This document shows, in pieces, positions 1 through 64,000 of a DNA stretch of 64,000 bases. Every line of letters starts with the position of its first letter. The first letter of the stretch is position 1. Below the pieces are notes generated by a model. It had not been told where the DNA came from. It saw only the letters and a program-made list of their open reading frames with translations, and searched no databases. The DNA is from Streptococcus pyogenes. Its GTDB lineage: Bacteria > Bacillota > Bacilli > Lactobacillales > Streptococcaceae. Location of the stretch: assembly GCF_002055535.1 (NCBI RefSeq), contig NZ_LN831034.1:1364001-1428000 (forward strand), in the 5' to 3' direction. A program made the position numbers and the translations under genes.

Positions 1-293
1 TCTAAGTCAGATAACTCCCCGAATGGGCTGACGCTGAATTCAACATATTCCATAATCATCTCGTCTGTAGAAATGGAAAAAGCTCCAAAACGTTTATATT
101 CATGATAGACATCAGGAACAACCGGTCCATACTTCCACTTTTCCATACTCTCTTCAAAAAGCGGAGCTCCATTTTCAAGAATGTTTCTTACATTAACGAA
201 GTATAATAATTTTTGCAATTTAAGGTTATTAATTTTGTAGCCTTTTTTATTTGAATACTCAATTATATAATTTGCAACAAATAACGCATGCAT
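1..293 (-). CDS. SocA/DUF4065 (Panacea-type) antitoxin-like protein, partial
   Basis: This open frame starts at an ATG at 293 and runs off the left edge without a stop, so only the first 97 or so residues are visible. A strong Shine-Dalgarno (AAGGAGGTGT) lies 7 bases upstream. The visible protein has the hallmarks of the DUF4065/SocA family: an early helix, then a K-x-Q-K-L-L-Y-F segment, and later K-W-K-Y-G-P-V-V-P. Members of this family act as antitoxins or proteolytic adaptors next to a toxin gene. It sits just beyond the lysin, where streptococcal prophages carry cargo genes. Any toxin partner must lie off the window, because the gene to the right is the lysin. Confidence 0.8.
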   Translation of the reverse strand, partial: MHALFVANYIIEYSNKKGYKINNLKLQKLLYFVNVRNILENGAPLFEESMEKWKYGPVVPDVYHEYKRFGAFSISTDEMIMEYVEFSVSPFGELSDL

Positions 294-317
294 CTCAATT
301 ACACCTCCTTTTTCTTA

Positions 318-371
318 ATTATAACATATTTGTCAAGTACTATATCTTGTTAGCTAAAAAGTTAGCTAACA
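318..371 (-). promoter_or_regulatory. Extended -10 promoter and palindromic operator candidate for the DUF4065 gene
   Basis: On the minus strand an extended -10 (TG-T-TATAAT, 318-326) lies a short leader away from the DUF4065 start. Just upstream, 348-357 (TGTTAGCTAA) and 362-371 (TTAGCTAACA) form a perfect 10-bp inverted repeat with a 4-base centre, placed at or above the -35 position. That is a reasonable site for autoregulation by a toxin-antitoxin protein. The regulatory role is inference. Confidence 0.5.
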
Positions 372-390
372 CTACATCTTGATTAGGATA

Positions 391-421
391 CCAAAAAACA
401 GCCCCCGCAAAAAGCGAGGGC
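391..421 (-). terminator. Intrinsic terminator upstream of the DUF4065 gene
   Basis: On the minus strand a GC-rich stem (GCCCTCGC with GCGGGGGC, one mismatch, loop of T residues) is followed by TGTTTTTTGG. It lies just after the lysin stop and so ends the late lysis transcript. The DUF4065 gene beyond it therefore has its own promoter. Confidence 0.8.
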
Positions 422-432
422 ATTTGTCTTAT

Positions 433-1638
433 CTAATTTAATTTACCCCAAATACTGATGCGGTTCCCGTCTTTATCAGTCTGTCCAATAGCTAGGTAGT
501 CACGCATACCTAAGCCTCCAACATAGCTAATCCAATAATAGCCATTAGCGTAGCCCTCGCTATCAAAGCTGACAGTATCACCTTGCTTGTAGATACCTAC
601 AACCTCGCTGGCTAGACTTGGCCAGCGTCTGATATTGATCTCTGCAACATCAAGGGTAAAGGTGCCTGTTTTTGCTGTCTCTACGATAGTGTCAGAAGTT
701 TGCGGCTCGGTGCTGACTGGTTGCGTGACTGTATCCCCTTGATATGGTGGGTAAAACCAACCTATCACGCCAGTAAAGTCACGAGTGTTAAAACGAGCTG
801 GTGCACCGACATACAAAGCATCAGGATTGCCATCAATGTTTTGCTCGACAGTGCGCATGGTGTAACCGTCACTATCCTCGATAACAATTCCCGTATGTCC
901 AAATTGGTGATACGGCACTGATTGGACAAAGAATGCTCCAGTCCGTGGATTTGCATCTGTTGGCATGCGATGGACTTCCCAACCTACGGCAGCAGCGCTA
1001 TCTAGTAAGTCAATCGCATTTCCCCAAAGGTCGACATCGAACCAGTGCTTTGCTGCATAACAAGGCACATCTGCACATTGCCAGCCCGCAAACTTATCTT
1101 TATCCACGCCAACGCCAGCGTTTGCTAAGTTAATAAAAAATTCAATGACTTCCCGACACTGAGAATTAATCATCTGCTCCTCCTTTCTGACAATAGCCTC
1201 TTCATCCCATTTCTGCAGGTCATTTTCCTCGATTAGTTGTATCAACAGCTCCGCATAGCCACTAGCTGTGGCGTAACCTGCCTCCTTGATAGCATGACAA
1301 GCTTTTTTGTAGTCAGTCTCCCCAACAACTGCCTCATAGCGTGGATTATCGACTAAAAATTGTCCGTGGTCAGCTATCGACTCATCCCAACTATCATAGG
1401 CCCTAAATCTGTCTACAATATCCGTAACAATACCTGGCTGGTACTCTTCCTGTGTCTTGGTATTAAATGACTTACCAGTCCAAGAGCTATCTGCCTTGAT
1501 ACCAAACAAAGCGTTATGTGGAGCATGCTTGCCCCACCCACTCTCTAAAATAGCTTGAGCAGTTGTCAAGGATGGCAAAATCTTATGAGTGTGCCACTCT
1601 GCGATAACTGCGCTTTTTATTTTGTCTAAAAATGCCAT
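433..1638 (-). CDS. Phage endolysin: glucosaminidase, CHAP amidase/peptidase and SH3b domains
   Basis: A 401-residue lysin that cleaves host peptidoglycan at the end of the lytic cycle. Residues 1 to about 150 look like a GH73 glucosaminidase (A-I-L-E-S-G-W-G-K, then N-A-L-F-G-I-K). Residues about 160 to 310 form a CHAP domain with a cysteine in the W-Q-C-A-D motif and a histidine in F-G-H-T-G. The last 75 or so residues resemble a bacterial SH3 wall-binding domain (I-N-I-R-R-W-P-S ... V-S-F-D-S-E-G). There is no signal peptide, so export needs the holin encoded upstream. This three-domain order is common among pyogenic streptococcal prophages. Confidence 0.93.
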   Translation of the reverse strand: MAFLDKIKSAVIAEWHTHKILPSLTTAQAILESGWGKHAPHNALFGIKADSSWTGKSFNTKTQEEYQPGIVTDIVDRFRAYDSWDESIADHGQFLVDNPRYEAVVGETDYKKACHAIKEAGYATASGYAELLIQLIEENDLQKWDEEAIVRKEEQMINSQCREVIEFFINLANAGVGVDKDKFAGWQCADVPCYAAKHWFDVDLWGNAIDLLDSAAAVGWEVHRMPTDANPRTGAFFVQSVPYHQFGHTGIVIEDSDGYTMRTVEQNIDGNPDALYVGAPARFNTRDFTGVIGWFYPPYQGDTVTQPVSTEPQTSDTIVETAKTGTFTLDVAEINIRRWPSLASEVVGIYKQGDTVSFDSEGYANGYYWISYVGGLGMRDYLAIGQTDKDGNRISIWGKLN

Positions 1639-1748
1639 TTATCATCCTCTCCTATAAAAGGAGCCAAAATCAAAGAAATCACGGCCAGTGGAAAATATAG
1701 CACCGCTATTGCTATGATGACGGCTAGTTGTGTGATTGCTTTTCTCAT
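1626..1748 (-). CDS. Small membrane protein between holin and lysin (40 aa)
   Basis: The ATG at 1748 follows the holin stop and the frame closes with TAG at 1626, overlapping the lysin start by 13 bases in another frame. The product is 40 residues: a short basic start (M-R-K), about 27 hydrophobic residues (L-A-V-I-I-A-I-A-V ... V-I-S-L-I-L-A-P-F), then an acidic tail. This is one membrane span. Position and shape suggest a second holin, antiholin or lysis helper, but no family is recognised. Confidence 0.55.
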   Translation of the reverse strand: MRKAITQLAVIIAIAVLYFPLAVISLILAPFIGEDDKWHF

Positions 1749-1749
1749 G

Positions 1750-2205
1750 CTACTCCTCTTCTTTTTGCTTTAGGTCAACTTGTGGCGCCTCGAGTTTAAC
1801 ACCTGTTTTATCAATTTTGATTGTCGCAATATCAAACTGGTCTGTATCACGTTTGAGCTTTTCGAAAAATGATCTGACAAAACTTGGCATTGGCAAACCT
1901 AGTTGTCCCCAATTTTCTACGATTGAAATACCATAACAGGCGATAAAAAATAGGACAAAGGCGACTGCTAAAGGCTTAGCTCCGAGCAAGATTAGGTAAG
2001 GATAGACAGTATAGACTAACAACACAACTAAAAAGTGTTTAATAATGCCAGATAGCCCTTTTGTACTGTTTGCTCTCTTATTAGTAATACCTTTTGTCAG
2101 TCCTGTGATAATGTCAAAACAGACAAAAAGTGTAAAAACGTGGATTTCGACGGTACGAACTAAATCCCCGAAAAGGTGAATAAGACTTGTTAAATCAATA
2201 ATCAT
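1750..2205 (-). CDS. Phage holin (Phage_holin_4_1/Cph1-like)
   Basis: A 151-residue protein with an N-terminal amphipathic stretch, hydrophobic segments at about 24-37, 55-75 and 80-100, and a charged C-terminal tail rich in K and E. The segment F-D-I-I-T-G-L-T-K-G followed by S-T-K-G-L-S-G-I-I-K-H is typical of the Cph1/holin_4 family. It would form membrane lesions that release the lysin. It sits directly upstream of the 40-aa membrane ORF and the lysin in one lysis cassette. Confidence 0.88.
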   Translation of the reverse strand: MIIDLTSLIHLFGDLVRTVEIHVFTLFVCFDIITGLTKGITNKRANSTKGLSGIIKHFLVVLLVYTVYPYLILLGAKPLAVAFVLFFIACYGISIVENWGQLGLPMPSFVRSFFEKLKRDTDQFDIATIKIDKTGVKLEAPQVDLKQKEEE

Positions 2206-2214
2206 CTAACCACC

Positions 2215-2847
2215 TCAATCCTGCTTAACTAAGTCTGCATATTTGATAACTGTTACTTTGGCTTCTGACTCTAGCTCCTCTAAGGTTTGTTTGTCATACT
2301 CAAATGCTTCATTAACGTGTACAAAGACTAGGTTCCCTTCGCCTGCCTGCTCTTCGTGCGACTCGTCTACTACCGTAAAGACATCATAGGCTTGATACTC
2401 ACCTTTTTTGGCTGGCTCGATTAGCTCTAAAAGACCTTTGTAAATATCGGGTTCCACTTTGCTTCCGCTTGTTAGTAGATGGATTGCTTGTAGATTAGCC
2501 ATTTTTTGAGATTTTGCAATGACAAGCTCCAGAGATTTAGCTTGTTTTTCAGCGGCTTCTGCTGTTACCTTTGCTTGCTCCGCATTTTGCTCAATCTCTT
2601 TTTGTGCGAGGCTCAACTCTTCCACTTTTTGCACTGATTCTGCTACGGCGTATTTAGTCACATACTCGCGTACAAAAGCATCTAGCCCCTCTTTAATAAG
2701 GTCATCTGCTCCCTTAGCTGTCTGATCACCGATTAATTCAATGGGGATAAATAGCCCATTGTCACCGATTAAGCGAACCTCTGTTTTTACAACTTTACCG
2801 TCTTCATGAATTGGATAAGGTTTGCCTGATAGTGTTAATGTCTTCAT
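2215..2847 (-). CDS. DUF1366 phage protein
   Basis: A 210-residue soluble protein without catalytic motifs that I recognise. The N-terminal 50 residues are beta-like, residues about 60-125 form an alanine/glutamate/lysine-rich coiled coil (A-E-Q-A-K-V-T-A-E-A-A-E-K), and the rest is acidic. It resembles the DUF1366 family found between the tail-fibre and holin genes of streptococcal phages. A structural or baseplate-accessory role is only inferred from position. Confidence 0.7.
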   Translation of the reverse strand: MKTLTLSGKPYPIHEDGKVVKTEVRLIGDNGLFIPIELIGDQTAKGADDLIKEGLDAFVREYVTKYAVAESVQKVEELSLAQKEIEQNAEQAKVTAEAAEKQAKSLELVIAKSQKMANLQAIHLLTSGSKVEPDIYKGLLELIEPAKKGEYQAYDVFTVVDESHEEQAGEGNLVFVHVNEAFEYDKQTLEELESEAKVTVIKYADLVKQD

Positions 2848-2849
2848 AG

Positions 2850-3281
2850 TTATTCTCCTTTTTTACTTTCTTCGAATTGTTCCAAAATGTTGTCGATAAG
2901 AATGATTTCAGATGATGTAAATTCATCTTCACACTCTTCTAAAAAGTTTAAAAAGTCAATAAATCGCTTGGAGTACTCACCCCCTTTAATCACAATTTCT
3001 TCGTCTGCTAGCTCGTTGAGTAGGTCGTTGAGCTCGTCGAGTTTAGCGGGGTCTGCTAGCTTGATGTTTTTGTGCTCATCAATGACAAATTTGTCATCTT
3101 TATCCTTAGCTGCATACATATCAATTAAGTCGGTCTCATCTTTTGCATACTCATTGATTTTATCGACTACTTTGGCAAGCAGCTTAGCACGGCCACGATT
3201 AGCACGCATATTAGTGATTTTGATTTTGTCTAGTACACGATATAGTGTATTGAGTTCTTTATTTTTTAATGTTAAATCCAT
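2850..3281 (-). CDS. DUF1617 phage protein
   Basis: A 143-residue acidic helical protein (Y-A-A-K-D-K-D-D-K-F-V-I-D, then repeated D/E-L patterns). It matches the DUF1617 family regularly found next to DUF1366 and gp58-like genes in streptococcal prophages. It is 2 bases from DUF1366 and 11 from the gp58-like gene, so it is co-transcribed with the tail-tip genes. Its function is unknown. Confidence 0.65.
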   Translation of the reverse strand: MDLTLKNKELNTLYRVLDKIKITNMRANRGRAKLLAKVVDKINEYAKDETDLIDMYAAKDKDDKFVIDEHKNIKLADPAKLDELNDLLNELADEEIVIKGGEYSKRFIDFLNFLEECEDEFTSSEIILIDNILEQFEESKKGE

Positions 3282-3292
3282 TGTTTCTCCTA

Positions 3293-5179
3293 TTAAATTT
3301 TGTTGATATGATTATTTAACTCGTTAGTGACCGCATTTGTAAAATTGCCATGAACGGTATTCCAGCCGACGTTAGCTAAGTGCTTCCAACAACGGCCTAA
3401 GGCTACTACGGCCGCATACAAGTCATTCATATCGAGTACTTTAGTCATTTTGTCCGGCCTAAATTTAAAGCCTCTATTGATGCTAAAGTCATCTGCAATA
3501 AGTACACTATCACCATAAATTTCTGTTTGGTCGACTGCCGCAGTGTGGTTGTAGCCTGTAGCGTGCCTAAAGCAACGCATACCCGCAAAACGTCCAGATG
3601 ACGCACTGTTGACCCCATCACCAGATGAGGTGATACCTATGGCTGCATAGAGTGCCGAACCTGTATAACCTTTTGGTGTGGCATTACTAAAATGTACAAA
3701 GGCAGTGTGTGTGTCGTCCCTGCGGACCAGAGCGTTATCACGACTGTTAAAGTTGATGGTCGCATTACTATTAAAATCCATCTTAGCCGAGCTAAGATCA
3801 ATAAGCATAGCGCCATTACGAGCTTTGATGACTTTGCCCTCGAGCAAATCAGTGATAGCATAGCCAATTTTAGCTTTGATAAAGTTAGCGTCTAAACCAA
3901 CGATACTACTTGCGTTAAGGTTAATTACTCTAATCCTAGCAGCGTCAATCGTGCCTGCAATAATCTGATCAGCCCTAATCTTGATAGCCTCTGCTATCTT
4001 TGTGGTAAAGGTACCGTTGACAGTCGTATTGCCATCGAGAGCGATGTGTTTACCTGCGATTGTTACTCCGTAGGAGTTGAGGTTAATTGCTGAGATAATC
4101 TCATTACCAGACATTTTGGCATTAATGCCGCCAGCCTTTTGGATAGCTAATTTAATGCTGTCTCCAGCGCCACTAATAATACTCATGACACCATCTCTAG
4201 TAACCCGCTGCTCAATTTGTCCTGCTAGTTGAGTAAGGCGTGATTGGATTTTACCAGTCGGGGACCCCACATCACTCTGCAAACCTCTAATTGTATGGGT
4301 TAAGCTACTGTAATTATCTTCCGCATCCTGCAAACGCCTTTGGTAACTCTCCAAACTCTGCTGCACACGACTGACTGCTCCTGTCCTGTCTCTAATCTCT
4401 TGTGAGATTTGGCTAGCTGTTGACTGCTGTACAGCTCTTAGTCCGCTGATTTGAGACTCGAGCTCTATCCTCATGCCTTGATTACTACGAGTAAACTCAG
4501 CACGTAAGCCCGCAAGCTTACTCTCGTAGGCCTCTGTAGTGCCGCTTGAGGTTGTTGTGATCTTAGCCGATAACTGTCTTAGCTCGTTATCATACTTTTG
4601 TGATAATCCTTGAGCGGTTGCTTGTATCTCAGCTTGTAAACCGATTTTATCATTGGCTAGTTGAGCTTTTAGGCCGTTAATGCCAGACTGGTAACTTGAG
4701 GATAAGCGCCTATCAGCATCTCGATACTCACGCCTGATACCATCAATGGTATCATTGATGAGCGCTAGCTTTTTATCAGTATCCTCGCTGATACGTGTAG
4801 CGACACCTCTGGCGGAGTTGACTATCTCGGTCTTGATCTTACCGTCGTAGTATTCCTGCAACATACCACGGTTAGTCAGCTTAATTTTTGACCAAAGCTG
4901 GGAATTAGCAGTATCTGTCAGCTCTAAGCTAATCTCTTTGAGGTCTTTAAATAGTCCAGTCGGATTACCTGTACCCTCAACTACTACTGGCGCAACATAG
5001 CTAGTAGCTTGGTCTCCTCGCTCAATCATGAGCTGATTAAAATGCGCTGTGCCTAGACACTTGCTAGCTAGTCTGACTTTTGGGTTGTCGTCCTCTGCGG
5101 TAAATGTGTAATGCACACGTCCATCCTTACCAATAACGAGATTTGACTCGTCTAATGTCAACGTTGGATCTCTACTCAT
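3293..5179 (-). CDS. gp58-like tail/host-recognition protein
   Basis: A 628-residue protein. The first 120 residues form a beta-rich head resembling the end of a tail-fibre carbohydrate module. Residues about 125-310 are a long coiled coil with regular heptads (G-L-R-A-E-F-T, G-L-K-A-Q-L, S-Q-I-S-Q-E-I-R). The C-terminal 300 residues are beta-rich with alternating N-G-T and I-N-L-N motifs, like trimeric receptor-binding fibres. It matches the gp58-like family, placed directly after the hyaluronidase gene. It probably contributes to host binding at the tail tip. Confidence 0.75.
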   Translation of the reverse strand: MSRDPTLTLDESNLVIGKDGRVHYTFTAEDDNPKVRLASKCLGTAHFNQLMIERGDQATSYVAPVVVEGTGNPTGLFKDLKEISLELTDTANSQLWSKIKLTNRGMLQEYYDGKIKTEIVNSARGVATRISEDTDKKLALINDTIDGIRREYRDADRRLSSSYQSGINGLKAQLANDKIGLQAEIQATAQGLSQKYDNELRQLSAKITTTSSGTTEAYESKLAGLRAEFTRSNQGMRIELESQISGLRAVQQSTASQISQEIRDRTGAVSRVQQSLESYQRRLQDAEDNYSSLTHTIRGLQSDVGSPTGKIQSRLTQLAGQIEQRVTRDGVMSIISGAGDSIKLAIQKAGGINAKMSGNEIISAINLNSYGVTIAGKHIALDGNTTVNGTFTTKIAEAIKIRADQIIAGTIDAARIRVINLNASSIVGLDANFIKAKIGYAITDLLEGKVIKARNGAMLIDLSSAKMDFNSNATINFNSRDNALVRRDDTHTAFVHFSNATPKGYTGSALYAAIGITSSGDGVNSASSGRFAGMRCFRHATGYNHTAAVDQTEIYGDSVLIADDFSINRGFKFRPDKMTKVLDMNDLYAAVVALGRCWKHLANVGWNTVHGNFTNAVTNELNNHINKI

Positions 5180-5191
5180 ATTTCCTCCTCT

Positions 5192-6202
5192 TTACACTTG
5201 CTTATCCATTAAGAGTGCTTTTAATTTTTTGACTTCACTATCAACATAAGCTTTAGTTGCCGCATGATCATCCGCTGTGGGATTCTTGAGTTTCAGGTTG
5301 CCATCAATCTGCGAAGTTTTCTTGGCATAAAAACCACCGTCATGCTTGACGTAGAACTTATCATCACCAAGATTTCTAATCCTAAGCAACTTCCCTGTCG
5401 TTCCTGAGGTTGAGTTAATGTAGATTCCTTGAGCAGCAGTACCTTTTCCGCCTTTCTGTTTTTTAACGATATCAATAGATAACGCTGCAGCGTTTTCATC
5501 GTAATTTGCCTCAACGTTTGGGTTTTCGTGTGTGATTTTGAGCGTTCCCAATGCTTTTTCGACGCCTCTAATTTGCATCGCACTACCATTTTCATTGCCG
5601 CTAGTAATATTAAGCGCAGAGGAAAAATTGGGGGTGGTTGGCTGACGCATCGCAATATTAACGGCATTAGTCTTACCGCTGTAATCGACAAAAAGCGCTG
5701 ATTGATTGAAGGTCTCTTTACCCGTCCGCAAGCTCATTAACGGCCCATCACTGGTATCATTGTTAGAATAGACAACAACACCAGCACCTTCCGATTTAGA
5801 CATATCAATGTTAATCGCTCCTCCTACGGAAGATGAGGGTTTAATACCACTTTTATTAGGTTTAAACTGTAGTTGACCTGTCATGACGCCGCCTTTGAGA
5901 TTTAATTTCTTGTCAAGCTCTATTTTTGACTCTGCTTTTAAGTAAACAGCGTTTTTATCTGCTTTGCTTGATTCTAATTTGGTGATTTTACTATTAGTTT
6001 CTTCTTTTTGTGCAAACGCACCTAGATCTGGTTTATTAAGGTACTTAAGCTTACTAAATTGGTTTTTACCATCACCAAACTTAGCATATCCTGTATCGGT
6101 CTCAAAGCCTATTTCACTCTCAAGTAAGATGACATCGCTGCGAGTCCATTCTTCGGCAGTCATCCGCTTAAATTGGACTCGTAGCGGTATAGTTTCTGTC
6201 AT
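5192..6202 (-). CDS. hylP: Phage hyaluronate lyase, tail-associated
   Basis: A 336-residue tail-spike lyase that degrades the hyaluronic acid capsule so the phage can reach the cell wall. The N-terminal 50 residues anchor to the tail, followed by a short coiled coil and a beta-helical core. Asp133 and Tyr145 have the same 12-residue spacing as the Asp137/Tyr149 pair I recall as catalytic in HylP1. The C-terminal D-D-H-A-A-T-K-A-Y-V-D-S segment is a typical trimerisation end. It lacks the collagen-like Gly-X-Y insert seen in some HylP variants. The ATG overlaps the end of the upstream tail gene. It is strong evidence for a group A streptococcal phage. Confidence 0.93.
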   Translation of the reverse strand: MTETIPLRVQFKRMTAEEWTRSDVILLESEIGFETDTGYAKFGDGKNQFSKLKYLNKPDLGAFAQKEETNSKITKLESSKADKNAVYLKAESKIELDKKLNLKGGVMTGQLQFKPNKSGIKPSSSVGGAINIDMSKSEGAGVVVYSNNDTSDGPLMSLRTGKETFNQSALFVDYSGKTNAVNIAMRQPTTPNFSSALNITSGNENGSAMQIRGVEKALGTLKITHENPNVEANYDENAAALSIDIVKKQKGGKGTAAQGIYINSTSGTTGKLLRIRNLGDDKFYVKHDGGFYAKKTSQIDGNLKLKNPTADDHAATKAYVDSEVKKLKALLMDKQV

Positions 6203-8343
6203 TTTTTACCTCCGTCTAATATAATTTGTGGGCTGTCTGACCATATCCCTGTGATTGCGGCATCCTTACCATCCACAACCTCTTTATAAGCCATCTCTAG
6301 AGCCAATTCCTGCGTGTCTGAGGCGTTTAAATCTATTTGCTTAGGTTTATACCAGTCACCAGTTAAAACGCCTGTATAACTTAAAGGATATACCTCTATA
6401 GACTGTTTATCCTTAGTGACCTCAAACGTCTGTGCATCCGTTTTTGCTTTAGTTGGTGTCAGCACTAACTTAACTCCCTTGTTGTTAGCCTGTGTCAGCG
6501 TGATAGCCACTTTTTGGAGTAGCTCACAAGTCTGGCTAAAGCTAATCGTGTACGTCTCGCCACGTTTAAAACCACCATCGTTGGCTTCTACCTCGATGTA
6601 ATCCTCATCATAGGTTTTGGTGCGGTTAGGGTCGCCAACCAATAAATTTTTGTTATAGCGGGTCTTACCGTTGTTACCTAAAATTTCGGCGTTTAGACGG
6701 GACGTCTCGCTCGTTTCACTGACTTTGTTTTTGAGGTCATCAAAGCTTTGTTTAATAGACGGGATGTCATCAACTTTGATAGCCTCTGTGATTTTTTTAA
6801 TCGCTTCCTCTGGTAACGCTAGGTTTTTGAGGGTGGCTCGGAATTCCTCTAGCTCTTTGTCAGTACGCTGGTTAATTTCTTCCTGCGCTTTTTTGGCTTT
6901 TTCGATTTCAGCCATTGCCTCGTCAAAGGCCCGTTGGTTAGGGTTTAAATCCTCTGTATCTAGTACCTTGACCCATTGATGGCCATCCCAAATCCAAGTG
7001 CGCTGATACTTACCATTTTTTTCGAACCAGTAATCACCTATCTTGTGCTCAATATTGTCATCTGGTTTTTCGTACCAAACGCGTTTACCATTGATGTCAT
7101 TGAGGTATTTAGGCAGATTGAGTTCAAACTGTTTTTGGTTATTAGTAATAACCCTTTGATTATTTTCCAACGCATTGATACGCTCTGAGACCCCGCCTGT
7201 CAAACTCTTAGAGATTGATTGACCAATCGTGCCAAGCTTTATTGTATGGTTGCTATCTGTATAGACGTCATAGACAATCTCAACTACTTTTTCAGACTCA
7301 GTCGTGATGCCAAACTTTGGATAATAAAGCGGCACAATATCGCAAAGCTCAACCTCCTCCATGACCCTAAAATCTTGGTAGTCAAGTGTTTGTGACAAGT
7401 CGATATAATCAACCTCAATGCTGACTTTAGGGGCGCCTACGTTATTATCCTTAAGGTACTTCTGAGCCAACTTTCTAATTTCTTCGACTGTTGGCTCTTT
7501 TTTATTTTTGTCATCGTTAAAATGACTTGATAAATCAACCATTTGGATTCTGCGCTGAGCATATAAGCTGAGATACTGACCATCTAGGATAAATTCAGGC
7601 AATGTCACTAGCTGTTCTTCGGGTTGTTTATGCTCGCCTACATGCGGCTTACCAGGGGTTTCCTCTTGCGGTTTTGGTTGTGGCGTATATCTTACGTAAG
7701 GATAGATAGAGGTGTAATTGCCATCTAGCAATCGCTCCTCTTCTACGCTGACGATATTACGGCCATACTCCAATACCGTGGGAGCTTTACGCCCCATTTG
7801 CTTGCGTAAGATGATTGTACGGTTGTCAAACTCGTACTCACCACCGTAAACATCTAGGATAGAGCCAGCGACACCTCCTAGAGCACCACGGGCATTGCCG
7901 ATTTTATCAATTTCCCAGTTAAAGCTACCAAGCGTTAAGATGTCGCTTTTAACGTCAAACTTATCATCACCGACAAGGTTTTTCTTCCAGATTTCTAAAG
8001 CTGATTCGGCTCCTACGCTCGCACCGTTTACAAACGGTTTTAAAGCAATATCCTGTGTGCGCATAGAGATATGACGCGCAAAAATCTCGATGTGGTCTTT
8101 ACTATTTCGTAGTACCCGATTAATCTCAAAAGTCTGCCATTTGGTTCTACGACCAGCGTCAGACTTAATCTTCATTTCCTCTTTAAAAACTGAGGCAAAG
8201 ACACCATCTAGCGGATATTTGATGTACAGTGAGTAATTACCATTGCGCTCACGAGTGGCTTTAACCTCATAAGCATCCGCAATCTCACCGAGACCAAAAG
8301 TCCTAAATTTGGTTTCCTTAGCCTCATACAAAACTGGTATCAT
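6199..8343 (-). CDS. Tail endopeptidase/tail-lysin type structural protein
   Basis: A 714-residue tail-tip protein. Residues 1 to about 385 match the prophage tail (gp27-like/Tal) domain. The middle contains a D-W-F/W-E-K-N-G-K-Y-Q-R-T-W-I-W-D-G-H-Q-W repeat-like module (residues about 425-455), then a coiled coil (about 470-560) and a beta-rich C-terminal module. It overlaps the Dit gene by ATGA coupling, as expected for Dit-Tal pairs. It probably forms the central tail hub, with the hyaluronidase and gp58-like protein attached. Confidence 0.82.
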   Translation of the reverse strand: MIPVLYEAKETKFRTFGLGEIADAYEVKATRERNGNYSLYIKYPLDGVFASVFKEEMKIKSDAGRRTKWQTFEINRVLRNSKDHIEIFARHISMRTQDIALKPFVNGASVGAESALEIWKKNLVGDDKFDVKSDILTLGSFNWEIDKIGNARGALGGVAGSILDVYGGEYEFDNRTIILRKQMGRKAPTVLEYGRNIVSVEEERLLDGNYTSIYPYVRYTPQPKPQEETPGKPHVGEHKQPEEQLVTLPEFILDGQYLSLYAQRRIQMVDLSSHFNDDKNKKEPTVEEIRKLAQKYLKDNNVGAPKVSIEVDYIDLSQTLDYQDFRVMEEVELCDIVPLYYPKFGITTESEKVVEIVYDVYTDSNHTIKLGTIGQSISKSLTGGVSERINALENNQRVITNNQKQFELNLPKYLNDINGKRVWYEKPDDNIEHKIGDYWFEKNGKYQRTWIWDGHQWVKVLDTEDLNPNQRAFDEAMAEIEKAKKAQEEINQRTDKELEEFRATLKNLALPEEAIKKITEAIKVDDIPSIKQSFDDLKNKVSETSETSRLNAEILGNNGKTRYNKNLLVGDPNRTKTYDEDYIEVEANDGGFKRGETYTISFSQTCELLQKVAITLTQANNKGVKLVLTPTKAKTDAQTFEVTKDKQSIEVYPLSYTGVLTGDWYKPKQIDLNASDTQELALEMAYKEVVDGKDAAITGIWSDSPQIILDGGKK

Positions 8344-9056
8344 ACTTTAACCCCCCAGTTTGGCACTGCGGTAATTGTAAAGCTACCAGTCCACGAGATT
8401 TTATTTTGCCCAACGTCAAATAACGGCATGCGGTGGCGTTCTGTTCTTACGATATTATCCCAAGCAGATAGGACATCTTTATAGACTAGGTGCCTTTCCA
8501 TATCTATAACAAGCTCGCCCTGCACATTTTCAAGTCCTGTCTCAAAGTCATTAATGGTTAAAACACCATTGCCTGTGCCTTTGATTTTTAGGATAGGTTT
8601 AGCTTGAACATTGCCGGGATTTTGTAGAGTACCACCATTTACAAGAGTCACTTTTTGCTTACCTGTTTTTAAATATTTGATAGGGTGGATTAAGAAGTTG
8701 ATTTTCAGTCTGCCGAAATTCCTTAAAACCTCCTTTATGCTAAAAGGGGTGATATGTGTTGCTTTATAGATATAATCAGGCTCCCATGACAACTCTAAGT
8801 CTTTCCAACCTTTTACATTCAGCCAATTGCTTATGTCAGTTTCTACTTCGGTGAGTCGTCTTTTGCTATATAGACGTAAAGGGTAAGACCGTTCAATAGC
8901 CTCAAGCCTTTTATTGTCCTTTAAAACCACACCATCACGACCAGGTACCTTAACTTGATCAACATCGTAAAAGGACGAGTCATGCTCAACGTCATTAATA
9001 ATTCTCAAATCAAAATCTGAAGATTTTTTACCATCAAACTTGATAAAAGCTGTCAT
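8340..9056 (-). CDS. Distal tail protein (Dit family)
   Basis: A 238-residue protein matching the Siphovirus tail component (Dit) family: an N-terminal F-D-G-K-K-S-S-D-F-D-L-R segment, a V-K-V-P-G-R-D-G motif, and a beta-rich galectin-like C-terminal half. Dit forms the hexameric hub joining the tail tube to the tip. Its start overlaps the tape-measure stop and its stop overlaps the Tal start, so translation is likely coupled. Confidence 0.88.
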   Translation of the reverse strand: MTAFIKFDGKKSSDFDLRIINDVEHDSSFYDVDQVKVPGRDGVVLKDNKRLEAIERSYPLRLYSKRRLTEVETDISNWLNVKGWKDLELSWEPDYIYKATHITPFSIKEVLRNFGRLKINFLIHPIKYLKTGKQKVTLVNGGTLQNPGNVQAKPILKIKGTGNGVLTINDFETGLENVQGELVIDMERHLVYKDVLSAWDNIVRTERHRMPLFDVGQNKISWTGSFTITAVPNWGVKV

Positions 9057-12000
9057 TTAACATCACCTAACCTTCCTTGTTGTTGTTGAATATACCAGCT
9101 AAATTCTCTGAATAAACGTTGATATTTCTCGCGGCTATTACCGTCGGATTCATCAACCTTGACATTAAGGGTAAAACTGTTATTTGAGTTATTTGTGGTC
9201 TGATTAGCAATCTCCGCAACTCCTCCGCCAAATCCAGAGGCTATTTCTGGGGTCGCATTAATCGTCATTGACTCTTTTAGCTTTTGCATAGATGAGTCAA
9301 TGACTTTTCTATCCGCATCAATACCTACAGCGATACCCTGAGGGATAAAACGTCCAACCTCATCCCTCATAACACGAGATGGCGAGTGGATATCTAAGGC
9401 ACTTTGAATTGTTGCGGTGATACGTGCCGCAATGCTTTGAGCTGCCGCTAAAGCTGCCCCCGACCCTGCATAAATACCATTGGCCAAACCTTGCATGGCA
9501 TTAACACCATGAGAGTGCATTGGACCACTCATCGTGCTAAAAGCATCTGTGATTTGGTTCGACTTGCTACGCATGTCATTAACAATCTGCTGTCCTTTTT
9601 GAGACATCTGTTGAGCCAAGCTCTGCATGGTTTGCATAACTTTTGACGTTCCATTTGTCACACCATTACTCAAGCCATCAGTAATATGGCCACCGTACTC
9701 AGTAAATACTCGCGATGGCGAGTGGATACCCAACTCTCCTTGGAAAGAGCGTTTAACTTCTTGACCCATTTTGACACTTGCGTCACTTGCTTTACCTGCC
9801 CCTTGACTTATACCTTGAGAAACTCCATTAGGGATTTCTTGGCCAAGTTGAGCAAAGTTAGCAGCTTGCAGTTCCGCCTGTAATCCCGTAGAAACATTAG
9901 TGACCATCCCTTTAACTTTTTCTGGCATTTCCACACCTGCTGAGTCTAAAACGCTCCCCATTGCATTTTTAGCAGTTTCTGTGGCTGCTCTAAAGTTTTC
10001 CTGCAAGGGTGCTAGCTCGGCATCTGTTGCATCCACAAAAACTTGCGTCTGTGTGGCTCCTTCAGGACCCATGCGCCTTAGTTGCTCCAAAATACCTTGA
10101 TCCACACCACGCTGAGCCAAAATCTCCAAATTAGTAGCCCACTGTTCAGTAGCAGCTCTATTTTTTTCAAGGTTGGCATTCATTTGATCTACTGATAATG
10201 CCGTCTTTTGTTCGATAGCATCAAAAATAGATATCGTTGTCTCTAAAAGTTCAGAGTACTTAGTGCGCATATTGTCTATGGCAGTTCGTTGAGCTTCTGA
10301 CATATTTTCGTACGCTATAACCTGTCTTGCTGATCCTGATTCTTCAGCGGCAGCCATAGCGTCTGCAGCAGCTTGTTGAGTAGCTGATGTCTTGTTATAC
10401 TCCTCCTGCAGTTGAGTCTGCATATTTTTAAGTTTAGCTTCTTCTTCTGTGAGTTCTGCAATCTTTTCTTTTCGGACGGAATCGGAGACGTTAGCTTCTT
10501 CATTCCACTTTTTACGTAGCTCGGCATTTTCAGCTAGCTTTTTACTAACCTCACTACGTTTCTGTTCAATATTTAACAGGTTTTGTTGTGCTGTTTGCCA
10601 TGTGCTTTCTGCTTCCATGGCGCTAATGCGTGACTTAATTTGATCTGCGTTGTGCGAAAGAGAGTTTGAGTTTTTATCGTAGGCCAAGTTCAAGCCATCA
10701 ATAGATCCATTAAGCTCGTCAATCTTATTCTTCAGATTTCGTTTTTCGCCTGCAGTTTTGTTTTCTTTGGCTGCTAACTTAATGATTTCATCAGCTAATT
10801 TTTGATGAGCAGCAGTGCTTTCTTTGACGGACTCAAGGCCCTTCTTACGCTCTTGCACGCCCTCACGGACAGAATCTCTTAGCTGTTTATTACTTTCAAC
10901 TAGCCCTTCTTGTTCTTTTTTCAGCTTTTTAGTCTCATCTGACTCTTTAGTTAGCCATGACCACAAACTTACTCCAACAGCAACTAACGCACCAATCGCA
11001 CCTACTACCCAACCAACGGGACCTGTTAAGGCTACAAGTGCTGCTTTTAACGCAGTTACCGCAGCAGTACTGGCTATGGTTGCAGCAGTAGATAAACTGA
11101 TAGCGCCTGTCATAACACCATAAATCACGGTACTGGCTTTTAAGACACCTAACTGAGATAGTCTTGCAACCATATCTGCTTTAGTCATCGTGGTACTTAC
11201 CGCTTGTACCGCAGTCACAGTCTTAATGGTTGTTGCTCCAATACTCATTGATGCAGATGCCATAACCCAAGCTCTATTTAGCGCTTTAATCATTGTTATA
11301 GTCTCATTAACTGCCCTCATGGCAGCTAGACCAGATGCTACACCAACTAAGGCAGGCGACAGAGCTTTGACGACTGATATTCCAGCACCAATAACACTAA
11401 ACAAAAGTTTAAATAGCGGTGTACTAGCTTTAATACTTGCATTGATGGCGCTAAAAGAGGCATTGATAACAACTTTCAAACTATCAAAATGATCAGCTAT
11501 GCCCTTACCTGTTGCAGCCTTAGACAAATCATCCAAAGCCTTAATGCTATTGGCCACACCTTTTGCAATAGCGTTCTTGATGTTGTTAAAAGAGGTTTCA
11601 ATCCCTTTACTATTTTCTTTGGCTAGTTCTGCAAAACCGCCGACACCATCATTTAACTCAATCAACTTATTAGAAAATTGGTCAAATGTTATTTGCCCGT
11701 TTTTTAACGCCTCATAAAAATCCTTTTGAGCCGATGCCCCTGCAAATCCAAAAGCTTCCGCAGTTTGTTGTAAGGCATAAGGCATTGTTTCTTGGAGGGT
11801 TTTCCAAGCTTGCATATCAACCTTACCAGCTGATAGCATTTGGGCATATTGCTCCAGCCCTCGGCTTGCAGCCTCTGATGAAGCTCCTGAAGCTAAAAAG
11901 GCATTGTTTAAAGCTAGTGTGAGATTGGTCGACTTATTGATATCTTTAGTGATAGAAGTCAAACGTTGAGCGGTTCCGACAACCTCGTCTAGAGTTGTTG

Positions 12001-12313
12001 GCAAACCATCAATCCCATTAGCCAGCTTATCTGTTGACCTCGCAACATCCTCAGCGCTATGGCCCATTGCTTTCATCACCCTTGGATATTTTTCAAGCGT
12101 GTCAAATCTTGTGATAGCCTTGCCAAGAGATTGACTAACCAGATCAACTGCAGCCGAAGCTAATTTAAAGACTCCTGCACCAACCGCAAATTTTTTAAGA
12201 GAGGAGCTGCCTTTGTCACCGTGCTTGGCAACTTTATCTAACTCACTATTGAGCACCTTTACCTGTTTACCATCAACGTCAACAAGTATCGTTACCTTAC
12301 CATCAGCTGCCAT
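9053..12313 (-). CDS. Tail tape measure protein
   Basis: The start at 12313 is preferred over an upstream ATG because GGAGGAAGACG precedes it. The product is then 1086 residues and overlaps the end of the Gp15 gene by 11 bases. The N-terminal tape-measure domain (residues about 40-260) has the F-D-T-L-E-K-Y-P and A-Y-A-L-Q-Q-T features of the family. Hydrophobic segments lie near 300-330 and 425-455, a coiled coil at about 465-640, and repeated G-I-H-S-P-S-R-V motifs in the last third (positions about 890 and 985). It sets tail length and is probably ejected during DNA entry. Confidence 0.92.
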   Translation of the reverse strand: MAADGKVTILVDVDGKQVKVLNSELDKVAKHGDKGSSSLKKFAVGAGVFKLASAAVDLVSQSLGKAITRFDTLEKYPRVMKAMGHSAEDVARSTDKLANGIDGLPTTLDEVVGTAQRLTSITKDINKSTNLTLALNNAFLASGASSEAASRGLEQYAQMLSAGKVDMQAWKTLQETMPYALQQTAEAFGFAGASAQKDFYEALKNGQITFDQFSNKLIELNDGVGGFAELAKENSKGIETSFNNIKNAIAKGVANSIKALDDLSKAATGKGIADHFDSLKVVINASFSAINASIKASTPLFKLLFSVIGAGISVVKALSPALVGVASGLAAMRAVNETITMIKALNRAWVMASASMSIGATTIKTVTAVQAVSTTMTKADMVARLSQLGVLKASTVIYGVMTGAISLSTAATIASTAAVTALKAALVALTGPVGWVVGAIGALVAVGVSLWSWLTKESDETKKLKKEQEGLVESNKQLRDSVREGVQERKKGLESVKESTAAHQKLADEIIKLAAKENKTAGEKRNLKNKIDELNGSIDGLNLAYDKNSNSLSHNADQIKSRISAMEAESTWQTAQQNLLNIEQKRSEVSKKLAENAELRKKWNEEANVSDSVRKEKIAELTEEEAKLKNMQTQLQEEYNKTSATQQAAADAMAAAEESGSARQVIAYENMSEAQRTAIDNMRTKYSELLETTISIFDAIEQKTALSVDQMNANLEKNRAATEQWATNLEILAQRGVDQGILEQLRRMGPEGATQTQVFVDATDAELAPLQENFRAATETAKNAMGSVLDSAGVEMPEKVKGMVTNVSTGLQAELQAANFAQLGQEIPNGVSQGISQGAGKASDASVKMGQEVKRSFQGELGIHSPSRVFTEYGGHITDGLSNGVTNGTSKVMQTMQSLAQQMSQKGQQIVNDMRSKSNQITDAFSTMSGPMHSHGVNAMQGLANGIYAGSGAALAAAQSIAARITATIQSALDIHSPSRVMRDEVGRFIPQGIAVGIDADRKVIDSSMQKLKESMTINATPEIASGFGGGVAEIANQTTNNSNNSFTLNVKVDESDGNSREKYQRLFREFSWYIQQQQGRLGDVK

Positions 12314-12884
12314 CGTCTTCCTCCTCTCCGTCATCTAAACTGTACTTAGCCTTTAGCTTACGCATGTTATCTCTGTATTTTTTACTGCCTTCACCATCAT
12401 CTTCCCACTGTCTAATGGCTATGATACGCTGCATGACAGTATCGTCTGGAAGAGCATTTAAAAGAGCCTTGAATTCAATCCAAGACAATCTGTTTTGCTC
12501 TTTTAAAAGATTGATTTGGTAGGCTTGCCTAAAGCTCGCATAGATAAACTCAGCGTCTAAACTCAAATCAATGACTTTTTTGTTATCCTCTTTTTCTTTT
12601 ACTACAGGCATTGGATTCCCTTTGATGTCAAGCTGAGGCTTCTCAGGCTTTTTCGTATCAATATAATTTTTTTTGATATGAATCCAAAGGTCCACAGCAT
12701 AGGAAAAAGGTAAATCTGTTCTATCTAGCAAAATATCAAGGCACAAAAAACACTTTTCCGCCTCATTTAAAAAGTCATCATCAATAACGTCAAAGACATC
12801 TAAAACCTTGTTAAAACTCAAATTAATGGAGTAAATTTCACCTCTAAACTCAAACGACTCTACTAATGGATCGTTTAGTTTCAT
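12303..12884 (-). CDS. Gp15-family tail assembly protein
   Basis: A 193-residue protein with the Gp15 family signature (F-N-K-V-L-D-V-F-D-V-I-D-D ... C-F-L-C-L-D-I-L). It lies between the tail-tube cluster and the tape measure, where siphophages place their tail assembly chaperones. The acidic C-terminus overlaps the tape-measure start. It reads in the same frame as the upstream 144-aa gene, with TAG-CCT-ATG between them, so a frameshift fusion of the lambda G/GT kind is not evident. Confidence 0.75.
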   Translation of the reverse strand: MKLNDPLVESFEFRGEIYSINLSFNKVLDVFDVIDDDFLNEAEKCFLCLDILLDRTDLPFSYAVDLWIHIKKNYIDTKKPEKPQLDIKGNPMPVVKEKEDNKKVIDLSLDAEFIYASFRQAYQINLLKEQNRLSWIEFKALLNALPDDTVMQRIIAIRQWEDDGEGSKKYRDNMRKLKAKYSLDDGEEEDDGS

Positions 12885-12887
12885 AGG

Positions 12888-13322
12888 CTACTCCTTTTTG
12901 TACTTTTTCGTTTTCTGCTTAACGATTTTTTCTCTTTCGATAGCTAACTCTTTGAGTTTGACCTCAATTTCCCTGCAAACAATTTCCAGAGTATTCTCGA
13001 GTGCTTCTTTGTCGGGATACTCTGCGTAGAGCTGTGCAAATGTACCTTCTCCGAATAGTAGATCATAATTGATTTCTAAGTATTTAGCTTCCAAATCTAA
13101 AGCACTTTGGGCAACATCTTTCGTAACCCCTTTATCTTCAATTTCGTTGTCTAAGTTGGCTTCGATAACCTGTTTTTCATATTCATTGAGGCGACGATTT
13201 ACTTCAGTCTCAATATCAAAAAACTCAATCAATCGCTCTTGGCTTGTATCAAACCAAAGCTCTACCTGACCAATTTTGACCGGAAAACCTGTGCGCTTTA
13301 GGTCAACTATAATTTCAGACAT
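12888..13322 (-). CDS. Phage tail assembly chaperone-like protein, hypothetical
   Basis: A 144-residue, strongly charged helical protein (E-N-T-L-E-I-V-C-R-E-I-E-V-K) ending in a lysine-rich tail. Position between the major tail protein and Gp15 makes it the likely partner of Gp15 in tail assembly. I do not recognise the family with certainty. Confidence 0.55.
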   Translation of the reverse strand: MSEIIVDLKRTGFPVKIGQVELWFDTSQERLIEFFDIETEVNRRLNEYEKQVIEANLDNEIEDKGVTKDVAQSALDLEAKYLEINYDLLFGEGTFAQLYAEYPDKEALENTLEIVCREIEVKLKELAIEREKIVKQKTKKYKKE

Positions 13323-13365
13323 AATTCCTCCTTAAAAAATATAAGGTTGAGCAGTTAGCCCAACC

Positions 13366-13827
13366 TTATAAAACCTCACTTGGGACACTTTCTTTTGGCA
13401 ATGAGTTATAAGTAATCTTACAACTAAAGGCTTCAAAATCGGCTGCAGCGCCAGAACCTGCAATAATCTCGGAAACCGTAGACAGGCCTATCCATTGTTT
13501 TTTGTTATCTGATGCAACAACCTTGTGCCAAACCTTTCGGCCCTCTCCTGTTTTATACTTCATATCCGCAATGTGCTTTTGCGCCTTATCTTCCGGGTCA
13601 TAAGTCCCTTCAAACGTATATGCGCCTTTGACACCAACTACAGTTGTTTCTTCGGTTCCGTCACCGTCATAATACGCTTCATCTTCGGTTTTTTCGTCGG
13701 TATCATCAGAAATGTCCTTAATCCATTTTGCGATTTCCATCCATTCAGAACCTTTTGCTTCAGGCTCTACTCCAGCGTTATAAGGTGCGATAAAATGCCC
13801 GCGTAAGGCGTTCTTTTGTCTTGCCAT
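13366..13827 (-). CDS. Major tail (tube) protein
   Basis: A 153-residue protein with A-Y-Y-D-G-D-G-T-E-E-T-T-V-V-G, followed by Y-T-F-E-G-T-Y-D-P-E-D, typical of tail tube proteins of this phage group. It follows the minor capsid/head-completion genes and precedes the chaperone and tape-measure genes. Its 39-base distance to the next gene contains an imperfect inverted repeat sharing GGTTGAGC/GCCCAACC (13340-13370), which may reduce transcription past this highly expressed gene. Confidence 0.78.
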   Translation of the reverse strand: MARQKNALRGHFIAPYNAGVEPEAKGSEWMEIAKWIKDISDDTDEKTEDEAYYDGDGTEETTVVGVKGAYTFEGTYDPEDKAQKHIADMKYKTGEGRKVWHKVVASDNKKQWIGLSTVSEIIAGSGAAADFEAFSCKITYNSLPKESVPSEVL

Positions 13828-14225
13828 TAGTTTTTCCCTTCTATTTCTAGGTGTGCTGTAATATCCAGCACATAAATATAAAAGCCTTGGTCGCTTAAGT
13901 CATTTAAAAATGGCTTTTCGACATCAAGGCTAGTAAATGTGTACGAATGATTAAGACTTGGTAATTTTAAGTCAAAGTTAGACAAAGCACTGTTAATAGT
14001 CCACATCACAGTGCTTGCTAACTCCTGATTTTTAGTTTTGATTGCAATCTCAAAAGGCAGGCTTATCTCACGAGTACCGTCCATGTACTCGTTATTTACC
14101 TTCCCGCCTGGCATTGGATAAATGGCTAAATCTTCTTGTCTTGTTAGATAGTCAAGTCTAGGCTTTATGCCTAAGTCTAATCCTTCGACAAATTGCCTCA
14201 AAACAGTTGCAAAGTCATTTGTCAT
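13827..14225 (-). CDS. Minor capsid/tail terminator-like protein (Minor_capsid_3 type)
   Basis: A 132-residue protein in the head-completion cluster. The order of four small genes (14900-15316, 14578-14937, 14222-14578, 13827-14225) matches connector, head-tail stopper, neck and tail terminator genes of siphophages. Sequence resembles Minor_capsid_3 in containing L-P-F-E-I-A-I and a conserved C-terminal Y-V-L-D-I-T-A-H. It is 1 base from the tail-tube start. Confidence 0.6.
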   Translation of the reverse strand: MTNDFATVLRQFVEGLDLGIKPRLDYLTRQEDLAIYPMPGGKVNNEYMDGTREISLPFEIAIKTKNQELASTVMWTINSALSNFDLKLPSLNHSYTFTSLDVEKPFLNDLSDQGFYIYVLDITAHLEIEGKN

Positions 14226-14578
14226 TTAAATCCCATTCCTCTCAGTAAGGATTTTTCCCAATCCTTAACGATTGTAGCGTTGGCTAGTGCACGTTTATCC
14301 CATCGTTTACCTGTTCCTGGTGTTGTGTACTTTTTAAATTTAAAGGACTTGTACTTGTTGTAAGCACCACCATAAAACTGGGCTCTGGCGTGTGGTCCGC
14401 TCCACGTAACACCTACACTGTTAGCTCTCGAGCTTCCTCTCAAAGCTCCGTCTCTGTAAGGAACATAAGGGTTCATGGACATCATGACTTGGTTGTTCAT
14501 GATGAGCTTTCCTTTAGCTAATGCTTGCGGAGATACTTTACGCTTGATGCCTCCCAACTCTACCACTACCTTAGCCAT
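14222..14578 (-). CDS. Minor capsid protein (Minor_capsid_2 type)
   Basis: A basic 118-residue protein with K-V-S-P-Q-A-L-A-K-G and V-P-Y-R-D-G-A-L-R-G-S-S motifs. The latter is characteristic of the Minor_capsid_2 family, thought to be neck or tail-completion proteins. It overlaps both neighbours by 1 to 4 bases, indicating tight translational coupling within the head-tail joining block. Confidence 0.7.
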   Translation of the reverse strand: MAKVVVELGGIKRKVSPQALAKGKLIMNNQVMMSMNPYVPYRDGALRGSSRANSVGVTWSGPHARAQFYGGAYNKYKSFKFKKYTTPGTGKRWDKRALANATIVKDWEKSLLRGMGFK

Positions 14579-14937
14579 TAGATAACCTCCACTTCAAAAC
14601 AAAAAATTTTGTTTGTTAGTGGGTGGTAGACTGGTATCACTTTATCAACGGTGTACTCAGTATCACCATCAATGACAACAGCATCAACCCATGACCTATC
14701 GGCTACTGTCTTACAGTATTTAGGATAAATAAAGATAACCGACGGCTTAGTCTCTTGCCTTGCATTATCTTTACCTGCGGTTGCAAGATTACGGTCAAAC
14801 CTAACGGGAGAGAGTGTAAAAGGTCCGTCATAGACAAACCCTCCATAATCACCTTTATCTTTGACAAGTTTTACCTGCAGTTCGTCAATAAGCAGTCTTT
14901 TATCGATCATAGCTAATACCCGTATATCCCAACCCAA
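14578..14937 (-). CDS. Minor capsid protein (Minor_capsid_1 type), head-tail stopper candidate
   Basis: A 119-residue protein. The end (V-D-K-V-I-P-V-Y-H-P-L-T-N-K-I-F) and central R-F-D-R segment fit the Minor_capsid_1 family. It overlaps the upstream connector gene by 38 bases in another frame. Residues 1-10 may be an overextended start, but the second ATG (M11, I-D-K-R-L-L) is also plausible: it reads M-I-D-K-R-L-L-I-D-E-L-Q and would reduce the overlap to almost nothing. Confidence 0.62.
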   Translation of the reverse strand: MGWDIRVLAMIDKRLLIDELQVKLVKDKGDYGGFVYDGPFTLSPVRFDRNLATAGKDNARQETKPSVIFIYPKYCKTVADRSWVDAVVIDGDTEYTVDKVIPVYHPLTNKIFCFEVEVI

Positions 14938-15316
14938 CAGCTAGTAACTCATTCTCTGCATCTAGACAGAGATTAAACCTGTCTGCCAGAGTTTTTTGTT
15001 GGCTGCCTTGGCCATGCCCGACAGTGTAGCTAATACTTGTCCGTCCTAGAGATATTCCAGCAAAGGATTGTTTATCCTCTGCTGTCATTACTCCTGAGTC
15101 ATTTAAATATGCTATCTGATAAGCGATTGCCCGCTTTACAGCCTTTTGCACTAGGACTATTTCTTTTTTTAAATCTTTGTAATCATAGCGATTACGACAG
15201 TAAAGATTGACAGCGTGGCTAGCACGTTTTTCCATTTTTTCAAAATCTTCTACATCGTCAAAACCCAAATCTTCAAATTCTTTTTGCGTTAAAAAAGCGA
15301 TAATAACCACCTCCAT
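14900..15316 (-). CDS. Head-tail connector protein (gp6-like)
   Basis: A 138-residue helical protein beginning near F-L-T-Q-K-E-F-E-D-L-G-F-D-D, as in many phage head-tail connectors. The annotated ATG at 15316 lies just after the stop of the -1 extended capsid frame. An upstream GGAGG is partly inside the annotated N-terminus, so the true start could be a few codons later (near codon 6). The function is inferred from its place directly after the capsid gene. Confidence 0.65.
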   Translation of the reverse strand: MEVVIIAFLTQKEFEDLGFDDVEDFEKMEKRASHAVNLYCRNRYDYKDLKKEIVLVQKAVKRAIAYQIAYLNDSGVMTAEDKQSFAGISLGRTSISYTVGHGQGSQQKTLADRFNLCLDAENELLAVGLGYTGISYDR

Positions 15317-15319
15317 CGA

Positions 15320-15379
15320 CTAAGACTCGAGAGCGTCATCTTCCTCTCTCTTGGCAGCCTTAGCCTTAGCTACTTTTTT
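15320..15379 (-). promoter_or_regulatory. Candidate programmed -1 frameshift site at the end of the capsid gene
   Basis: The heptamer AAAAAAG (15373-15379) sits in the exact X-XXY-YYZ register of the capsid frame (GCA AAA AAG TAG). After a -1 slip the frame reads GTA GCT AAG ... and codes VAKAKAAKREEDDALES before TAG at 15320-15322, four bases upstream of the connector start. A AAA AAG is the most efficient bacterial slippery heptamer, as in dnaX. A clear downstream stem is not obvious, although GAGAG and CTCTC could pair. Confidence 0.5.
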
Positions 15380-16188
15380 GCGGCATCTTTAAGTGTAATT
15401 TTGACGGCTTTTTCTGCCTTATAAAGATAAACACCATAATGCTTATTAGCTACGATTTGATTAATCGCTTTTGTGATATCTCGGTCTGTTTCAACCATTG
15501 TGTTACGTTTAAGCATGATACGTAGTGCACCTTTGCGAACCATGTAGGCAGTTCCTTTAGGGCATTTGCGAGAACGCACAATTTGTACCCCTAAAACTTC
15601 ACCATAAACACCAGAGACAACACGATTTGCTCCAACCTCGGTAGCACCTAACCACTCCTTCGCGGCATCTAAACGTAGGGTAGAGGCATCCGCCGGATTC
15701 ATGACAATGACTGTCTCTGCGTCATCTTCGTCATTAAAAATATCTAGCGCTTTAGATACACCATCAACCGTAGCAGTAGCTTCCACAGTTTGAGTCGATT
15801 TACTTAACGCGTCAAGCACGTCTGCATCGACTTTGTGGTCAATAGCCTCAACGATTTGCTTCGCTGCCTGACCTACAGGATCCCCATACCCAGATAAGAT
15901 AGCTTCGTCAGTGATTTCTACACCTTTTCCGGCTTTTTTAATGGTCATAGTAGTCTTTTTGAAGCCAAGTTGAGTCATTGGGATAGCTTCACCCTCGGCA
16001 ACATCTTCTGCGTCACCGATGTAATCCCATTTAGGCACTGTTAAAGTTGTACCTGGTTGTCCTTCTAAAGTTGTATCTACTTCAGCAAGAGGAGCAAAGC
16101 GAATCGCTTTCCCTACCTCTGCATCAATCATATCCGCTAGAACCTCAGGGTCTAGCATTTGTGCCATTTTAGTTGTTCCTACTGCCAT
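15370..16188 (-). CDS. Major capsid protein (N4 gp56-like)
   Basis: The zero-frame product has 272 residues. It begins A-V-G-T-T-K-M-A-Q-M-L-D-P-E-V-L-A-D-M-I, carries an E-G-E-A-I-P-M-T segment, and resembles the N4 gp56-like capsid family. It follows the scaffold gene, as in other siphophages. The zero frame ends at TAG (15370-15372), directly after A-AAA-AAG. A -1 shift at that site would continue for 17 more residues (to 15320), giving a 289-residue form with a Lys/Ala-rich then acidic tail. Either a programmed frameshift or a small indel explains this. Confidence 0.85.
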   Translation of the reverse strand: MAVGTTKMAQMLDPEVLADMIDAEVGKAIRFAPLAEVDTTLEGQPGTTLTVPKWDYIGDAEDVAEGEAIPMTQLGFKKTTMTIKKAGKGVEITDEAILSGYGDPVGQAAKQIVEAIDHKVDADVLDALSKSTQTVEATATVDGVSKALDIFNDEDDAETVIVMNPADASTLRLDAAKEWLGATEVGANRVVSGVYGEVLGVQIVRSRKCPKGTAYMVRKGALRIMLKRNTMVETDRDITKAINQIVANKHYGVYLYKAEKAVKITLKDAAKK

Positions 16189-16191
16189 TTT

Positions 16192-16800
16192 TTAATTTCC
16201 TTTCAATTGGTCATAAAGACTCTTATTTTTTAGTTTTAGGTTCAGTTTTTCTTGGTAAGACATCTTCGAAAAATCTTCCTTAGACACCGAACCTTGTCCG
16301 TTATCAGCAGACGGATTGCCTGCCACTGTGATTTTGGGCGCTTTATCCTTTGTTTGGCCAAAATGAGGATATTTACCCAAAACCGTTTTGATTGCATCCT
16401 CCATGCTTGTCTCGTCAGTGACAAGGCGCTCAGATAGTGCAATCACATCATCAATAGACTCAGCGTTCACACCTAAAGACATTGCTGCTAGCTTTGCATT
16501 AAGAGCCTTATTGTTTGCCCGAGCTTCCTCAAGCTCTTTGTCTTTAGCATTCAAGATTTCTGTTTGTTTTTCTGACTCGCTTCTTTGTGACTCTTGCCAC
16601 TCTTGGAAGGCTTTTAGTGCATCCTTGGCAGACTCTACATCATCAAAACCCAAGTCTTTAACTGCTTTGTTATAGCCTTTAGAATGCTCTTTAGTTCCCA
16701 CTCGGTTGAGATCATCTTGTGTAAATGCTTTATCTTCTTGTTGATTATTTTCCAAGTCAGTAGTCTCTTGGTCGACATTTTCGTTTGTCACATTTTCCAT
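16192..16800 (-). CDS. Capsid scaffolding protein (DUF4355-type)
   Basis: The start at 16800 is chosen because AGGAGG lies 8 bases upstream; an ATG two codons earlier is too close. The 202-residue product is acidic and highly helical, with D-D-L-N-R-V-G-T-K-E-H-S-K-G-Y-N-K-A near the N-terminus, a charged coiled coil (about 70-105) and a C-terminal K-L-N-L-K-L-K-N segment. This fits scaffold proteins of the DUF4355 type that guide capsid assembly. It ends 4 bases before the capsid gene start. Confidence 0.78.
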   Translation of the reverse strand: MENVTNENVDQETTDLENNQQEDKAFTQDDLNRVGTKEHSKGYNKAVKDLGFDDVESAKDALKAFQEWQESQRSESEKQTEILNAKDKELEEARANNKALNAKLAAMSLGVNAESIDDVIALSERLVTDETSMEDAIKTVLGKYPHFGQTKDKAPKITVAGNPSADNGQGSVSKEDFSKMSYQEKLNLKLKNKSLYDQLKGN

Positions 16801-16870
16801 GTGCATTCCCTCCTATAAATGCGATAGGTCGCTGATTTCCGTTCTTTAACGCCTGCGGATAAAGGCATAA

Positions 16871-16893
16871 TAAAAAGCCGTATTGCTACGACT
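16871..16893 (-). terminator. Possible terminator or attenuator upstream of the scaffold gene
   Basis: On the minus strand AGTCGT and ACGGCT form a 6-bp stem (one G-T pair, loop AGCAAT) followed by TTTTATTATG. It lies between the 88-aa gene and the scaffold gene, inside what should be one late operon, so it would be leaky or antiterminated. An adjacent perfect palindrome GTCGAATTCGAC (16910-16921 region) may add structure. Confidence 0.5.
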
Positions 16894-16931
16894 TTGACTT
16901 CTAAAGGGGTCGAATTCGACACGGTTAAACT

Positions 16932-17198
16932 TTATTTCCCCCACTTCCGTTTGTAGTTTTTCTTAATATAGTCAACCGTGTCACCAATTGCCTTGATAAC
17001 TGATTGGTTATCTAAAGTAGCAGCTTTAACAGTCGCTAACTCTTCGTTTGTTGCCAGAGCGTTTCGTTGAACGATTGATTTTAGCTCCATGATTTGTTTG
17101 TTTTGATTTTTAATTGCTTCAACCTGCGTGGCATTTTCTGCAACAAGCATCACAACTGCTGTTTCTAGTTTACGTTTTTTCTTAATGCGTTTATTCAT
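16932..17198 (-). CDS. Hypothetical phage protein, coiled-coil (88 aa)
   Basis: An 88-residue basic, helical protein (K-R-I-K-K-K-R-K-L-E-T at the start, then an N-Q-N-K-Q-I-M-E-L coiled coil, ending K-K-N-Y-K-R-K-W-G-K). A GGAGGGAAC Shine-Dalgarno precedes the ATG. It lies between two hairpin terminators in the head operon, so it may be controlled separately. No function is recognised. Confidence 0.55.
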   Translation of the reverse strand: MNKRIKKKRKLETAVVMLVAENATQVEAIKNQNKQIMELKSIVQRNALATNEELATVKAATLDNQSVIKAIGDTVDYIKKNYKRKWGK

Positions 17199-17221
17199 GT
17201 TCCCTCCTATTTTTTAAGTAC

Positions 17222-17251
17222 AAAAAAGCACCTAGCTTTTAGCTAAATGCT
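17222..17251 (-). terminator. Strong intrinsic terminator in the head operon
   Basis: On the minus strand AGCATTTAGCT and AGCTAGGTGCT (two G-T pairs) form an 11-bp stem with a short A loop, followed by TTTTTTG. It lies directly after the small acidic ORF that follows the MuF-type gene. This would limit transcription from portal/MuF into scaffold/capsid unless antiterminated, or mark a unit boundary. Confidence 0.75.
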
Positions 17252-17284
17252 CTAGATTTAATAAGTCGTAGTTTGGTGTACTAG

Positions 17285-17512
17285 TCACCAATAACCTTTA
17301 TCAGTCAGTAAATCAATAATACTCTCAGCTAGTTTACCTTTAGCTGTTATATTGTACTTTTCATCAAAGCTTTCTGTCTGGTAGTAAGTCTCTATACCTT
17401 CACAAAAAACATCATACTTTTCGGAATTAACATCTATATCCACAGGTAATCCCGGAAGTTCATTTTTGACAAAATCGATTTGACTATCATTTAAAATACT
17501 TTTTAATTTCAT
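17285..17512 (-). CDS. Small acidic protein after MuF-type gene, possible immunity protein (75 aa)
   Basis: The ATG at 17512 overlaps the TGA of the MuF-type gene (TGATG), so translation is coupled. The 75-residue product is acidic and contains D-I-D-V-N-S-E-K-Y-D-V-F-C-E-G and a C-terminal helix. It is not a recognised family. Acidic small proteins encoded directly after phage MuF polymorphic toxins often act as immunity proteins, which is the basis for the suggestion. A terminator follows it, isolating MuF plus this ORF as a unit. Confidence 0.6.
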   Translation of the reverse strand: MKLKSILNDSQIDFVKNELPGLPVDIDVNSEKYDVFCEGIETYYQTESFDEKYNITAKGKLAESIIDLLTDKGYW

Positions 17513-19005
17513 CAATTTCCTCCATATTTTTTGCGGATTCTCGTGCTAGTAGCATGAACTGTAACAATATTTCCGTCTATCGGGTTTATTACTGTCGAGA
17601 CACACTTACCAATGTATTTCTGGGAAGGTCTATCAAGGTTATCGTACTTAATAGGAGCTATCTTCAACGGTTCTTTTATAGAATCGACAATATCAATAGG
17701 CGCTATATTTCTCAGTACCGCCCTTTCGGCTAAATGCTTTGTTATTTTTAGCGGTATCCCTTCACTAGTTTCTACTCCTATTATAGCACTTTCAACATCC
17801 CTACGTTTATCTAATTTAGCTTTTTCTTTTCTAACTTCGACTTCACTTTGAGTTTTGGTATAAGGATTATTGTAACGCTTTTCTCTGGCTTGATTGCGAT
17901 GTAAAAAGGCATTGTTGTTTATCAGATAATTGAGTGCATCTTGTTTACTTCTAACATCCGATTGATATTGCCTAATCAACTCTTTATCACCCAATTGCTT
18001 CGCAACGTGCAGTAACTCTTTACTCTCACGTATTGATCTCTCGATTGCCCTCTGCTTAGCTTGCGCATTCGCATTAGCTTTAGCTTGTGCAGGAGTGATA
18101 TTTTTTAGATGCTCTGGCAATTCTGGCTTACTATTCACACCGACGACAAACGGCGTTTTAGTGTGCTTGCAGTTGATTCCCAAGCATCCATCAGGCTCAC
18201 CATGCCCGTAATCAGATAAAGCTAAGATTTTTATCCCTCCTTCTTCTCTCGCTTCGCCAGTAGTGACAATTTGATATTGCAAAGGTGCACACATCTCTCT
18301 AGCTGTAGCTCTTTTTGAGTAATAGAAGGTATCAATGCCAAGCTCCCTAGCAGGGGCTTCTTTGGCTTCGTTAAAGACTCGCCAAGTCGTAGTATTGATA
18401 ACGGTACGAGCATAAGAGTCTGCTCTCCACTTTCTCCCAGCTTTATCTGTAAAACCATAAAACCCCTTTTTAAACCATTTAATCACAGTTTGATTGATAG
18501 CTTGGTCAGGCGTTTTTAAGCCTGTCACCACACCAGCAACAGCGTCTTGGATTATCCCTTGATAAGCTCCTATAACACTAAATGGCAAGGTGGTGTTAGT
18601 CAAATTATGCACATCATCAATAGCTTGTCTAGCATAGTTAGATAGGTCGTCTTGGATAGTACTGTTTACCCCAGACTCTCTACCTAGAGCCTCTTCTAGC
18701 TGCTCAGACGTGTTTTTATAAATTTTAAATCCTTCATTCTTGATAATATAGCGAAGTTGAGCTTCCGCAATGCCAGAATACTTTGCAATAAGCTTGATGT
18801 TATCTGCATTAAGCAGTCCAACGTCATGTAACTTATTAGCTTGCCAAAGATAAGGATTATCGGCTAAGCTCGCTGAGCCTCTGGCTTTTATCCTCTCAAT
18901 CACTTGATCAAATAAATCAAGAGTCAGCTGATGATACATATCAGATAACTGACTAGCTTCCAAAAGAAGCTGTTCGTCATTTAACTTAATAGGCTTCTTT
19001 TTCAT
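17512..19005 (-). CDS. MuF-type minor head protein with C-terminal nuclease/toxin-like domain
   Basis: A 497-residue protein. The N-terminal 300 residues match the phage minor capsid (Phage_min_cap2/MuF) family: S-Y-A-R-T-V-I-N-T-T-T-W-R-V-F-N-E-A region and a Cys/His cluster (M-C-A-P-L-Q, G-C-L-G-I-N-C-K-H). A basic linker (about 325-400) follows. Residues about 405-497 form a separate domain with K-H-L-A-E-R-A-V-L-R (His424, Arg428) and V-H-A-T-S-T-R-I-R-K-K-Y (His484, Arg489), resembling DUF4258 or BECR-fold nucleases. MuF proteins are packaged in the head, so this domain could be delivered with phage DNA. Confidence 0.75.
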   Translation of the reverse strand: MKKKPIKLNDEQLLLEASQLSDMYHQLTLDLFDQVIERIKARGSASLADNPYLWQANKLHDVGLLNADNIKLIAKYSGIAEAQLRYIIKNEGFKIYKNTSEQLEEALGRESGVNSTIQDDLSNYARQAIDDVHNLTNTTLPFSVIGAYQGIIQDAVAGVVTGLKTPDQAINQTVIKWFKKGFYGFTDKAGRKWRADSYARTVINTTTWRVFNEAKEAPARELGIDTFYYSKRATAREMCAPLQYQIVTTGEAREEGGIKILALSDYGHGEPDGCLGINCKHTKTPFVVGVNSKPELPEHLKNITPAQAKANANAQAKQRAIERSIRESKELLHVAKQLGDKELIRQYQSDVRSKQDALNYLINNNAFLHRNQAREKRYNNPYTKTQSEVEVRKEKAKLDKRRDVESAIIGVETSEGIPLKITKHLAERAVLRNIAPIDIVDSIKEPLKIAPIKYDNLDRPSQKYIGKCVSTVINPIDGNIVTVHATSTRIRKKYGGN

Positions 19006-19009
19006 CTAA

Positions 19010-20512
19010 TCACTCTCCGTATAAATGTGTATCAGTGCGCTGTTGATTGATTTCGTCAACGATTCCAGTATTAATTTCTGCAGCTATTTCTTGGGCTTTT
19101 TCCTCTGTCACGTTTAGCACTTTTTGGATGGCCATCTCACGAGTGCCAAAGCCAGCATTAACAACTTTTATCCAGTAGTCTAACTCAGCGTCTCGATCTG
19201 TAAAAACACCGTCATCAAGACTTATGCTGATGTTATCCATGCTTGGAACTTCGCTTTGGTACAAATCATAAGCTTTAGCAATCTCAAAAATAGAGATAAC
19301 TAACTCTTTTAGCGATTGCTCTACTAAAGTAACAATACTGTTACGCATTTGGTAGGTGTCTGAGTTTTCAGAGACGATTTCTGTTGCAGTCTTCATGCTT
19401 TTGCCATCAAAACTAAATAACCCAGCGGATACGCCTATTTGCATTTCAAACAACGACAAGCCCTCGTTGATAGCCTTGATATAGTCATCAGCTCTAATAG
19501 GGGTTGTTAGGTCCTGTATTGCGCTTGAGTCTAAATCCCTGCCGCCCATACGGATATAAACGTTTTGATCAGACTCGAACCGAGGCCTTGGAACAACATC
19601 GCCATCAGCGGTACGAACAGTTAAAGCGGTCAAACTCTCTGGCACAGCAACTCGACGTTGACCCATCTTAACTTCCCACATAAATTCGTCATAGGTCGTA
19701 TTGATAAAGTCAATCGTTGTCTTGGCGTTATCAAAGATAGATAGCCCAAGTGGGCTATTAATATCCTTGTTATTCATTCCAGGGGTCTTGAGATAAGTAA
19801 AGATAGGCCTAGTCACATCTGTAACTTTTGCCTCGTCTTTTAAGTCCTTGTATACCTCAGATAACGGCACTCGGCTACCTACTTTGGCTTTATCATCCGA
19901 GCGATATAACTCATTTGAGATAACATAATCATCAGAGCTCTGCCACTCATGGAACTCTATCAAGGTATAGTAGACCTCTTTGCCGTTGATTGTCTTAACG
20001 GACTTAATGACGACGGCGGCACTCGAAACGTCTTGCGTATTACTCTGCAGTGGCAAAAAAACAGGCGCTTGAACAAATGCTACCCTAACTTTATCACCAT
20101 CCACATAAGGCCTCATAGCTAATCCGCCTAACGCTAAACAACTCTCCAGATACCGCTCGAAGTTTTTATTAAACCTGTCGTTTTTTAGTGTCTCACTAAT
20201 AAATTCGTTAGCCGCATCATCATCAACCTTAATCTCTGCCTGCTCGTTAAAGACTAGACTGGCAATCTTTTTAGCAGCTGTCCGTGCAATTGGTAGATGG
20301 TTAAGATCTCTTTTTTTAGTCTCGCCGTCCGTGTTTAAGTATAAAACACTATCCCAATCGCTCTTATAATACTTTAGATTGGTTGTTATACGATCGTACT
20401 CTAGCTTACTGATAGCTATTTTAGGATGATCAGTTATATTTGTAAGACTCTGCGTTGTCATCACGTATTTACTCCTTGTAACAAGATTTTTTATTTTTTG
20501 GATTACTCCCAT
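19010..20512 (-). CDS. Portal protein (SPP1 gp6-like)
   Basis: A 500-residue protein in the SPP1 gp6-type portal family: R-T-A-A-K-K-I-A-S-L-V-F-N-E, then F-N-K-N-F-E-R-Y-L-E, then G-I-S-A-G-L-F-S-F-D-G-like (V-S-A-G-L-F-S-F-D-G) motifs. The portal forms the dodecameric vertex through which DNA is packaged. It lies between the terminase and MuF genes and reads 13 bases after the terminase stop. Confidence 0.9.
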   Translation of the reverse strand: MGVIQKIKNLVTRSKYVMTTQSLTNITDHPKIAISKLEYDRITTNLKYYKSDWDSVLYLNTDGETKKRDLNHLPIARTAAKKIASLVFNEQAEIKVDDDAANEFISETLKNDRFNKNFERYLESCLALGGLAMRPYVDGDKVRVAFVQAPVFLPLQSNTQDVSSAAVVIKSVKTINGKEVYYTLIEFHEWQSSDDYVISNELYRSDDKAKVGSRVPLSEVYKDLKDEAKVTDVTRPIFTYLKTPGMNNKDINSPLGLSIFDNAKTTIDFINTTYDEFMWEVKMGQRRVAVPESLTALTVRTADGDVVPRPRFESDQNVYIRMGGRDLDSSAIQDLTTPIRADDYIKAINEGLSLFEMQIGVSAGLFSFDGKSMKTATEIVSENSDTYQMRNSIVTLVEQSLKELVISIFEIAKAYDLYQSEVPSMDNISISLDDGVFTDRDAELDYWIKVVNAGFGTREMAIQKVLNVTEEKAQEIAAEINTGIVDEINQQRTDTHLYGE

Positions 20513-20525
20513 TTAAGCAACTCCT

Positions 20526-21817
20526 TTAGTTGTAATACCGATGCACAAACACGTTGACGCTGTATCTAAACTCGTCCATGGCATGGTTATCTTTATCAAT
20601 AGGTTTGCCATTGTCGTCACGACTGTACAGCCCTATCTCTTTTAAAAAGTGGTAGTGGTCATACTCTTCTTCGCTATGATTAACAAGATAAAAAGCGCCA
20701 TCTGAGATAATGTTTTGGCCGCGTTCGATACCGACCTCAATACCTTTTGCTTTGCTAGATACATCTTTAGAATTGTTCGGAGCTCCCAGAGTAAATACTC
20801 CTAACTTATGCAGCTCCTCTCTCAAAGATTTACAGGCAGGATCCACAAATACCTCTGTATAGCGCATCTGATACTTTTTAACGCACCAGTCTATAAAAAC
20901 TTTTAACTCTAAAGCGTAGGTTGACATAGCTTTTACTTGGCCAGTGTCAGCTCCGCTGTGGTAGTAGTGAGCTACACGATTAAGTCTGAAGCTTATCCTA
21001 CCGTTATCTCTAACTCTTGTTACGATATTACAAGACATAGAGGTGGCATCTGATTGACCTCCATCTGCACAGAAATACATCTCTACTGGTTCGCCAATCA
21101 AAGCATCCAAAACATTTTTTTCCGTGTCAAAAAGGCCATAAATAACTCCCTGAGGCATGACCCGCTGTCCAAGTACATCTCGTTTGTATAGATATGGATT
21201 TTTTTTAAGACTGTTGATAATGTTTTGTTTACGCTCTGCGGTTAGTATTGGGTTATCATCCATGGTCCAATGAGTCCACCTCGTGTTCTGAACATCAAAG
21301 ACATCTTTAATTACTGGATGTTGAGGTGCTGGGGGATTTAAATCTGCTAGATGATAACGTAGCTTAGCCGCCCAAGTACGCCTAAAACACTCCTGGATAA
21401 AATCCATGTGCAGTAAGTTAATCTCGCAGAATACTACTGATCCTAAAGACATACCTGTAATAGCACCAACACTGTTAACTTTACCGCCGCCTTTATAATA
21501 AACGCGCTTATTGCCTTTTGGTGTCGTGATTAACAAGTGATCTCCACGCTCGTCGTGTTTTATTTCGCAGTTACCGTCAAATATATGCATCAAACCCGTA
21601 CCATCGCCGTCGATAAACAAACGATAAGCTTGTTCTTGATTATAAGCAGTCACAAGGTGATTTTCATCTTCTGACTCAATCAGATACCTAGCATAACGAA
21701 AATGCCCAGCTGTGGTCTTTCCGCTACGAGGGGTCAAGTGCCCTCGTTGACCTCTAATTCGTAGTTAAAAGGGCGTCTAATGACGTCTTTTTGTTTATTT
21801 GAAAAGATAATCTCCAA
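20526..21817 (-). pseudogene. Terminase large subunit, split in the P-loop by a small insertion
   Basis: A TTG start at 21817 with a GGAGGTG Shine-Dalgarno inside the terS end opens a 27-codon frame that ends at TGA (21734-21736). The following frame (20526-21737, 403 codons) continues T-P-R-S-G-K-T-T, the Walker A of the ATPase, and contains the rest of the enzyme with the nuclease half. A net 5-base insertion (such as TTGAC) in E-G-T-P-R-S-G-K-T explains the split. The frame after the break starts at a TTG overlapping the TGA, so termination-reinitiation might still give a large product lacking only the first 27 residues. Sequencing error is also possible. Confidence 0.7.
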
Positions 21818-21819
21818 GG

Positions 21820-22296
21820 CTAATCACCTCCTTCCACAGCATCTAACAAGGCTCTCATTAAGCTAGTATCAGGCTTAGCGCCCTTCTCTGCGTCAAGTTT
21901 GACTTTAAGCAGCTCGATGCGCGTTCGTTGCTCGTCTGTGGCGAGCTCCGCGGCCTTAATTCGCTGTCTTTGTTCTTTTCTATCCAGGCTATCTTTGACC
22001 TCGGTAGTTGTAATTTTAGCTAATAGCTCTGCAGATCTAACATCACCCTTTAAAGCATTTTCCACAAGCTTGAGTGCAATAGCTGATTGATTTGTGGGGG
22101 AAATATCCAATTGTTCTAATTGTTCTCGAAGCAAGGCGCTTGGTACAGTTGATCCTAACACCAGCTCCACAGCTTTTCTCAAATTCGCTTTTTCCCTCCT
22201 AGCTTTGCCGGAAGCTATGCCTCCTTTTTTTGCAATTTCTCGGAGTTCGCTCGGGGTTCGTTTGGAGTTTGGTATCAAATTATCTTCATTTGCCAT
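21820..22296 (-). CDS. Terminase small subunit
   Basis: A 158-residue protein with K-K-G-G-I-A-S-G-K-A-R-R-E-K near the N-terminus (a KGG-type DNA-binding motif), then a helical region and a long charged C-terminal coiled coil. It sits directly before the terminase large subunit and its TAG overlaps the Shine-Dalgarno of that gene. It recognises the packaging site and starts DNA packaging. No separate promoter is evident in the short spacer. Confidence 0.75.
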   Translation of the reverse strand: MANEDNLIPNSKRTPSELREIAKKGGIASGKARREKANLRKAVELVLGSTVPSALLREQLEQLDISPTNQSAIALKLVENALKGDVRSAELLAKITTTEVKDSLDRKEQRQRIKAAELATDEQRTRIELLKVKLDAEKGAKPDTSLMRALLDAVEGGD

Positions 22297-22321
22297 CGCC
22301 TCACTTCCTTACTTTTAAATA

Positions 22322-22350
22322 TAAAAAAAAGGCTTTCGCCCTTTTAAAAT
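22322..22350 (-). terminator. Intrinsic terminator upstream of terS
   Basis: On the minus strand AAAGGGC-GAAA-GCCTTTT (one G-T pair) is followed by TTTTATA. It ends the ORF at 22355-22564 and precedes the small terminase gene by about 25 bases. Late transcription across it would need antitermination or a promoter close to terS. Confidence 0.75.
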
Positions 22351-22354
22351 TATT

Positions 22355-22564
22355 TTATAGTCCTAGCCAATTAATAATAAAGGCTTGATCATCTTGATAA
22401 AAAAAGTTATTTTTGATATCTTTTGCAGTTATTTCTTTAATTGCGCTATAAAACAGATTGTAAACGAGATACTCAAGTTCGTTGGCGTATCTATATTTTA
22501 AGGCCGAATCTTTTTCGCTTGGTTCAATATTTTAGATTTTGTGAATTACTTTTGTTACTAGCAT
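22355..22564 (-). pseudogene. Small phage ORF interrupted by an in-frame TAA at codon 11
   Basis: ATG at 22564, then ten codons, then TAA (22532-22534), after which the same frame is open to 22355 and reads N-I-E-P-S-E-K-D-S-A-L-K-Y-R-Y-A-N-E-L-E-Y-L-V-Y-N... to W-L-G-L. If read through it would be 69 residues with a helical, tyrosine-rich character. A single CAA, GAA or AAA to TAA change would explain it. No function is recognised, and no internal start with a good Shine-Dalgarno is visible. Confidence 0.55.
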
Positions 22565-22638
22565 GTTATTTACCTCTTTGTCTTTGTGATCACATGATAG
22601 CTCTGAAACACTGTTAAGTCAACGGTTTTAAGGGGTTT

Positions 22639-23805
22639 TTAGTTTAGTTGTATAACACTTTCTCCAGTTAATTCTTCCCAGCGTTTTATAATGACATCTA
22701 CATATTTTGGGTCATATTCCATTAATCTAGCGTGACGACCATTTGACTCACAAGCAATTAACGTTGTCCCAGAGCCACCAAACAAATCAAGGACAATGTC
22801 GCTTCCCTTTGTGTTGTTTTTGATTTGGTAATCAAAAAGTCCGACAGGTTTCATTGTTGGATGAACGCCATTTCATTGAGGTTTCTCATAATCAATAACT
22901 GTTGTTTGCTTTCTGTCTGAAGCCCACAAGTGACCAGCGCCATCTTTCCAGCCATAAAGACAAGGTTCGTGCTTCCAATGATAATCTTGGCGACCGAGAA
23001 CCATTGAGTTTTTATTCCAAATTAAGCATTGACGTACTGTCCAACCGATATCAAAACAAGCACCTCTAAAATTATAGCCTTCTGAATCAGCATGCCAAAT
23101 ATAAAAAACAGCGCCTGGCTTCATAACTTCATTTGCAGAACTAAAAGCATTAACCAAGAACTGTCTAAAACTGTCATTATCCATACTGTCGTTTTTTATA
23201 GTTAAACTATCTTTTGTTTTACCCTCATAAGCCACGTTGTATGGTGGGTCTGTAAGTAGTAAATCAGCTAATTCTCCATTCATAAGTTTTTTAACATCGG
23301 CTCCATTTGTACTGTCGCCGCACATCAACTTGTGACTACCAAGTTGATAAATGTCACCAAGTTTTGACTTTGGCTCATCTGGCACAGTCTCTGTAAAATC
23401 GTCTAAATCTTTTTCATCTTCGATTAAATCATCTAAATTATCTAAAACGTCAAATCCAAAAGCAGACATATCGAGGTCTAAAATGTCGTTTAATTCTTCG
23501 TTTAACAAATCTAAATCCCAAACCGCAATCTCACCAACTTTATTGTCAGCAAGTCTGAACGCTTTAATTTGCTCTTCAGATAAGTCATCTGCGACAATAA
23601 CAGGAACTGTTTCTAGCCCTAATTTTTGGGCTGCTTTATAACGAGTGTGGCCGTTTACGATTTCGCCGTTTTTATCAACGACAATAGGCACTTTAAAACC
23701 AAACTCTTTAATAGATTCAGCAACTGGTCCAACCGCCTCATCATTGTTTCTAGGGTTATTTTTATAAGGTGTTATTTCACTTAATTTTTTGTCCACAAAC
23801 TCCAT
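22639..23805 (-). pseudogene. ParB-domain DNA methyltransferase, interrupted by TGA
   Basis: The first part (310 codons) has a ParB/sulfiredoxin-like N-terminus (G-H-T-R-Y-K-A-A-Q-K-L-G, residues about 50-60) and the catalytic T-D-P-P-Y-N-V motif IV near residue 195. The frame then hits TGA at 22873-22875, in Y-E-K-P-Q-[stop]-N-G-V-H-P-T-M-K-P-V. Beyond the stop the frame continues with the SAM-binding motif I, D-L-F-G-G-S-G-T-T, to 22639. Motif IV before motif I is the beta class order. A single CGA (Arg) to TGA change would restore a 388-residue enzyme. Without readthrough the product lacks the SAM site. Confidence 0.85.
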
Positions 23806-23825
23806 GTTTTATTCCTTTTTTACAT

Positions 23826-23853
23826 AATAAAAAGTCACCACAATGTGATGACT
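23826..23853 (-). terminator. Intrinsic terminator of the structured RNA unit
   Basis: On the minus strand AGTCATCAC and GTGGTGACT pair (one T-G) around an ATT loop, followed by TTTTTATTATG. It lies between the structured gene-free region and the methyltransferase start at 23805, and so defines the 3' end of a noncoding transcript. Confidence 0.8.
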
Positions 23854-24382
23854 AATTGGTTAACCATAGATAAATAGCAAATGAATGCTAAGCCTATTGC
23901 CTACCCCATTCTGGGACACTTCTATTTATCGAACAGGAACAGTCGGAATCGAACCGACTTGCAACCGTTGTCCCTGCTAACCACAAGCAAGGTTGCGACC
24001 CTTGGTTTTGGACTTGCGGTTAATATGTCGGTTGGCACTGTCTTGTCCAACCTTGACATCGACTTAGCGCTGGTACGCATTGTCAAGAGGCATTGCTAAG
24101 TCTTAATCATTAACACCGAACCCAGATTGCGTATTCTCCTCAAGGGAACGCCAATGTCAAATAAGGGTGTTAATTCACGGCGGACATCGCAAAGTTCCGT
24201 GATTCTTTTTGCTTTGATTACATTCCGCAATGTCACAGCGTGTAATCTCTGGGTGATTGAGACGGCAGGATTCGAACCTGCACGTCCCACATACCATAAA
24301 ATAACAAGTTTGATCGTAGTTAAAGTTGGCGACTAAATAAAATAGTCAGTAGTTAAAAGGTTATCTCTTCTTGCTATTTTGA
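23830..24382 (-). ncRNA. Candidate large structured noncoding RNA (about 550 nt)
   Basis: A stretch of roughly 620 bases without a plausible gene, bounded by an extended -10 promoter (24390-24398) and a terminator (23826-23853). Inverted repeats visible in order: 23869-23877/23922-23930 (9 bp); T-arm hairpin 23942-23958; 23961-23966/23991-23996; 24025-24059 hairpin (11 bp, small bulge); 24061-24068/24095-24102 (8 bp); 24110-24117/24166-24173 (8 bp); 24175-24180/24197-24202; 24216-24222/24241-24247 (7 bp); T-arm hairpin 24258-24289. Such density is far above chance. Size, phage setting and T-loops recall ROOL or GOLLD ornate RNAs of Lactobacillales phages, but identity is not tested. Confidence 0.65.
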
Positions 24383-24389
24383 TAATACT

Positions 24390-24398
24390 ATAATAACA
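24390..24398 (-). promoter_or_regulatory. Extended -10 promoter for the structured RNA
   Basis: On the minus strand TG-T-TATTAT (24398 to 24390) is an extended -10 element, 40 bases after the ArpU stop. A -35 is weak (GTTTAT-like at about 24412-24417), as is common with an extended -10. Transcription would begin near 24382. Confidence 0.45.
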
Positions 24399-24438
24399 TG
24401 TAAAAATATGTATAAACTATCTTATTACTGTATAAAAA

Positions 24439-24873
24439 CTAGCTAAAAACTCCTTCCTCAACAAGCAACACACCCTCTCTGTACAGCTCTGCAAAAGATA
24501 ACAAAGCAATGTCAAGTGTATCATAGTAAAAGCTCTCTGACATACACAATTCTGTATAAATAACCTTATCTGCCTTTTTATAAGGCGCTAAGTATTTGTC
24601 ATACAAAATCCTGCGTCTCTCTGGCTCTAGTATCATACTGACGGCTTGCTCAATCGCATCCAGCTCTTGTTCTGCTGACACACGGTTGAGCGCTAGTCTC
24701 TCAACAGGCTTGCTTGGCGTTCCATACGGTTGTCTTGGCTCAAAGGAATAAGTGGCTGTCACTTTTTGAGTATCTACATCATTAGCTATCCTTCGCCAGC
24801 GTGGATACTCTCTCAATTTACGCTTGGCATTAGATTTTGTTTTTTGGATATCAATCTCTGGAAAAAACGTCAT
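24439..24873 (-). CDS. ArpU-family late transcription regulator
   Basis: A 144-residue basic protein resembling ArpU-type regulators: an N-terminal I-D-I-Q-K-T-K-S-N-A-K-R-K-L-R-E-Y segment, a central helix with E-Q-E-L-D-A-I-E-Q-A, and a C-terminal sigma-region-4-like helix-turn-helix (K-A-D-K-V-I-Y-T-E-L-C-M-S-E-S-F-Y-Y-D). These proteins switch on late genes. Position between the early block and packaging genes supports this. The Shine-Dalgarno is an unusual run of G (TGGGGGGGC). Confidence 0.8.
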   Translation of the reverse strand: MTFFPEIDIQKTKSNAKRKLREYPRWRRIANDVDTQKVTATYSFEPRQPYGTPSKPVERLALNRVSAEQELDAIEQAVSMILEPERRRILYDKYLAPYKKADKVIYTELCMSESFYYDTLDIALLSFAELYREGVLLVEEGVFS

Positions 24874-24883
24874 GAAAGCCCCC

Positions 24884-24955
24884 CCAATGTGGTATAATTT
24901 ATTTAAGCTTAAATTTAACCAAGGGGGCGTTCCGTATGGACGTCTTTTTGTTTTG
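24884..24955 (+). promoter_or_regulatory. Plus-strand extended -10 and short terminated RNA opposite the ArpU leader
   Basis: TG-G-TATAAT (24890-24898) is a consensus extended -10 on the plus strand. About 25 bases further an imperfect stem (GGCGTTCC-GTAT-GGACGTC, one bulge) is followed by TTTTTGTTTTG. The implied transcript is about 50 nt and would be antisense to the ArpU mRNA leader. A 17-codon ORF starts within the stem region (ATG at 24937). The same 11-mer TGTGGTATAAT recurs at 32751-32761. Seen on the minus strand it is ATTATACCACA just upstream of the start codon, so it could instead be a regulator site. Confidence 0.35.
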
Positions 24956-25156
24956 TGGAGAAAAGTCCTCTCTTTCCTTTGTTTTTTGACACAGGCGCAC
25001 GATGTCGTGTTAAAGCATTAGCGACGCCTTGGATAATCACGGATGACCGATAACCCGCTTTAGATTTGTTTTGGTGTAAGGAGGTTCTCGTTTCTATTTT
25101 TTAATTTCGGTCCACCCCCACAGAGCCATCGCAGGCTCTTGAGCGCTTGCGTGGGG
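24956..25156. other. Gene-free leader with compound hairpin between the 56-aa gene and arpU
   Basis: No gene is seen in this stretch of about 200 bases. Next to the 56-aa ORF stop, CCCCAC (25116-25121) and GTGGGG (25151-25156) enclose a nested hairpin AGAGCC (25122-25127)/GGCTCT (25134-25139). There is no U-run on the minus strand, so it is not a standard terminator. A GTAAGGAGGT sequence at about 25076-25085 (plus strand) looks like a Shine-Dalgarno but no start codon follows at a suitable distance. Confidence 0.4.
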
Positions 25157-25327
25157 TTATAATTTTGTCAGCGATACCCATTTAAACTGTGGAAACTGTT
25201 CTGCTTGTTTGCGGGTGCATTTAGTAGCCTGATGTGGATTATCAACATAAGATATATACCTGCAAGTTTTATATAAATAATACTTATGCCATTTTTCGCT
25301 ATATAACACTCCTAACTCTTCAGTCAT
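25157..25327 (-). CDS. Hypothetical phage protein (56 aa)
   Basis: The ATG at 25327 overlaps the DUF1642 gene stop (ATGA type), and the frame closes with TAA at 25157. The 56-residue product has Y-S-E-K-W-H-K-Y-Y-L-Y-K-T-C-R-Y-I-S-Y and A-T-K-C-T-R-K-Q-A-E. It is basic and rich in aromatic residues. Translational coupling supports it as real. No family is recognised. Confidence 0.6.
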   Translation of the reverse strand: MTEELGVLYSEKWHKYYLYKTCRYISYVDNPHQATKCTRKQAEQFPQFKWVSLTKL

Positions 25328-25803
25328 TCAGTCACCTCTTTCGCAAATTGCCAAGCCCACTCGAAGTCTTTTCGGATTTCTGATTCAGTGAGTTTTGCAT
25401 TTTCGGCTGTTAGATTTTGACTAAAATACAAAGTGTTTTTACCGCGTACTAAAGGCTGACCGTTTGGCAAATCAACTGTATACAGCTGCTCTTGCTCGAT
25501 TTCATAGCCAAATTGGTGCATATTAATAAGAGTACGAACTGGATTCTTTGATTTTTGCATCCAATAATAAAAATCATCTTCTTCAACTTTTTCATCATAG
25601 ATTGACATTTGATATAAATATAAATCATATTCCAAATTATCTTTATGCTTTTCGTACCAATCTGCAACACATTGTTGTACTATAATTTTTAGTTGGTCGA
25701 TGATACCTAATACATCAATTCTTCTAATTAAATTACCTTTAAAGTCGAAATAATTAAACGCCTCTAGTTCTCTTATCTTTTTAATAGCTTCTTCAATGTT
25801 CAT
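25324..25803 (-). CDS. DUF1642 phage protein
   Basis: Start at 25803, preceded by GAGGTAACAAA; an ATG five codons upstream lacks a Shine-Dalgarno. The 159-residue product has an N-terminal helical region, a central W-M-Q-K-S-K-N-P-V-R-T-L-I-N-M-H-Q-F-G-Y-E-I-E segment and a C-terminal D-F-E-W-A-W-Q-F-A-K-E-V. These are features of the DUF1642 family, common in early regions of lactic streptococcal phages. Function unknown. Confidence 0.75.
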   Translation of the reverse strand: MNIEEAIKKIRELEAFNYFDFKGNLIRRIDVLGIIDQLKIIVQQCVADWYEKHKDNLEYDLYLYQMSIYDEKVEEDDFYYWMQKSKNPVRTLINMHQFGYEIEQEQLYTVDLPNGQPLVRGKNTLYFSQNLTAENAKLTESEIRKDFEWAWQFAKEVTE

Positions 25804-25807
25804 TTTG

Positions 25808-26440
25808 TTACCTCGCATTTAACTTACTCTCTACATGCACTATCGCATCACCAATCCACTCTTTGACATTAAATTCTTGCTCAATATCTTGAGTCCTTGG
25901 CATAACGTTAATATCACTAAAACTCAGCATGTCGTCTTTTGTATTTTGCAAAAAATAAATGTTTTTAACTTGTCTTGTTAAAGAGTCACCATGCACCACC
26001 ACACCATTTATCCCTCTTATAGACATATTAAAGAGTAGAAACGGTACTGCTTTGTCCGATAACTCTTCTACGTGATACCAGTATTTACTCGGACGATAAG
26101 TAAATGGACTGTCATTTAATCGTTGTTCTTGCCATGCTTGGATAAGTATCCCACCCGTCCCGACTGCTACCTCGTAGTATTGATTACCACTTATTATTTT
26201 AGATAATAGTGTACTAACCGATTTAGGCGTAAAGTCTTGCTTTTTATTTTTGCGGTCAGCTTGTTCTTCCTCAAAATATTGCATAAACCAGTCGTAAGAT
26301 ACATCTGTTTCATATTTCAAAAACTGTCTAAATATATCCTCACGACTATCTTTATCAAAGAGTATGTCCGTAAGTCGTTTGGGTGCTTTATAAACTTCGT
26401 CGATGCCTAGTATGCGATGTATCTCATCGATCTTAATCAT
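25808..26440 (-). CDS. Small N6-adenine methylase-like protein, apparently without the NPPY motif
   Basis: Start at 26440 with GGAGGGTAAC upstream; the longer frame to 26506 is less likely. The 210-residue product has Q-D-F-T-P-K-S-V, then a motif-I-like E-V-A-V-G-T-G-G-I-L-I-Q-A-W, as in HsdM-type methylases. At the position expected for motif IV (N-P-P-F/Y) it reads S-D-I-N-V-M-P-R-T, and the target recognition domain is missing. It may bind SAM or DNA without methylating, or be a remnant kept for another role. Confidence 0.65.
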   Translation of the reverse strand: MIKIDEIHRILGIDEVYKAPKRLTDILFDKDSREDIFRQFLKYETDVSYDWFMQYFEEEQADRKNKKQDFTPKSVSTLLSKIISGNQYYEVAVGTGGILIQAWQEQRLNDSPFTYRPSKYWYHVEELSDKAVPFLLFNMSIRGINGVVVHGDSLTRQVKNIYFLQNTKDDMLSFSDINVMPRTQDIEQEFNVKEWIGDAIVHVESKLNAR

Positions 26441-26441
26441 G

Positions 26442-26726
26442 TTACCCTCCGTTGTGCGTAAGTTCCGCAATTCGCTTTGTCTGTCTAGCTCTATCTTCGC
26501 TAGCACGTTTAAGCTGCTTTTGTGTCCTGCTTAGCTGTGTACGTAGTCCTGTGATTTGCGACTCGTAATATTGTCGTGCGTCGCGATAGCTAAAATACGA
26601 CACGGTTACCATCATCCCAAATATTGCGATTGCAAGAAACAATAGTGCTTTCCAATCGTTTTTTAGGACATTCATTATTTTATTAAAGTTATCACGTAAA
26701 TTTTGCAACGCTTCATCTATCGTCAT
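26442..26726 (-). CDS. Small phage membrane protein with coiled coil (94 aa)
   Basis: The preferred ATG at 26726 is 8 bases downstream of GAGGTGGAAG; the longer frame to 26864 overlaps the previous gene. The 94-residue product starts M-T-I-D-E-A-L-Q, has a membrane span at about 26-46 (A-L-L-F-L-A-I-A-I-F-G-M-M-V-T-V-S-Y-F) and a charged coiled coil afterwards. The orientation and topology are unknown. It could be a superinfection or anti-host factor, but nothing specific supports that. Confidence 0.6.
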   Translation of the reverse strand: MTIDEALQNLRDNFNKIMNVLKNDWKALLFLAIAIFGMMVTVSYFSYRDARQYYESQITGLRTQLSRTQKQLKRASEDRARQTKRIAELTHNGG

Positions 26727-26893
26727 TCTTCCACCTCTGCCAAAATATAAGTCAAATCTCTTCCGTAAGGAGAAAGTTGTACGACTTGATAACCAACAAC
26801 TGTCACTTTTGCGTACTTGTTTTTGTCGATAAAATCGTTCAGGTGGTCTGTTGCACTTTTCCATTCGTCCTTAACTTCAATATATCTCTTCAT
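26723..26893 (-). CDS. Hypothetical phage protein (56 aa)
   Basis: Start at 26893, coupled to the DUF3310 stop (GTGGAAGAATGAAG). The 56-residue product, K-R-Y-I-E-V-K-D-E-W-K-S-A-T, has a beta-alpha pattern and an acidic C-terminus. It overlaps the next gene by 4 bases. Function is not recognised. Confidence 0.6.
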   Translation of the reverse strand: MKRYIEVKDEWKSATDHLNDFIDKNKYAKVTVVGYQVVQLSPYGRDLTYILAEVEE

Positions 26894-27126
26894 TCTTCCA
26901 CGCTTTCGATTAACCAATATTCAATGAGACGCTTTGTATATTCGAGTGCTTTTTCTAAATCCTGAGTCGCATTGCCTTTGTATCTATGTCGTTTAATGTA
27001 TTTATCAATGTGACTTTCCATGATTGCGACAAACTGGTCCCATGGGTACGTCTTATACCACGACTCAATCAAATCAATTTCTCCGTGATTATAATGCTTT
27101 GGTTTATGTACTAATTCTTCTATCAT
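26890..27126 (-). CDS. DUF3310 phage protein
   Basis: Start at the ATG at 27126, overlapping the upstream stop. The 78-residue product has the DUF3310 motif P-K-H-Y-N-H-G-E-I-D-L-I-E-S-W and a C-terminal Y-I-K-R-H-R-Y-K-G-N-A-T-Q-D-L-E-K-A helix. DUF3310 is common in phage early regions and sometimes fused to nucleotide kinase-like domains. Its role is not known. Confidence 0.85.
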   Translation of the reverse strand: MIEELVHKPKHYNHGEIDLIESWYKTYPWDQFVAIMESHIDKYIKRHRYKGNATQDLEKALEYTKRLIEYWLIESVEE

Positions 27127-27371
27127 CACTCCACCTCTCTCAAATAATTTACTATCGTTTTACACACGCTCTCATTTGGCAATATTCTGCGTTCTAAGAG
27201 CGCTTTTAATTGCCAAGTATAAATGCCTATCTTATCTGCTAAAACGTCATCAGACATCTTTATTTTGCATCTGTGAGCTATTAACAGCTCTGATATATCG
27301 TAAGGCAACAGATTATCGTAAGATCTAGGTGTATATTTAATATCGTTATGCCACTGTCTGTGTCTTTTCAT
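27126..27371 (-). CDS. Small helix-turn-helix-like phage protein (81 aa)
   Basis: An 81-residue basic protein. The centre (M-S-D-D-V-L-A-D-K-I-G-I-Y-T-W-Q-L-K-A-L-L-E-R) reads as a DNA-binding helix-turn-helix. It overlaps both neighbours by about 4 bases and so belongs to the same early operon. Function inferred only from the motif. Confidence 0.55.
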   Translation of the reverse strand: MKRHRQWHNDIKYTPRSYDNLLPYDISELLIAHRCKIKMSDDVLADKIGIYTWQLKALLERRILPNESVCKTIVNYLREVE

Positions 27372-27724
27372 AGACCCATTCTCCGAGCTCTTTCTAGTGC
27401 GTCCGTGCGTTTGATTTTTTTAACGAGCTTAACGTCACCGTAGTTTTTAAACATCCACTTTTCGTAAATCTTGTCATCCTCATCTGTCTTTTTTTGTTTA
27501 AGGCGGTAAGACTGCTTGATTAACATTATCATTTCCTTTGTCGTGTAAATTCGTTGGAACCACTCCAATACATCAGGTGGCGGCAATCTGTTTAGTTTTT
27601 TATAGTATTTGACAGATCTATAGACTCTGTCAGCTTCTTCTTTGTCTGCGATGGTAATGTTATCGTCTAAAAACGCTTTAATTGACGGCTCCATTTGTTT
27701 GTAAAAATCATCTACTAGTGTCAT
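27368..27724 (-). CDS. Hypothetical phage protein (118 aa)
   Basis: A 118-residue basic, helical protein (V-Y-R-S-V-K-Y-Y-K-K-L-N-R, then L-P-P-P-D-V-L-E-W-F, then many lysines). It overlaps RusA by 4 bases. Not recognised as a family I can name. Confidence 0.55.
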   Translation of the reverse strand: MTLVDDFYKQMEPSIKAFLDDNITIADKEEADRVYRSVKYYKKLNRLPPPDVLEWFQRIYTTKEMIMLIKQSYRLKQKKTDEDDKIYEKWMFKNYGDVKLVKKIKRTDALERARRMGL

Positions 27725-28161
27725 AATTCGTTTATTTTTACCTCGATTCTGGGATTTGGGCTATACAGCTTACGTGTAGTGTGCTCGACAATGATGTTGT
27801 CATCTGTCCACACAACCTCTGATTTTGATATGCTGTCATATACTGCTTTTTCAAGGTTGTCCAAATCGGGCTTCTTTGGCACATATAAGAGCTCATTTAT
27901 ATAATCCTGATACTTTTGTTTAGTCTTATCTTTGGCACGCTCTGACGGCTTTTTAGACACCAATTCTGGTGCTTTTAGATAAAAAGTAACATCAACTTTT
28001 AAACCGTCGTCAAAATAAGGCCCTTCGTAATTGTTTTTAACATAGTCTGTGACCTGCTTCCGCCATGCCATCATATCTCCATCCTCGTAAGCTCCACTCC
28101 ATCTGCTAAAGCGTGGACGTTTTTGCGGTTTTGGCTCAATCGGTATTATAAACTTAACCAC
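27721..28161 (-). CDS. rusA: RusA-family Holliday junction resolvase
   Basis: A 146-residue nuclease that cuts branched DNA during phage recombination and packaging. The RusA signature is present: P-K-P-Q-K-R-P-R-F at the start, then K-K-P-D-L-D-N-L-E-K-A-V-Y-D-S and W-T-D-D-N-I-I, which carry the catalytic aspartates. Length is typical. It stands between single-strand DNA-binding/recombination genes and small ORFs in the early operon. Confidence 0.9.
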   Translation of the reverse strand: MVKFIIPIEPKPQKRPRFSRWSGAYEDGDMMAWRKQVTDYVKNNYEGPYFDDGLKVDVTFYLKAPELVSKKPSERAKDKTKQKYQDYINELLYVPKKPDLDNLEKAVYDSISKSEVVWTDDNIIVEHTTRKLYSPNPRIEVKINEL

Positions 28162-28364
28162 TACTCCTCCAATTCGTCTTCGTATCCTATAAACTCTGCG
28201 TGTCTGCCATCTGGTCTCCTCTTTTTATGAGCTGGCGACGCTATAAAAACTATTGTGTCAGCGGTAACACCAAGTCTTTCTGCTAGCTCATGCTTTGTGC
28301 CAACATCTACAAAAGAGTCTCCGTCGTAGACCGCATATATCCTTTGTCTATATCTGTTAGCCAT
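28161..28364 (-). CDS. Hypothetical phage protein with helix-turn-helix-like segment (67 aa)
   Basis: A 67-residue protein: Y-A-V-Y-D-G-D-S-F-V-D-V-G-T-K-H-E-L-A-E-R-L-G-V-T-A-D-T-I. The segment resembles a short helix-turn-helix as in phage small regulators. A basic middle (A-H-K-K-R-R-P-D-G-R-H) and acidic end follow. It is 5 bases from SSB. Confidence 0.55.
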   Translation of the reverse strand: MANRYRQRIYAVYDGDSFVDVGTKHELAERLGVTADTIVFIASPAHKKRRPDGRHAEFIGYEDELEE

Positions 28365-28369
28365 ATCAT

Positions 28370-28795
28370 TTAAAACGGCAGATCATCGTCTGAAATATCC
28401 ATTGGGTTTGAATTGCCAAACGGTTGACTGTTATCGTTTTGCGAAGAGTTATCTTGACCAGATTGTTGCTGGCTATTTCGACTTTCCAACATTTGGAAAC
28501 TCTCTGCAACAACTTCCGTCACATAGACACGTTGTTCTTGTTGGTTTTCGTAGTTACGTGTCTGAATACGACCCGTAACTCCGATCAAAGCACCTTTTTT
28601 AGCCCAGTTGGCTAAATTTTCAGCAGACTGTCGCCAGATAACACAGTTAATGAAATCTGCTTCTCTCTCCCCGTTTTGCTCTTTAAATCTGCGGTTTACC
28701 GCAAGTGTGAACGTAGCTACAGCTACTTGACTCGCTGTATAGCGAAGCTCTGCGTCCTTGGTCATGCGACCAACTAGCACAATGTTGTTAATCAT
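28370..28795 (-). CDS. ssb: Single-stranded DNA-binding protein
   Basis: A 141-residue SSB: an OB fold in residues 1-110 ([28 protein letters not shown]), a Q/N/S-rich linker and the acidic tip [10 protein letters not shown] that binds partners. It protects ssDNA in phage replication and recombination, next to the ERF recombinase whose stop it overlaps. Confidence 0.95.
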
Positions 28796-29462
28796 TTTTT
28801 TGCCCTGCTCTCTTTTTTAATTTATTAATCAAATCATCAGTCGATACAATCTGTTCTGTGCGTAAATCTTCCAGTGATTTAACTTTTAAGGTATCTGTTA
28901 GCCATTTTGTTAGCTCTTTGACATTTTGATTTGTGGCTTTTGCAATATCGCTTAAATCAGATTTATAAGTCTCTACTTGGATATTGCTGATTTTCGGGGT
29001 TTGGAAGCTTGCCCCTTTTGACGTTTTATTTGTTGGTTTTTGCGATTGATTTGTTTTGTTGGGTTTGCTAGCTTCATTGCCGTCATCATCTTGATCGCTT
29101 GTTATCCCAAAAATTGCTGATAGTGCGTAGCGTTTTGCGTAAGTGATAGCCGAACCAGCGCCTTGTACATCATTTTTTGTTGGTTTAACACTTAAAGGTC
29201 CGTATTCCACCCATTCGCCACTCGTGTGCATGACTAGCGTTGCGACATCGATATAACCGTTTTCTGCGTTTGTTGTTGGATCCTGCGAAAAAGATATCCC
29301 GTTATTAGCAAAGGCTTTTGTAATCGCTTCCGTCACGTTTTCTAGAGGCACGTATTTGCTTTTGAAAAAGGGGTTGTCTTTATCTTTTAGCGGTTGTTTT
29401 ACCTCTAGCTGAGCTTTACAAAAGGCTTTAGCATATTCTGTTATACTTTCTGATTTCCTCAT
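28788..29462 (-). CDS. erf: ERF-family single-strand annealing recombinase
   Basis: A 224-residue protein with the ERF signature: [16 protein letters not shown], then [23 protein letters not shown] proteins promote annealing or recombination of phage DNA together with SSB and RusA nearby. The central part is rich in Gln/Lys and less conserved. Confidence 0.92.
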
Positions 29463-29945
29463 TTACTTTACCTGCAAACTTTCTGTTTCGATTAGTTCAA
29501 CTCCAGATATATCAATTCCAGATTTCAAAGCTTTCGAGATCTCAGATTTCATTGGTTTGTATTCAATTTTTTCTTGCATGTAATCAAGAGGAATTTTTGT
29601 TTCGTCCAAAATCTCTACTTTTTTGCTTTTTCGCAAAGACACCTTAAACATTCCAGCGTCAACTTTTTTCTTTTGGCTCAATTCCATTGCACGCCTGATT
29701 GTCTCTTTGTATTTTTCCACTTTTGCTTCTGCTTGCTTTTGCTTTTTGTAAAAAGCTTCTTTTTCGGCTTTATACATTTCGACGTCAGCTTGAGCATTTT
29801 TTAACATTTTGACAAAATACTCAATGGTATTTTCTAAGTCTGATTGAAAATCAATGCTGTCAAGCGTATTTTGAAAGGTTTCGTCGTCTAAATCTAAACT
29901 TTCCAGATAAGCGGCGATTCCCTCAAGTTCATATAAATAAGCCAT
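29463..29945 (-). CDS. Siphovirus Gp157-like protein
   Basis: A 160-residue highly helical protein with A-D-V-E-M-Y-K-A-E-K-E-A-F and the C-terminal S-L-R-K-S-K-K-V-E-I-L-D-E-T-K-I-P-L-D-Y. It matches the Gp157 family (linked in other phages to phage resistance of the host and to replication). It is adjacent to the ERF gene and its stop abuts that start. Confidence 0.82.
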   Translation of the reverse strand: MAYLYELEGIAAYLESLDLDDETFQNTLDSIDFQSDLENTIEYFVKMLKNAQADVEMYKAEKEAFYKKQKQAEAKVEKYKETIRRAMELSQKKKVDAGMFKVSLRKSKKVEILDETKIPLDYMQEKIEYKPMKSEISKALKSGIDISGVELIETESLQVK

Positions 29946-29966
29946 GTTATTTCCTCTTTCTGTATT

Positions 29967-30221
29967 TTAATCATCCAAAATGTGTTGTTTAGTGGACCAC
30001 TTGCTGTCAATCTTGCGATTAACGATTAGCTCTGGCCATACATCAAATTCTGTCTCGATGTAGTCCATCAAGTCTTCGTCTGTGTAGTCTTTAAAGGTTT
30101 GATAAGTCTGTTTTAGCGTAGGTTCTTCGCTGCCTCTAAGACAGTCAATCGTAAAGATAAGCGCATCTCTAAAATTGCTATCAAAGGTTACGAGCTCACC
30201 GTTAATTCTGATTCCAACCAT
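29967..30221 (-). CDS. Hypothetical phage protein (84 aa)
   Basis: An 84-residue acidic protein (D-Y-T-D-E-D-L-M-D-Y-I-E-T-E-F-D-V-W-P-E). It overlaps the upstream winged-helix gene by 20 bases. Preceded by GAGGTG. No family recognised. Confidence 0.5.
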   Translation of the reverse strand: MVGIRINGELVTFDSNFRDALIFTIDCLRGSEEPTLKQTYQTFKDYTDEDLMDYIETEFDVWPELIVNRKIDSKWSTKQHILDD

Positions 30222-30555
30222 TTCGCACCTCGTTAGCTATTTCTACGAATTCGTTCAAGTTTCCGTTTTTTAAAATGTTTATCCGCTTTTGTTCTTTTCT
30301 AACTTGACTTTCAAGTGAGCTGATAGCTTCTGCACGCTCATCATCGTTGTCAATTAGATAGTACCCTCCGCCTTTTCGACGGCTAGAACCTATCAAATAG
30401 CCTTTCATTACCATTCCGTGGATAATGTCTCTCAAGGTTTTCGGGTCTTTGATGTCAAATGTTCGACAAATTTCCTTTGAATTAACCATCATGTTACTTC
30501 CTATCGGCAAATAACAAAATATTCTTTTTTCTAACTCATCTAGTGGCATTACCAT
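30202..30555 (-). CDS. Winged-helix-like phage protein (117 aa)
   Basis: The ATG at 30555 has AGGAGAG upstream. Residues about 5-75 look like a winged helix (S-K-E-I-C-R-T-F-D-I-K-D-P-K-T-L-R-D-I-I, then G-Y-Y-L-I-D-N), and a basic coiled coil follows. It is probably a DNA-binding early protein. It sits near replication genes. Confidence 0.55.
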   Translation of the reverse strand: MVMPLDELEKRIFCYLPIGSNMMVNSKEICRTFDIKDPKTLRDIIHGMVMKGYLIGSSRRKGGGYYLIDNDDERAEAISSLESQVRKEQKRINILKNGNLNEFVEIANEVRNGWNQN

Positions 30556-30567
30556 ATTAAATCTCTC

Positions 30568-30705
30568 CTAAAACGTGACTTTTGAGCACTCTCTCCACGC
30601 TCTCAATTCTTCAATTTTCTTTGTTCGGACATCTTCATCTAGCGCCATGATTTTTGCCGCATGTTCCTCGGATAGCCCGAAAAATGTTGTTAGTGTCAAT
30701 TCCAT
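30568..30705 (-). CDS. Small phage protein (45 aa)
   Basis: ATG at 30705, TAG at 30568. The product M-E-L-T-L-T-T-F-F-G-L-S-E-E-H-A-A-K-I-M-A-L-D-E is helical and acidic/basic mixed. It overlaps the end of the DnaC-like gene by 10 bases, and ends 12 bases before the next start, consistent with a real coupled small gene. No function known. Confidence 0.55.
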   Translation of the reverse strand: MELTLTTFFGLSEEHAAKIMALDEDVRTKKIEELRAWRECSKVTF

Positions 30706-31478
30706 AGCTTCATCCTTTCGTCCTCCATGCCATCAAATTCCATGATATGACTTTTGTCGCAGCCTTTTCTGATACGGGATGCAATTCTCTCTCCATAAAT
30801 TTTTCTAATTTCGGCAGGTGTCAGATTGGTAGTAATGATTGTGTTTGTGCGCTTGTTAAGCAAGCTGTAAATAATGCTTGTGGACCAGTCACTAACTTTT
30901 TCGGCACCTAGATCATCTAGCACCAGATAATCGACATCTTTTAGCTTATCCATCCAAAATGCTTCCTTGCTAAAGTCTCGCTTTATCTCTGACAGTAAGT
31001 CAGTGACATTTACAAGCAAGCCTAATTTTTTCGTTTTATCAGACAATCCCCTAATGATGCTATAAGCTAAATGACTTTTGCCTCGTCCTGCTTTGCCAGT
31101 CATGATGATGTTTCCCTTACCACCACTAAACCAATCGTTAGCCATTGTCTTTGCCCAATAAAGCACCTCTTTGTGTTTAGCCGTATCAGCCCTAAAATTG
31201 TCAAATGATGCATTTTCCAACTCGTCGTCCATAATTGATAATTTTTTGAGATAGTACAGTCGCTTGTTTTCAAGTTCTCTCTCATATTGCTTTTGGACGT
31301 GCAAAGTGTTTTGATTGTCTAATTCTTCTCTGTGACAATCTGGACATACTGTCAAACCAGTCTTAAGGACTGTGATGTACCTACAACCGTGTTTTTCACA
31401 GACAGCATCTTGTTTCTTGGTGTTTTGTTGATAAGATATAGCGATTTTAGCAAGTGCATCTTCGTCACCAAGTATCAT
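30696..31478 (-). CDS. DnaC/IstB-type replicative helicase loader ATPase
   Basis: A 260-residue AAA+ protein that loads the replicative helicase. A zinc-finger-like Cys27/Cys32/Cys45/Cys48 cluster lies near the N-terminus. Walker A is T-G-K-A-G-R-G-K-S-H (about residue 128), Walker B V-L-D-D-L-G-A-E, and the sensor T-N-L-T-P follows. It overlaps the initiator gene by 14 bases, so the two form the replication module. Confidence 0.9.
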   Translation of the reverse strand: MILGDEDALAKIAISYQQNTKKQDAVCEKHGCRYITVLKTGLTVCPDCHREELDNQNTLHVQKQYERELENKRLYYLKKLSIMDDELENASFDNFRADTAKHKEVLYWAKTMANDWFSGGKGNIIMTGKAGRGKSHLAYSIIRGLSDKTKKLGLLVNVTDLLSEIKRDFSKEAFWMDKLKDVDYLVLDDLGAEKVSDWSTSIIYSLLNKRTNTIITTNLTPAEIRKIYGERIASRIRKGCDKSHIMEFDGMEDERMKLWN

Positions 31479-32226
31479 ATTCGCTTACCTCTTCGTCTTT
31501 GCTATTAGTCTTAGATTTTTGCTTTAATCTAAGTTCTTGTGCAGCATCAACTTGCTCGACTGTTGTTATACCGCTGTCAATCCAGTTATTAATCACCGCT
31601 GAGACATAATTCATGTTTCTTGCACCGTTAGCAAGAGAGGTTTCGATAGCTTTTTTTAGCAAGTCATTTGAGATGTGTTCTTCTAGTAAAAATCTATTGA
31701 TTTGTTGCACCTCGTAACCGTTAAATTGTCTCCCCCAAAGATTTTCAATTTCTTCTAAAAAACTAGTCCCTTTATCATCATAATAATTAGATATATTAGT
31801 ATTGATAATATTAGTATTGATTGTGTGTAATTTATACACGTCTTGAAGTGTACTTTCTACACTTCCGTGGTGTAATTTATACACGTCTTGAAGTGTACTT
31901 TCTACACTTCCATTGATATATAAGCGATTAGGCTTGTTTATACCTTGCCTAACTTCTCTTAAAAGGCTTAAATCATGTAATTCTTTTTTTGCTTTTACTA
32001 CGGTTTTATTTGAGCATTTAAGTAGTTCCATAAATTGCTCGTTTGTAAAGTACATATAAACCTTGCCGTCATCATCAAACCACTTATTTTCAACAGATAG
32101 TGTTCTGCGATCAAATAGCAACATGTAAATCAGTTTTGCTTTATCGCTCAGAACGTTGTACGGCTCTTTCAACAACCACTGTGGGAACTGATAAAATTGG
32201 TTGTTTTTAACTTCATCAATATGCAT
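31465..32226 (-). CDS. Replication initiator protein (RepA_N and DnaD-like)
   Basis: A 253-residue protein: residues 1-95 resemble a RepA_N winged helix (Y-Q-F-P-Q-W-L-L-K-E-P-Y-N-V-L-S-D-K-A-K-L-I-Y), residues about 150-215 a DnaD-like domain. Between them, a 15-residue unit G-S-V-E-S-T-L-Q-D-V-Y-K-L-H is duplicated as a direct result of DNA repeats within the gene, a likely origin. It starts phage DNA replication with the adjacent DnaC-like loader. Confidence 0.85.
   Translation of the reverse strand: MHIDEVKNNQFYQFPQWLLKEPYNVLSDKAKLIYMLLFDRRTLSVENKWFDDDGKVYMYFTNEQFMELLKCSNKTVVKAKKELHDLSLLREVRQGINKPNRLYINGSVESTLQDVYKLHHGSVESTLQDVYKLHTINTNIINTNISNYYDDKGTSFLEEIENLWGRQFNGYEVQQINRFLLEEHISNDLLKKAIETSLANGARNMNYVSAVINNWIDSGITTVEQVDAAQELRLKQKSKTNSKDEEVSEYDTW
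31826..31911. repeat. Two 41-bp direct repeats with internal palindromes, candidate phage replication origin
   Basis: 31826-31866 and 31871-31911 are identical 41-bp copies with a 45-bp period. Each contains a small palindrome (TGTA-ATTTA-TACA) and a perfect 8-bp inverted repeat (GAAGTGTA-CTTTC-TACACTTC). Iterons inside the initiator gene are typical of phage origins, where the initiator binds its own coding sequence. Nothing else in the replication module repeats in this way. Confidence 0.65.
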
Positions 32227-32336
32227 TATTCCTCGCTTTCTAAAATAGCCTCCATATCTTCTAAATACTGATTATCATCACCATTTGTTCGGTAGTTTCG
32301 CATGGTTATCAATATCTGATTAAGCTTGTCGTCCAT
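32226..32336 (-). CDS. Small phage protein (36 aa)
   Basis: ATG at 32336 with AGGAAACAGT upstream, TAA at 32226 overlapping the initiator ATG. The 36-residue product, D-D-K-L-N-Q-I-L-I-T-M-R-N-Y, is acidic and helical. Coupling to the initiator start supports it, but it could be a leader peptide. Not recognised. Confidence 0.5.
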   Translation of the reverse strand: MDDKLNQILITMRNYRTNGDDNQYLEDMEAILESEE

Positions 32337-32457
32337 ACTGTTTCCTCATATAGGCATCAAATTCGGCCCACTGCTTTTCAGATGATGCTCTAAGCGTGTC
32401 GTGTTTAATCGGTTCCTGTTTTTTTGGTTTTGCAAAAATAAAATCTAATAGTTTCAT
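32320..32457 (-). CDS. Small phage protein (45 aa)
   Basis: ATG at 32457 preceded by GAGGAGAAATAAC, a good Shine-Dalgarno; TAA at 32320, overlapping the next small ORF by 17 bases. The product M-K-L-L-D-F-I-F-A-K-P-K-K-Q-E-P is basic with a W-A-E-F-D-A-Y-M-R-K end. No family recognised. Confidence 0.55.
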   Translation of the reverse strand: MKLLDFIFAKPKKQEPIKHDTLRASSEKQWAEFDAYMRKQYGRQA

Positions 32458-32487
32458 GTTATTTCTCCTCGATCTCGTCCAAAAGTC

Positions 32488-32739
32488 TTATTTGTTATTT
32501 AGCCAAGCTATGATTTCAGCTTTTTTCCAACGGACAGCTGGCAATTCCTTTGGAAAATTTTTGTCGCGTCTGTAGTATTTGTCAAAAGTACTGGGGCTCA
32601 TGTTAAGCCTCTCTGCTACTTTTTCTCTGGTCCATAATTCTGCATTGAGTTCGTCTAACTTCATTTGGACTAATTTGTTAACTGTTTTTTCAATGAATTC
32701 TTTTATCCAGTCGGACAAACTCATTAAGATATTGTCCAT
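32488..32739 (-). CDS. DUF771/excisionase-like helix-turn-helix protein
   Basis: An 83-residue protein. The second half has W-T-R-E-K-V-A-E-R-L-N-M-S-P-S-T-F-D-K-Y-Y-R-R (a MerR/Xis-like helix-turn-helix), then V-R-W-K-K-A-E-I-I-A-W-L. It matches the DUF771 family, often taken to be a phage early regulator or excisionase-like protein. The Shine-Dalgarno AAGGAGGCAAC is strong. No other excisionase candidate is seen in the window. Confidence 0.7.
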   Translation of the reverse strand: MDNILMSLSDWIKEFIEKTVNKLVQMKLDELNAELWTREKVAERLNMSPSTFDKYYRRDKNFPKELPAVRWKKAEIIAWLNNK

Positions 32740-32808
32740 AGTTGCCTCCTTGTGGTATAATGAAGTAAATTAAGTTTGTTTTGAGTCCGATTCCCGTCGG
32801 ACTTTTTT
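32732..32808 (+). promoter_or_regulatory. Plus-strand promoter and terminator defining a short RNA opposite the DUF771 leader
   Basis: TTGTCC (32732-32737), 18 bases, then TG-G-TATAAT (extended -10, TATAAT at 32756-32761) form a plus-strand promoter. The transcript from about 32768 would end at the perfect stem AGTCCGA/TCGGACT (32784-32803) followed by six T, so it is about 40 nt. It is antisense to the DUF771 5' leader. The same TGTGGTATAAT element and a nearby terminator occur upstream of arpU. As a minus-strand site it reads ATTATACCACA just before the Shine-Dalgarno. Confidence 0.4.
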
Positions 32809-32809
32809 G

Positions 32810-32995
32810 TTATCTAAATTCGTCTAAGCTGACACCTAAGACATCGGCGATTTTAACGACATCATCAAATTTCAATGATTTTTTTCTTCCTTTCTTTAGA
32901 TCAATCAAGCAATTTTGGTTCAATCCAGCCTTTTGTGACAGTTCATATTTGGTCATTTTTTTCTCAATTAATAGAGCTTCGATTTTACCCCACAT
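32810..32995 (-). CDS. XRE-family small regulator (61 aa)
   Basis: The start at 32995 has TTAGGAGGAATT upstream. Nearly all of the 61 residues form a Cro/C1 helix-turn-helix (M-T-K-Y-E-L-S-Q-K-A-G-L-N-Q-N-C-L-I-D-L-K). It is the first gene leftward from the divergent promoter region at 33.0 kb, facing the plus-strand 79-aa gene. A second repressor, distinct from the CI at 34.7 kb, probably controls this region. Confidence 0.85.
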   Translation of the reverse strand: MWGKIEALLIEKKMTKYELSQKAGLNQNCLIDLKKGRKKSLKFDDVVKIADVLGVSLDEFR

Positions 32996-33009
32996 AATTC
33001 CTCCTAAGC

Positions 33010-33024
33010 ACAACATGTAGTTGT
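33010..33024. promoter_or_regulatory. Operator-like inverted repeat upstream of the XRE gene
   Basis: ACAAC-ATGTA-GTTGT is a perfect 5-bp inverted repeat with a 5-base spacer. It lies 14 bases upstream of the XRE start and 25 bases from the plus-strand promoter. Likely a binding site for the small XRE protein (inference). Confidence 0.4.
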
Positions 33025-33048
33025 TGATAACTTTTTATATACAATATA

Positions 33049-33077
33049 TTGATTTTTCAATATAGTCTTGATATAAT
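33049..33077 (+). promoter_or_regulatory. Plus-strand promoter of the 79-aa gene
   Basis: TTGATT (33049-33054), a 17-base spacer and TATAAT (33072-33077) form a near-consensus promoter. The leader that follows contains an 8-bp inverted repeat (AACAAGAT 33091-33098 and ATCTTGTT 33124-33131) and a palindrome TCTCTCGAGAGA. The leader could fold before the ribosome site AAAGGAGA. Confidence 0.75.
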
Positions 33078-33161
33078 ATTCGTATGATTCAACAAGATCT
33101 CTCGAGAGACCTCTACTCTTCTAATCTTGTTTAGTCAAATAAGCAAGAAAGGAGATTAATT

Positions 33162-33401
33162 ATGGATACAAAAGAATTTATGAAAGTTGTCTCAAAACAT
33201 ATCAACCAAAATTTCAATGTTGACAACCAATTAGTTGAATTTGTCGTTGCGGAACTTAATCAAATGAATGCACCTATTACACAAAAGCAAGCTCAGCATA
33301 TCGTTAATATTTTGGAGTATGTTTCTAAGTCAACCTCTAAATCTACTATCGCAGCTATGACAAATGCATTGTTAGAGCTTGGCGTACTTAAGGGAGATTG
33401 A
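33162..33401 (+). CDS. Hypothetical plus-strand phage protein (79 aa)
   Basis: A 79-residue helical protein (M-D-T-K-E-F-M-K-V-V-S-K-H-I-N-Q-N-F, then S-T-S-K-S-T-I-A-A-M-T-N-A-L-L-E-L-G-V-L). It is the only plus-strand gene amid leftward lytic genes. It has its own promoter (33049-33077), AAAGGAGA Shine-Dalgarno and terminator (33433-33463). That isolation suggests it is expressed in the lysogen or independently of the lytic operon. Function not recognised. Confidence 0.75.
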   Translation: MDTKEFMKVVSKHINQNFNVDNQLVEFVVAELNQMNAPITQKQAQHIVNILEYVSKSTSKSTIAAMTNALLELGVLKGD

Positions 33402-33432
33402 TGCAATCAACTTTACCGGTTTTTATCAGTTC

Positions 33433-33463
33433 AGGGTCTATCTTATGATAGGCTCTCTTTTTC
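33433..33463 (+). terminator. Terminator of the 79-aa gene
   Basis: AGGGTCTATC-TTAT-GATAGGCTCT forms a stem of about 10 bp with two G-T pairs, followed by CTTTTTCTC on the plus strand. It lies 30 bases after the 79-aa gene stop. Confidence 0.7.
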
Positions 33464-33498
33464 TCTCCGCTATACGGATATCGTTTTGGTCTCATGCT

Positions 33499-34218
33499 CT
33501 ACCCCACTTTCTCATTTAAAAATTTATTAATAAAATACTGCTGGCCTTTACCTGTCATCTTGGTAGTTTTGCTGATACGGATACTGCCATTTGGCTCCTG
33601 GTGCGTCCGTTCCTTGACTTCGAACAGCTTCATGTCCATGCTTCGTTGTGTCGGCATGTTGTAGCTCTCGCCATTTTTACGAATCAGGAAGCCATTCTCA
33701 CGCAACCAAGCGAATAAGCGATTTTGACCGATGTTATAACCATTCTGACGTAAGATTTTAGCAAAATCACCAATCAAGATAGATGTCTCACTAGCCTCAA
33801 CCGCATCAGCAAATAGCACCTTTGGACGGTCTGCCTCGATTTGTGCTTCCAGCTTGTGCACTTTCTTATCAGCCATCAGCAACGCCCTTGCCATGATTTT
33901 CTCAGGACTGTTGAAGTCTTTTTCAACCTGGATGAAGTATTTACGGACTTCTTTGCCTTTGTCAGTCTTGGATACCATTGCCAAATTTTTGGCAGCATCA
34001 AGTGAGAGAACGTAGTCTTGGATTTCTCTGACAGCCCCATTATTTACAACCGTAGTTCCAACTACACTTGTAAAATCATATCCTTCTTCAAGAATTTTAA
34101 AGTTTTGTTTTACCCACTCACTAAAACGAGTTTTGACTTTTAATTCTTTATGTAAGTCTCTTGCACTTACTACTGGTTCTTGATTTTCGTTTAGTGTTAC
34201 GTTAATTAGATGATTCAT
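33499..34218 (-). CDS. Phage antirepressor (AntA/AntB plus KilAC)
   Basis: A 239-residue protein. Residues 1-110 are an AntA/AntB domain (V-V-S-A-R-D-L-H-K-E-L-K-V-K-T-R-F-S-E-W, then V-L-S-L-D-A-A-K-N-L-A-M). The last 115 residues are a KilAC domain (I-L-R-Q-N-G-Y-N-I-G-Q-N-R-L-F-A-W-L-R-E-N-G-F-L). It probably counteracts the CI-like repressor during induction. It lies directly after the cro-like gene, and a copy of the operator-like repeat (34230-34245) sits just upstream of its start. Confidence 0.9.
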   Translation of the reverse strand: MNHLINVTLNENQEPVVSARDLHKELKVKTRFSEWVKQNFKILEEGYDFTSVVGTTVVNNGAVREIQDYVLSLDAAKNLAMVSKTDKGKEVRKYFIQVEKDFNSPEKIMARALLMADKKVHKLEAQIEADRPKVLFADAVEASETSILIGDFAKILRQNGYNIGQNRLFAWLRENGFLIRKNGESYNMPTQRSMDMKLFEVKERTHQEPNGSIRISKTTKMTGKGQQYFINKFLNEKVG

Positions 34219-34245
34219 AATTTCCTTTCTACGAATTTTCGTATA

Positions 34246-34458
34246 TCATCCGACAGATGATTCTTTACGCTCTTTAAAAAGATAGACGATATCAAATTCT
34301 GGAAAAAAAGTTTGTTGAACTTTCAATGCTTCACCAAATTTAAAATCAGAGTCACCGTTAATTTTTTCTCGAACTGTTTGAGATTTCAACCGTAAACAGT
34401 CGGCAATATCAACCAATGAAACACCTTTTTCTTTTCGAATGTGTTCGATGTTTTTCAT
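34246..34458 (-). CDS. Cro-like XRE regulator
   Basis: The ATG at 34458 has GGAAAGGA upstream; a slightly longer frame is also open. The 70-residue product is a helix-turn-helix protein (V-S-L-V-D-I-A-D-C-L-R-L-K-S-Q-T-V-R-E-K-I). It is the first gene of the leftward early operon, divergent from the CI-like repressor, with operators on both sides. Likely acts as Cro in the lytic switch. Confidence 0.85.
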   Translation of the reverse strand: MKNIEHIRKEKGVSLVDIADCLRLKSQTVREKINGDSDFKFGEALKVQQTFFPEFDIVYLFKERKESSVG

Positions 34459-34532
34459 ATCATTCCTTTCCAATACGATTTTTCGTATATTATTTTATTT
34501 TAAAAAGCTGTCGTTTCCTTAAGCTTGATTTA

Positions 34533-34561
34533 ATTATATATGATTTTTCGTATATAGTCAA
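34533..34561 (-). promoter_or_regulatory. Leftward early promoter
   Basis: On the minus strand TTGACT (34561-34556), 17 bases, then TATAAT (34538-34533). An operator-like repeat fills the spacer, so repressor binding would block polymerase. Confidence 0.85.
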
Positions 34562-34594
34562 CAGTTTTTTTAAATTTTTTGTTATTTTTTTGTC

Positions 34595-34623
34595 TTGAAA
34601 TATGATTTTTCGTATGTTATTAT
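34595..34623 (+). promoter_or_regulatory. Repressor (CI) promoter
   Basis: TTGAAA (34595-34600), 17 bases, then TATTAT (34618-34623) on the plus strand. The spacer is exactly one operator-like repeat plus one base, so the repressor probably controls its own synthesis. Confidence 0.85.
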
Positions 34624-34655
34624 ATAGTAGAAAAAGAAAAAAGGAAATTAAAAAA

Positions 34656-34997
34656 ATGGATGAAAAAGATTTAAAGAGGATTATCGAAAGTAGATATAAT
34701 AGCGTTAGGGCTTTTGCTATTGAAAATGATATCCCATACACAACAATGCGCTCCATTTTAGAGCGCGGTGTGATGAATGCAAAAGCAGAAACTATTTTTA
34801 AAATATGTGATATTCTTGGAATTAACCCAGAAAGTTTTGCTGAAGAAAAAACTGATTGGCAGGCCACTATTGACCTATCCAATCTACGCGAAAAGGTTGT
34901 GATGTTCGACGGCAAACCTTTGTCTGACAAAGACGTAGAGAAAATTGAAGCTATTATTAAAATATCTTTAGGAGTAGGGAATGGTGAAGATAAATGA
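34656..34997 (+). CDS. CI-like phage repressor
   Basis: The start at 34656 has AAGGAAA upstream. The 113-residue product begins M-D-E-K-D-L-K-R-I-I-E-S-R-Y-N-S-V-R-A-F-A with a helix-turn-helix (R-A-F-A-I-E-N-D-I-P-Y-T-T-M-R-S-I-L-E-R). There is no peptidase half, so induction may depend on the ImmA-like protease encoded directly downstream. It keeps the prophage silent. Confidence 0.88.
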   Translation: MDEKDLKRIIESRYNSVRAFAIENDIPYTTMRSILERGVMNAKAETIFKICDILGINPESFAEEKTDWQATIDLSNLREKVVMFDGKPLSDKDVEKIEAIIKISLGVGNGEDK

Positions 34998-35367
34998 GAT
35001 GCTTAGTAAGTACAACATAAAGTTATTCGAGTTTCCCGACACAATGTGGAAAAGGTCAGGGTTTTACTATCCTGACCTTAGGATAATTTATGTCAATCAA
35101 AATCTATCACAAATAGAAAAAGAAAAAGTTATTTTACATGAGCTGGGCCATATCGAACACGATCCTAAGCAATATCAAAGATTGCTACTAAAATATGAAA
35201 ATCAAGCCGATAGATTTATGATTAGGGAATTGATCAAAAATTACTTGTCATCCCACGATGTCGTTGATTTTAATTGGTTACAGTTTGCTACGACATATCA
35301 AATATCGACAACGTGGGGGCAAAAGATGATACAAGACGAATTTTATAAGATCGTATCAGGTAGTTAA
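34981..35367 (+). CDS. immA: ImmA/IrrE-type metallopeptidase
   Basis: A 128-residue protein with the zinc-protease motif H53-E-L-G-H57 (V-I-L-H-E-L-G-H-I-E-H-D). The start overlaps the end of the repressor gene by 17 bases. ImmA-like proteases cleave the cognate repressor during induction, fitting its place next to the CI-like gene. Confidence 0.92.
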   Translation: MVKINEMLSKYNIKLFEFPDTMWKRSGFYYPDLRIIYVNQNLSQIEKEKVILHELGHIEHDPKQYQRLLLKYENQADRFMIRELIKNYLSSHDVVDFNWLQFATTYQISTTWGQKMIQDEFYKIVSGS

Positions 35368-35381
35368 GAAAGGATTTGAAA

Positions 35382-36803
35382 ATGAAGAAATCAGATGGAT
35401 TGCCGTTTTATTTTAGGTTTTGGTTTATTCTAATTATAATTTTATTGTACCCCTTCACGTATGGTATTTCAATCTTGTTTGGACTGGGGTTATTTTTACA
35501 AAGGCAAAAAACGTATCCCAATCTAACACCTTCACAACAGAAAAAATGGAATGAGATAAAAGAGAGCGAAATTGAAGCCTCTGCTATCAAAAACGATGCA
35601 TACGAGAGAGCAGCAGAAATAAAAAACGAAGCTAGTAAGATAGCTATAAAAACTGAAGAGGAGGCTGTAAAAAAATTCAATACATTAGTATCGAGCGGAG
35701 AAGCAAAGAAACAAAACCTAGAAAATGATATAAAGTCGCTAAGTTCTCAAAAAAAAGAAATAGAGTTTTTTATAGAGGAAAACAGCGACAAATCTTTGCT
35801 ATCTCAGACAACTGTTGATTTTACAGACAATGTCACTTCTAATGAAATCAAAAATGAACTTTCTATTGTGCAGTTAAACGAAAAGGAATTAATAAAGCTT
35901 GGCATTGCCGTAAATAGTCTCGGAGCCACAACGAAAGTCAATATAGCCAAACAGTCTAAACAACTGCTACGTGCTTTTAATGCAGAATCTGATTATTATT
36001 TATCAAATATAACGATAAAAAATGTAGATACATACAGAAATAAACTCGCTAAAACATTTGAAACACTAAACAAGCTATTTGAAATTGATGGTGTAAAAAT
36101 CAGCAAAGAATTACTTACATCAAAATTAAAACAACTTGACATATTATACAAATACCAAAAGCAGATTGAAATTGAAAAAGAATTGCTAAAAGCACAAAAA
36201 GAAGAAATTAGAGAGCAGCAAAAAGCCGAAAAAGAGATCCAACAAGCCAAAGCTAAACTCGAGAAAGAGGAAAGACAATTCAATAACGAAATGTCTAAAC
36301 TGCTCAAATATCTAAATGGCGCTCAAAACGAAATTGAACAACAAATCTATGCAGATAAAATTAAAGAGCTTGAAGATAAAATCAAGGAGCTTGAAAAAGA
36401 TAAAGAGGATGTGCTTAAGCGTGAATCTAACACCCGAGCAGGTTATGTTTATATCATCTCTAATATTGGATCGTTTGGGGAAAATGTATATAAAATCGGC
36501 ATGACTAGACGGTTAGAGCCGATGGATAGAATCAACGAACTTAGCAGCGCTTCTGTTCCTTTTCCATTTGACGTCCATGCTTTAATTTTTAGTGAAGATG
36601 CACCAGCACTCGAAAGCACACTCCACAACTACTTCCGGAATAAAGAAGTTAATAAAGTTAATCCACGGAAAGAATTCTTTAAGGTAGATCTTCAAGAAAT
36701 TAAGGAAGTTGTTCTTAAAGAACATAATAATACTGTACATTTTACAGATTTAGCTGTTGCAGAACAATACTATGAGTCAATTAAAAAAGATGTAGTCATT
36801 TAA
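35382..36803 (+). CDS. DUF4041 and T5orf172 (GIY-YIG) membrane-anchored protein
   Basis: The start at 35382 has AAAGGATTTG upstream. The 473-residue product has an N-terminal membrane span (residues about 12-32), a long coiled coil (about 55-130 and 260-340), a DUF4041-like middle (E-L-S-I-V-Q-L-N-E-K-E-L, K-Q-L-L-R-A-F-N-A-E-S-D) and a C-terminal T5orf172 domain: G-Y-V-Y-I-I-S-N, N-V-Y-K-I-G-M-T-R-R-L-E-P, then E-K/N-R-and His-containing segments of the GIY-YIG fold. It lies between the lysogeny switch and integrase, a common slot for superinfection exclusion genes. Confidence 0.82.
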   Translation: MKKSDGLPFYFRFWFILIIILLYPFTYGISILFGLGLFLQRQKTYPNLTPSQQKKWNEIKESEIEASAIKNDAYERAAEIKNEASKIAIKTEEEAVKKFNTLVSSGEAKKQNLENDIKSLSSQKKEIEFFIEENSDKSLLSQTTVDFTDNVTSNEIKNELSIVQLNEKELIKLGIAVNSLGATTKVNIAKQSKQLLRAFNAESDYYLSNITIKNVDTYRNKLAKTFETLNKLFEIDGVKISKELLTSKLKQLDILYKYQKQIEIEKELLKAQKEEIREQQKAEKEIQQAKAKLEKEERQFNNEMSKLLKYLNGAQNEIEQQIYADKIKELEDKIKELEKDKEDVLKRESNTRAGYVYIISNIGSFGENVYKIGMTRRLEPMDRINELSSASVPFPFDVHALIFSEDAPALESTLHNYFRNKEVNKVNPRKEFFKVDLQEIKEVVLKEHNNTVHFTDLAVAEQYYESIKKDVVI

Positions 36804-36807
36804 GAAT

Positions 36808-36849
36808 AAAAAAAACCCACGCTCTCAAAGTTTGGCGACTCTGAGCGTG
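36808..36849 (-). terminator. Terminator-like hairpin with U-run on the minus strand
   Basis: CACGCTC (36818-36824) and GAGCGTG (36843-36849) pair; the A-run at 36808-36815 gives a U-run only on the minus strand. It would stop leftward transcription entering the lysogeny operon from the integrase side. A plus-strand terminator for the DUF4041 gene is not obvious here. Confidence 0.55.
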
Positions 36850-36984
36850 AGGCAATATGCAATCAATAAGAAACAAGCATTAAATGGCTCGTTTTCTTGT
36901 ACCTAATTATACCATTTTTAGGAGGTGATGCCAATATCCTTTCAACTGATCTCGTCCAAAAGTCAAAAAAGAAAGGATTTAAGA

Positions 36985-38151
36985 ATGAAATACAATAAAA
37001 CAAAATACCCAAACATATTTTGGTACATTACCTTGAAAGGTAAGCGATACTATATCCGTAGAGGCTATTACTTGAACGGAGAAAAAAAGGAGGCCACTGA
37101 AAGTGGCATAAAAACGATACAAGAAGCTCGTTTGTTGCTAGCTGAAATTGAGCGAAAAATAGAAAACAATGAATTTGCTTATAATAAAAATTTGACTGTT
37201 GATGAATACTGGGATATATACGTTGATAATAGATTAAAAGCTGGAGTGTGGTCTCCTGACACATACGTTGAGCGCACTAATATCTTTAAAAATCACATCA
37301 GCCCAAAGTTTGGCAATAAAAAAATGAATGCTATAAACCGTATAGAATACGAAAACTACATTAACAATCTGCTCAATACCAACTCAAGAAGTACAGTAAA
37401 GCACATATATGATGTTTTTAGTATTATGTTAAATCATGCTGTCAAAAATAAAATGCTAGACGATAATATCATCAAATTTATTGACATTGGCGATAGCGAA
37501 ATAAAACCTATCAACAAACGTAGATCAATGCAAGAATTTAAAGCTTGGGATAAAGTTGCCAGAAAAATGCTTGATGATTATGACTACGCAATGGTTAGGA
37601 TAACATATCTTGGATTGCGTAGAAGCGAGGTAGCTGGCATAAAATTAGGGAATATAACTTTTAATGATAAAGATTGTGCGGTCGTAAAGATAGACGAATC
37701 AAGGACAAGAGGTAGAAAAGATGGCGGAGGCCTAAAGACAGCTTATTCGGAACGATATGTGTATTTAGATTTTGAGACATCACAACTGCTAAAAAAAGCT
37801 ATTGATACTTCTATCAAAATAGCCGTGTGTAACGATCGCATCTTAAATAAGGCTGATTTCCTATTTTTAGGAGACGACGAAAAAGTAAAGCCATCTTTTG
37901 TAGGAAAACCAATCGGTAGCCATTACATCTACTGCTTATTTAAAAAAATTAATAAAAATTGCGACGTTCATTTTACTCCGCACATGATGAGGCACTTTTT
38001 TGCTACACAGGGCCAAATAGCCGGTGTCCCAATCGAGCATATGGCAGCGGCTTTAGGTCATTCAAATAATTACATGACTAGCCAATACACCCACATAAAA
38101 GACGAGGTAGGGGAAAATGTCACAGCAGCTTTTATGGGCAGCATAAAATAA
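36985..38151 (+). CDS. int: Tyrosine-type integrase
   Basis: Start at 36985 chosen for GAAAGGATTTAAG; a longer frame begins at 36925 but its Shine-Dalgarno touches the ATG. The 388-residue product has an AP2-like arm-binding domain (about 5-55), a core-binding SAM-like domain (about 60-170) and the catalytic domain with L-G-L-R-R-S-E-V, H-M-M-R-H-F-F-A-T-Q and G-H-S-N-N-Y-M-T-S-Q-Y-T-H (catalytic Tyr). It integrates the phage next to recX. The gene ends 148 bases before recX. Confidence 0.95.
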   Translation: MKYNKTKYPNIFWYITLKGKRYYIRRGYYLNGEKKEATESGIKTIQEARLLLAEIERKIENNEFAYNKNLTVDEYWDIYVDNRLKAGVWSPDTYVERTNIFKNHISPKFGNKKMNAINRIEYENYINNLLNTNSRSTVKHIYDVFSIMLNHAVKNKMLDDNIIKFIDIGDSEIKPINKRRSMQEFKAWDKVARKMLDDYDYAMVRITYLGLRRSEVAGIKLGNITFNDKDCAVVKIDESRTRGRKDGGGLKTAYSERYVYLDFETSQLLKKAIDTSIKIAVCNDRILNKADFLFLGDDEKVKPSFVGKPIGSHYIYCLFKKINKNCDVHFTPHMMRHFFATQGQIAGVPIEHMAAALGHSNNYMTSQYTHIKDEVGENVTAAFMGSIK

Positions 38152-38260
38152 AAATTCCCCGACATAGTCCCCGACAAAATATTACTTTTTATGATTTTTG
38201 TTACTTTTTATGGCTAAACAAAAAAACTAAAACGCTGTAATATCAATGTTTTAAAACAAT

Positions 38261-38289
38261 TTGCTTGTATATAAATTTTAAAATACTAT
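38261..38289 (+). promoter_or_regulatory. recX promoter near the phage right junction
   Basis: TTGCTT (38261-38266), 17 bases, TACTAT (38284-38289). Transcription would start at about 38296, with the recX ATG at 38299, so the mRNA would be nearly leaderless; no Shine-Dalgarno is visible. attR should lie in 38152-38298 but its core cannot be placed because attL is outside the window. Confidence 0.55.
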
Positions 38290-38298
38290 AATCAAAGT

Positions 38299-39075
38299 AT
38301 GAAAATCACTAAAATTGAAAAGAAAAAACGCCTCTACCTTATCGAATTGGATAATGACGAATCCCTTTATGTAACAGAAGATACTATTGTTCGGTTTATG
38401 TTGAGTAAAGATAAAGTCCTTGACAATGATCAGCTTGAAGACATGAAACATTTTGCCCAACTGTCCTACGGCAAAAATTTAGCCCTTTATTTTCTTTCCT
38501 TTCAACAACGCAGCAACAAGCAAGTTGCTGATTACCTGCGCAAGCATGAGATTGAAGAACACATTATTGCTGACATCATCACTCAACTCCAAGAAGAACA
38601 ATGGATAGACGACACCAAATTGGCTGATACCTACATTCGCCAAAATCAGTTAAATGGTGATAAAGGTCCCCAAGTCTTAAAACAAAAATTATTACAAAAA
38701 GGCATTGCAAGTCATGACATTGATCCTATCTTATCTCAAACTGACTTTAGCCAACTCGCTCAAAAAGTAAGCCAAAAACTCTTTGACAAATATCAAGAAA
38801 AATTGCCACCAAAAGCCTTGAAAGATAAAATCACCCAAGCATTACTGACCAAAGGCTTTTCATACGATCTAGCTAAACATAGCCTCAATCACCTTAATTT
38901 TGACCAAGATAATCAAGAAATAGAAGATCTTCTTGACAAAGAATTAGACAAACAATATCGTAAACTCAGTCGCAAATATGATGGTTATACCTTAAAGCAA
39001 AAGCTCTATCAGGCTCTCTACCGAAAAGGCTACAACAGCGACGACATTAATTGCAAGTTAAGAAATTATTTATAG
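38299..39075 (+). CDS. recX: Regulatory protein RecX
   Basis: A 258-residue protein of the RecX family with three-helix repeats ([19 protein letters not shown], then [12 protein letters not shown], later [14 protein letters not shown]). RecX limits RecA filament assembly. The prophage insertion lies directly upstream, so phage DNA may influence recX expression. Confidence 0.93.
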
Positions 39076-39154
39076 ACTGACAAAAGAAGTGATTTTTTCA
39101 CACATTTATGATAGACTATAGAGGATAAGTTTAATTGTAGAAAGTTGGTAAGGC

Positions 39155-39688
39155 ATGAAATTACCTAAAGAAGGCGACTTTATTACAATTCAAAGTTATA
39201 AGCATGATGGTAGTTTGCACCGTACTTGGCGCGATACTATGGTACTAAAAACAACTGAAAATGCCCTCATTGGAGTTAATGATCACACTCTTGTCACAGA
39301 AAGTGACGGTAGACGATGGGTGACCCGCGAACCTGCAATCGTTTACTTTCATAAAAAATACTGGTTTAACATTATAGCCATGATTCGAGATAATGGCGTC
39401 TCTTATTACTGTAACTTAGCTAGTCCATACATGATGGACACTGAGGCCCTTAAATACATTGATTACGATTTAGATGTCAAAGTCTTTGCGGATGGTGAAA
39501 AGAGATTACTTGATGTTGATGAATACGAGATTCATAAAAAAGAGATGCAGTATTCAGCCGATATGGACTTTATCCTAAAAGAAAATGTCAAAATATTGGT
39601 TGATTGGATTAATCATGAAAAAGGACCATTTTCCAAGGCCTATATCACTATTTGGTACAAACGTTATCTTGAACTGAAGAATCGTTAA
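39155..39688 (+). CDS. ntdp: Nucleoside tri-/diphosphate phosphatase (DUF402/UPF0374)
   Basis: A 177-residue protein of the DUF402 family, typical streptococcal length. It has the R-T-W-R-D-T-M and [10 protein letters not shown] segments, plus the conserved C-terminal D-W-I-N-H. Ntdp hydrolyses nucleoside tri- and diphosphates and is also implicated in virulence of S. aureus (SA1684-like). It follows recX on the plus strand. Confidence 0.9.
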
Positions 39689-39697
39689 GAGTTGTCC

Positions 39698-39897
39698 AGC
39701 ACTCCCAAGGAGTGCTCAGAACGCAGACAAACTCAGTTTTAGGCTCAAAAAGCATGAACAGCTCTGCTGATTTGACATCCAATTTCCTATTTCTGCGTGT
39801 GGAGTGAGCCAAAACAGATGTTTTTCGTTGTGGTAAAAGTGGCGTCAATGTTAATGTTGACGCCACTTGGCATTTTTGAGCCTAGGATCTCAAAAAT
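39698..39897. other. Three perfect hairpins after ntdp
   Basis: AGCACTCC/GGAGTGCT (39698-39716); a very strong AAGTGGCGTCAA/TTGACGCCACTT (39837-39868, 12 bp, loop TGTTAATG); ATTTTTGAG/CTCAAAAAT (39872-39897, 9 bp). The last pair may serve as terminators for ntdp or mark the edge of a decayed insertion element. No gene is seen in 39700-40050. Confidence 0.55.
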
Positions 39898-40057
39898 AAG
39901 GCATGGAATTCCAAAGAAAGTCGCTGCCTTAAGCACTACCTAAGGAAAGTATCAAAAAATACTAAGTTTAGTAGCGAGGAAATCTCCGACGAAAGAGAGT
40001 ACTCACTACTTTTTCTTTGCGTTAAAGTAGAAGTGTCTTGTTAAGTCGCAAAGTCTT

Positions 40058-40475
40058 TTGGCACTTGATGTTGTAACCAAAACTGACAAGACACCTCTTT
40101 TAGGTAGAATTTTATCAAAGTATGTAGGACGCTTGACGTCGTGTATTGAAAATGAAACCACTAAAATAAGGAATCATTCAAGACAAAACGATACCATCGG
40201 CCTCAATCATCTTCTTGGAAACTTGAAAACCGTCCATAACCCTGAGATTATCCTTAAAACGATTAATGTCTATTCTCGTCGTCTTCAGGTTTTTTCGCAG
40301 ATAATGGCTACGCTTATACTCGGTTTAATCCTTTAGAAACTAAGAAGCAATTGAATAGCCTGCACGTTCGTAAAACAGACAAAAATGACACTGAGAAGAA
40401 GTCTAATAAAATCTGACAGAAGATATTGTGGGAGTTAAGAATCGTCTGCATAAACTTTTCCAAGTCACCTTTTGT
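40058..40475 (+). pseudogene. Decayed IS110-family transposase fragment
   Basis: One frame gives H-L-L-G-N-L-K-T-V-H-N-P-E-I-I-L-K, then S-R-R-L-Q-V-F. After a frameshift near 40300 the next frame gives A-D-N-G-Y-A-Y-T-R-F-N-P-L-E-T-K-K-Q-L-N-S-L-H-V-R-K-T-D-K-N-D, then N-R-L-H-K-L-F-Q-V-T-F at about 40440-40470. These are motifs of IS110-type DEDD transposases. Start, catalytic end and element ends are missing, so it is a relic. Confidence 0.65.
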
Positions 40476-40665
40476 CTTACTATAACTGCTAAAATTACCA
40501 TTAAAACCACATTAAGATCTCCATACCATCCATTACTATCCATTAATTAAACAATTTCTTTTATAATGGGATTTGTAATATATGCATACAACCTACAACA
40601 ACACATGACTTGAGAGCATTGTAAAGTGTCTTTTAAACCCCAATCTGCAATTAAAAATAAACAAT
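40476..40665. other. Gene-free stretch before the tRNA array
   Basis: I see no gene, RNA or repeat here apart from the terminator listed at 40666-40705. Confidence 0.5.
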
Positions 40666-40705
40666 AAAAAGCTTAAATTTGTTATACAACAAATTTAAGC
40701 TTTTT
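40666..40705. terminator. Strong bidirectional terminator
   Basis: AAAAAGCTTAAATTTGTT pairs perfectly for 18 bp around an ATAC loop, with A/T runs on both sides. It lies 62 bases beyond the last tRNA of the minus-strand array and ends that transcript; on the plus strand it would stop transcripts from the recX side. Confidence 0.85.
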
Positions 40706-40767
40706 ATCATTAAAATACAATCAACCAAGTTAGTTCGATTACTTTAACCAAAGTTACTAAATAGCTA

Positions 40768-40839
40768 TAGTCCGTACGGGATTCGAACCCGTGTTACCGC
40801 CGTGAAAAGGCGGTGTCTTAACCCCTTGACCAACGGACC
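40768..40839 (-). tRNA. tRNA-Glu (UUC)
   Basis: 72 nt; acceptor GGTCCGT/ACGGACT, anticodon loop with TTC, T loop GGTTCGAATCC. CCA is not encoded. Last gene of a seven-tRNA array that continues the 5S end of the rRNA operon. Confidence 0.95.
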
Positions 40840-40861
40840 ATAATAATATAATTATAGATAA

Positions 40862-40935
40862 TGGGCACGAGTGGACTCGAACCACCGACCTCACGCTTAT
40901 CAGGCGTGCACTCTAACCACCTGAGCTACGCGCCC
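40862..40935 (-). tRNA. tRNA-Ile (GAU)
   Basis: 74 nt; acceptor GGGCGCG-type, anticodon stem-loop CACGC-CTGATAA-GCGTG giving GAT. T arm GGTGGTTCGAGTCCACT. Confidence 0.93.
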
Positions 40936-40970
40936 AAGCTAATAGCTTGGAAAAATTATTACTATTGGTA

Positions 40971-41043
40971 TGCCGGCTACATGACTTGAACACGCGACCC
41001 TCTGATTACAAATCAGATGCTCTACCAACTGAGCTAAGCCGGC
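40971..41043 (-). tRNA. tRNA-Thr (UGU)
   Basis: 73 nt; acceptor GCCGGCT/AGCCGGC, loop TTTGTAA giving anticodon TGT. Confidence 0.95.
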
Positions 41044-41053
41044 TAATCTTTTA

Positions 41054-41135
41054 TGCGGGTTAAGGGACTTGAACCCCCACGCCGTTAAGCGCCAGATCCT
41101 AAATCTGGTGCGTCTGCCAATTCCGCCAAACCCGC
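41054..41135 (-). tRNA. tRNA-Leu (UAG)
   Basis: 82 nt with a long variable arm; acceptor GCGGGTT, loop TTTAGGA giving anticodon TAG. Confidence 0.95.
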
Positions 41136-41140
41136 TTTTA

Positions 41141-41213
41141 TGACCCGTACTGGGCTCGAACCAGTGACCCATTGATTAAAAGTCAATTGCTCTACCAACT
41201 GAGCTAACGAGTC
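41141..41213 (-). tRNA. tRNA-Lys (UUU)
   Basis: 73 nt; acceptor GACTCGT/ACGGGTC (one G-T), anticodon TTT in loop CTTTTAA. Confidence 0.95.
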
Positions 41214-41244
41214 TTTCCTTCAAAAAATATGACTACTCTTTGAA

Positions 41245-41317
41245 CGGTCCCGACGGGAATCGAACCCGCGATCTTCGCCGTGACAGGGCGACGTGATAAC
41301 CGCTACACTACGGGACC
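41245..41317 (-). tRNA. tRNA-Asp (GUC)
   Basis: 73 nt; acceptor GGTCCCG/CGGGACC, anticodon GTC in loop CTGTCAC. Confidence 0.95.
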
Positions 41318-41334
41318 TGTATTTTCCAATACTA

Positions 41335-41407
41335 TGGGAGTTAACGGGATCGAACCGCTGACCCTCTGCTTGTAAGGCAGATGCTCTCCCAGCTGAGCTA
41401 AACTCCC
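41335..41407 (-). tRNA. tRNA-Val (UAC)
   Basis: 73 nt; acceptor GGGAGTT/AACTCCC, anticodon TAC in loop CTTACAA. Directly follows 5S rRNA in the transcript. Confidence 0.95.
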
Positions 41408-41424
41408 ATTGAGTGTGTCATTAA

Positions 41425-41540
41425 GCTAAGCGACTACCTTATCTCACAGGGGGCAACCCCCAACTACATCAGGCGTTCTAGGGCTTAACTGCTGTGTTCG
41501 GCATGGGTACAGGTGTATCTCCTAGGCTATCGTCACTTAA
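41425..41540 (-). rRNA. rrf: 5S ribosomal RNA
   Basis: About 116 nt on the minus strand, starting near TTAAGTGACGATAGCC, with the conserved ACACCTGTACCCATGCCGAA and complementary ends. Ends are approximate. It lies downstream of 23S in the usual order. Confidence 0.93.
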
Positions 41541-41625
41541 CTTGTAAATGTGCTATTTTCATAACCCACTCAAAATTGAATATCTATAGTCTAACAAGAA
41601 TCCGTAACGTTGTCAATATTTCTTT

Positions 41626-44528
<2,903 letters not shown>

Positions 44529-44826
44529 TTATTAACCTAGTTTTTTTAAACTAGAAAACTTATTAAATAGTCACAGCGTTTTCGGTTTATTTTCTTGTTA
44601 CTTTTCTACAATCTATTTCTAGATCGTGGAATTTGATATAGATATTCAATTTTCAATGGACTATTATATAGGATACTAAGCAACGCTCGCTTTAGCGAAA
44701 CTTCTGTAGAAAATTAGGAATCTGACCATGTGGGCCTTGCACACAAGGGAAGATTGTCCATTTTCCTAGGAAGTGAGTTGCGTGTTCAACTTCACTTGTA
44801 TTAAGTTTAGTAGGATTGTATCCTGA

Positions 44827-44899
44827 TGGAGCCTAGCGGGATCGAACCGCTGACCTCCTGCGTGCAAAGCAGGCGCTCTCCCAGCTGAGCTAAGGCCCC
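44827..44899 (-). tRNA. tRNA-Ala (UGC) in the 16S-23S spacer
   Basis: 73 nt; acceptor GGGGCCT/AGGCTCC, anticodon TGC in loop TTTGCAC. This spacer tRNA is typical of streptococcal rRNA operons. Confidence 0.96.
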
Positions 44900-44944
44900 A
44901 CAAGACCTCTCAAAACTAAATAAGACGATAAACGTGTTCCATTT

Positions 44945-46499
<1,555 letters not shown>

Positions 46500-46733
46500 T
46501 TGCGTTTGAACTTACTCGTTCCTTCTGTCGCTGACAGATTTATTTCTCGTTTCTTGACGGGTAATATGTCTCCATATCACCCTCACGTTTGGTTCGTCTT
46601 ATTCAGTTCTCAAAGGTCTTAACGTCTCCTAAGAGACAACTTCTTTATTCTATCAGGTTTCTCATAGCCTGTCAACTACTTTTTCATCTTTTTTCAATAA
46701 GTGTGTTACAGGAACCTCTCTGACAGCTTTATT

Positions 46734-46763
46734 AGTATACGATATCTTGTATAAGATTGTCAA
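46734..46763 (-). promoter_or_regulatory. rRNA operon promoter
   Basis: On the minus strand TTGACA (46763-46758), an 18-base spacer, then TATACT (46739-46734), about 235 bases upstream of the 16S gene. A-rich and T-rich stretches upstream may act as UP element. The region 46500-46733 is the leader. Confidence 0.75.
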
Positions 46764-46799
46764 TAGCTTTTTTATTTTTTTATAAAAATAAGTGTTAGG

Positions 46800-47378
46800 T
46801 TGTACTGATAAAACGCTAATACAAAAAAAGTTTAACCCTTCTGTGATGCTTTCTCAGTGATAGGCTTATTTGGAACTATTTTGTTATAATCTGATCTTGC
46901 ACGCACGTCACATAACCTATATTTTAAGCAAACGTAAGTGCTTAAATCTTTTATGGAAAAACAATTCAGATTGCTGCCAAAGATTGTGCTATTATTTTTA
47001 GTTAGAAAAAATTCTATTTTTATTTGGTGTCAGAAAGTCTTTGACCTTTTTTTAAAAAGTAAAAATTCTCTTATGATACCATGTTCGTCATGAGTTTTTT
47101 ATTGTTAAATGGAAAAAGAAAAAAACGCGCTTTATATTCTGAAAACGCGCTTTTTCATATTTTTTGAGAATTTCTAGCCCAGAATTGGGACTAATCTTTT
47201 TTCAAACTAATTTTACGTAAGATTTACTTAAAGAGGAACTGTAATAGATACTTTTGTTAGCATAATGACTGTCGTATCTATCACTTAATCTCATTTTCAT
47301 CATGTCACCTCTAAACATGAATAGCTTTTTCCCACTTTTAAAATACGTATAATCATCCCTGTAGGTTTTAGTTGTGAA
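46800..47378. other. Gene-free stretch between the rRNA promoter and hpf
   Basis: No convincing ORF. A plus-strand extended -10 (TTGTTATAAT at about 46881-46890) has no gene after it. The main identifiable element is the hpf terminator at about 47123-47156. Confidence 0.5.
47123..47156 (-). terminator. Terminator downstream of hpf
   Basis: On the minus strand CGCG/CGCG with flanking A and T runs (AAAAGCGCGTTTT, then AAAGCGCGTTTTTTT) forms a small hairpin ending in a run of T. It lies 225 bases downstream of the hpf stop, and so is only a tentative assignment. Confidence 0.4.
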
Positions 47379-47927
47379 CTATTTAGCTTCTATTAATCCT
47401 AGGTTTCCATCTTCGCGACGGTATAAAATGTTTGTTGCGCCATCTTCAGAATCAGTGTAGATAAAGAAATCATGTCCCAATAGTTCCATCTGTAAACGCG
47501 CTTCTTCAACATCCATTGGTTTTAATGTCACATTTTTAGTACGTACAACTTGTACTTCTGGTATCTCATCGACTTCTTCAGCTTCAAACTCAGTTGTAAA
47601 GACTTGACCAGTTGGAACCTTTTCGCGATGTTTTTTAGCAATTTTGGTTTTATTTTTTCTAATTTGGCGTTCGATCTTATCAACAACTAAATCAATAGAG
47701 CCGTACATATCCTGTGAAACATCTTCAGCACGAAGGGTTACTGAATCTAATGGGATCGTTACCTCAACTTTTGAAGATCTCTCCCGATAAACTTTTAAAT
47801 TAACACGTGCATCTATTTCTTGGTCTTTAGCAAAATATTTTTCGATTTTAGTAAGCTTTGATTCTACATAATCGCGAATAGCTTCTGTCACTTCGATATT
47901 TTCTCCACGAATACTGAACTTAATCAT
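47379..47927 (-). CDS. hpf: Ribosome hibernation promoting factor (long form)
   Basis: A 182-residue long-type HPF that dimerises ribosomes into 100S particles. The N-terminal domain (I-K-F-S-I-R-G-E-N-I-E-V-T-E-A-I-R-D-Y-V) binds the ribosome; the C-terminal 60 residues (V-R-T-K-N-V-T-L-K-P-M-D-V-E-E-A-R-L-Q-M) form the dimerisation domain. The minus-strand promoter TTGCAA (48003-47998), 16 bases, TATAAT (47981-47976) lies upstream. Confidence 0.95.
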   Translation of the reverse strand: MIKFSIRGENIEVTEAIRDYVESKLTKIEKYFAKDQEIDARVNLKVYRERSSKVEVTIPLDSVTLRAEDVSQDMYGSIDLVVDKIERQIRKNKTKIAKKHREKVPTGQVFTTEFEAEEVDEIPEVQVVRTKNVTLKPMDVEEARLQMELLGHDFFIYTDSEDGATNILYRREDGNLGLIEAK

Positions 47928-48006
47928 AGGATACCTCTTTCTCGCGCTTGAAGCGCTTACTTTATCTTTAATACTATTATACTGCTTTCATGAAAATTTG
48001 CAAGTT

Positions 48007-48672
48007 TTAACGTGCAATTGACAAACTTTTAATGTCACTATTTGCTACTTTAGCCAATTGTTTTCTAAGAGCGATAATTGTACTACCAGTAGTATAAATA
48101 TCATCTACTATAAGGATTTTATCAGGAATGTTTGATACTTTTAGTAGTCGATAAGATTTTTCTACTAATAATCTCTCTTTTTTTGTTCTGGAAGATTGGT
48201 GAGTATTATCTAGCTTTTCAAAAAGAGAAAGGTAGCTAACATTAGCTGCCTCAAGAATAGCGCTCACTTGATTAAATTGTCTTTCTCGAAAACAACCGGG
48301 ACTTACAGGAACCGGGACTGGGATATAGCCTTTATAGTACTTGGTGATAACATCGGCAAGTTCTACTGCAAAAACTTTTCTTAATAAATAGTCTCCTTGA
48401 AACTTATATTGACTGAAGTATGCTTTCATAGCAGCATTATAACAATATAAGCTTCTATGATTTACATTGTATCCTTTGTTTTCCCATTTTAGACAATCTC
48501 GACAAGCTATTATATCTGAGTTTGCACAACATGTCGCACAAACACTTTTTCCTATCTTTTGAAAGCTTTTTTGACATTGTTGACAAATCGGTGAAGAGAT
48601 ACGTCTTAAAAAGATGATTTCTGTAATACTTATTGGTGTTTGACTAATTTGTTGACATAGTAGACAGATCAT
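48007..48672 (-). CDS. comFC: Competence protein ComFC
   Basis: A 221-residue protein of the ComFC/GntX family. A four-Cys zinc cluster (I-C-L-L-C-Q, C-Q-Q-C, C-A-T-C-C, C-R-D-C) at the N-terminus is followed by a phosphoribosyltransferase-like domain with V-D-D-I-Y-T-T-G-S-T. It works with ComFA in DNA uptake. The start overlaps the end of comFA, so the pair is translated together. Confidence 0.93.
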   Translation of the reverse strand: MICLLCQQISQTPISITEIIFLRRISSPICQQCQKSFQKIGKSVCATCCANSDIIACRDCLKWENKGYNVNHRSLYCYNAAMKAYFSQYKFQGDYLLRKVFAVELADVITKYYKGYIPVPVPVSPGCFRERQFNQVSAILEAANVSYLSLFEKLDNTHQSSRTKKERLLVEKSYRLLKVSNIPDKILIVDDIYTTGSTIIALRKQLAKVANSDIKSLSIAR

Positions 48673-49969
48673 GCGAATACCCTTTATAATTCATTTCTTT
48701 AATCTCTTTTCTTGCTAGTAGCATTGCTTTACTGATACCTTCATGAAAGAAATATAACGTTCCGTCTGGTCTGTCTATAGATCTTCCAACTCGTCCAGCA
48801 ATTTGAACAAGACTTTGGGAACTATAGACACGATGATGAGACCCAAGAACAAAAACATCAATTTGGGGAAATGTCACACCCCTTTCTAAAATTGATGTTG
48901 TAATTAAAATCGTTTTTTTCCCTTGACGAAAAGCTGTGATATCTTCTTTCCTGTTTTGTGATTGACTAGAAACACAAGCTATTTGTTCGGCGGGCAATAA
49001 CTCTTTTAAGATTGCTGTAACAGATTCTGCCATTATAATAGTGGGTAGAAAAATTAAAAGGGGATAGCCTGTTTTTCTTTGTTTTTTTAAGTATTTTAAA
49101 ATTTTAAGAGGAAGTTTTTGCCGATGTATCATTTTAAATAGATTAAAACTTCTTATAAATTTTGGAATAACTAATGGCCTATTATGAAAGCGTCTCGCCA
49201 ATGTCAGCTTGACTACTTCTCCCTTGTTTACCTTTCTTTCTAAAGTTCTAGTTGAAGTTGCAGTTAATAAAATCTTTGCGCCACCTTCTTTTAAAGCCTG
49301 ACTTGCAGCATAATGAAGTTGAATATTATTTACAAAAGGGAATGCGTCTACTTCATCAATAATTAAGAGATCAAAAGCCTTGTGAAATTTTAGCAGCTGA
49401 TGCGTTGTGGCTACTATAATAGGAGCTCTTTGATAAGGAAGAGACTCTGCGTGCATTAAACAGATGCTGCAGGAGAAGGCTTGGGATAAACGAGTAGCCA
49501 CCTCTACACAAACATCTACTCTTGGGCTGGCAATGCAAACCCAGCCACCTGTGTTAATTACCGCCTCAATCGCAGCATAAATCATTTCTGTTTTTCCTGC
49601 ACCAGTTACAGCATGAACTAATGTTGTTTTTTGATTTTGCATATTGATTAATAATTGTTGGGAAATCATCTCTTGATAAGCAGTTAGTTGACCGCCCCAA
49701 ACCAGATAATTACCTTTTGGAAAATGCATAGGTGGGATAGCATAGAGCAATTTATCTGATTGATTTCGTCCAAAGACAAGACAAAATCGGCAATAATAGG
49801 CTCCACTTGGCAATCGTGCTTCTTCATCAAGCTGATAGTGACAACGTTGACAAATCATTTTTCCTCTCAATATTACTACACTTTTTAAAGGTTGAGCAAG
49901 CTGCTTTGCTGAATCTGGTAACTGGCTTTCTAGCAACAACCGTCCATAACTATTTTCAATAGACTCCAT
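48644..49969 (-). CDS. comFA: Competence helicase ComFA
   Basis: A 441-residue ATP-driven DNA translocase for uptake of single strands. A Zn-binding C-x2-C pair (C-Q-R-C and C-R-F-C) comes first, then Walker A T-G-A-G-K-T, D-E-V-D box, a T-A-T-S motif, and the C-terminal motif Q-I-A-G-R-V-G-R. Start at the ATG at 49969. Upstream, minus-strand AGCGAATA is CIN-like but only 7 bases from the ATG, so it is probably not the SigX box. Confidence 0.93.
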   Translation of the reverse strand: MESIENSYGRLLLESQLPDSAKQLAQPLKSVVILRGKMICQRCHYQLDEEARLPSGAYYCRFCLVFGRNQSDKLLYAIPPMHFPKGNYLVWGGQLTAYQEMISQQLLINMQNQKTTLVHAVTGAGKTEMIYAAIEAVINTGGWVCIASPRVDVCVEVATRLSQAFSCSICLMHAESLPYQRAPIIVATTHQLLKFHKAFDLLIIDEVDAFPFVNNIQLHYAASQALKEGGAKILLTATSTRTLERKVNKGEVVKLTLARRFHNRPLVIPKFIRSFNLFKMIHRQKLPLKILKYLKKQRKTGYPLLIFLPTIIMAESVTAILKELLPAEQIACVSSQSQNRKEDITAFRQGKKTILITTSILERGVTFPQIDVFVLGSHHRVYSSQSLVQIAGRVGRSIDRPDGTLYFFHEGISKAMLLARKEIKEMNYKGYSHDLSTMSTN

Positions 49970-50024
49970 ACTTTATTATTCGCTTTTTTTTGCTAATTTT
50001 TATCTTTTCTTGTACAATTTTTTT

Positions 50025-50657
50025 ATGGAACATTTTAAGACAATCAAAGCCAGTGGTTTTTTCGAAGAAAGTATTAAAAAATCTCGTTTCATTTGTCATA
50101 TCAAACGAGTGAGCACTGAAGAAGATGGTAAGAATTTTGTTAATGCTATCAAAAAAGAACATTACAAAGCTAATCATTCCTGCTTTGCGATGATTATCGG
50201 TAACAACAGACAGATCAAGCGCTCAAGTGATGATGGTGAACCTTCAGGAACTGCTGGAATACCTATCCTTTCTGTGTTAGAAAAGCAGTGTTTAACAAAT
50301 GTAGTAGTTGTGGTAACGCGTTACTTTGGTGGTATTAAATTAGGAACAGGTGGGTTAATCAGAGCATACTCTAACATAACCGCAACAGCTATTAAACGAT
50401 TTGGCATCATTGAAGTTAAACAGCAGATAGGACTAGAAATCACACTTTCTTATCCCCAATATCAACTATACTCTAACTTGCTAGATCAATTGGCTTTAAC
50501 CGAAACAGAAACTAAGTTTTCAGACACGATAAAGACAACACTTTATTGTGATACTGAACGTGTGGAAAATCTCATTGATACTTTAACAAATTATTATCAT
50601 GGTCAGATAAGCTGTGAGAAAATCGGATCCAAAGTTATTGAATTCCCCTGTGATTAA
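50025..50657 (+). CDS. yigZ: YigZ/IMPACT family protein
   Basis: A 210-residue protein when started at ATG 50025; an upstream TTG also opens. It has the IMPACT signature (D-D-G-E-P-S-G-T-A-G-I-P-I-L, R-Y-F-G-G-I-K-L-G-T-G-G-L-I-R-A-Y). It is probably a translation-associated regulator. It is divergent from comFA with a short shared upstream region and no obvious Shine-Dalgarno. Confidence 0.9.
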   Translation: MEHFKTIKASGFFEESIKKSRFICHIKRVSTEEDGKNFVNAIKKEHYKANHSCFAMIIGNNRQIKRSSDDGEPSGTAGIPILSVLEKQCLTNVVVVVTRYFGGIKLGTGGLIRAYSNITATAIKRFGIIEVKQQIGLEITLSYPQYQLYSNLLDQLALTETETKFSDTIKTTLYCDTERVENLIDTLTNYYHGQISCEKIGSKVIEFPCD

Positions 50658-50784
50658 TCATCAACAAAAGTGATATGGCTTTATTATCAGAGTGATAGTA
50701 AATCTGTATTTTACTTTAATAATATCTCTCCTTATACTTAAATACACAGCGTATTTATTTTGTATCAAGAAAAGAGGCTAAACT

Positions 50785-51726
50785 ATGACTAAAATTTACA
50801 AAACTATAACAGAATTAGTAGGTCAAACACCTATTATCAAACTTAACCGTTTAATTCCAAACGAAGCTGCTGACGTTTATGTAAAATTAGAAGCTTTTAA
50901 CCCAGGATCTTCTGTTAAAGATCGTATTGCTTTATCGATGATTGAAGCTGCTGAAGCTGAAGGTCTGATAAGTCCTGGTGACGTTATTATCGAACCAACA
51001 AGTGGTAATACAGGTATTGGTCTTGCATGGGTAGGTGCTGCTAAAGGGTATCGAGTCATTATTGTTATGCCCGAAACTATGAGCTTGGAAAGACGGCAAA
51101 TCATTCAGGCTTATGGTGCAGAGCTTGTCTTAACACCTGGAGCAGAAGGTATGAAAGGGGCTATTGCAAAAGCTGAAACTTTAGCAATAGAACTAGGTGC
51201 TTGGATGCCTATGCAATTTAATAACCCTGCCAATCCAAGCATCCATGAAAAAACAACAGCTCAAGAAATTTTGGAAGCTTTTAAGGAGATTTCTTTAGAT
51301 GCATTCGTATCTGGTGTTGGTACTGGAGGAACACTTTCTGGTGTTTCACATGTCTTGAAAAAAGCTAACCCTGAAACTGTTATCTATGCTGTTGAAGCTG
51401 AAGAATCTGCTGTCTTATCTGGTCAAGAGCCTGGACCACATAAAATTCAAGGTATATCAGCTGGATTTATCCCAAACACGTTAGATACCAAAGCCTATGA
51501 CCAAATTATCCGTGTTAAATCGAAAGATGCTTTAGAAACTGCTCGACTAACAGGAGCTAAGGAAGGCTTCCTGGTTGGGATTTCTTCTGGAGCTGCTCTT
51601 TACGCCGCTATTGAAGTCGCTAAACAGTTAGGAAAAGGCAAACATGTGTTAACTATTTTACCAGATAATGGCGAACGCTATTTATCGACTGAACTCTATG
51701 ATGTACCAGTAATTAAGACGAAATAA
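50785..51726 (+). CDS. cysK: Cysteine synthase A
   Basis: A 313-residue PLP enzyme making cysteine from O-acetylserine and sulfide. The PLP lysine is Lys45 in [17 protein letters not shown] and G-T-G-G-T-L-S-G bind substrate and phosphate. A typical AGAGG Shine-Dalgarno precedes the ATG. A bidirectional terminator follows. Confidence 0.95.
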
Positions 51727-51772
51727 AAAAGGGTTTGGAACTACTAAGGTTCCAGACTCTTTTTAGTGTTCT
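51727..51772. terminator. Bidirectional terminator between cysK and the S1-domain gene
   Basis: AAAAGGGTTTGGAAC and GTTCCAGACTCTTTT pair (two G-T wobbles) with T runs on both strands. It ends cysK on the plus strand and the S1-domain gene (stop 51744) on the minus strand. Confidence 0.8.
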
Positions 51773-52121
51773 TTTTTAAAAACTGCAGGCTTTCTTCAAT
51801 CCACTGAGGTAACTGCTCTTCAAGTGGCCTAAAGCCAATCTTGTGCCGACTGTTGGAATAACGATGACGATGGAAAAAATGCTGTTTTTCTTCTGCTAAG
51901 GTCCGCATAGATAAACTTGGCTTTTTACTATATTCATCAATATCAATTACTTGTACTAAAACCTGGTTGCCTATAGCCAATAATTGATCAATATCGTCAA
52001 TAAATCCCGTTTTTATTTCTGAAATATGAATGAGACCTGTTGTCCCATTTTCAAGGGCAACAAAGGCTCCGTATGGTTTAATCCCAGTGATGGTGCCATG
52101 CAGTTTGTCGCCAATTTTCAT
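51744..52121 (-). CDS. cvfD: S1-domain RNA-binding protein (CvfD/YugI-like)
   Basis: A 125-residue protein with one S1 RNA-binding domain (G-D-K-L-H-G-T-I-T-G-I-K-P-Y-G-A-F-V, H-I-S-E-I) and a basic C-terminal end. CvfD-like proteins act as post-transcriptional regulators in streptococci. It overlaps the upstream HAD-PPIase gene start by one base and is probably in one operon with it. Confidence 0.87.
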   Translation of the reverse strand: MKIGDKLHGTITGIKPYGAFVALENGTTGLIHISEIKTGFIDDIDQLLAIGNQVLVQVIDIDEYSKKPSLSMRTLAEEKQHFFHRHRYSNSRHKIGFRPLEEQLPQWIEESLQFLKKNTKKSLEP

Positions 52122-53521
52122 TAGTCAAATACCTCGATTGTTTCAATGATAACGTCTTCTTTAGGTTTATCCTGTGCGCCAGTTTCAACGCCAGCAATCA
52201 AATCCAAAACTTGGAATGAAGTTTCGTCCACAAGCTGACCAAAGACCGTATGACGACGATCAAGGTGAGGAGTTCCACCATTTGCAGCGTAAGAAGCTGC
52301 AATTGGAGCCGGCCAACCACCACGTTCTAGTTCTTTTTTGGCATAAGGAATCTTACTATTTTGAACAATAAAGAACTGACTGCCGTTAGTATTTGGTCCC
52401 GCATTAGCCATCGACAAGGCCCCACGGAGATTATAGAGTTCATCCGAAAATTCATCTTCAAAACTTTCACCATAGATGGATTGTCCACACATTCCTGTTC
52501 CTGTTGGATCGCCCCCTTGAATCATAAATTCAGGAATAATACGGTGGAAGATAATCCCATCATAGTACCCTTCTTTAGCCAAACCTAAGAAATTGGCTAC
52601 TGTTTTAGGAGCATGATCTGGGAACAAGACCAGGGTCATATCGCCATGGTTTGTTTTAATGGTTGCTTTTGGTCCTTTATGGTTTGGCAAATCCAATTGT
52701 GGAAACTGTAATTCTTTGTCAATCAATCCTAATTCCTCCAAGGCATATAAAATGCCATCTTCTTCAACTTTTTTTGTGATAAAATCTGCTTTTTCTTGCA
52801 GTAATGGATGTGATACTCCCATTGCAATACTGATACCAGCATAGTCAAATAACTCTAGGTCATTGAGTTCATCTCCAAAAACCAAAATATTTTCAGGTTT
52901 TAATCCTAAATGGTCAACTACTTTTGAAACACCTAGCGCTTTTGACGTACCTTTCAAGACAACATCTGATGAGTTATCGTGCCATCTGACCAAACGAAGG
53001 TGCTCTGCTAATTCAGCAGGCAACTGCAAGCCATCTCCCTTGTCCTCGAAAGTCCACATCTGGTAAACATCATGATACTCATTATAATCCGGACAGACCT
53101 CTAGTTGAGCGTAGACATTATCAATAGCATTGCTAATCATGTCATTTCGAGCGGACAACACCGCTTCATGACGACCCGCCATTCCATAAAAAATGCCCAT
53201 ATCATCCGCCCATTTTTTATAGGCCACAACAACATCTGCTGGAATCGGAGCTTGGAAAATAATAGTTTTAGCATCGTCTTTGACATAAGCTCCATTTAAT
53301 TTGACACAATAGTCAGCATGTAAATCTTGAACTTCTTGTGGAACACCGTACCGAGCGCGACCTGAAGCAATACCAACCAAGATGCCTTTTGCCTTCAAAG
53401 CCTTAAATACTCTTTGAATCGACTCAGGCATATAACCCGTATCTTTGACCCTCAAGGTATCATCAATATCAAAGAACACCATTTTGATTTTTTTAGCTTT
53501 GTATTTTAGTTTTGCGTCCAT
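52121..53521 (-). CDS. Bifunctional Cof-type HAD phosphatase/cyclophilin peptidyl-prolyl isomerase
   Basis: A 466-residue fusion. The first 265 residues are a Cof-type HAD-IIB phosphatase (F-F-D-I-D-D-T-L-R at about 20; G-D-E-L-N-D later). The last 190 residues are a cyclophilin domain ([14 protein letters not shown]). The fusion is a known streptococcal form. Start at ATG 53521 chosen for AGGAGG upstream. Confidence 0.93.
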
Positions 53522-53557
53522 ACTTTCCTCCAATTTGCTATACCCTATATTATAGCA

Positions 53558-54199
53558 TTAATTATCGTCTTGGGGGACTAAATGATGTCGAAAAGCATAG
53601 ACAACCGCTTGGGTTCGGTCACCAACTTCTAACTTGGCTAGAATATTGGACACATGTGTTTTGACGGTTTTTAAGGAAATAAAGAGTTCATCAGCGATGG
53701 TCTGATTATCATACCCTTTAGCTAAAAGGTGTAAAATGTCATACTCACGCGCTGTTAGTTCCTCATGCAAGTCAGGGTGTTGATCATGCGCCTTAATTTT
53801 TTTGTCAACTTCTGTTTCAATAGCTAACTCTCCCTTTGAAACCTTGCGAATGGCATTTAAAATTTCAGCCGCACTCGATGTTTTTAACATATAACCCTTC
53901 GCTCCTGCATCAATGACAGGGTATATCTTTTCATTATCTAGATAGGAAGTTAACACAAGTACCTTAGCCTCTTTCCATTTTTTTAGGACTTCTAAAGTTG
54001 CCTCAACACCGCCTAACTCTGGCATCACTAGATCCATAACCAAAACATCTGGCTTCAAAGCCAATGCCAAATCAACCCCTTCACGTCCATTAGAGGCCTC
54101 ACCAACGACATCAATATCAGCTTGTAAATTCAAAAAACTCTTGAGTCCCATGCGGACCATTTCATGATCATCGACCAATATCACTTTTATCTTACTCAT
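53558..54199 (-). CDS. liaR: LiaR/VraR-type response regulator
   Basis: A 213-residue regulator: receiver domain with phospho-acceptor Asp56 (V-L-V-M-D-L-V-M-P-E) and a LuxR-type helix-turn-helix (E-Y-D-I-L-H-L-L-A-K-G-Y-D-N-Q-T-I-A). It controls the cell-envelope stress response with LiaS and LiaF. Start at 54199; overlaps the LiaS stop. Confidence 0.95.
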   Translation of the reverse strand: MSKIKVILVDDHEMVRMGLKSFLNLQADIDVVGEASNGREGVDLALALKPDVLVMDLVMPELGGVEATLEVLKKWKEAKVLVLTSYLDNEKIYPVIDAGAKGYMLKTSSAAEILNAIRKVSKGELAIETEVDKKIKAHDQHPDLHEELTAREYDILHLLAKGYDNQTIADELFISLKTVKTHVSNILAKLEVGDRTQAVVYAFRHHLVPQDDN

Positions 54200-55196
54200 C
54201 GTCATCTCCCTTCACTATCGGCAGTCTAATATCCATGGAAACTCCTTTGCCTTTTTGACTAATTAAATGTAGGTTTCCTGCTAAATCATTGACACGGTCT
54301 TCAATATTCTTCAGACCATAACTCAAATCCCTTACCTGATCCATATCAAATCCTACACCATCATCAATCATCTTCAATTGTAATTCTGTTGAGGTTTGAT
54401 TGAGATAAACTTCAATTCGACTAGCTTTAGCATGTTTTAACGTGTTGCTAATGAATTCTTGGGCAATTCTAAAAAGATTATCTTCCATTGTTTTAGGAAG
54501 CTGAGCAATGGTTTCCTTATAAATGACTTCAATATCACTTTTATCTGTTAATTCCTTAAGAATCATATGAAGGCCCTCAGATAAAGTCCGATTAGCTAGC
54601 TCGGTAGGTCTAAGATGCAAAAGGAGAATGCGTAGATCATTTTGAGCATTTTGCAACATTGCTTCAACCGTTGTTAACTGTGTTTGTAATTGTGTTTTGT
54701 CCAGTTGTTCCAAACTCATCGAAATTCCTGATAAAATCAATGACGAAGCGAATAGCTCTTGACTGACTGTGTCATGTAAATCTCTTGCAATTCGTTTGCG
54801 CTCTTGTTTTACAACTTCTTGGCTATCAAGAATATAAGCACTTTCTTTCTTTTGCATGTTAGCAGTCAGGTGAGACATTTTTTTAGAAAGTCGACTTAAA
54901 TTAGTATTGATTTCTGATGTCTCATCTAGATAGAGTCGTCGATTATTGAGAATATATTTTAGATTTTGGTTGATGTTACGCTTACTGTTATCATCCATAA
55001 TAATCCACAATAACAACAATAATAAAGTCACAGAAACAATCAACAATAAAATCGAAAACCCTAGACGTTCGACCTGCCATAAATGATTGCGAAGGTAGTT
55101 AAAAGTGATTCCTAAATTATCCATGACCACAAAAACAATAGATAAAATGGTAATGGTTGAGTAGAGCCAAACAAGAGCATAGTAACGTTTTTTCAT
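54192..55196 (-). CDS. liaS: LiaS/VraS-type sensor histidine kinase
   Basis: A 334-residue kinase: two membrane spans (about 9-30 and 42-65), a coiled coil, the phospho-accepting His in R-K-R-I-A-R-D-L-H-D-T-V-S (about residue 140), then HATPase D-D-G-V-G-F and Y-G-L-K-N-I-E-D-R. It senses cell-wall stress, inhibited by LiaF encoded directly upstream. Confidence 0.94.
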   Translation of the reverse strand: MKKRYYALVWLYSTITILSIVFVVMDNLGITFNYLRNHLWQVERLGFSILLLIVSVTLLLLLLWIIMDDNSKRNINQNLKYILNNRRLYLDETSEINTNLSRLSKKMSHLTANMQKKESAYILDSQEVVKQERKRIARDLHDTVSQELFASSLILSGISMSLEQLDKTQLQTQLTTVEAMLQNAQNDLRILLLHLRPTELANRTLSEGLHMILKELTDKSDIEVIYKETIAQLPKTMEDNLFRIAQEFISNTLKHAKASRIEVYLNQTSTELQLKMIDDGVGFDMDQVRDLSYGLKNIEDRVNDLAGNLHLISQKGKGVSMDIRLPIVKGDDDE

Positions 55197-55885
55197 CGCC
55201 TATCCACCTCAACATTTCCGGCAATAGTTGTAACGATAATTTTGACTTTTTTAAGGGATTGGTTATCCGTTTCTTTTAACTTAATAGATTCGTTGCGCAA
55301 ATCATATTGCTGACATCTAAAAAAATCAACGCTTCCGTATATGGAACTAACATCTAAAGTAACAGTGACATCAATAGGTACCAATATAGTCGTATTTCCA
55401 AAAATTTTACGTATCACAATGATATTATCCATTCCTGTCACAATAACATTGGTTAAGTCAACCGTGTCATTTCCTGAGATTCGAATGATGTTAATGTCAT
55501 CAAAACAATAATAATCACTTTCATAATTAGCAGTACCAATCCATTGATGCTTGGTATTGTTCACTTCAATCTTTTCTTCCTTGAAACGAATCAAGGCAAA
55601 GCGATTCTTCTTTTTGACTTGTGAAAAATGGTTAATGAAAATGTAAACTATCCCCAAAAGAACAGCCATGATAATGTAGGGATTAAGCATGAAAATTAAA
55701 AAAAGAAACAATAAACTGACAGTTAGTAAAAAATTATTGCGGCTATCTTGGTTATAAAAGCGTAATGCTAATAAGATAAGAACTAGAATTAGGATAAAAC
55801 TTGATAAATCATTATCCAAGATTGTCATGATACCCATAGCTAGCAGTATACACTCGATAAGTAAAAAGAATTGAAATTTTTTCAT
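55193..55885 (-). CDS. liaF: Cell envelope stress inhibitor LiaF
   Basis: A 230-residue membrane protein. Four N-terminal transmembrane segments (to about residue 105) precede a beta-rich C-terminal domain with N-T-K-H-Q-W-I-G-T and repeated V-I-V/I-V-T strands. LiaF keeps LiaS inactive without stress. Start at the ATG at 55885 with AAGGGG upstream. It opens the liaFSR operon. Confidence 0.92.
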   Translation of the reverse strand: MKKFQFFLLIECILLAMGIMTILDNDLSSFILILVLILLALRFYNQDSRNNFLLTVSLLFLFLIFMLNPYIIMAVLLGIVYIFINHFSQVKKKNRFALIRFKEEKIEVNNTKHQWIGTANYESDYYCFDDINIIRISGNDTVDLTNVIVTGMDNIIVIRKIFGNTTILVPIDVTVTLDVSSIYGSVDFFRCQQYDLRNESIKLKETDNQSLKKVKIIVTTIAGNVEVDRR

Positions 55886-55957
55886 TAGTTTCCCCTTATT
55901 TCTTTGTATTTTATCAGAATTCCTGGAAAATTGCATCTTTATATGACGAGTAGTTAA

Positions 55958-56006
55958 AAAGAATAGTTAGTGGCATGCCAGTAAAACATGAGACTAACTA
56001 TTCTTT
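55958..56006 (-). terminator. Terminator between stk and liaF
   Basis: AAAGAATAGTTAGT and ACTAACTATTCTTT form a perfect 14-bp stem with a 21-base loop and T-rich tail on the minus strand, right after the stk stop. It separates the stk operon from liaFSR. Confidence 0.87.
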
Positions 56007-56007
56007 G

Positions 56008-57906
56008 TTAAGGTGTTTGAGAAGTAGTTTCTGATGGGCTTAATTCAGTGTTGCTACCTGGTGCAGTACTATCATTTATTGAAGAACTGTTTGAACTTGA
56101 CGTTGAACTCGATGAGCTACTAGAAGAGTGTGTTTCTTCTGGATAAAGGTAAAGACTAATCTCTCCTTTATCAGACAGACTCAAAGACGTTCCATAGTAA
56201 GGAGATTGACCACTGACAATAGCTTTAGAACTAGGAGAATGAATTGGCACAAAGCCCGTTGCTGAGCTAGAGCTTGGCACATAAGCTTTTATTCTAGATG
56301 CATCTATACCTAAAGCTGTTAAGGTATTGACTGCATCTGCATAACTATATTCTGTTACCATAGGCATAGTGATCGTATCACTAACAGCAACACTGAGCGT
56401 AATTTTAGACTTTCCGTTTGGATTAAATTTATCACCCGCACTTGGCGATTGACTGATGACTGTATTTTCAGGATATTCATTAGTTACAATGCGCTCAATT
56501 TTGATTTTTGATTTTGGAACACCATAAGTTTCTATCAAACTATTCATAGCTTCTTGATAATCTAGTCCTTTGTAGTTTTCCATGTCAAAACCTTTGTTTC
56601 CAATTGACACATAAAGCGTAATGCTTGAGCCTTGCCTCTTAGCTGTTCCTGCTTTAGGATCTGTTCTAACTACATTTCCCTCAGCAACCGTATCACTCTC
56701 AATTTGCCTGATTTTACCCACTTTTAGCCCAACATCATACAGTTCTTGTTTGGCAACTTTAAGACTAGTGCCTGCTACATTAGGAACTTTCACAGAAGTT
56801 GGTTTAGTTAGTATAAGATAAGTAAAGAGTGCTACACCTACAATAAAGAAAGAAAAAAGAATTTTGAATAAAGTACCTAAAAAACGACCACTTTTTTTCT
56901 TTTTGGTGGGGGGCTGTAAAGCATCTGTTTGATTAGTTTGATCTAATCGACTTTCCTGTGTTAACACTGTTGGGGTAGGGGGAGACAATTTTACAGAAGC
57001 GGTGGGACCTGAGGCCACTTTGGGGAGGGGTTTGGTACTTTCAACATTCTCAAAGATAATCTTACGCTCCCGACTACGATTATAACTAAGCGCCGTCATT
57101 AAGTCACGACTCATTTCAAAGGTTGACCCGTAACGATCACTTAATTTCTTGGCTGTTGCTCGAATAACAACATTCTCCAAAGCTTGTGGCACATTGTGGT
57201 TCTCCTCGATAATAGATGGAAGAGGCTTTTGAAAATGTTGCAAGGCAATCGTAACAGCACTATCGCCGTCATAAGGGATATGGCCTGTCAACATCTCAAA
57301 GAGCATAATCCCCATCGCATAAATATCACTTTGAATCGTCGCTTTGGAGCCGCGAGCCTGTTCTGGAGACAAGTAATGAACACTGCCTAACATCGAATTA
57401 GTTTGTGTCAAGCTTGTTTCTGCAAAGGCTACTGCGATGCCGAAATCAGTTACTTTGACAACACCCTCCTTAGTTAGTAGGATATTTTGAGGTTTTAAAT
57501 CTCTGTGTACAATTCCTTTTTGGTGGGCTAAAGTCATAGCAGAAAGGACTTCTTCCATAATTCTAACCACTTCATTATTAGATAATGGAGCATGATTTTG
57601 AATGTATCTCTTTAGGTCAGCACCATCCACATATTCCATTACTAAAAATTGCTGTCCGTCTTCTTCACCTATATCCCGGATGGCAACAATATTGGGATGG
57701 TTCAATTCAGCCATGGCCCGCGCTTCTCGTTGGAAACGCGCAACTGCTACCTGATCTGTTTGATAATTGGTACGCAAGACCTTGATTGCAACGTCTTCAT
57801 TATCCAAGATCAAGTCATTTGCTAAATAAACATCCGCCATACCACCGCGGCCAATAGATTTCAGAATGCGATAACGACCAGCAAATAATTTGCCAATCTG
57901 AATCAT
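56008..57906 (-). CDS. stk: PASTA-domain Ser/Thr protein kinase
   Basis: A 632-residue membrane kinase. Kinase domain 1-270 with K42 (V-A-I-K-V-L-R), catalytic D136 in H-R-D-L-K-P-Q-N, and D-F-G. A single membrane span lies near 345-365. Three PASTA domains follow (about 372-575), binding muropeptides, then a Ser/Thr-rich tail. It controls cell division and envelope homeostasis with its phosphatase PppL, which overlaps by 4 bases upstream. Confidence 0.95.
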
Positions 57907-58643
57907 TCGACGTCCTCACTTTCGTTATGAACCAAAGCGATTGTAATATTATCTAGGCCTCCTCTTAGGTTAGCTAAGTCAATCATTTCTTGGTTTTTTT
58001 CATCAAGACTAACCTTACTGCCCAAGATAGTCACAATTTCATCATTTGAAATCATATTGGTTAGACCATCACTGTTAATGACAAGATAATCCCCTGGCTC
58101 CAAAACCCTCACTCCTAAATCAGGCTCTACTGGGGAAGCTTGACCAATAGATTGAGTGATAATATTTCTTTGTGGATGGCTAGCAGCTTCTTCTTCTGTG
58201 ATCTGTCCTGCCTTAACCAACTCATTCACTAAAGAATGATCACTGGTCAATAAGGTATAATGCCCATCATGGACAAGACCAATCCGTGAATCACCAATAT
58301 GAGCATAAATGGCGCTAGATTCAACTAAAGCTACTGCTTCAACAGTCGTTCCCATTCCTTTAAAGTCTTCTGATTGGCCTAGATCATAAATCCGTTGATT
58401 TTCTGACTGGATAGTTTCAAATAACCAATCTCTAATCTGACTTAACTCTGTGAAGTCTGTTTTTACCCATTCTCTTCCCAGGTCTGTGACTGTCATCTCA
58501 CTGGCAATATTTCCAGCTCTGTGGCCACCCATACCGTCTGCTAAAATCACTAAAGTGATGCCTTTTTTATTATCAAACTTATTGATAAAATCTTGATTGT
58601 TTGAGCGTTTTTGCCCAATGTCTGTTTTTAATGAAATCTTCAT
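57903..58643 (-). CDS. pppL: PP2C-type Ser/Thr phosphatase
   Basis: A 246-residue phosphatase of the PPM family: D-G-M-G-G-H-R-A-G (about 37), G-D-S-R-I-G, then L-T-S-D-H-S and a C-terminal D-N-I-T-I. It reverses Stk phosphorylation. The stop overlaps the stk start. Confidence 0.95.
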
Positions 58644-58680
58644 ACGTTTTTTCTGACTCAGTCAGTTTCCTCCTAAAATA

Positions 58681-60003
58681 CTACAAGACTCGTCTGACTT
58701 GTCCAATAAAGAAGCCATCAGTCTGGTATTGTTCTGGTGTGATAATAAGATAACCATCCTTGACAATATCTGCTTGTGTATGGTTCAGTTTTACTTGTTC
58801 AAAATTAGGATGACTCTGTAAAAATGCTTCGATGACTTGACGATTCTCCTCATCAAAAATAGTGCAAGTACTGTATGTTATTATACCACCTTTACGCAAG
58901 GTTTGACAAACACTAGACAATATCTCTAGCTGGATAGCTTGCAGAGCATTGAAATCTTGACTTTCTTTATTATATTTGATATCGGGTTTTCGACGAATCA
59001 AACCAATTCCTGAGCAAGGAGCATCCACCAAAATCTTATCAAAGCTATCCTTTTCAAAATGACGATGAACCTCTCTGGCATCTAGTTTTCTTGTCTCAAT
59101 GTTATCAGCAACTCCTAAGCGGTTAGCATTTTCCTTCACCAACTCTAGTTTATGATCATAGAGATCTAAGGCAATAACTTTACCTGTTTTTAAGTAAGAT
59201 GCTATATGAGAGGTCTTGCCCCCTGGAGCGCTACACGCATCAAGAATTATGTCGTCACCGTCAATGTTTAAAGTAGGAGCTACAAGCTGACTGCTTTCAT
59301 CTTGAATAGTGATGTCCCCATTTGTGAAATAATCACTGGCTGCAAAATGACCTGACGCTTTGGTTAAACCAGTTGCTGATAAAAGGGAACGTTCTGCATC
59401 TAAAGCCTCAGCAACTTCCTCTAGCTTCAAAGGGTCTGTCACGCGAATACTAGCCTTACTACGCACAAATAAACTTTCCATGATGGCCACTGATCTGTCA
59501 GAACCAAATTGGTCTTCTAACTTTTTAACCAACCAAACAGGCAGTGAATACTTGACCGAATAATACTTATTTCGACGCTTAATTGTTTCCATATCTGGGA
59601 GAGGATGGCTGGTGAATTGACGTAAAATAGCATTGACAAACTTCTCTGCACCTTTTTTATTGCCACGATTTTTGGCAATACCAACCGCATCGTTAACAAT
59701 GGCATGCGCTGGTAACTTATCTAAATAAGTCAGTTGATAAAGACTGAGCATAAGGAGATAATAAACCCATTTGTCCAATTTATCTCGGTCTTTGACATAA
59801 TGGGCTAAATACCATTCCAAGCTAATTTTACGTGAAACGGTACCATATACAATCTCAGTTAATAGAGCTCTGTCCTTAGCAGATAAAGCTTTATTGCTTA
59901 GTTGCTGATTAAGCGCTATGTTTGTGTAAGCCCCCTGATCAAAAATAGCTTCAATGACAAGGAGGGCTTTGCCTCGCGTACTTTTTTTCCAATTATCTGC
60001 CAA
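58681..60003 (-). CDS. rsmB: 16S rRNA m5C967 methyltransferase RsmB
   Basis: A 440-residue enzyme. An N-terminal NusB-like RNA-binding domain (to about 150) is followed by the methylase domain with [16 protein letters not shown] (catalytic Cys) and S-T-C-T. It methylates C967 of 16S rRNA. It overlaps the end of fmt by 11 bases. Confidence 0.93.
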
Positions 60004-60928
60004 TGATGTCCCCTACTTCAAGTTTTCTACCAATGCCGTTTAAAAAGTCTATTATTGACATTTTAGGTTTACCAGCCGGTTGCACAACGATCAAGGACAA
60101 AGCACCTTGTCCAGTAGCTATTACCAAAGATTTTTTGGTTTTGACAACAACTTGTCCAGGTAATCCCTCTCCTTCAGCTAGTTGAGCTTCGTAAATTTTT
60201 AAACGTTGCCCCTCTAAAAACGTATGCGCTACCGGCCAAGGGTTCATACCTCGAATATGATTGAACACTTCTTGATTAGACATTGTCCAATCTAATTTTT
60301 CATGTTCTGGAGAGATATTAGGTGAAAAAGTAGCTTGGCTGTGATCTTGAGGAATAGGTTTTAATTCTCCAGAAAGATAAGCTGGCAAACTATCCAAAAG
60401 TAAGTCTCGACCAATGATGGCTAATTTCTCAAAAAGAGTACCTACATTATCGGTTTCAAGAATTGGAGTGCTTGCTTTAGCGACCATGTCACCTGCATCC
60501 ATTTCTTTAATCATTTCCATAATAGTAACGCCGGCCTCTTTATCTCCATTCATAATAGCATAATGGATAGGTGCTCCACCTCGATATTTAGGTAACAATG
60601 ATGCATGTACATTAATAGCAAATGAAACTGAATCAAGTAATATTGTTGGTAAAAATTGGCCAAATGCTGCTGTAATAATACCATCTGCACCAAGTCCCAT
60701 AATCTCAATGAGTTCTTGAGAGCCTGATAATTTTTCCGGCTGATAGATTGCTATTCCATGCTCAAGAGCTAATTGCTTTACAGGTGTTACCTTAATATCT
60801 TTTTTGCGTCCAACAGCTCGATCAGGCTGAGTAACCACTCCTAAAATCTCATAGGCAGGATTATCTAGCAAGCCCTTCAATACAGTTGCTGAAAATTGGG
60901 GAGTTCCCATAAATAATAATTTTATCAT
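59993..60928 (-). CDS. fmt: Methionyl-tRNA formyltransferase
   Basis: A 311-residue enzyme. It formylates initiator Met-tRNA. Catalytic region: [18 protein letters not shown]. The order priA-fmt-rsmB is common in Firmicutes. Confidence 0.94.
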
Positions 60929-60989
60929 GACTTTCCTCTTTGTATTTTTATTATATCATAACTGATCATCCTAGATTTAGTGATTTACC

Positions 60990-63374
60990 TTATAAAAATT
61001 GTTGCGGTTCACAATCAATAATTAGTTTTAAATGACGATTATCTGCTTCTTGACTCCAATCAAGAATACGATTGAGCGTCTCTTCTAGGTTATCTTCAAA
61101 ACGGTATTTTAACAAAATTTGATAGTGGTATAAATTGTGTGTTCTAGCAATTGGCTTAGGAGTCGGTCCTAATATTTTAATATTATCCGATAAGTGACTC
61201 TTTAGCAGTTCTGTAACTTGATAAGCTTTTTTTACAACCGATGCTTCTAAACGATGCGAAAGCGTAATACCCACTGTAAAGTAGTAAGGGGGATAAGCCA
61301 TTTGATGACGAATAGACATCTCATAACGGTAAAAAGCTTCAAAATCTTGTTTCTTAGCTAATTGAATAGCATAGTGATCGGGATTATAAGTTTGAATCAA
61401 GACCTCTCCTGGCTTATGGGCACGGCCTGCCCGACCAGCAACCTGTGTTAACAATTGAAACGTTTTTTCTGACGCTCGAAAATCCGGCAAATTTAAGGAA
61501 GTATCTGCATTTAGTACCCCAACTAAAGTCACATTTGGAAAATCCAGTCCTTTGGCAATCATTTGCGTCCCTAACAAAATATCTGCTTCCTGGCGACCAA
61601 AACTATCTAGTATGGTTTTGTGACTTCTTTTTTTTCGTGTGGTGTCAACATCCATTCTCAAGATCTTAGCTTCTGGAATAACCCCTTGCAATTCATCAAA
61701 AGCTTTTTGAGTTCCAGTGCCATAATAGCGGATACTATTGCTATGACACTCAGGACAAGTAATTGGGATAGGTTTTTGAAACCCACAGTAATGGCAATTC
61801 ATAGTTTTAGTATCCATGTGAAGGGTTAAAGAGATATCACAGTTGGGACATTTGTCCACATAACCACAGTCCCGACACATCACAAAACTAGAATAACCAC
61901 GTCTATTTAACATTAAGACAACTTGTTCTTTTTTAACCAAACGTTCTTTAATCTTATCAATCAAATATGGGGTAAAATTACTAACTGCTTGCTGTCCAAT
62001 ATAATCACGAAAATCAACAATCGTTACTTCTGGAATCTTAGCAAGAGGGTTTGCTCTTTGCGTTAATTGAATAAAATGATAGACACCCTTACTAGCCCTT
62101 GCTCGGCTTTCAATACTTGGCGTAGCAGAGCCCATAACCACAACTGCTTGATGGTGTTTAGCTCTGAGCAGGGCAACCTCTCTGGCATGGTATCTAGGGT
62201 TGCTTTCTTGTTTATAGGTTGATTCATGCTCCTCATCGATAATAATTGCACCAATCCGCTCTAGTGGGGAGAAAATAGCAGAGCGGGCACCAACCACAAC
62301 CTTAGCCTGTCCTGTTTTTATCTTGCGCCACTCATCAAACTTTTCACCATCTGATAAGCCTGAATGCATAATAGCCACTTGCTTTCCGAAACGGGAAATA
62401 AAACGAGAGGTCATCTGAGGAGTCAACGAAATTTCTGGCACTAAAACAATGGCTGTCTTATCCTGTTTTAAAACCGCTTCGATGATATGAAGATAAACTT
62501 CTGTCTTACCCGAACCTGTAATCCCTTCAATCAAAAAAGGTTTACTCGGTTTCCCAATTTGTTCAACAATTTCAGTAACAGCTGACGCCTGCTGTTCATT
62601 TAAGGTTAAAAAAGAAGATGGTTTGATCTGGTCAAAATAGGACTCACTGCGATCAATTGGACGTTCGTCAATACGAATTAAGTGATTTGTCACAAAGTAA
62701 GCCACCACATCTCTAGAAAAGGCTTGATAAAGCGTTGCAAGTTTAGCTTCCTTCGTATGGGTTAGCAGATAGTCTTTTAATAATTGACGCTTTTTGGCAC
62801 GACTAGAGATGGGATGTACCGCTAAGGCGTCTAAGTCGACGTGATAATATTTTTCTGTCTTTAGGTTTTTCTTGTCTTTGGCTAAATAACTAACAGTAAT
62901 ATGCCCAGCTTGTATGCCCTTAAGAGCTATTTTTTCCTTCTCGCGGTCTAAGGTAGAATATAAGACAGATGGTTTTCCTTCAAAAAGAAAGTCCCTATCA
63001 GACTTTTTTAGACCTGACTCTGGCCTTAGCACTTTATCATAGTTAGAGTTAAGAAGATTAGGAATCATTGCTTTTAAGAGCGTGATTTTATAAGAAAAAA
63101 CTGTTTTTCGAAGCTGATCAGCAAGGGTCAATTGCTCTTGGTTTAGGACTGGCTCAGGATCTAAAACGGTCTGAATCAGTTTAAGAGAGCTTGAATCTTC
63201 TTGGCCAAAACCAATAATAAAGCCTTGCAACAAACGATTCCCTTTTCCAAAAGGAACATGCACACGAGAACCAAGCTGCACGAGAGAAACTAACTCTTTT
63301 GGAATACCATAAGAAAATGGCTTGTCCGTTTGCATCAATGGAATATCTACAATCACATGAGCTACTTTTTCCAT
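60990..63374 (-). CDS. priA: Primosomal replication protein N' (PriA helicase)
   Basis: Start at ATG 63374 (GGAG at suitable distance) gives a 794-residue helicase; longer in-frame starts are unlikely. Walker A G-I-T-G-S-G-K-T-E-V, D-E-E-H-E box, a Cys cluster (C-R-D-C-G-Y-V-D-K-C-P-N-C) binding zinc, and Q-V-A-G-R-A-G-R motif VI. It restarts stalled replication forks. Confidence 0.95.
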   Translation of the reverse strand: MEKVAHVIVDIPLMQTDKPFSYGIPKELVSLVQLGSRVHVPFGKGNRLLQGFIIGFGQEDSSSLKLIQTVLDPEPVLNQEQLTLADQLRKTVFSYKITLLKAMIPNLLNSNYDKVLRPESGLKKSDRDFLFEGKPSVLYSTLDREKEKIALKGIQAGHITVSYLAKDKKNLKTEKYYHVDLDALAVHPISSRAKKRQLLKDYLLTHTKEAKLATLYQAFSRDVVAYFVTNHLIRIDERPIDRSESYFDQIKPSSFLTLNEQQASAVTEIVEQIGKPSKPFLIEGITGSGKTEVYLHIIEAVLKQDKTAIVLVPEISLTPQMTSRFISRFGKQVAIMHSGLSDGEKFDEWRKIKTGQAKVVVGARSAIFSPLERIGAIIIDEEHESTYKQESNPRYHAREVALLRAKHHQAVVVMGSATPSIESRARASKGVYHFIQLTQRANPLAKIPEVTIVDFRDYIGQQAVSNFTPYLIDKIKERLVKKEQVVLMLNRRGYSSFVMCRDCGYVDKCPNCDISLTLHMDTKTMNCHYCGFQKPIPITCPECHSNSIRYYGTGTQKAFDELQGVIPEAKILRMDVDTTRKKRSHKTILDSFGRQEADILLGTQMIAKGLDFPNVTLVGVLNADTSLNLPDFRASEKTFQLLTQVAGRAGRAHKPGEVLIQTYNPDHYAIQLAKKQDFEAFYRYEMSIRHQMAYPPYYFTVGITLSHRLEASVVKKAYQVTELLKSHLSDNIKILGPTPKPIARTHNLYHYQILLKYRFEDNLEETLNRILDWSQEADNRHLKLIIDCEPQQFL

Positions 63375-63414
63375 TTGCTTCTCCTTTTCTGTCATGGACA
63401 TCGTACTAAATATG

Positions 63415-63449
63415 AAAAAATCTAAGATTTCTGAAACCTTAGATTTTTT
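63415..63449 (-). terminator. Terminator after rpoZ
   Basis: AAAAAATCTAAG and CTTAGATTTTTT form a perfect 12-bp stem overlapping the rpoZ stop. It would reduce transcription into priA on the minus strand. Confidence 0.85.
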
Positions 63450-63756
63450 CTCCTTCTTCTTCTTTTTCTTTGGCAATTTGTTCTTTGATTTTACGTTCCT
63501 CTTCCTCTTTGGCCAAGCGTTCTGCCTCAATCTTAGCACGGACAGCTTCACGTTTAGCTGAAGGATCTGGGTGAATCACAACGTTTCCTGATTCAATTTC
63601 TTCAAGTGCCTGAAGTGTTGACTTCACTGATTTAAATTCTTGAGTTGGAGTGGCACCAGCTTCTAGTTCATGGGCACGTTTGGCTTGTAAAATCACAAGT
63701 GAATACTTGGATGGTACTTTATCTAATAAGGTATCAATGGAAGGTTTTAACATCAT
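63439..63756 (-). CDS. rpoZ: RNA polymerase omega subunit
   Basis: A 105-residue omega subunit: [28 protein letters not shown], then a charged C-terminal helix. It stabilises RNA polymerase. It lies 15 bases after gmk, as in many Firmicutes. Confidence 0.95.
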
Positions 63757-63771
63757 AATGCTTACTCTTTT

Positions 63772-64000
63772 CTATTTAGCTTTAAAGGAATTTTTTGTTA
63801 TTTTAATCATTTTATCATAACGACCAATCACGCGCTCCACACGAAAGTGTTCTGTCTCAATGATACGCTTAACCCGCTCAGCTGCCAAGGCAACTTCATC
63901 ATTAACAACTGCATAATCGTATTCGCGCATAAGGGCAATTTCTTCTTTTGCTCTTTCAATACGTTGAGCTATGACTTCTTGACTATCTGTACCACGACCA
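63772..64000 (-). CDS. gmk: Guanylate kinase, C-terminal part
   Basis: Only the last 75 residues are visible; the gene continues beyond the right edge. The frame reads [17 protein letters not shown] and [12 protein letters not shown], the adenosine-contact region of guanylate kinase, then ends with TAG. It phosphorylates GMP to GDP. Confidence 0.92.

Follow-up and report, generated by a model that had tools for sequence, protein, structure and literature searches.

In a prophage of Streptococcus pyogenes we identified a long, gene-free RNA unit, which we read, with a probability of roughly 0.78, as a phage RNA built of exchangeable modules, some of which would mimic the partner RNAs of HEPN toxins (Abi_2 and DUF3644) and serve as stand-in antitoxins. 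The unit lies within the 64,000 nt that we analyzed (contig NZ_LN831034.1, positions 1,364,001 to 1,428,000; hereafter the window, whose own numbering is used throughout). Our sequence comparisons show that one of its modules, module E, is homologous to the leader RNAs of Abi_2 genes and that another, the 3' module, is homologous to an RNA partnering DUF3644 genes. They also show that the matches are specific in position and that modules are exchanged and lost between phages. If this reading is correct, one phage RNA probably disarms several suicide-type RNase defences at once.

A structured RNA unit between the arpU-like and ParB-methylase genes

The unit occupies about 24398-23830 on the minus strand, between an arpU-like gene (24439-24873, minus) and a gene with ParB_N and N6_N4_Mtase domains (22873-23805, minus), in keeping with the original prediction, which had placed it between a late regulator and packaging/methyltransferase genes. 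The name "arpU-like" is borrowed from the gene at the same position in phage LYGO9; the 144-aa protein itself matches no Pfam family at E≤0.001. The prediction that the unit is free of genes stands, as only chance open reading frames of 40-72 aa and no plausible gene were found in 23830-24398. Five of these frames were compared with 82 other elements, and each was kept (non-identical, at least 90% of its length without a stop) in only 1 to 7 of them, so that a conserved reading frame, the finding that was to have refuted the RNA, is ruled out as an explanation. The predicted structure was likewise found: the minimum free energy of the minus strand was -179.2 against -146.0 for shuffled sequences (z = -4.34, with 0 of 20 shuffles as low). 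Since the plus strand also gave a z of -3.81, the strand is not fixed by folding energy alone, and it was assigned from the promoter, the terminator, the T-arms and the homologous RNAs. Where at least nine inverted repeats of 6-11 bp had been claimed, we counted 19 pairs of 6-14 nt with arms at most 60 nt apart, three of them palindromes, in a count made without a shuffle control. The modules and signals of the chain are as follows, in the direction of transcription:

24387..24416, minus: sigma-70-like promoter, about TTTATA/TATACA, spacing 18/16, TATAGT; immediately after the arpU-like gene
24298..24380, minus: 5' domain A (closing pair AAAATAGCAAG / CTTGTTATTTT); 88-96% identical to relatives where they align
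24258..24289, minus: tRNA-like hairpin 1, a 7-bp acceptor-like stem and a T-arm, GCAGG-TTCGAAT-CCTGC; tRNA model 19 bits
24216..24247, minus: hairpin module B, inverted repeat; a host CRISPR spacer matches 24206-24241 at 94%
24175..24202, minus: hairpin module C, inverted repeat
24109..24174, minus: module D, closed by ATTAACACC/GGTGTTAAT
24060..24110, minus: module E, almost a copy of a hairpin from an Abi_2 leader; resembles the abiF motif
24026..24059, minus: hairpin module F, fold and inverted repeat
23977..24025, minus: hairpin module G, TTAACCGCAAG...CTTGTGGTTA
23934..23976, minus: tRNA-like hairpin 2, CAGGGACA / TGTTCCTG stem and T-arm
23865..23934, minus: 3' module, homologous in shortened form to the RNA partnering DUF3644; covariance model R1 30.3 bits, E 2.4e-5
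23833..23853, minus: intrinsic terminator, then TTTTTATT

The terminator is where it had been predicted. The extended -10 promoter claimed for the other end stands in part: a promoter-like site is present at 24416-24387 and TG-T-TATTAT can be read by eye at about 24398, and the minus-strand scan flagged no extended -10 there. A similar A/T-rich stretch near AGTATTATC is found again in relatives. As the scan of the region returned 7 promoter-like sites against 3.7 expected, a promoter-like site by itself proves little.

The T-loop hairpins of the original prediction correspond to the two tRNA-like hairpins with a T-arm. Longer tRNA-like forms of hairpin 1 occur in four relatives (L114, L116, L117 and L127; tRNA model 31-47 bits), and some relatives carry a complete tRNA-Ser at the position of hairpin 2. 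Immediately 5' of the 3' module comes a hairpin with acceptor and T-arm, for which the best T-arm had 5/5 stem pairs in the 60 elements listed and the acceptor stem 7/7 pairs in 34 of the 60, although both arms were chosen as best by script, so that these counts are a consistency check only. Neither ARAGORN nor the tRNA covariance model (threshold 29; best score 19 bits) places a tRNA gene in 23815-24398.

No Rfam family matched the unit at its gathering score. The proposed assignment to the ROOL/GOLLD class therefore failed: GOLLD, ROOL, HEARO and OLE gave no match at gathering score in the window (for GOLLD, 150 bits) and were absent from the matches at E≤10 in 23700-24500. Low-score matches to DUF2815, twister-P3, BtsR1, sX4, CRISPR-DR54, PVT1_3 and mir-263 were taken as chance. 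What had been offered as the alternative, a family of its own, fits an RNA that lies outside Rfam.

We could assign a partner to two of the eight modules (A to G and the 3' module), namely module E and the 3' module. Modules A, B, C, D, F and G had no match at E<0.01 in the leaders of 156 Abi_2 loci. DNA searches of 197 Streptococcus genomes, in which a minority of the matched places were inspected one by one, returned for these six modules prophage-type copies, a CRISPR spacer and one match (G425) within a coding gene, which was put down to chance.

Module E is homologous to the leaders of Abi_2 genes

Over 51 nt, module E (24110-24060) shares 94% identity with the leader of L220, an Abi_2 gene of the AbiF/AbiD type (E 2e-16), and cellular hairpins homologous to it do stand upstream of Abi_2 genes. 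In the matching leaders, the gene is preceded by promoter-like sites together with a hairpin that in most cases has a U-run. In a set of 70 Abi_2 loci, all 75 plus-strand matches to phage elements fell within positions -350..+30. We then obtained 79 plus-strand matches at E<0.01 in 156 Abi_2 loci, which are part of the places found, using 83 phage elements, which are redundant. All 79 lie in gene leaders: 77 within -250..0 of the Pfam start, and two in the leader of L373, at least 44 nt before its ATG (at -243). The controls gave 5 minus-strand matches and 1-4 matches per shuffled replicate, and single 18-nt matches are for this reason weak. Matches were found in 11 of the 156 loci, and those of at least 30 nt (20 of the 79) come from five loci (L220, L226, L227, L242 and L243), the rest being short. 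They fall into four leader types, of which I and II have long matches and III and IV short ones; type III is common to four cellular leaders, and type IV is confined to pneumococcal phages, where it lies 3' of the core. Abi_2 genes are present in 63 of the 197 Streptococcus genomes, and their leaders (L212-L281) are very diverse hairpins, most of them unmatched by the phage elements compared.

The leader of L373, from another bacterial family, has a different stem and the same loop as the phage modules. In class I, the pair count, which is favourable but small (12 sequences, 10 distinct), gave 99.1% paired, and the compensatory changes amount to two pairs, both contributed by L373, with 8 of 500 shuffles as high. 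The alignment of the second leader type (A4) did not bring its stems into register.

Module E also has the consensus interior of the abiF RNA family (RF03085), GCCUCU..AC.AUGC, but on a different stem, and the family model scores the window at 20.3 bits, short of its cut-off of 37. Among 22 phage genomes, three were matched, inside the element, at 20.3-30.1 bits (E 3.6e-5, 6.5e-4 and 0.008), none over the cut-off, and six of the 14 controls also gave genome matches below it at E≤10. A search of the 197 Streptococcus genomes, under stricter filters that lose weak matches, gave two matches, both of them prophage copies of the element, one without the 3' module. There is no Abi_2 gene beside the window RNA, nor anywhere in its own genome at E≤1e-10.

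The 3' module is homologous to an RNA that partners DUF3644 genes

A pattern search of 395 Lactobacillales genomes matched 21, some by chance, and revealed a stand-alone RNA of about 90 nt with the same core as the 3' module. In three regions this RNA stands tail-to-tail with the gene for a DUF3644 + EC042_2821 protein, which is matched by the PADLOC models of PDC-S19, a candidate defence. The aligned DUF3644 proteins share the motif RN(x)STH, and DUF3644 is listed as a HEPN family (PMC3710099). From a genome scan with these proteins we took the best 80 of 141 relatives (L128-L207) and searched them with a covariance model, R1, built from 26 stand-alone RNAs and no phage sequences. The model matched 77 of the 80 loci (21 in its training alignment, 56 outside it), on the strand opposite to the gene and at the gene's 3' end, that is, tail-to-tail; in the three that it missed (L155, L206 and L207), the contig breaks off either short of the matched gene part or no more than 80 nt beyond it. 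It also matched all 11 Streptococcus DUF3644 loci (10 genomes; L316-L326), two of which share one RNA. The hosts of this RNA, which is absent from Rfam, include Bacillota, Bifidobacterium, Treponema and Melainabacteria.

The structure of the DUF3644 RNA is supported by covariation: 12 pairs show two-sided changes against a shuffle mean of 5.6 (0 of 500 shuffles as high), with the reservation that the structure was derived from the very alignment used in the count. Each of the five helices has at least one two-sided pair, helices 2 and 4 through one sequence each, and the covariation score of the alignment is 0.306, versus 0.037-0.073 for slid versions. The covariation of stems that the original prediction had called for is thus seen in the family of the 3' module, and for module E on few sequences.

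In phages, R1 matched 21 of 32 phage or prophage sources (part of the phage loci collected), the window included, each at the 3' module, and gave no match in the other 11. The 3' module is the only window match listed for R1 at E≤1, and it belongs to the DUF3644-partner RNAs in a shortened form, as the phage version is without two features of the cellular form, namely helix 2 and a portion of helix 3. A hairpin of the module carries a two-sided change (CCU/AGG) in L004. At the same locus of an S. suis phage, R1 scored 24.8 bits, and in another genome it gave 30.9 bits for a prophage RNA close to a lysin-like gene. The window RNA has no DUF3644 gene placed tail-to-tail with it, and its own genome (G000) has none at E≤1e-10.

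Some DUF3644-type RNAs appear to be orphans, the fetched region having no DUF3644 gene (L099, L102 with two copies, L104 and L105); in L105, the RNA has next to it a fragment of 13 residues (E 3.3) that may be a remnant. A similar core occurs beside phage-like genes in four regions of other Lactobacillales (L077, L078, L107 and L108), with a T-arm in L077. R1 gave 15.7 bits (E 0.16) in L078 and L108 and no match in L077 and L107. Streptococcus satellite phages, too, carry DUF3644; in the one examined (L415 1417-2471) the RNA and the integrase adjoin. The satellite probably uses its DUF3644 to defend itself against other phages. Four strains have both a DUF3644 satellite and a prophage mimic found by R1 (ERR085022, UT_4231_KK, UT-5345 and GB00901), and in two other strains with such a satellite R1 finds no mimic in the prophage elements (L124 and L418).

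Modules are exchanged between phages, and GOLLD occurs at the same locus

The region 23806-24438 is 100% identical in the S. pyogenes phages Javan447, Javan476 and Javan492. Searching more widely, blastn returned 100 phage records at E≤1e-3, all from Streptococcus, the weakest of which have about 39 nt in common with the query, within the 3' module; an exact 20-base pattern taken from this module occurs in 57 viral stretches. The ends of the element are conserved and its middle is a mosaic, in which modules have been exchanged and lost between phages, and its length from the 5' block to the 3' module ranges from about 160 nt to about 1 kb. Two further prophages of the same genome carry the element with different middles. 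Plasmids were rejected as a source of modules: among 72,556 plasmid records, only two match at E≤1, one from S. agalactiae (34% of the query in four pieces, 6e-26) and one weak 33-nt match.

The hint at GOLLD, wrong for the window, holds for the locus. Among 47 phage records, part of the related phage loci collected, 14 contain true matches to GOLLD (RF02032; 255-283 bits, cut-off 150). Its position was mapped in four of the 14, and in the two mapped fully (L005 and L127) it lies inside the arpU-to-packaging element. The order in L127 is 5' domain, tRNA-like hairpin, GOLLD, tRNA-Ser, module G, T-arm, a class III Abi-leader copy, T-arms and terminator, with no 3' module in the element. In L327 and L328, GOLLD begins farther 3', about 0.55 kb past the 3' module, and since the gap holds a reading frame of up to 99 aa, a single transcript with GOLLD cannot be asserted there.

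Probable counter-defence by antitoxin mimicry and its alternatives

As the phage RNA copies partner RNAs of both kinds without their toxins, it is best read as counter-defence by antitoxin mimicry, and since its own genome has neither Abi_2 nor DUF3644 at E≤1e-10, it is not a toxin-antitoxin pair in cis. We suggest that the RNA is transcribed from the promoter behind the arpU-like gene and that the tRNA-like hairpins are where it is cut or capped, possibly through RNase P and RNase Z, for which these hairpins may be processing sites or decoys; RNase P cleaves acceptor/T-arm minihelices. The modules would then bind toxins in trans as stand-in antitoxins, sparing the infection an end in abortive suicide, and the phage would retain modules against the toxin types that it meets. 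In C. difficile, the AbiF RNA is reported to bind and neutralise its toxin in trans (PMC12373285), and we infer by analogy with AbiF that the DUF3644 RNA may also be an antitoxin. Lacking helix 2 and part of helix 3, the phage 3' module might bind without inhibiting.

The closest precedent is pseudo-ToxI of phage PhiTE, likewise described as a noncoding RNA of phage origin that imitates the RNA antitoxin of a bacterium and counters abortive infection (Blower 2012, PMC3475682). By that account, pseudo-ToxI addresses one toxin (ToxN) with repeats of one motif, expanded in escape mutants. The window RNA, in contrast, has standing modules that would address more than one HEPN toxin type, has tRNA-like hairpins and is found in wild prophages, its role being read from sequence. 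RCd22, the AbiF RNA antitoxin of C. difficile (PMC12373285), shares with it an Abi_2/AbiF-type partner, abiF-motif hairpins and a prophage setting, and its reported position upstream of the gene is that of the cellular copies of module E. RCd22 is described as adjoining its toxin gene, however, whereas a gene of this kind is absent from the whole genome around the window RNA at E≤1e-10. GOLLD also occupies the phage locus in some relatives, near tRNAs, and its role is described as unknown (PMC12286853); it differs in having no match in the window. In the open PMC literature, DUF3644 is named, as far as titles and abstract openings go, by PMC3710099 alone, no mention of PDC-S19 was found, and no phage RNA copying toxin-partner RNAs was found besides pseudo-ToxI.

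The same homologies, of module E to L220 and the 156 Abi_2 loci and of R1 to DUF3644 loci and phages, would also be expected if the phage RNA were a trigger that competes with the toxin's own RNA and frees the toxin, the bacterial leader having been selected for displacement. A phage protein has indeed been reported to switch on translation of the AbiD1 toxin (PMC12373285). We consider this improbable, as phages keep and swap several modules, which is hard to explain if suicide results, and the ToxIN precedent, as reported, is inhibitory (PMC3475682).

It is more doubtful still that the RNA is a leader of the late operon, whose hairpins would be attenuators or antitermination signals and resemble Abi leaders through a shared terminator-like design. 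The position between a regulator and packaging genes would suit this, as would the matching Abi_2 leaders, mostly a hairpin followed by a U-run that some phage modules keep. Yet loops are conserved and not only stems and U-runs, as in L373, where the loop is kept and the stem changed. Moreover, the DUF3644 RNA faces its gene from the 3' side instead of preceding it, and shuffled elements yield only 1-4 matches. That the RNA is a GOLLD-like ornate RNA or a decayed tRNA cluster with incidental antitoxin-like stretches, as the GOLLD and true tRNAs of relatives and the tRNA-like hairpins might suggest, is very unlikely, because the window has no GOLLD or ROOL and incidental likeness would not place 79 of 79 matches in leaders or give covariance-model matches in 21 of 32 sources.

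Antitoxin mimicry would give a testable function to an unannotated phage locus, in which phages carry copies of Abi_2 leaders (two types by long matches, two by short) as well as of the DUF3644 RNA. It would also add an RNA partner family for the DUF3644 HEPN proteins, a candidate defence, and offer a way to predict the RNA-guarded defences that a phage has met. A 2025 paper in Cell reportedly traces Cas13 to origins in RNA toxin-antitoxins. More tentatively, and with the odds somewhat against it, we speculate that streptococcal and probably other Lactobacillales phages have an all-RNA counter-defence locus, a mosaic of HEPN-partner mimics and tRNA-like processing or decoy hairpins of which GOLLD is one exchangeable part. 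GOLLD, an ornate RNA, would thereby be linked to a counter-defence locus, and ornate phage RNAs may then themselves be counter-defence RNAs.

Other observations

Elsewhere in the window, Rfam matches the Streptococcus sRNA SSRC8_2 (39718-39969, 85.3 bits), which adjoins the rRNA/tRNA cluster at 40.8-46.5 kb. A match of the unit to its own genome at 1317739, outside the window, was ruled out as a chromosomal module, being a CRISPR spacer (G000:C1:1317739-1317774; L109 6740-6775) that is 94% identical over 36 nt to module B. The array has the repeat ATTTCAATCCACTCACCCATGAAGGGTGAGAC and is one that we take to be of type I-C. Judged by this spacer match, host immune memory targets the prophage RNA locus.
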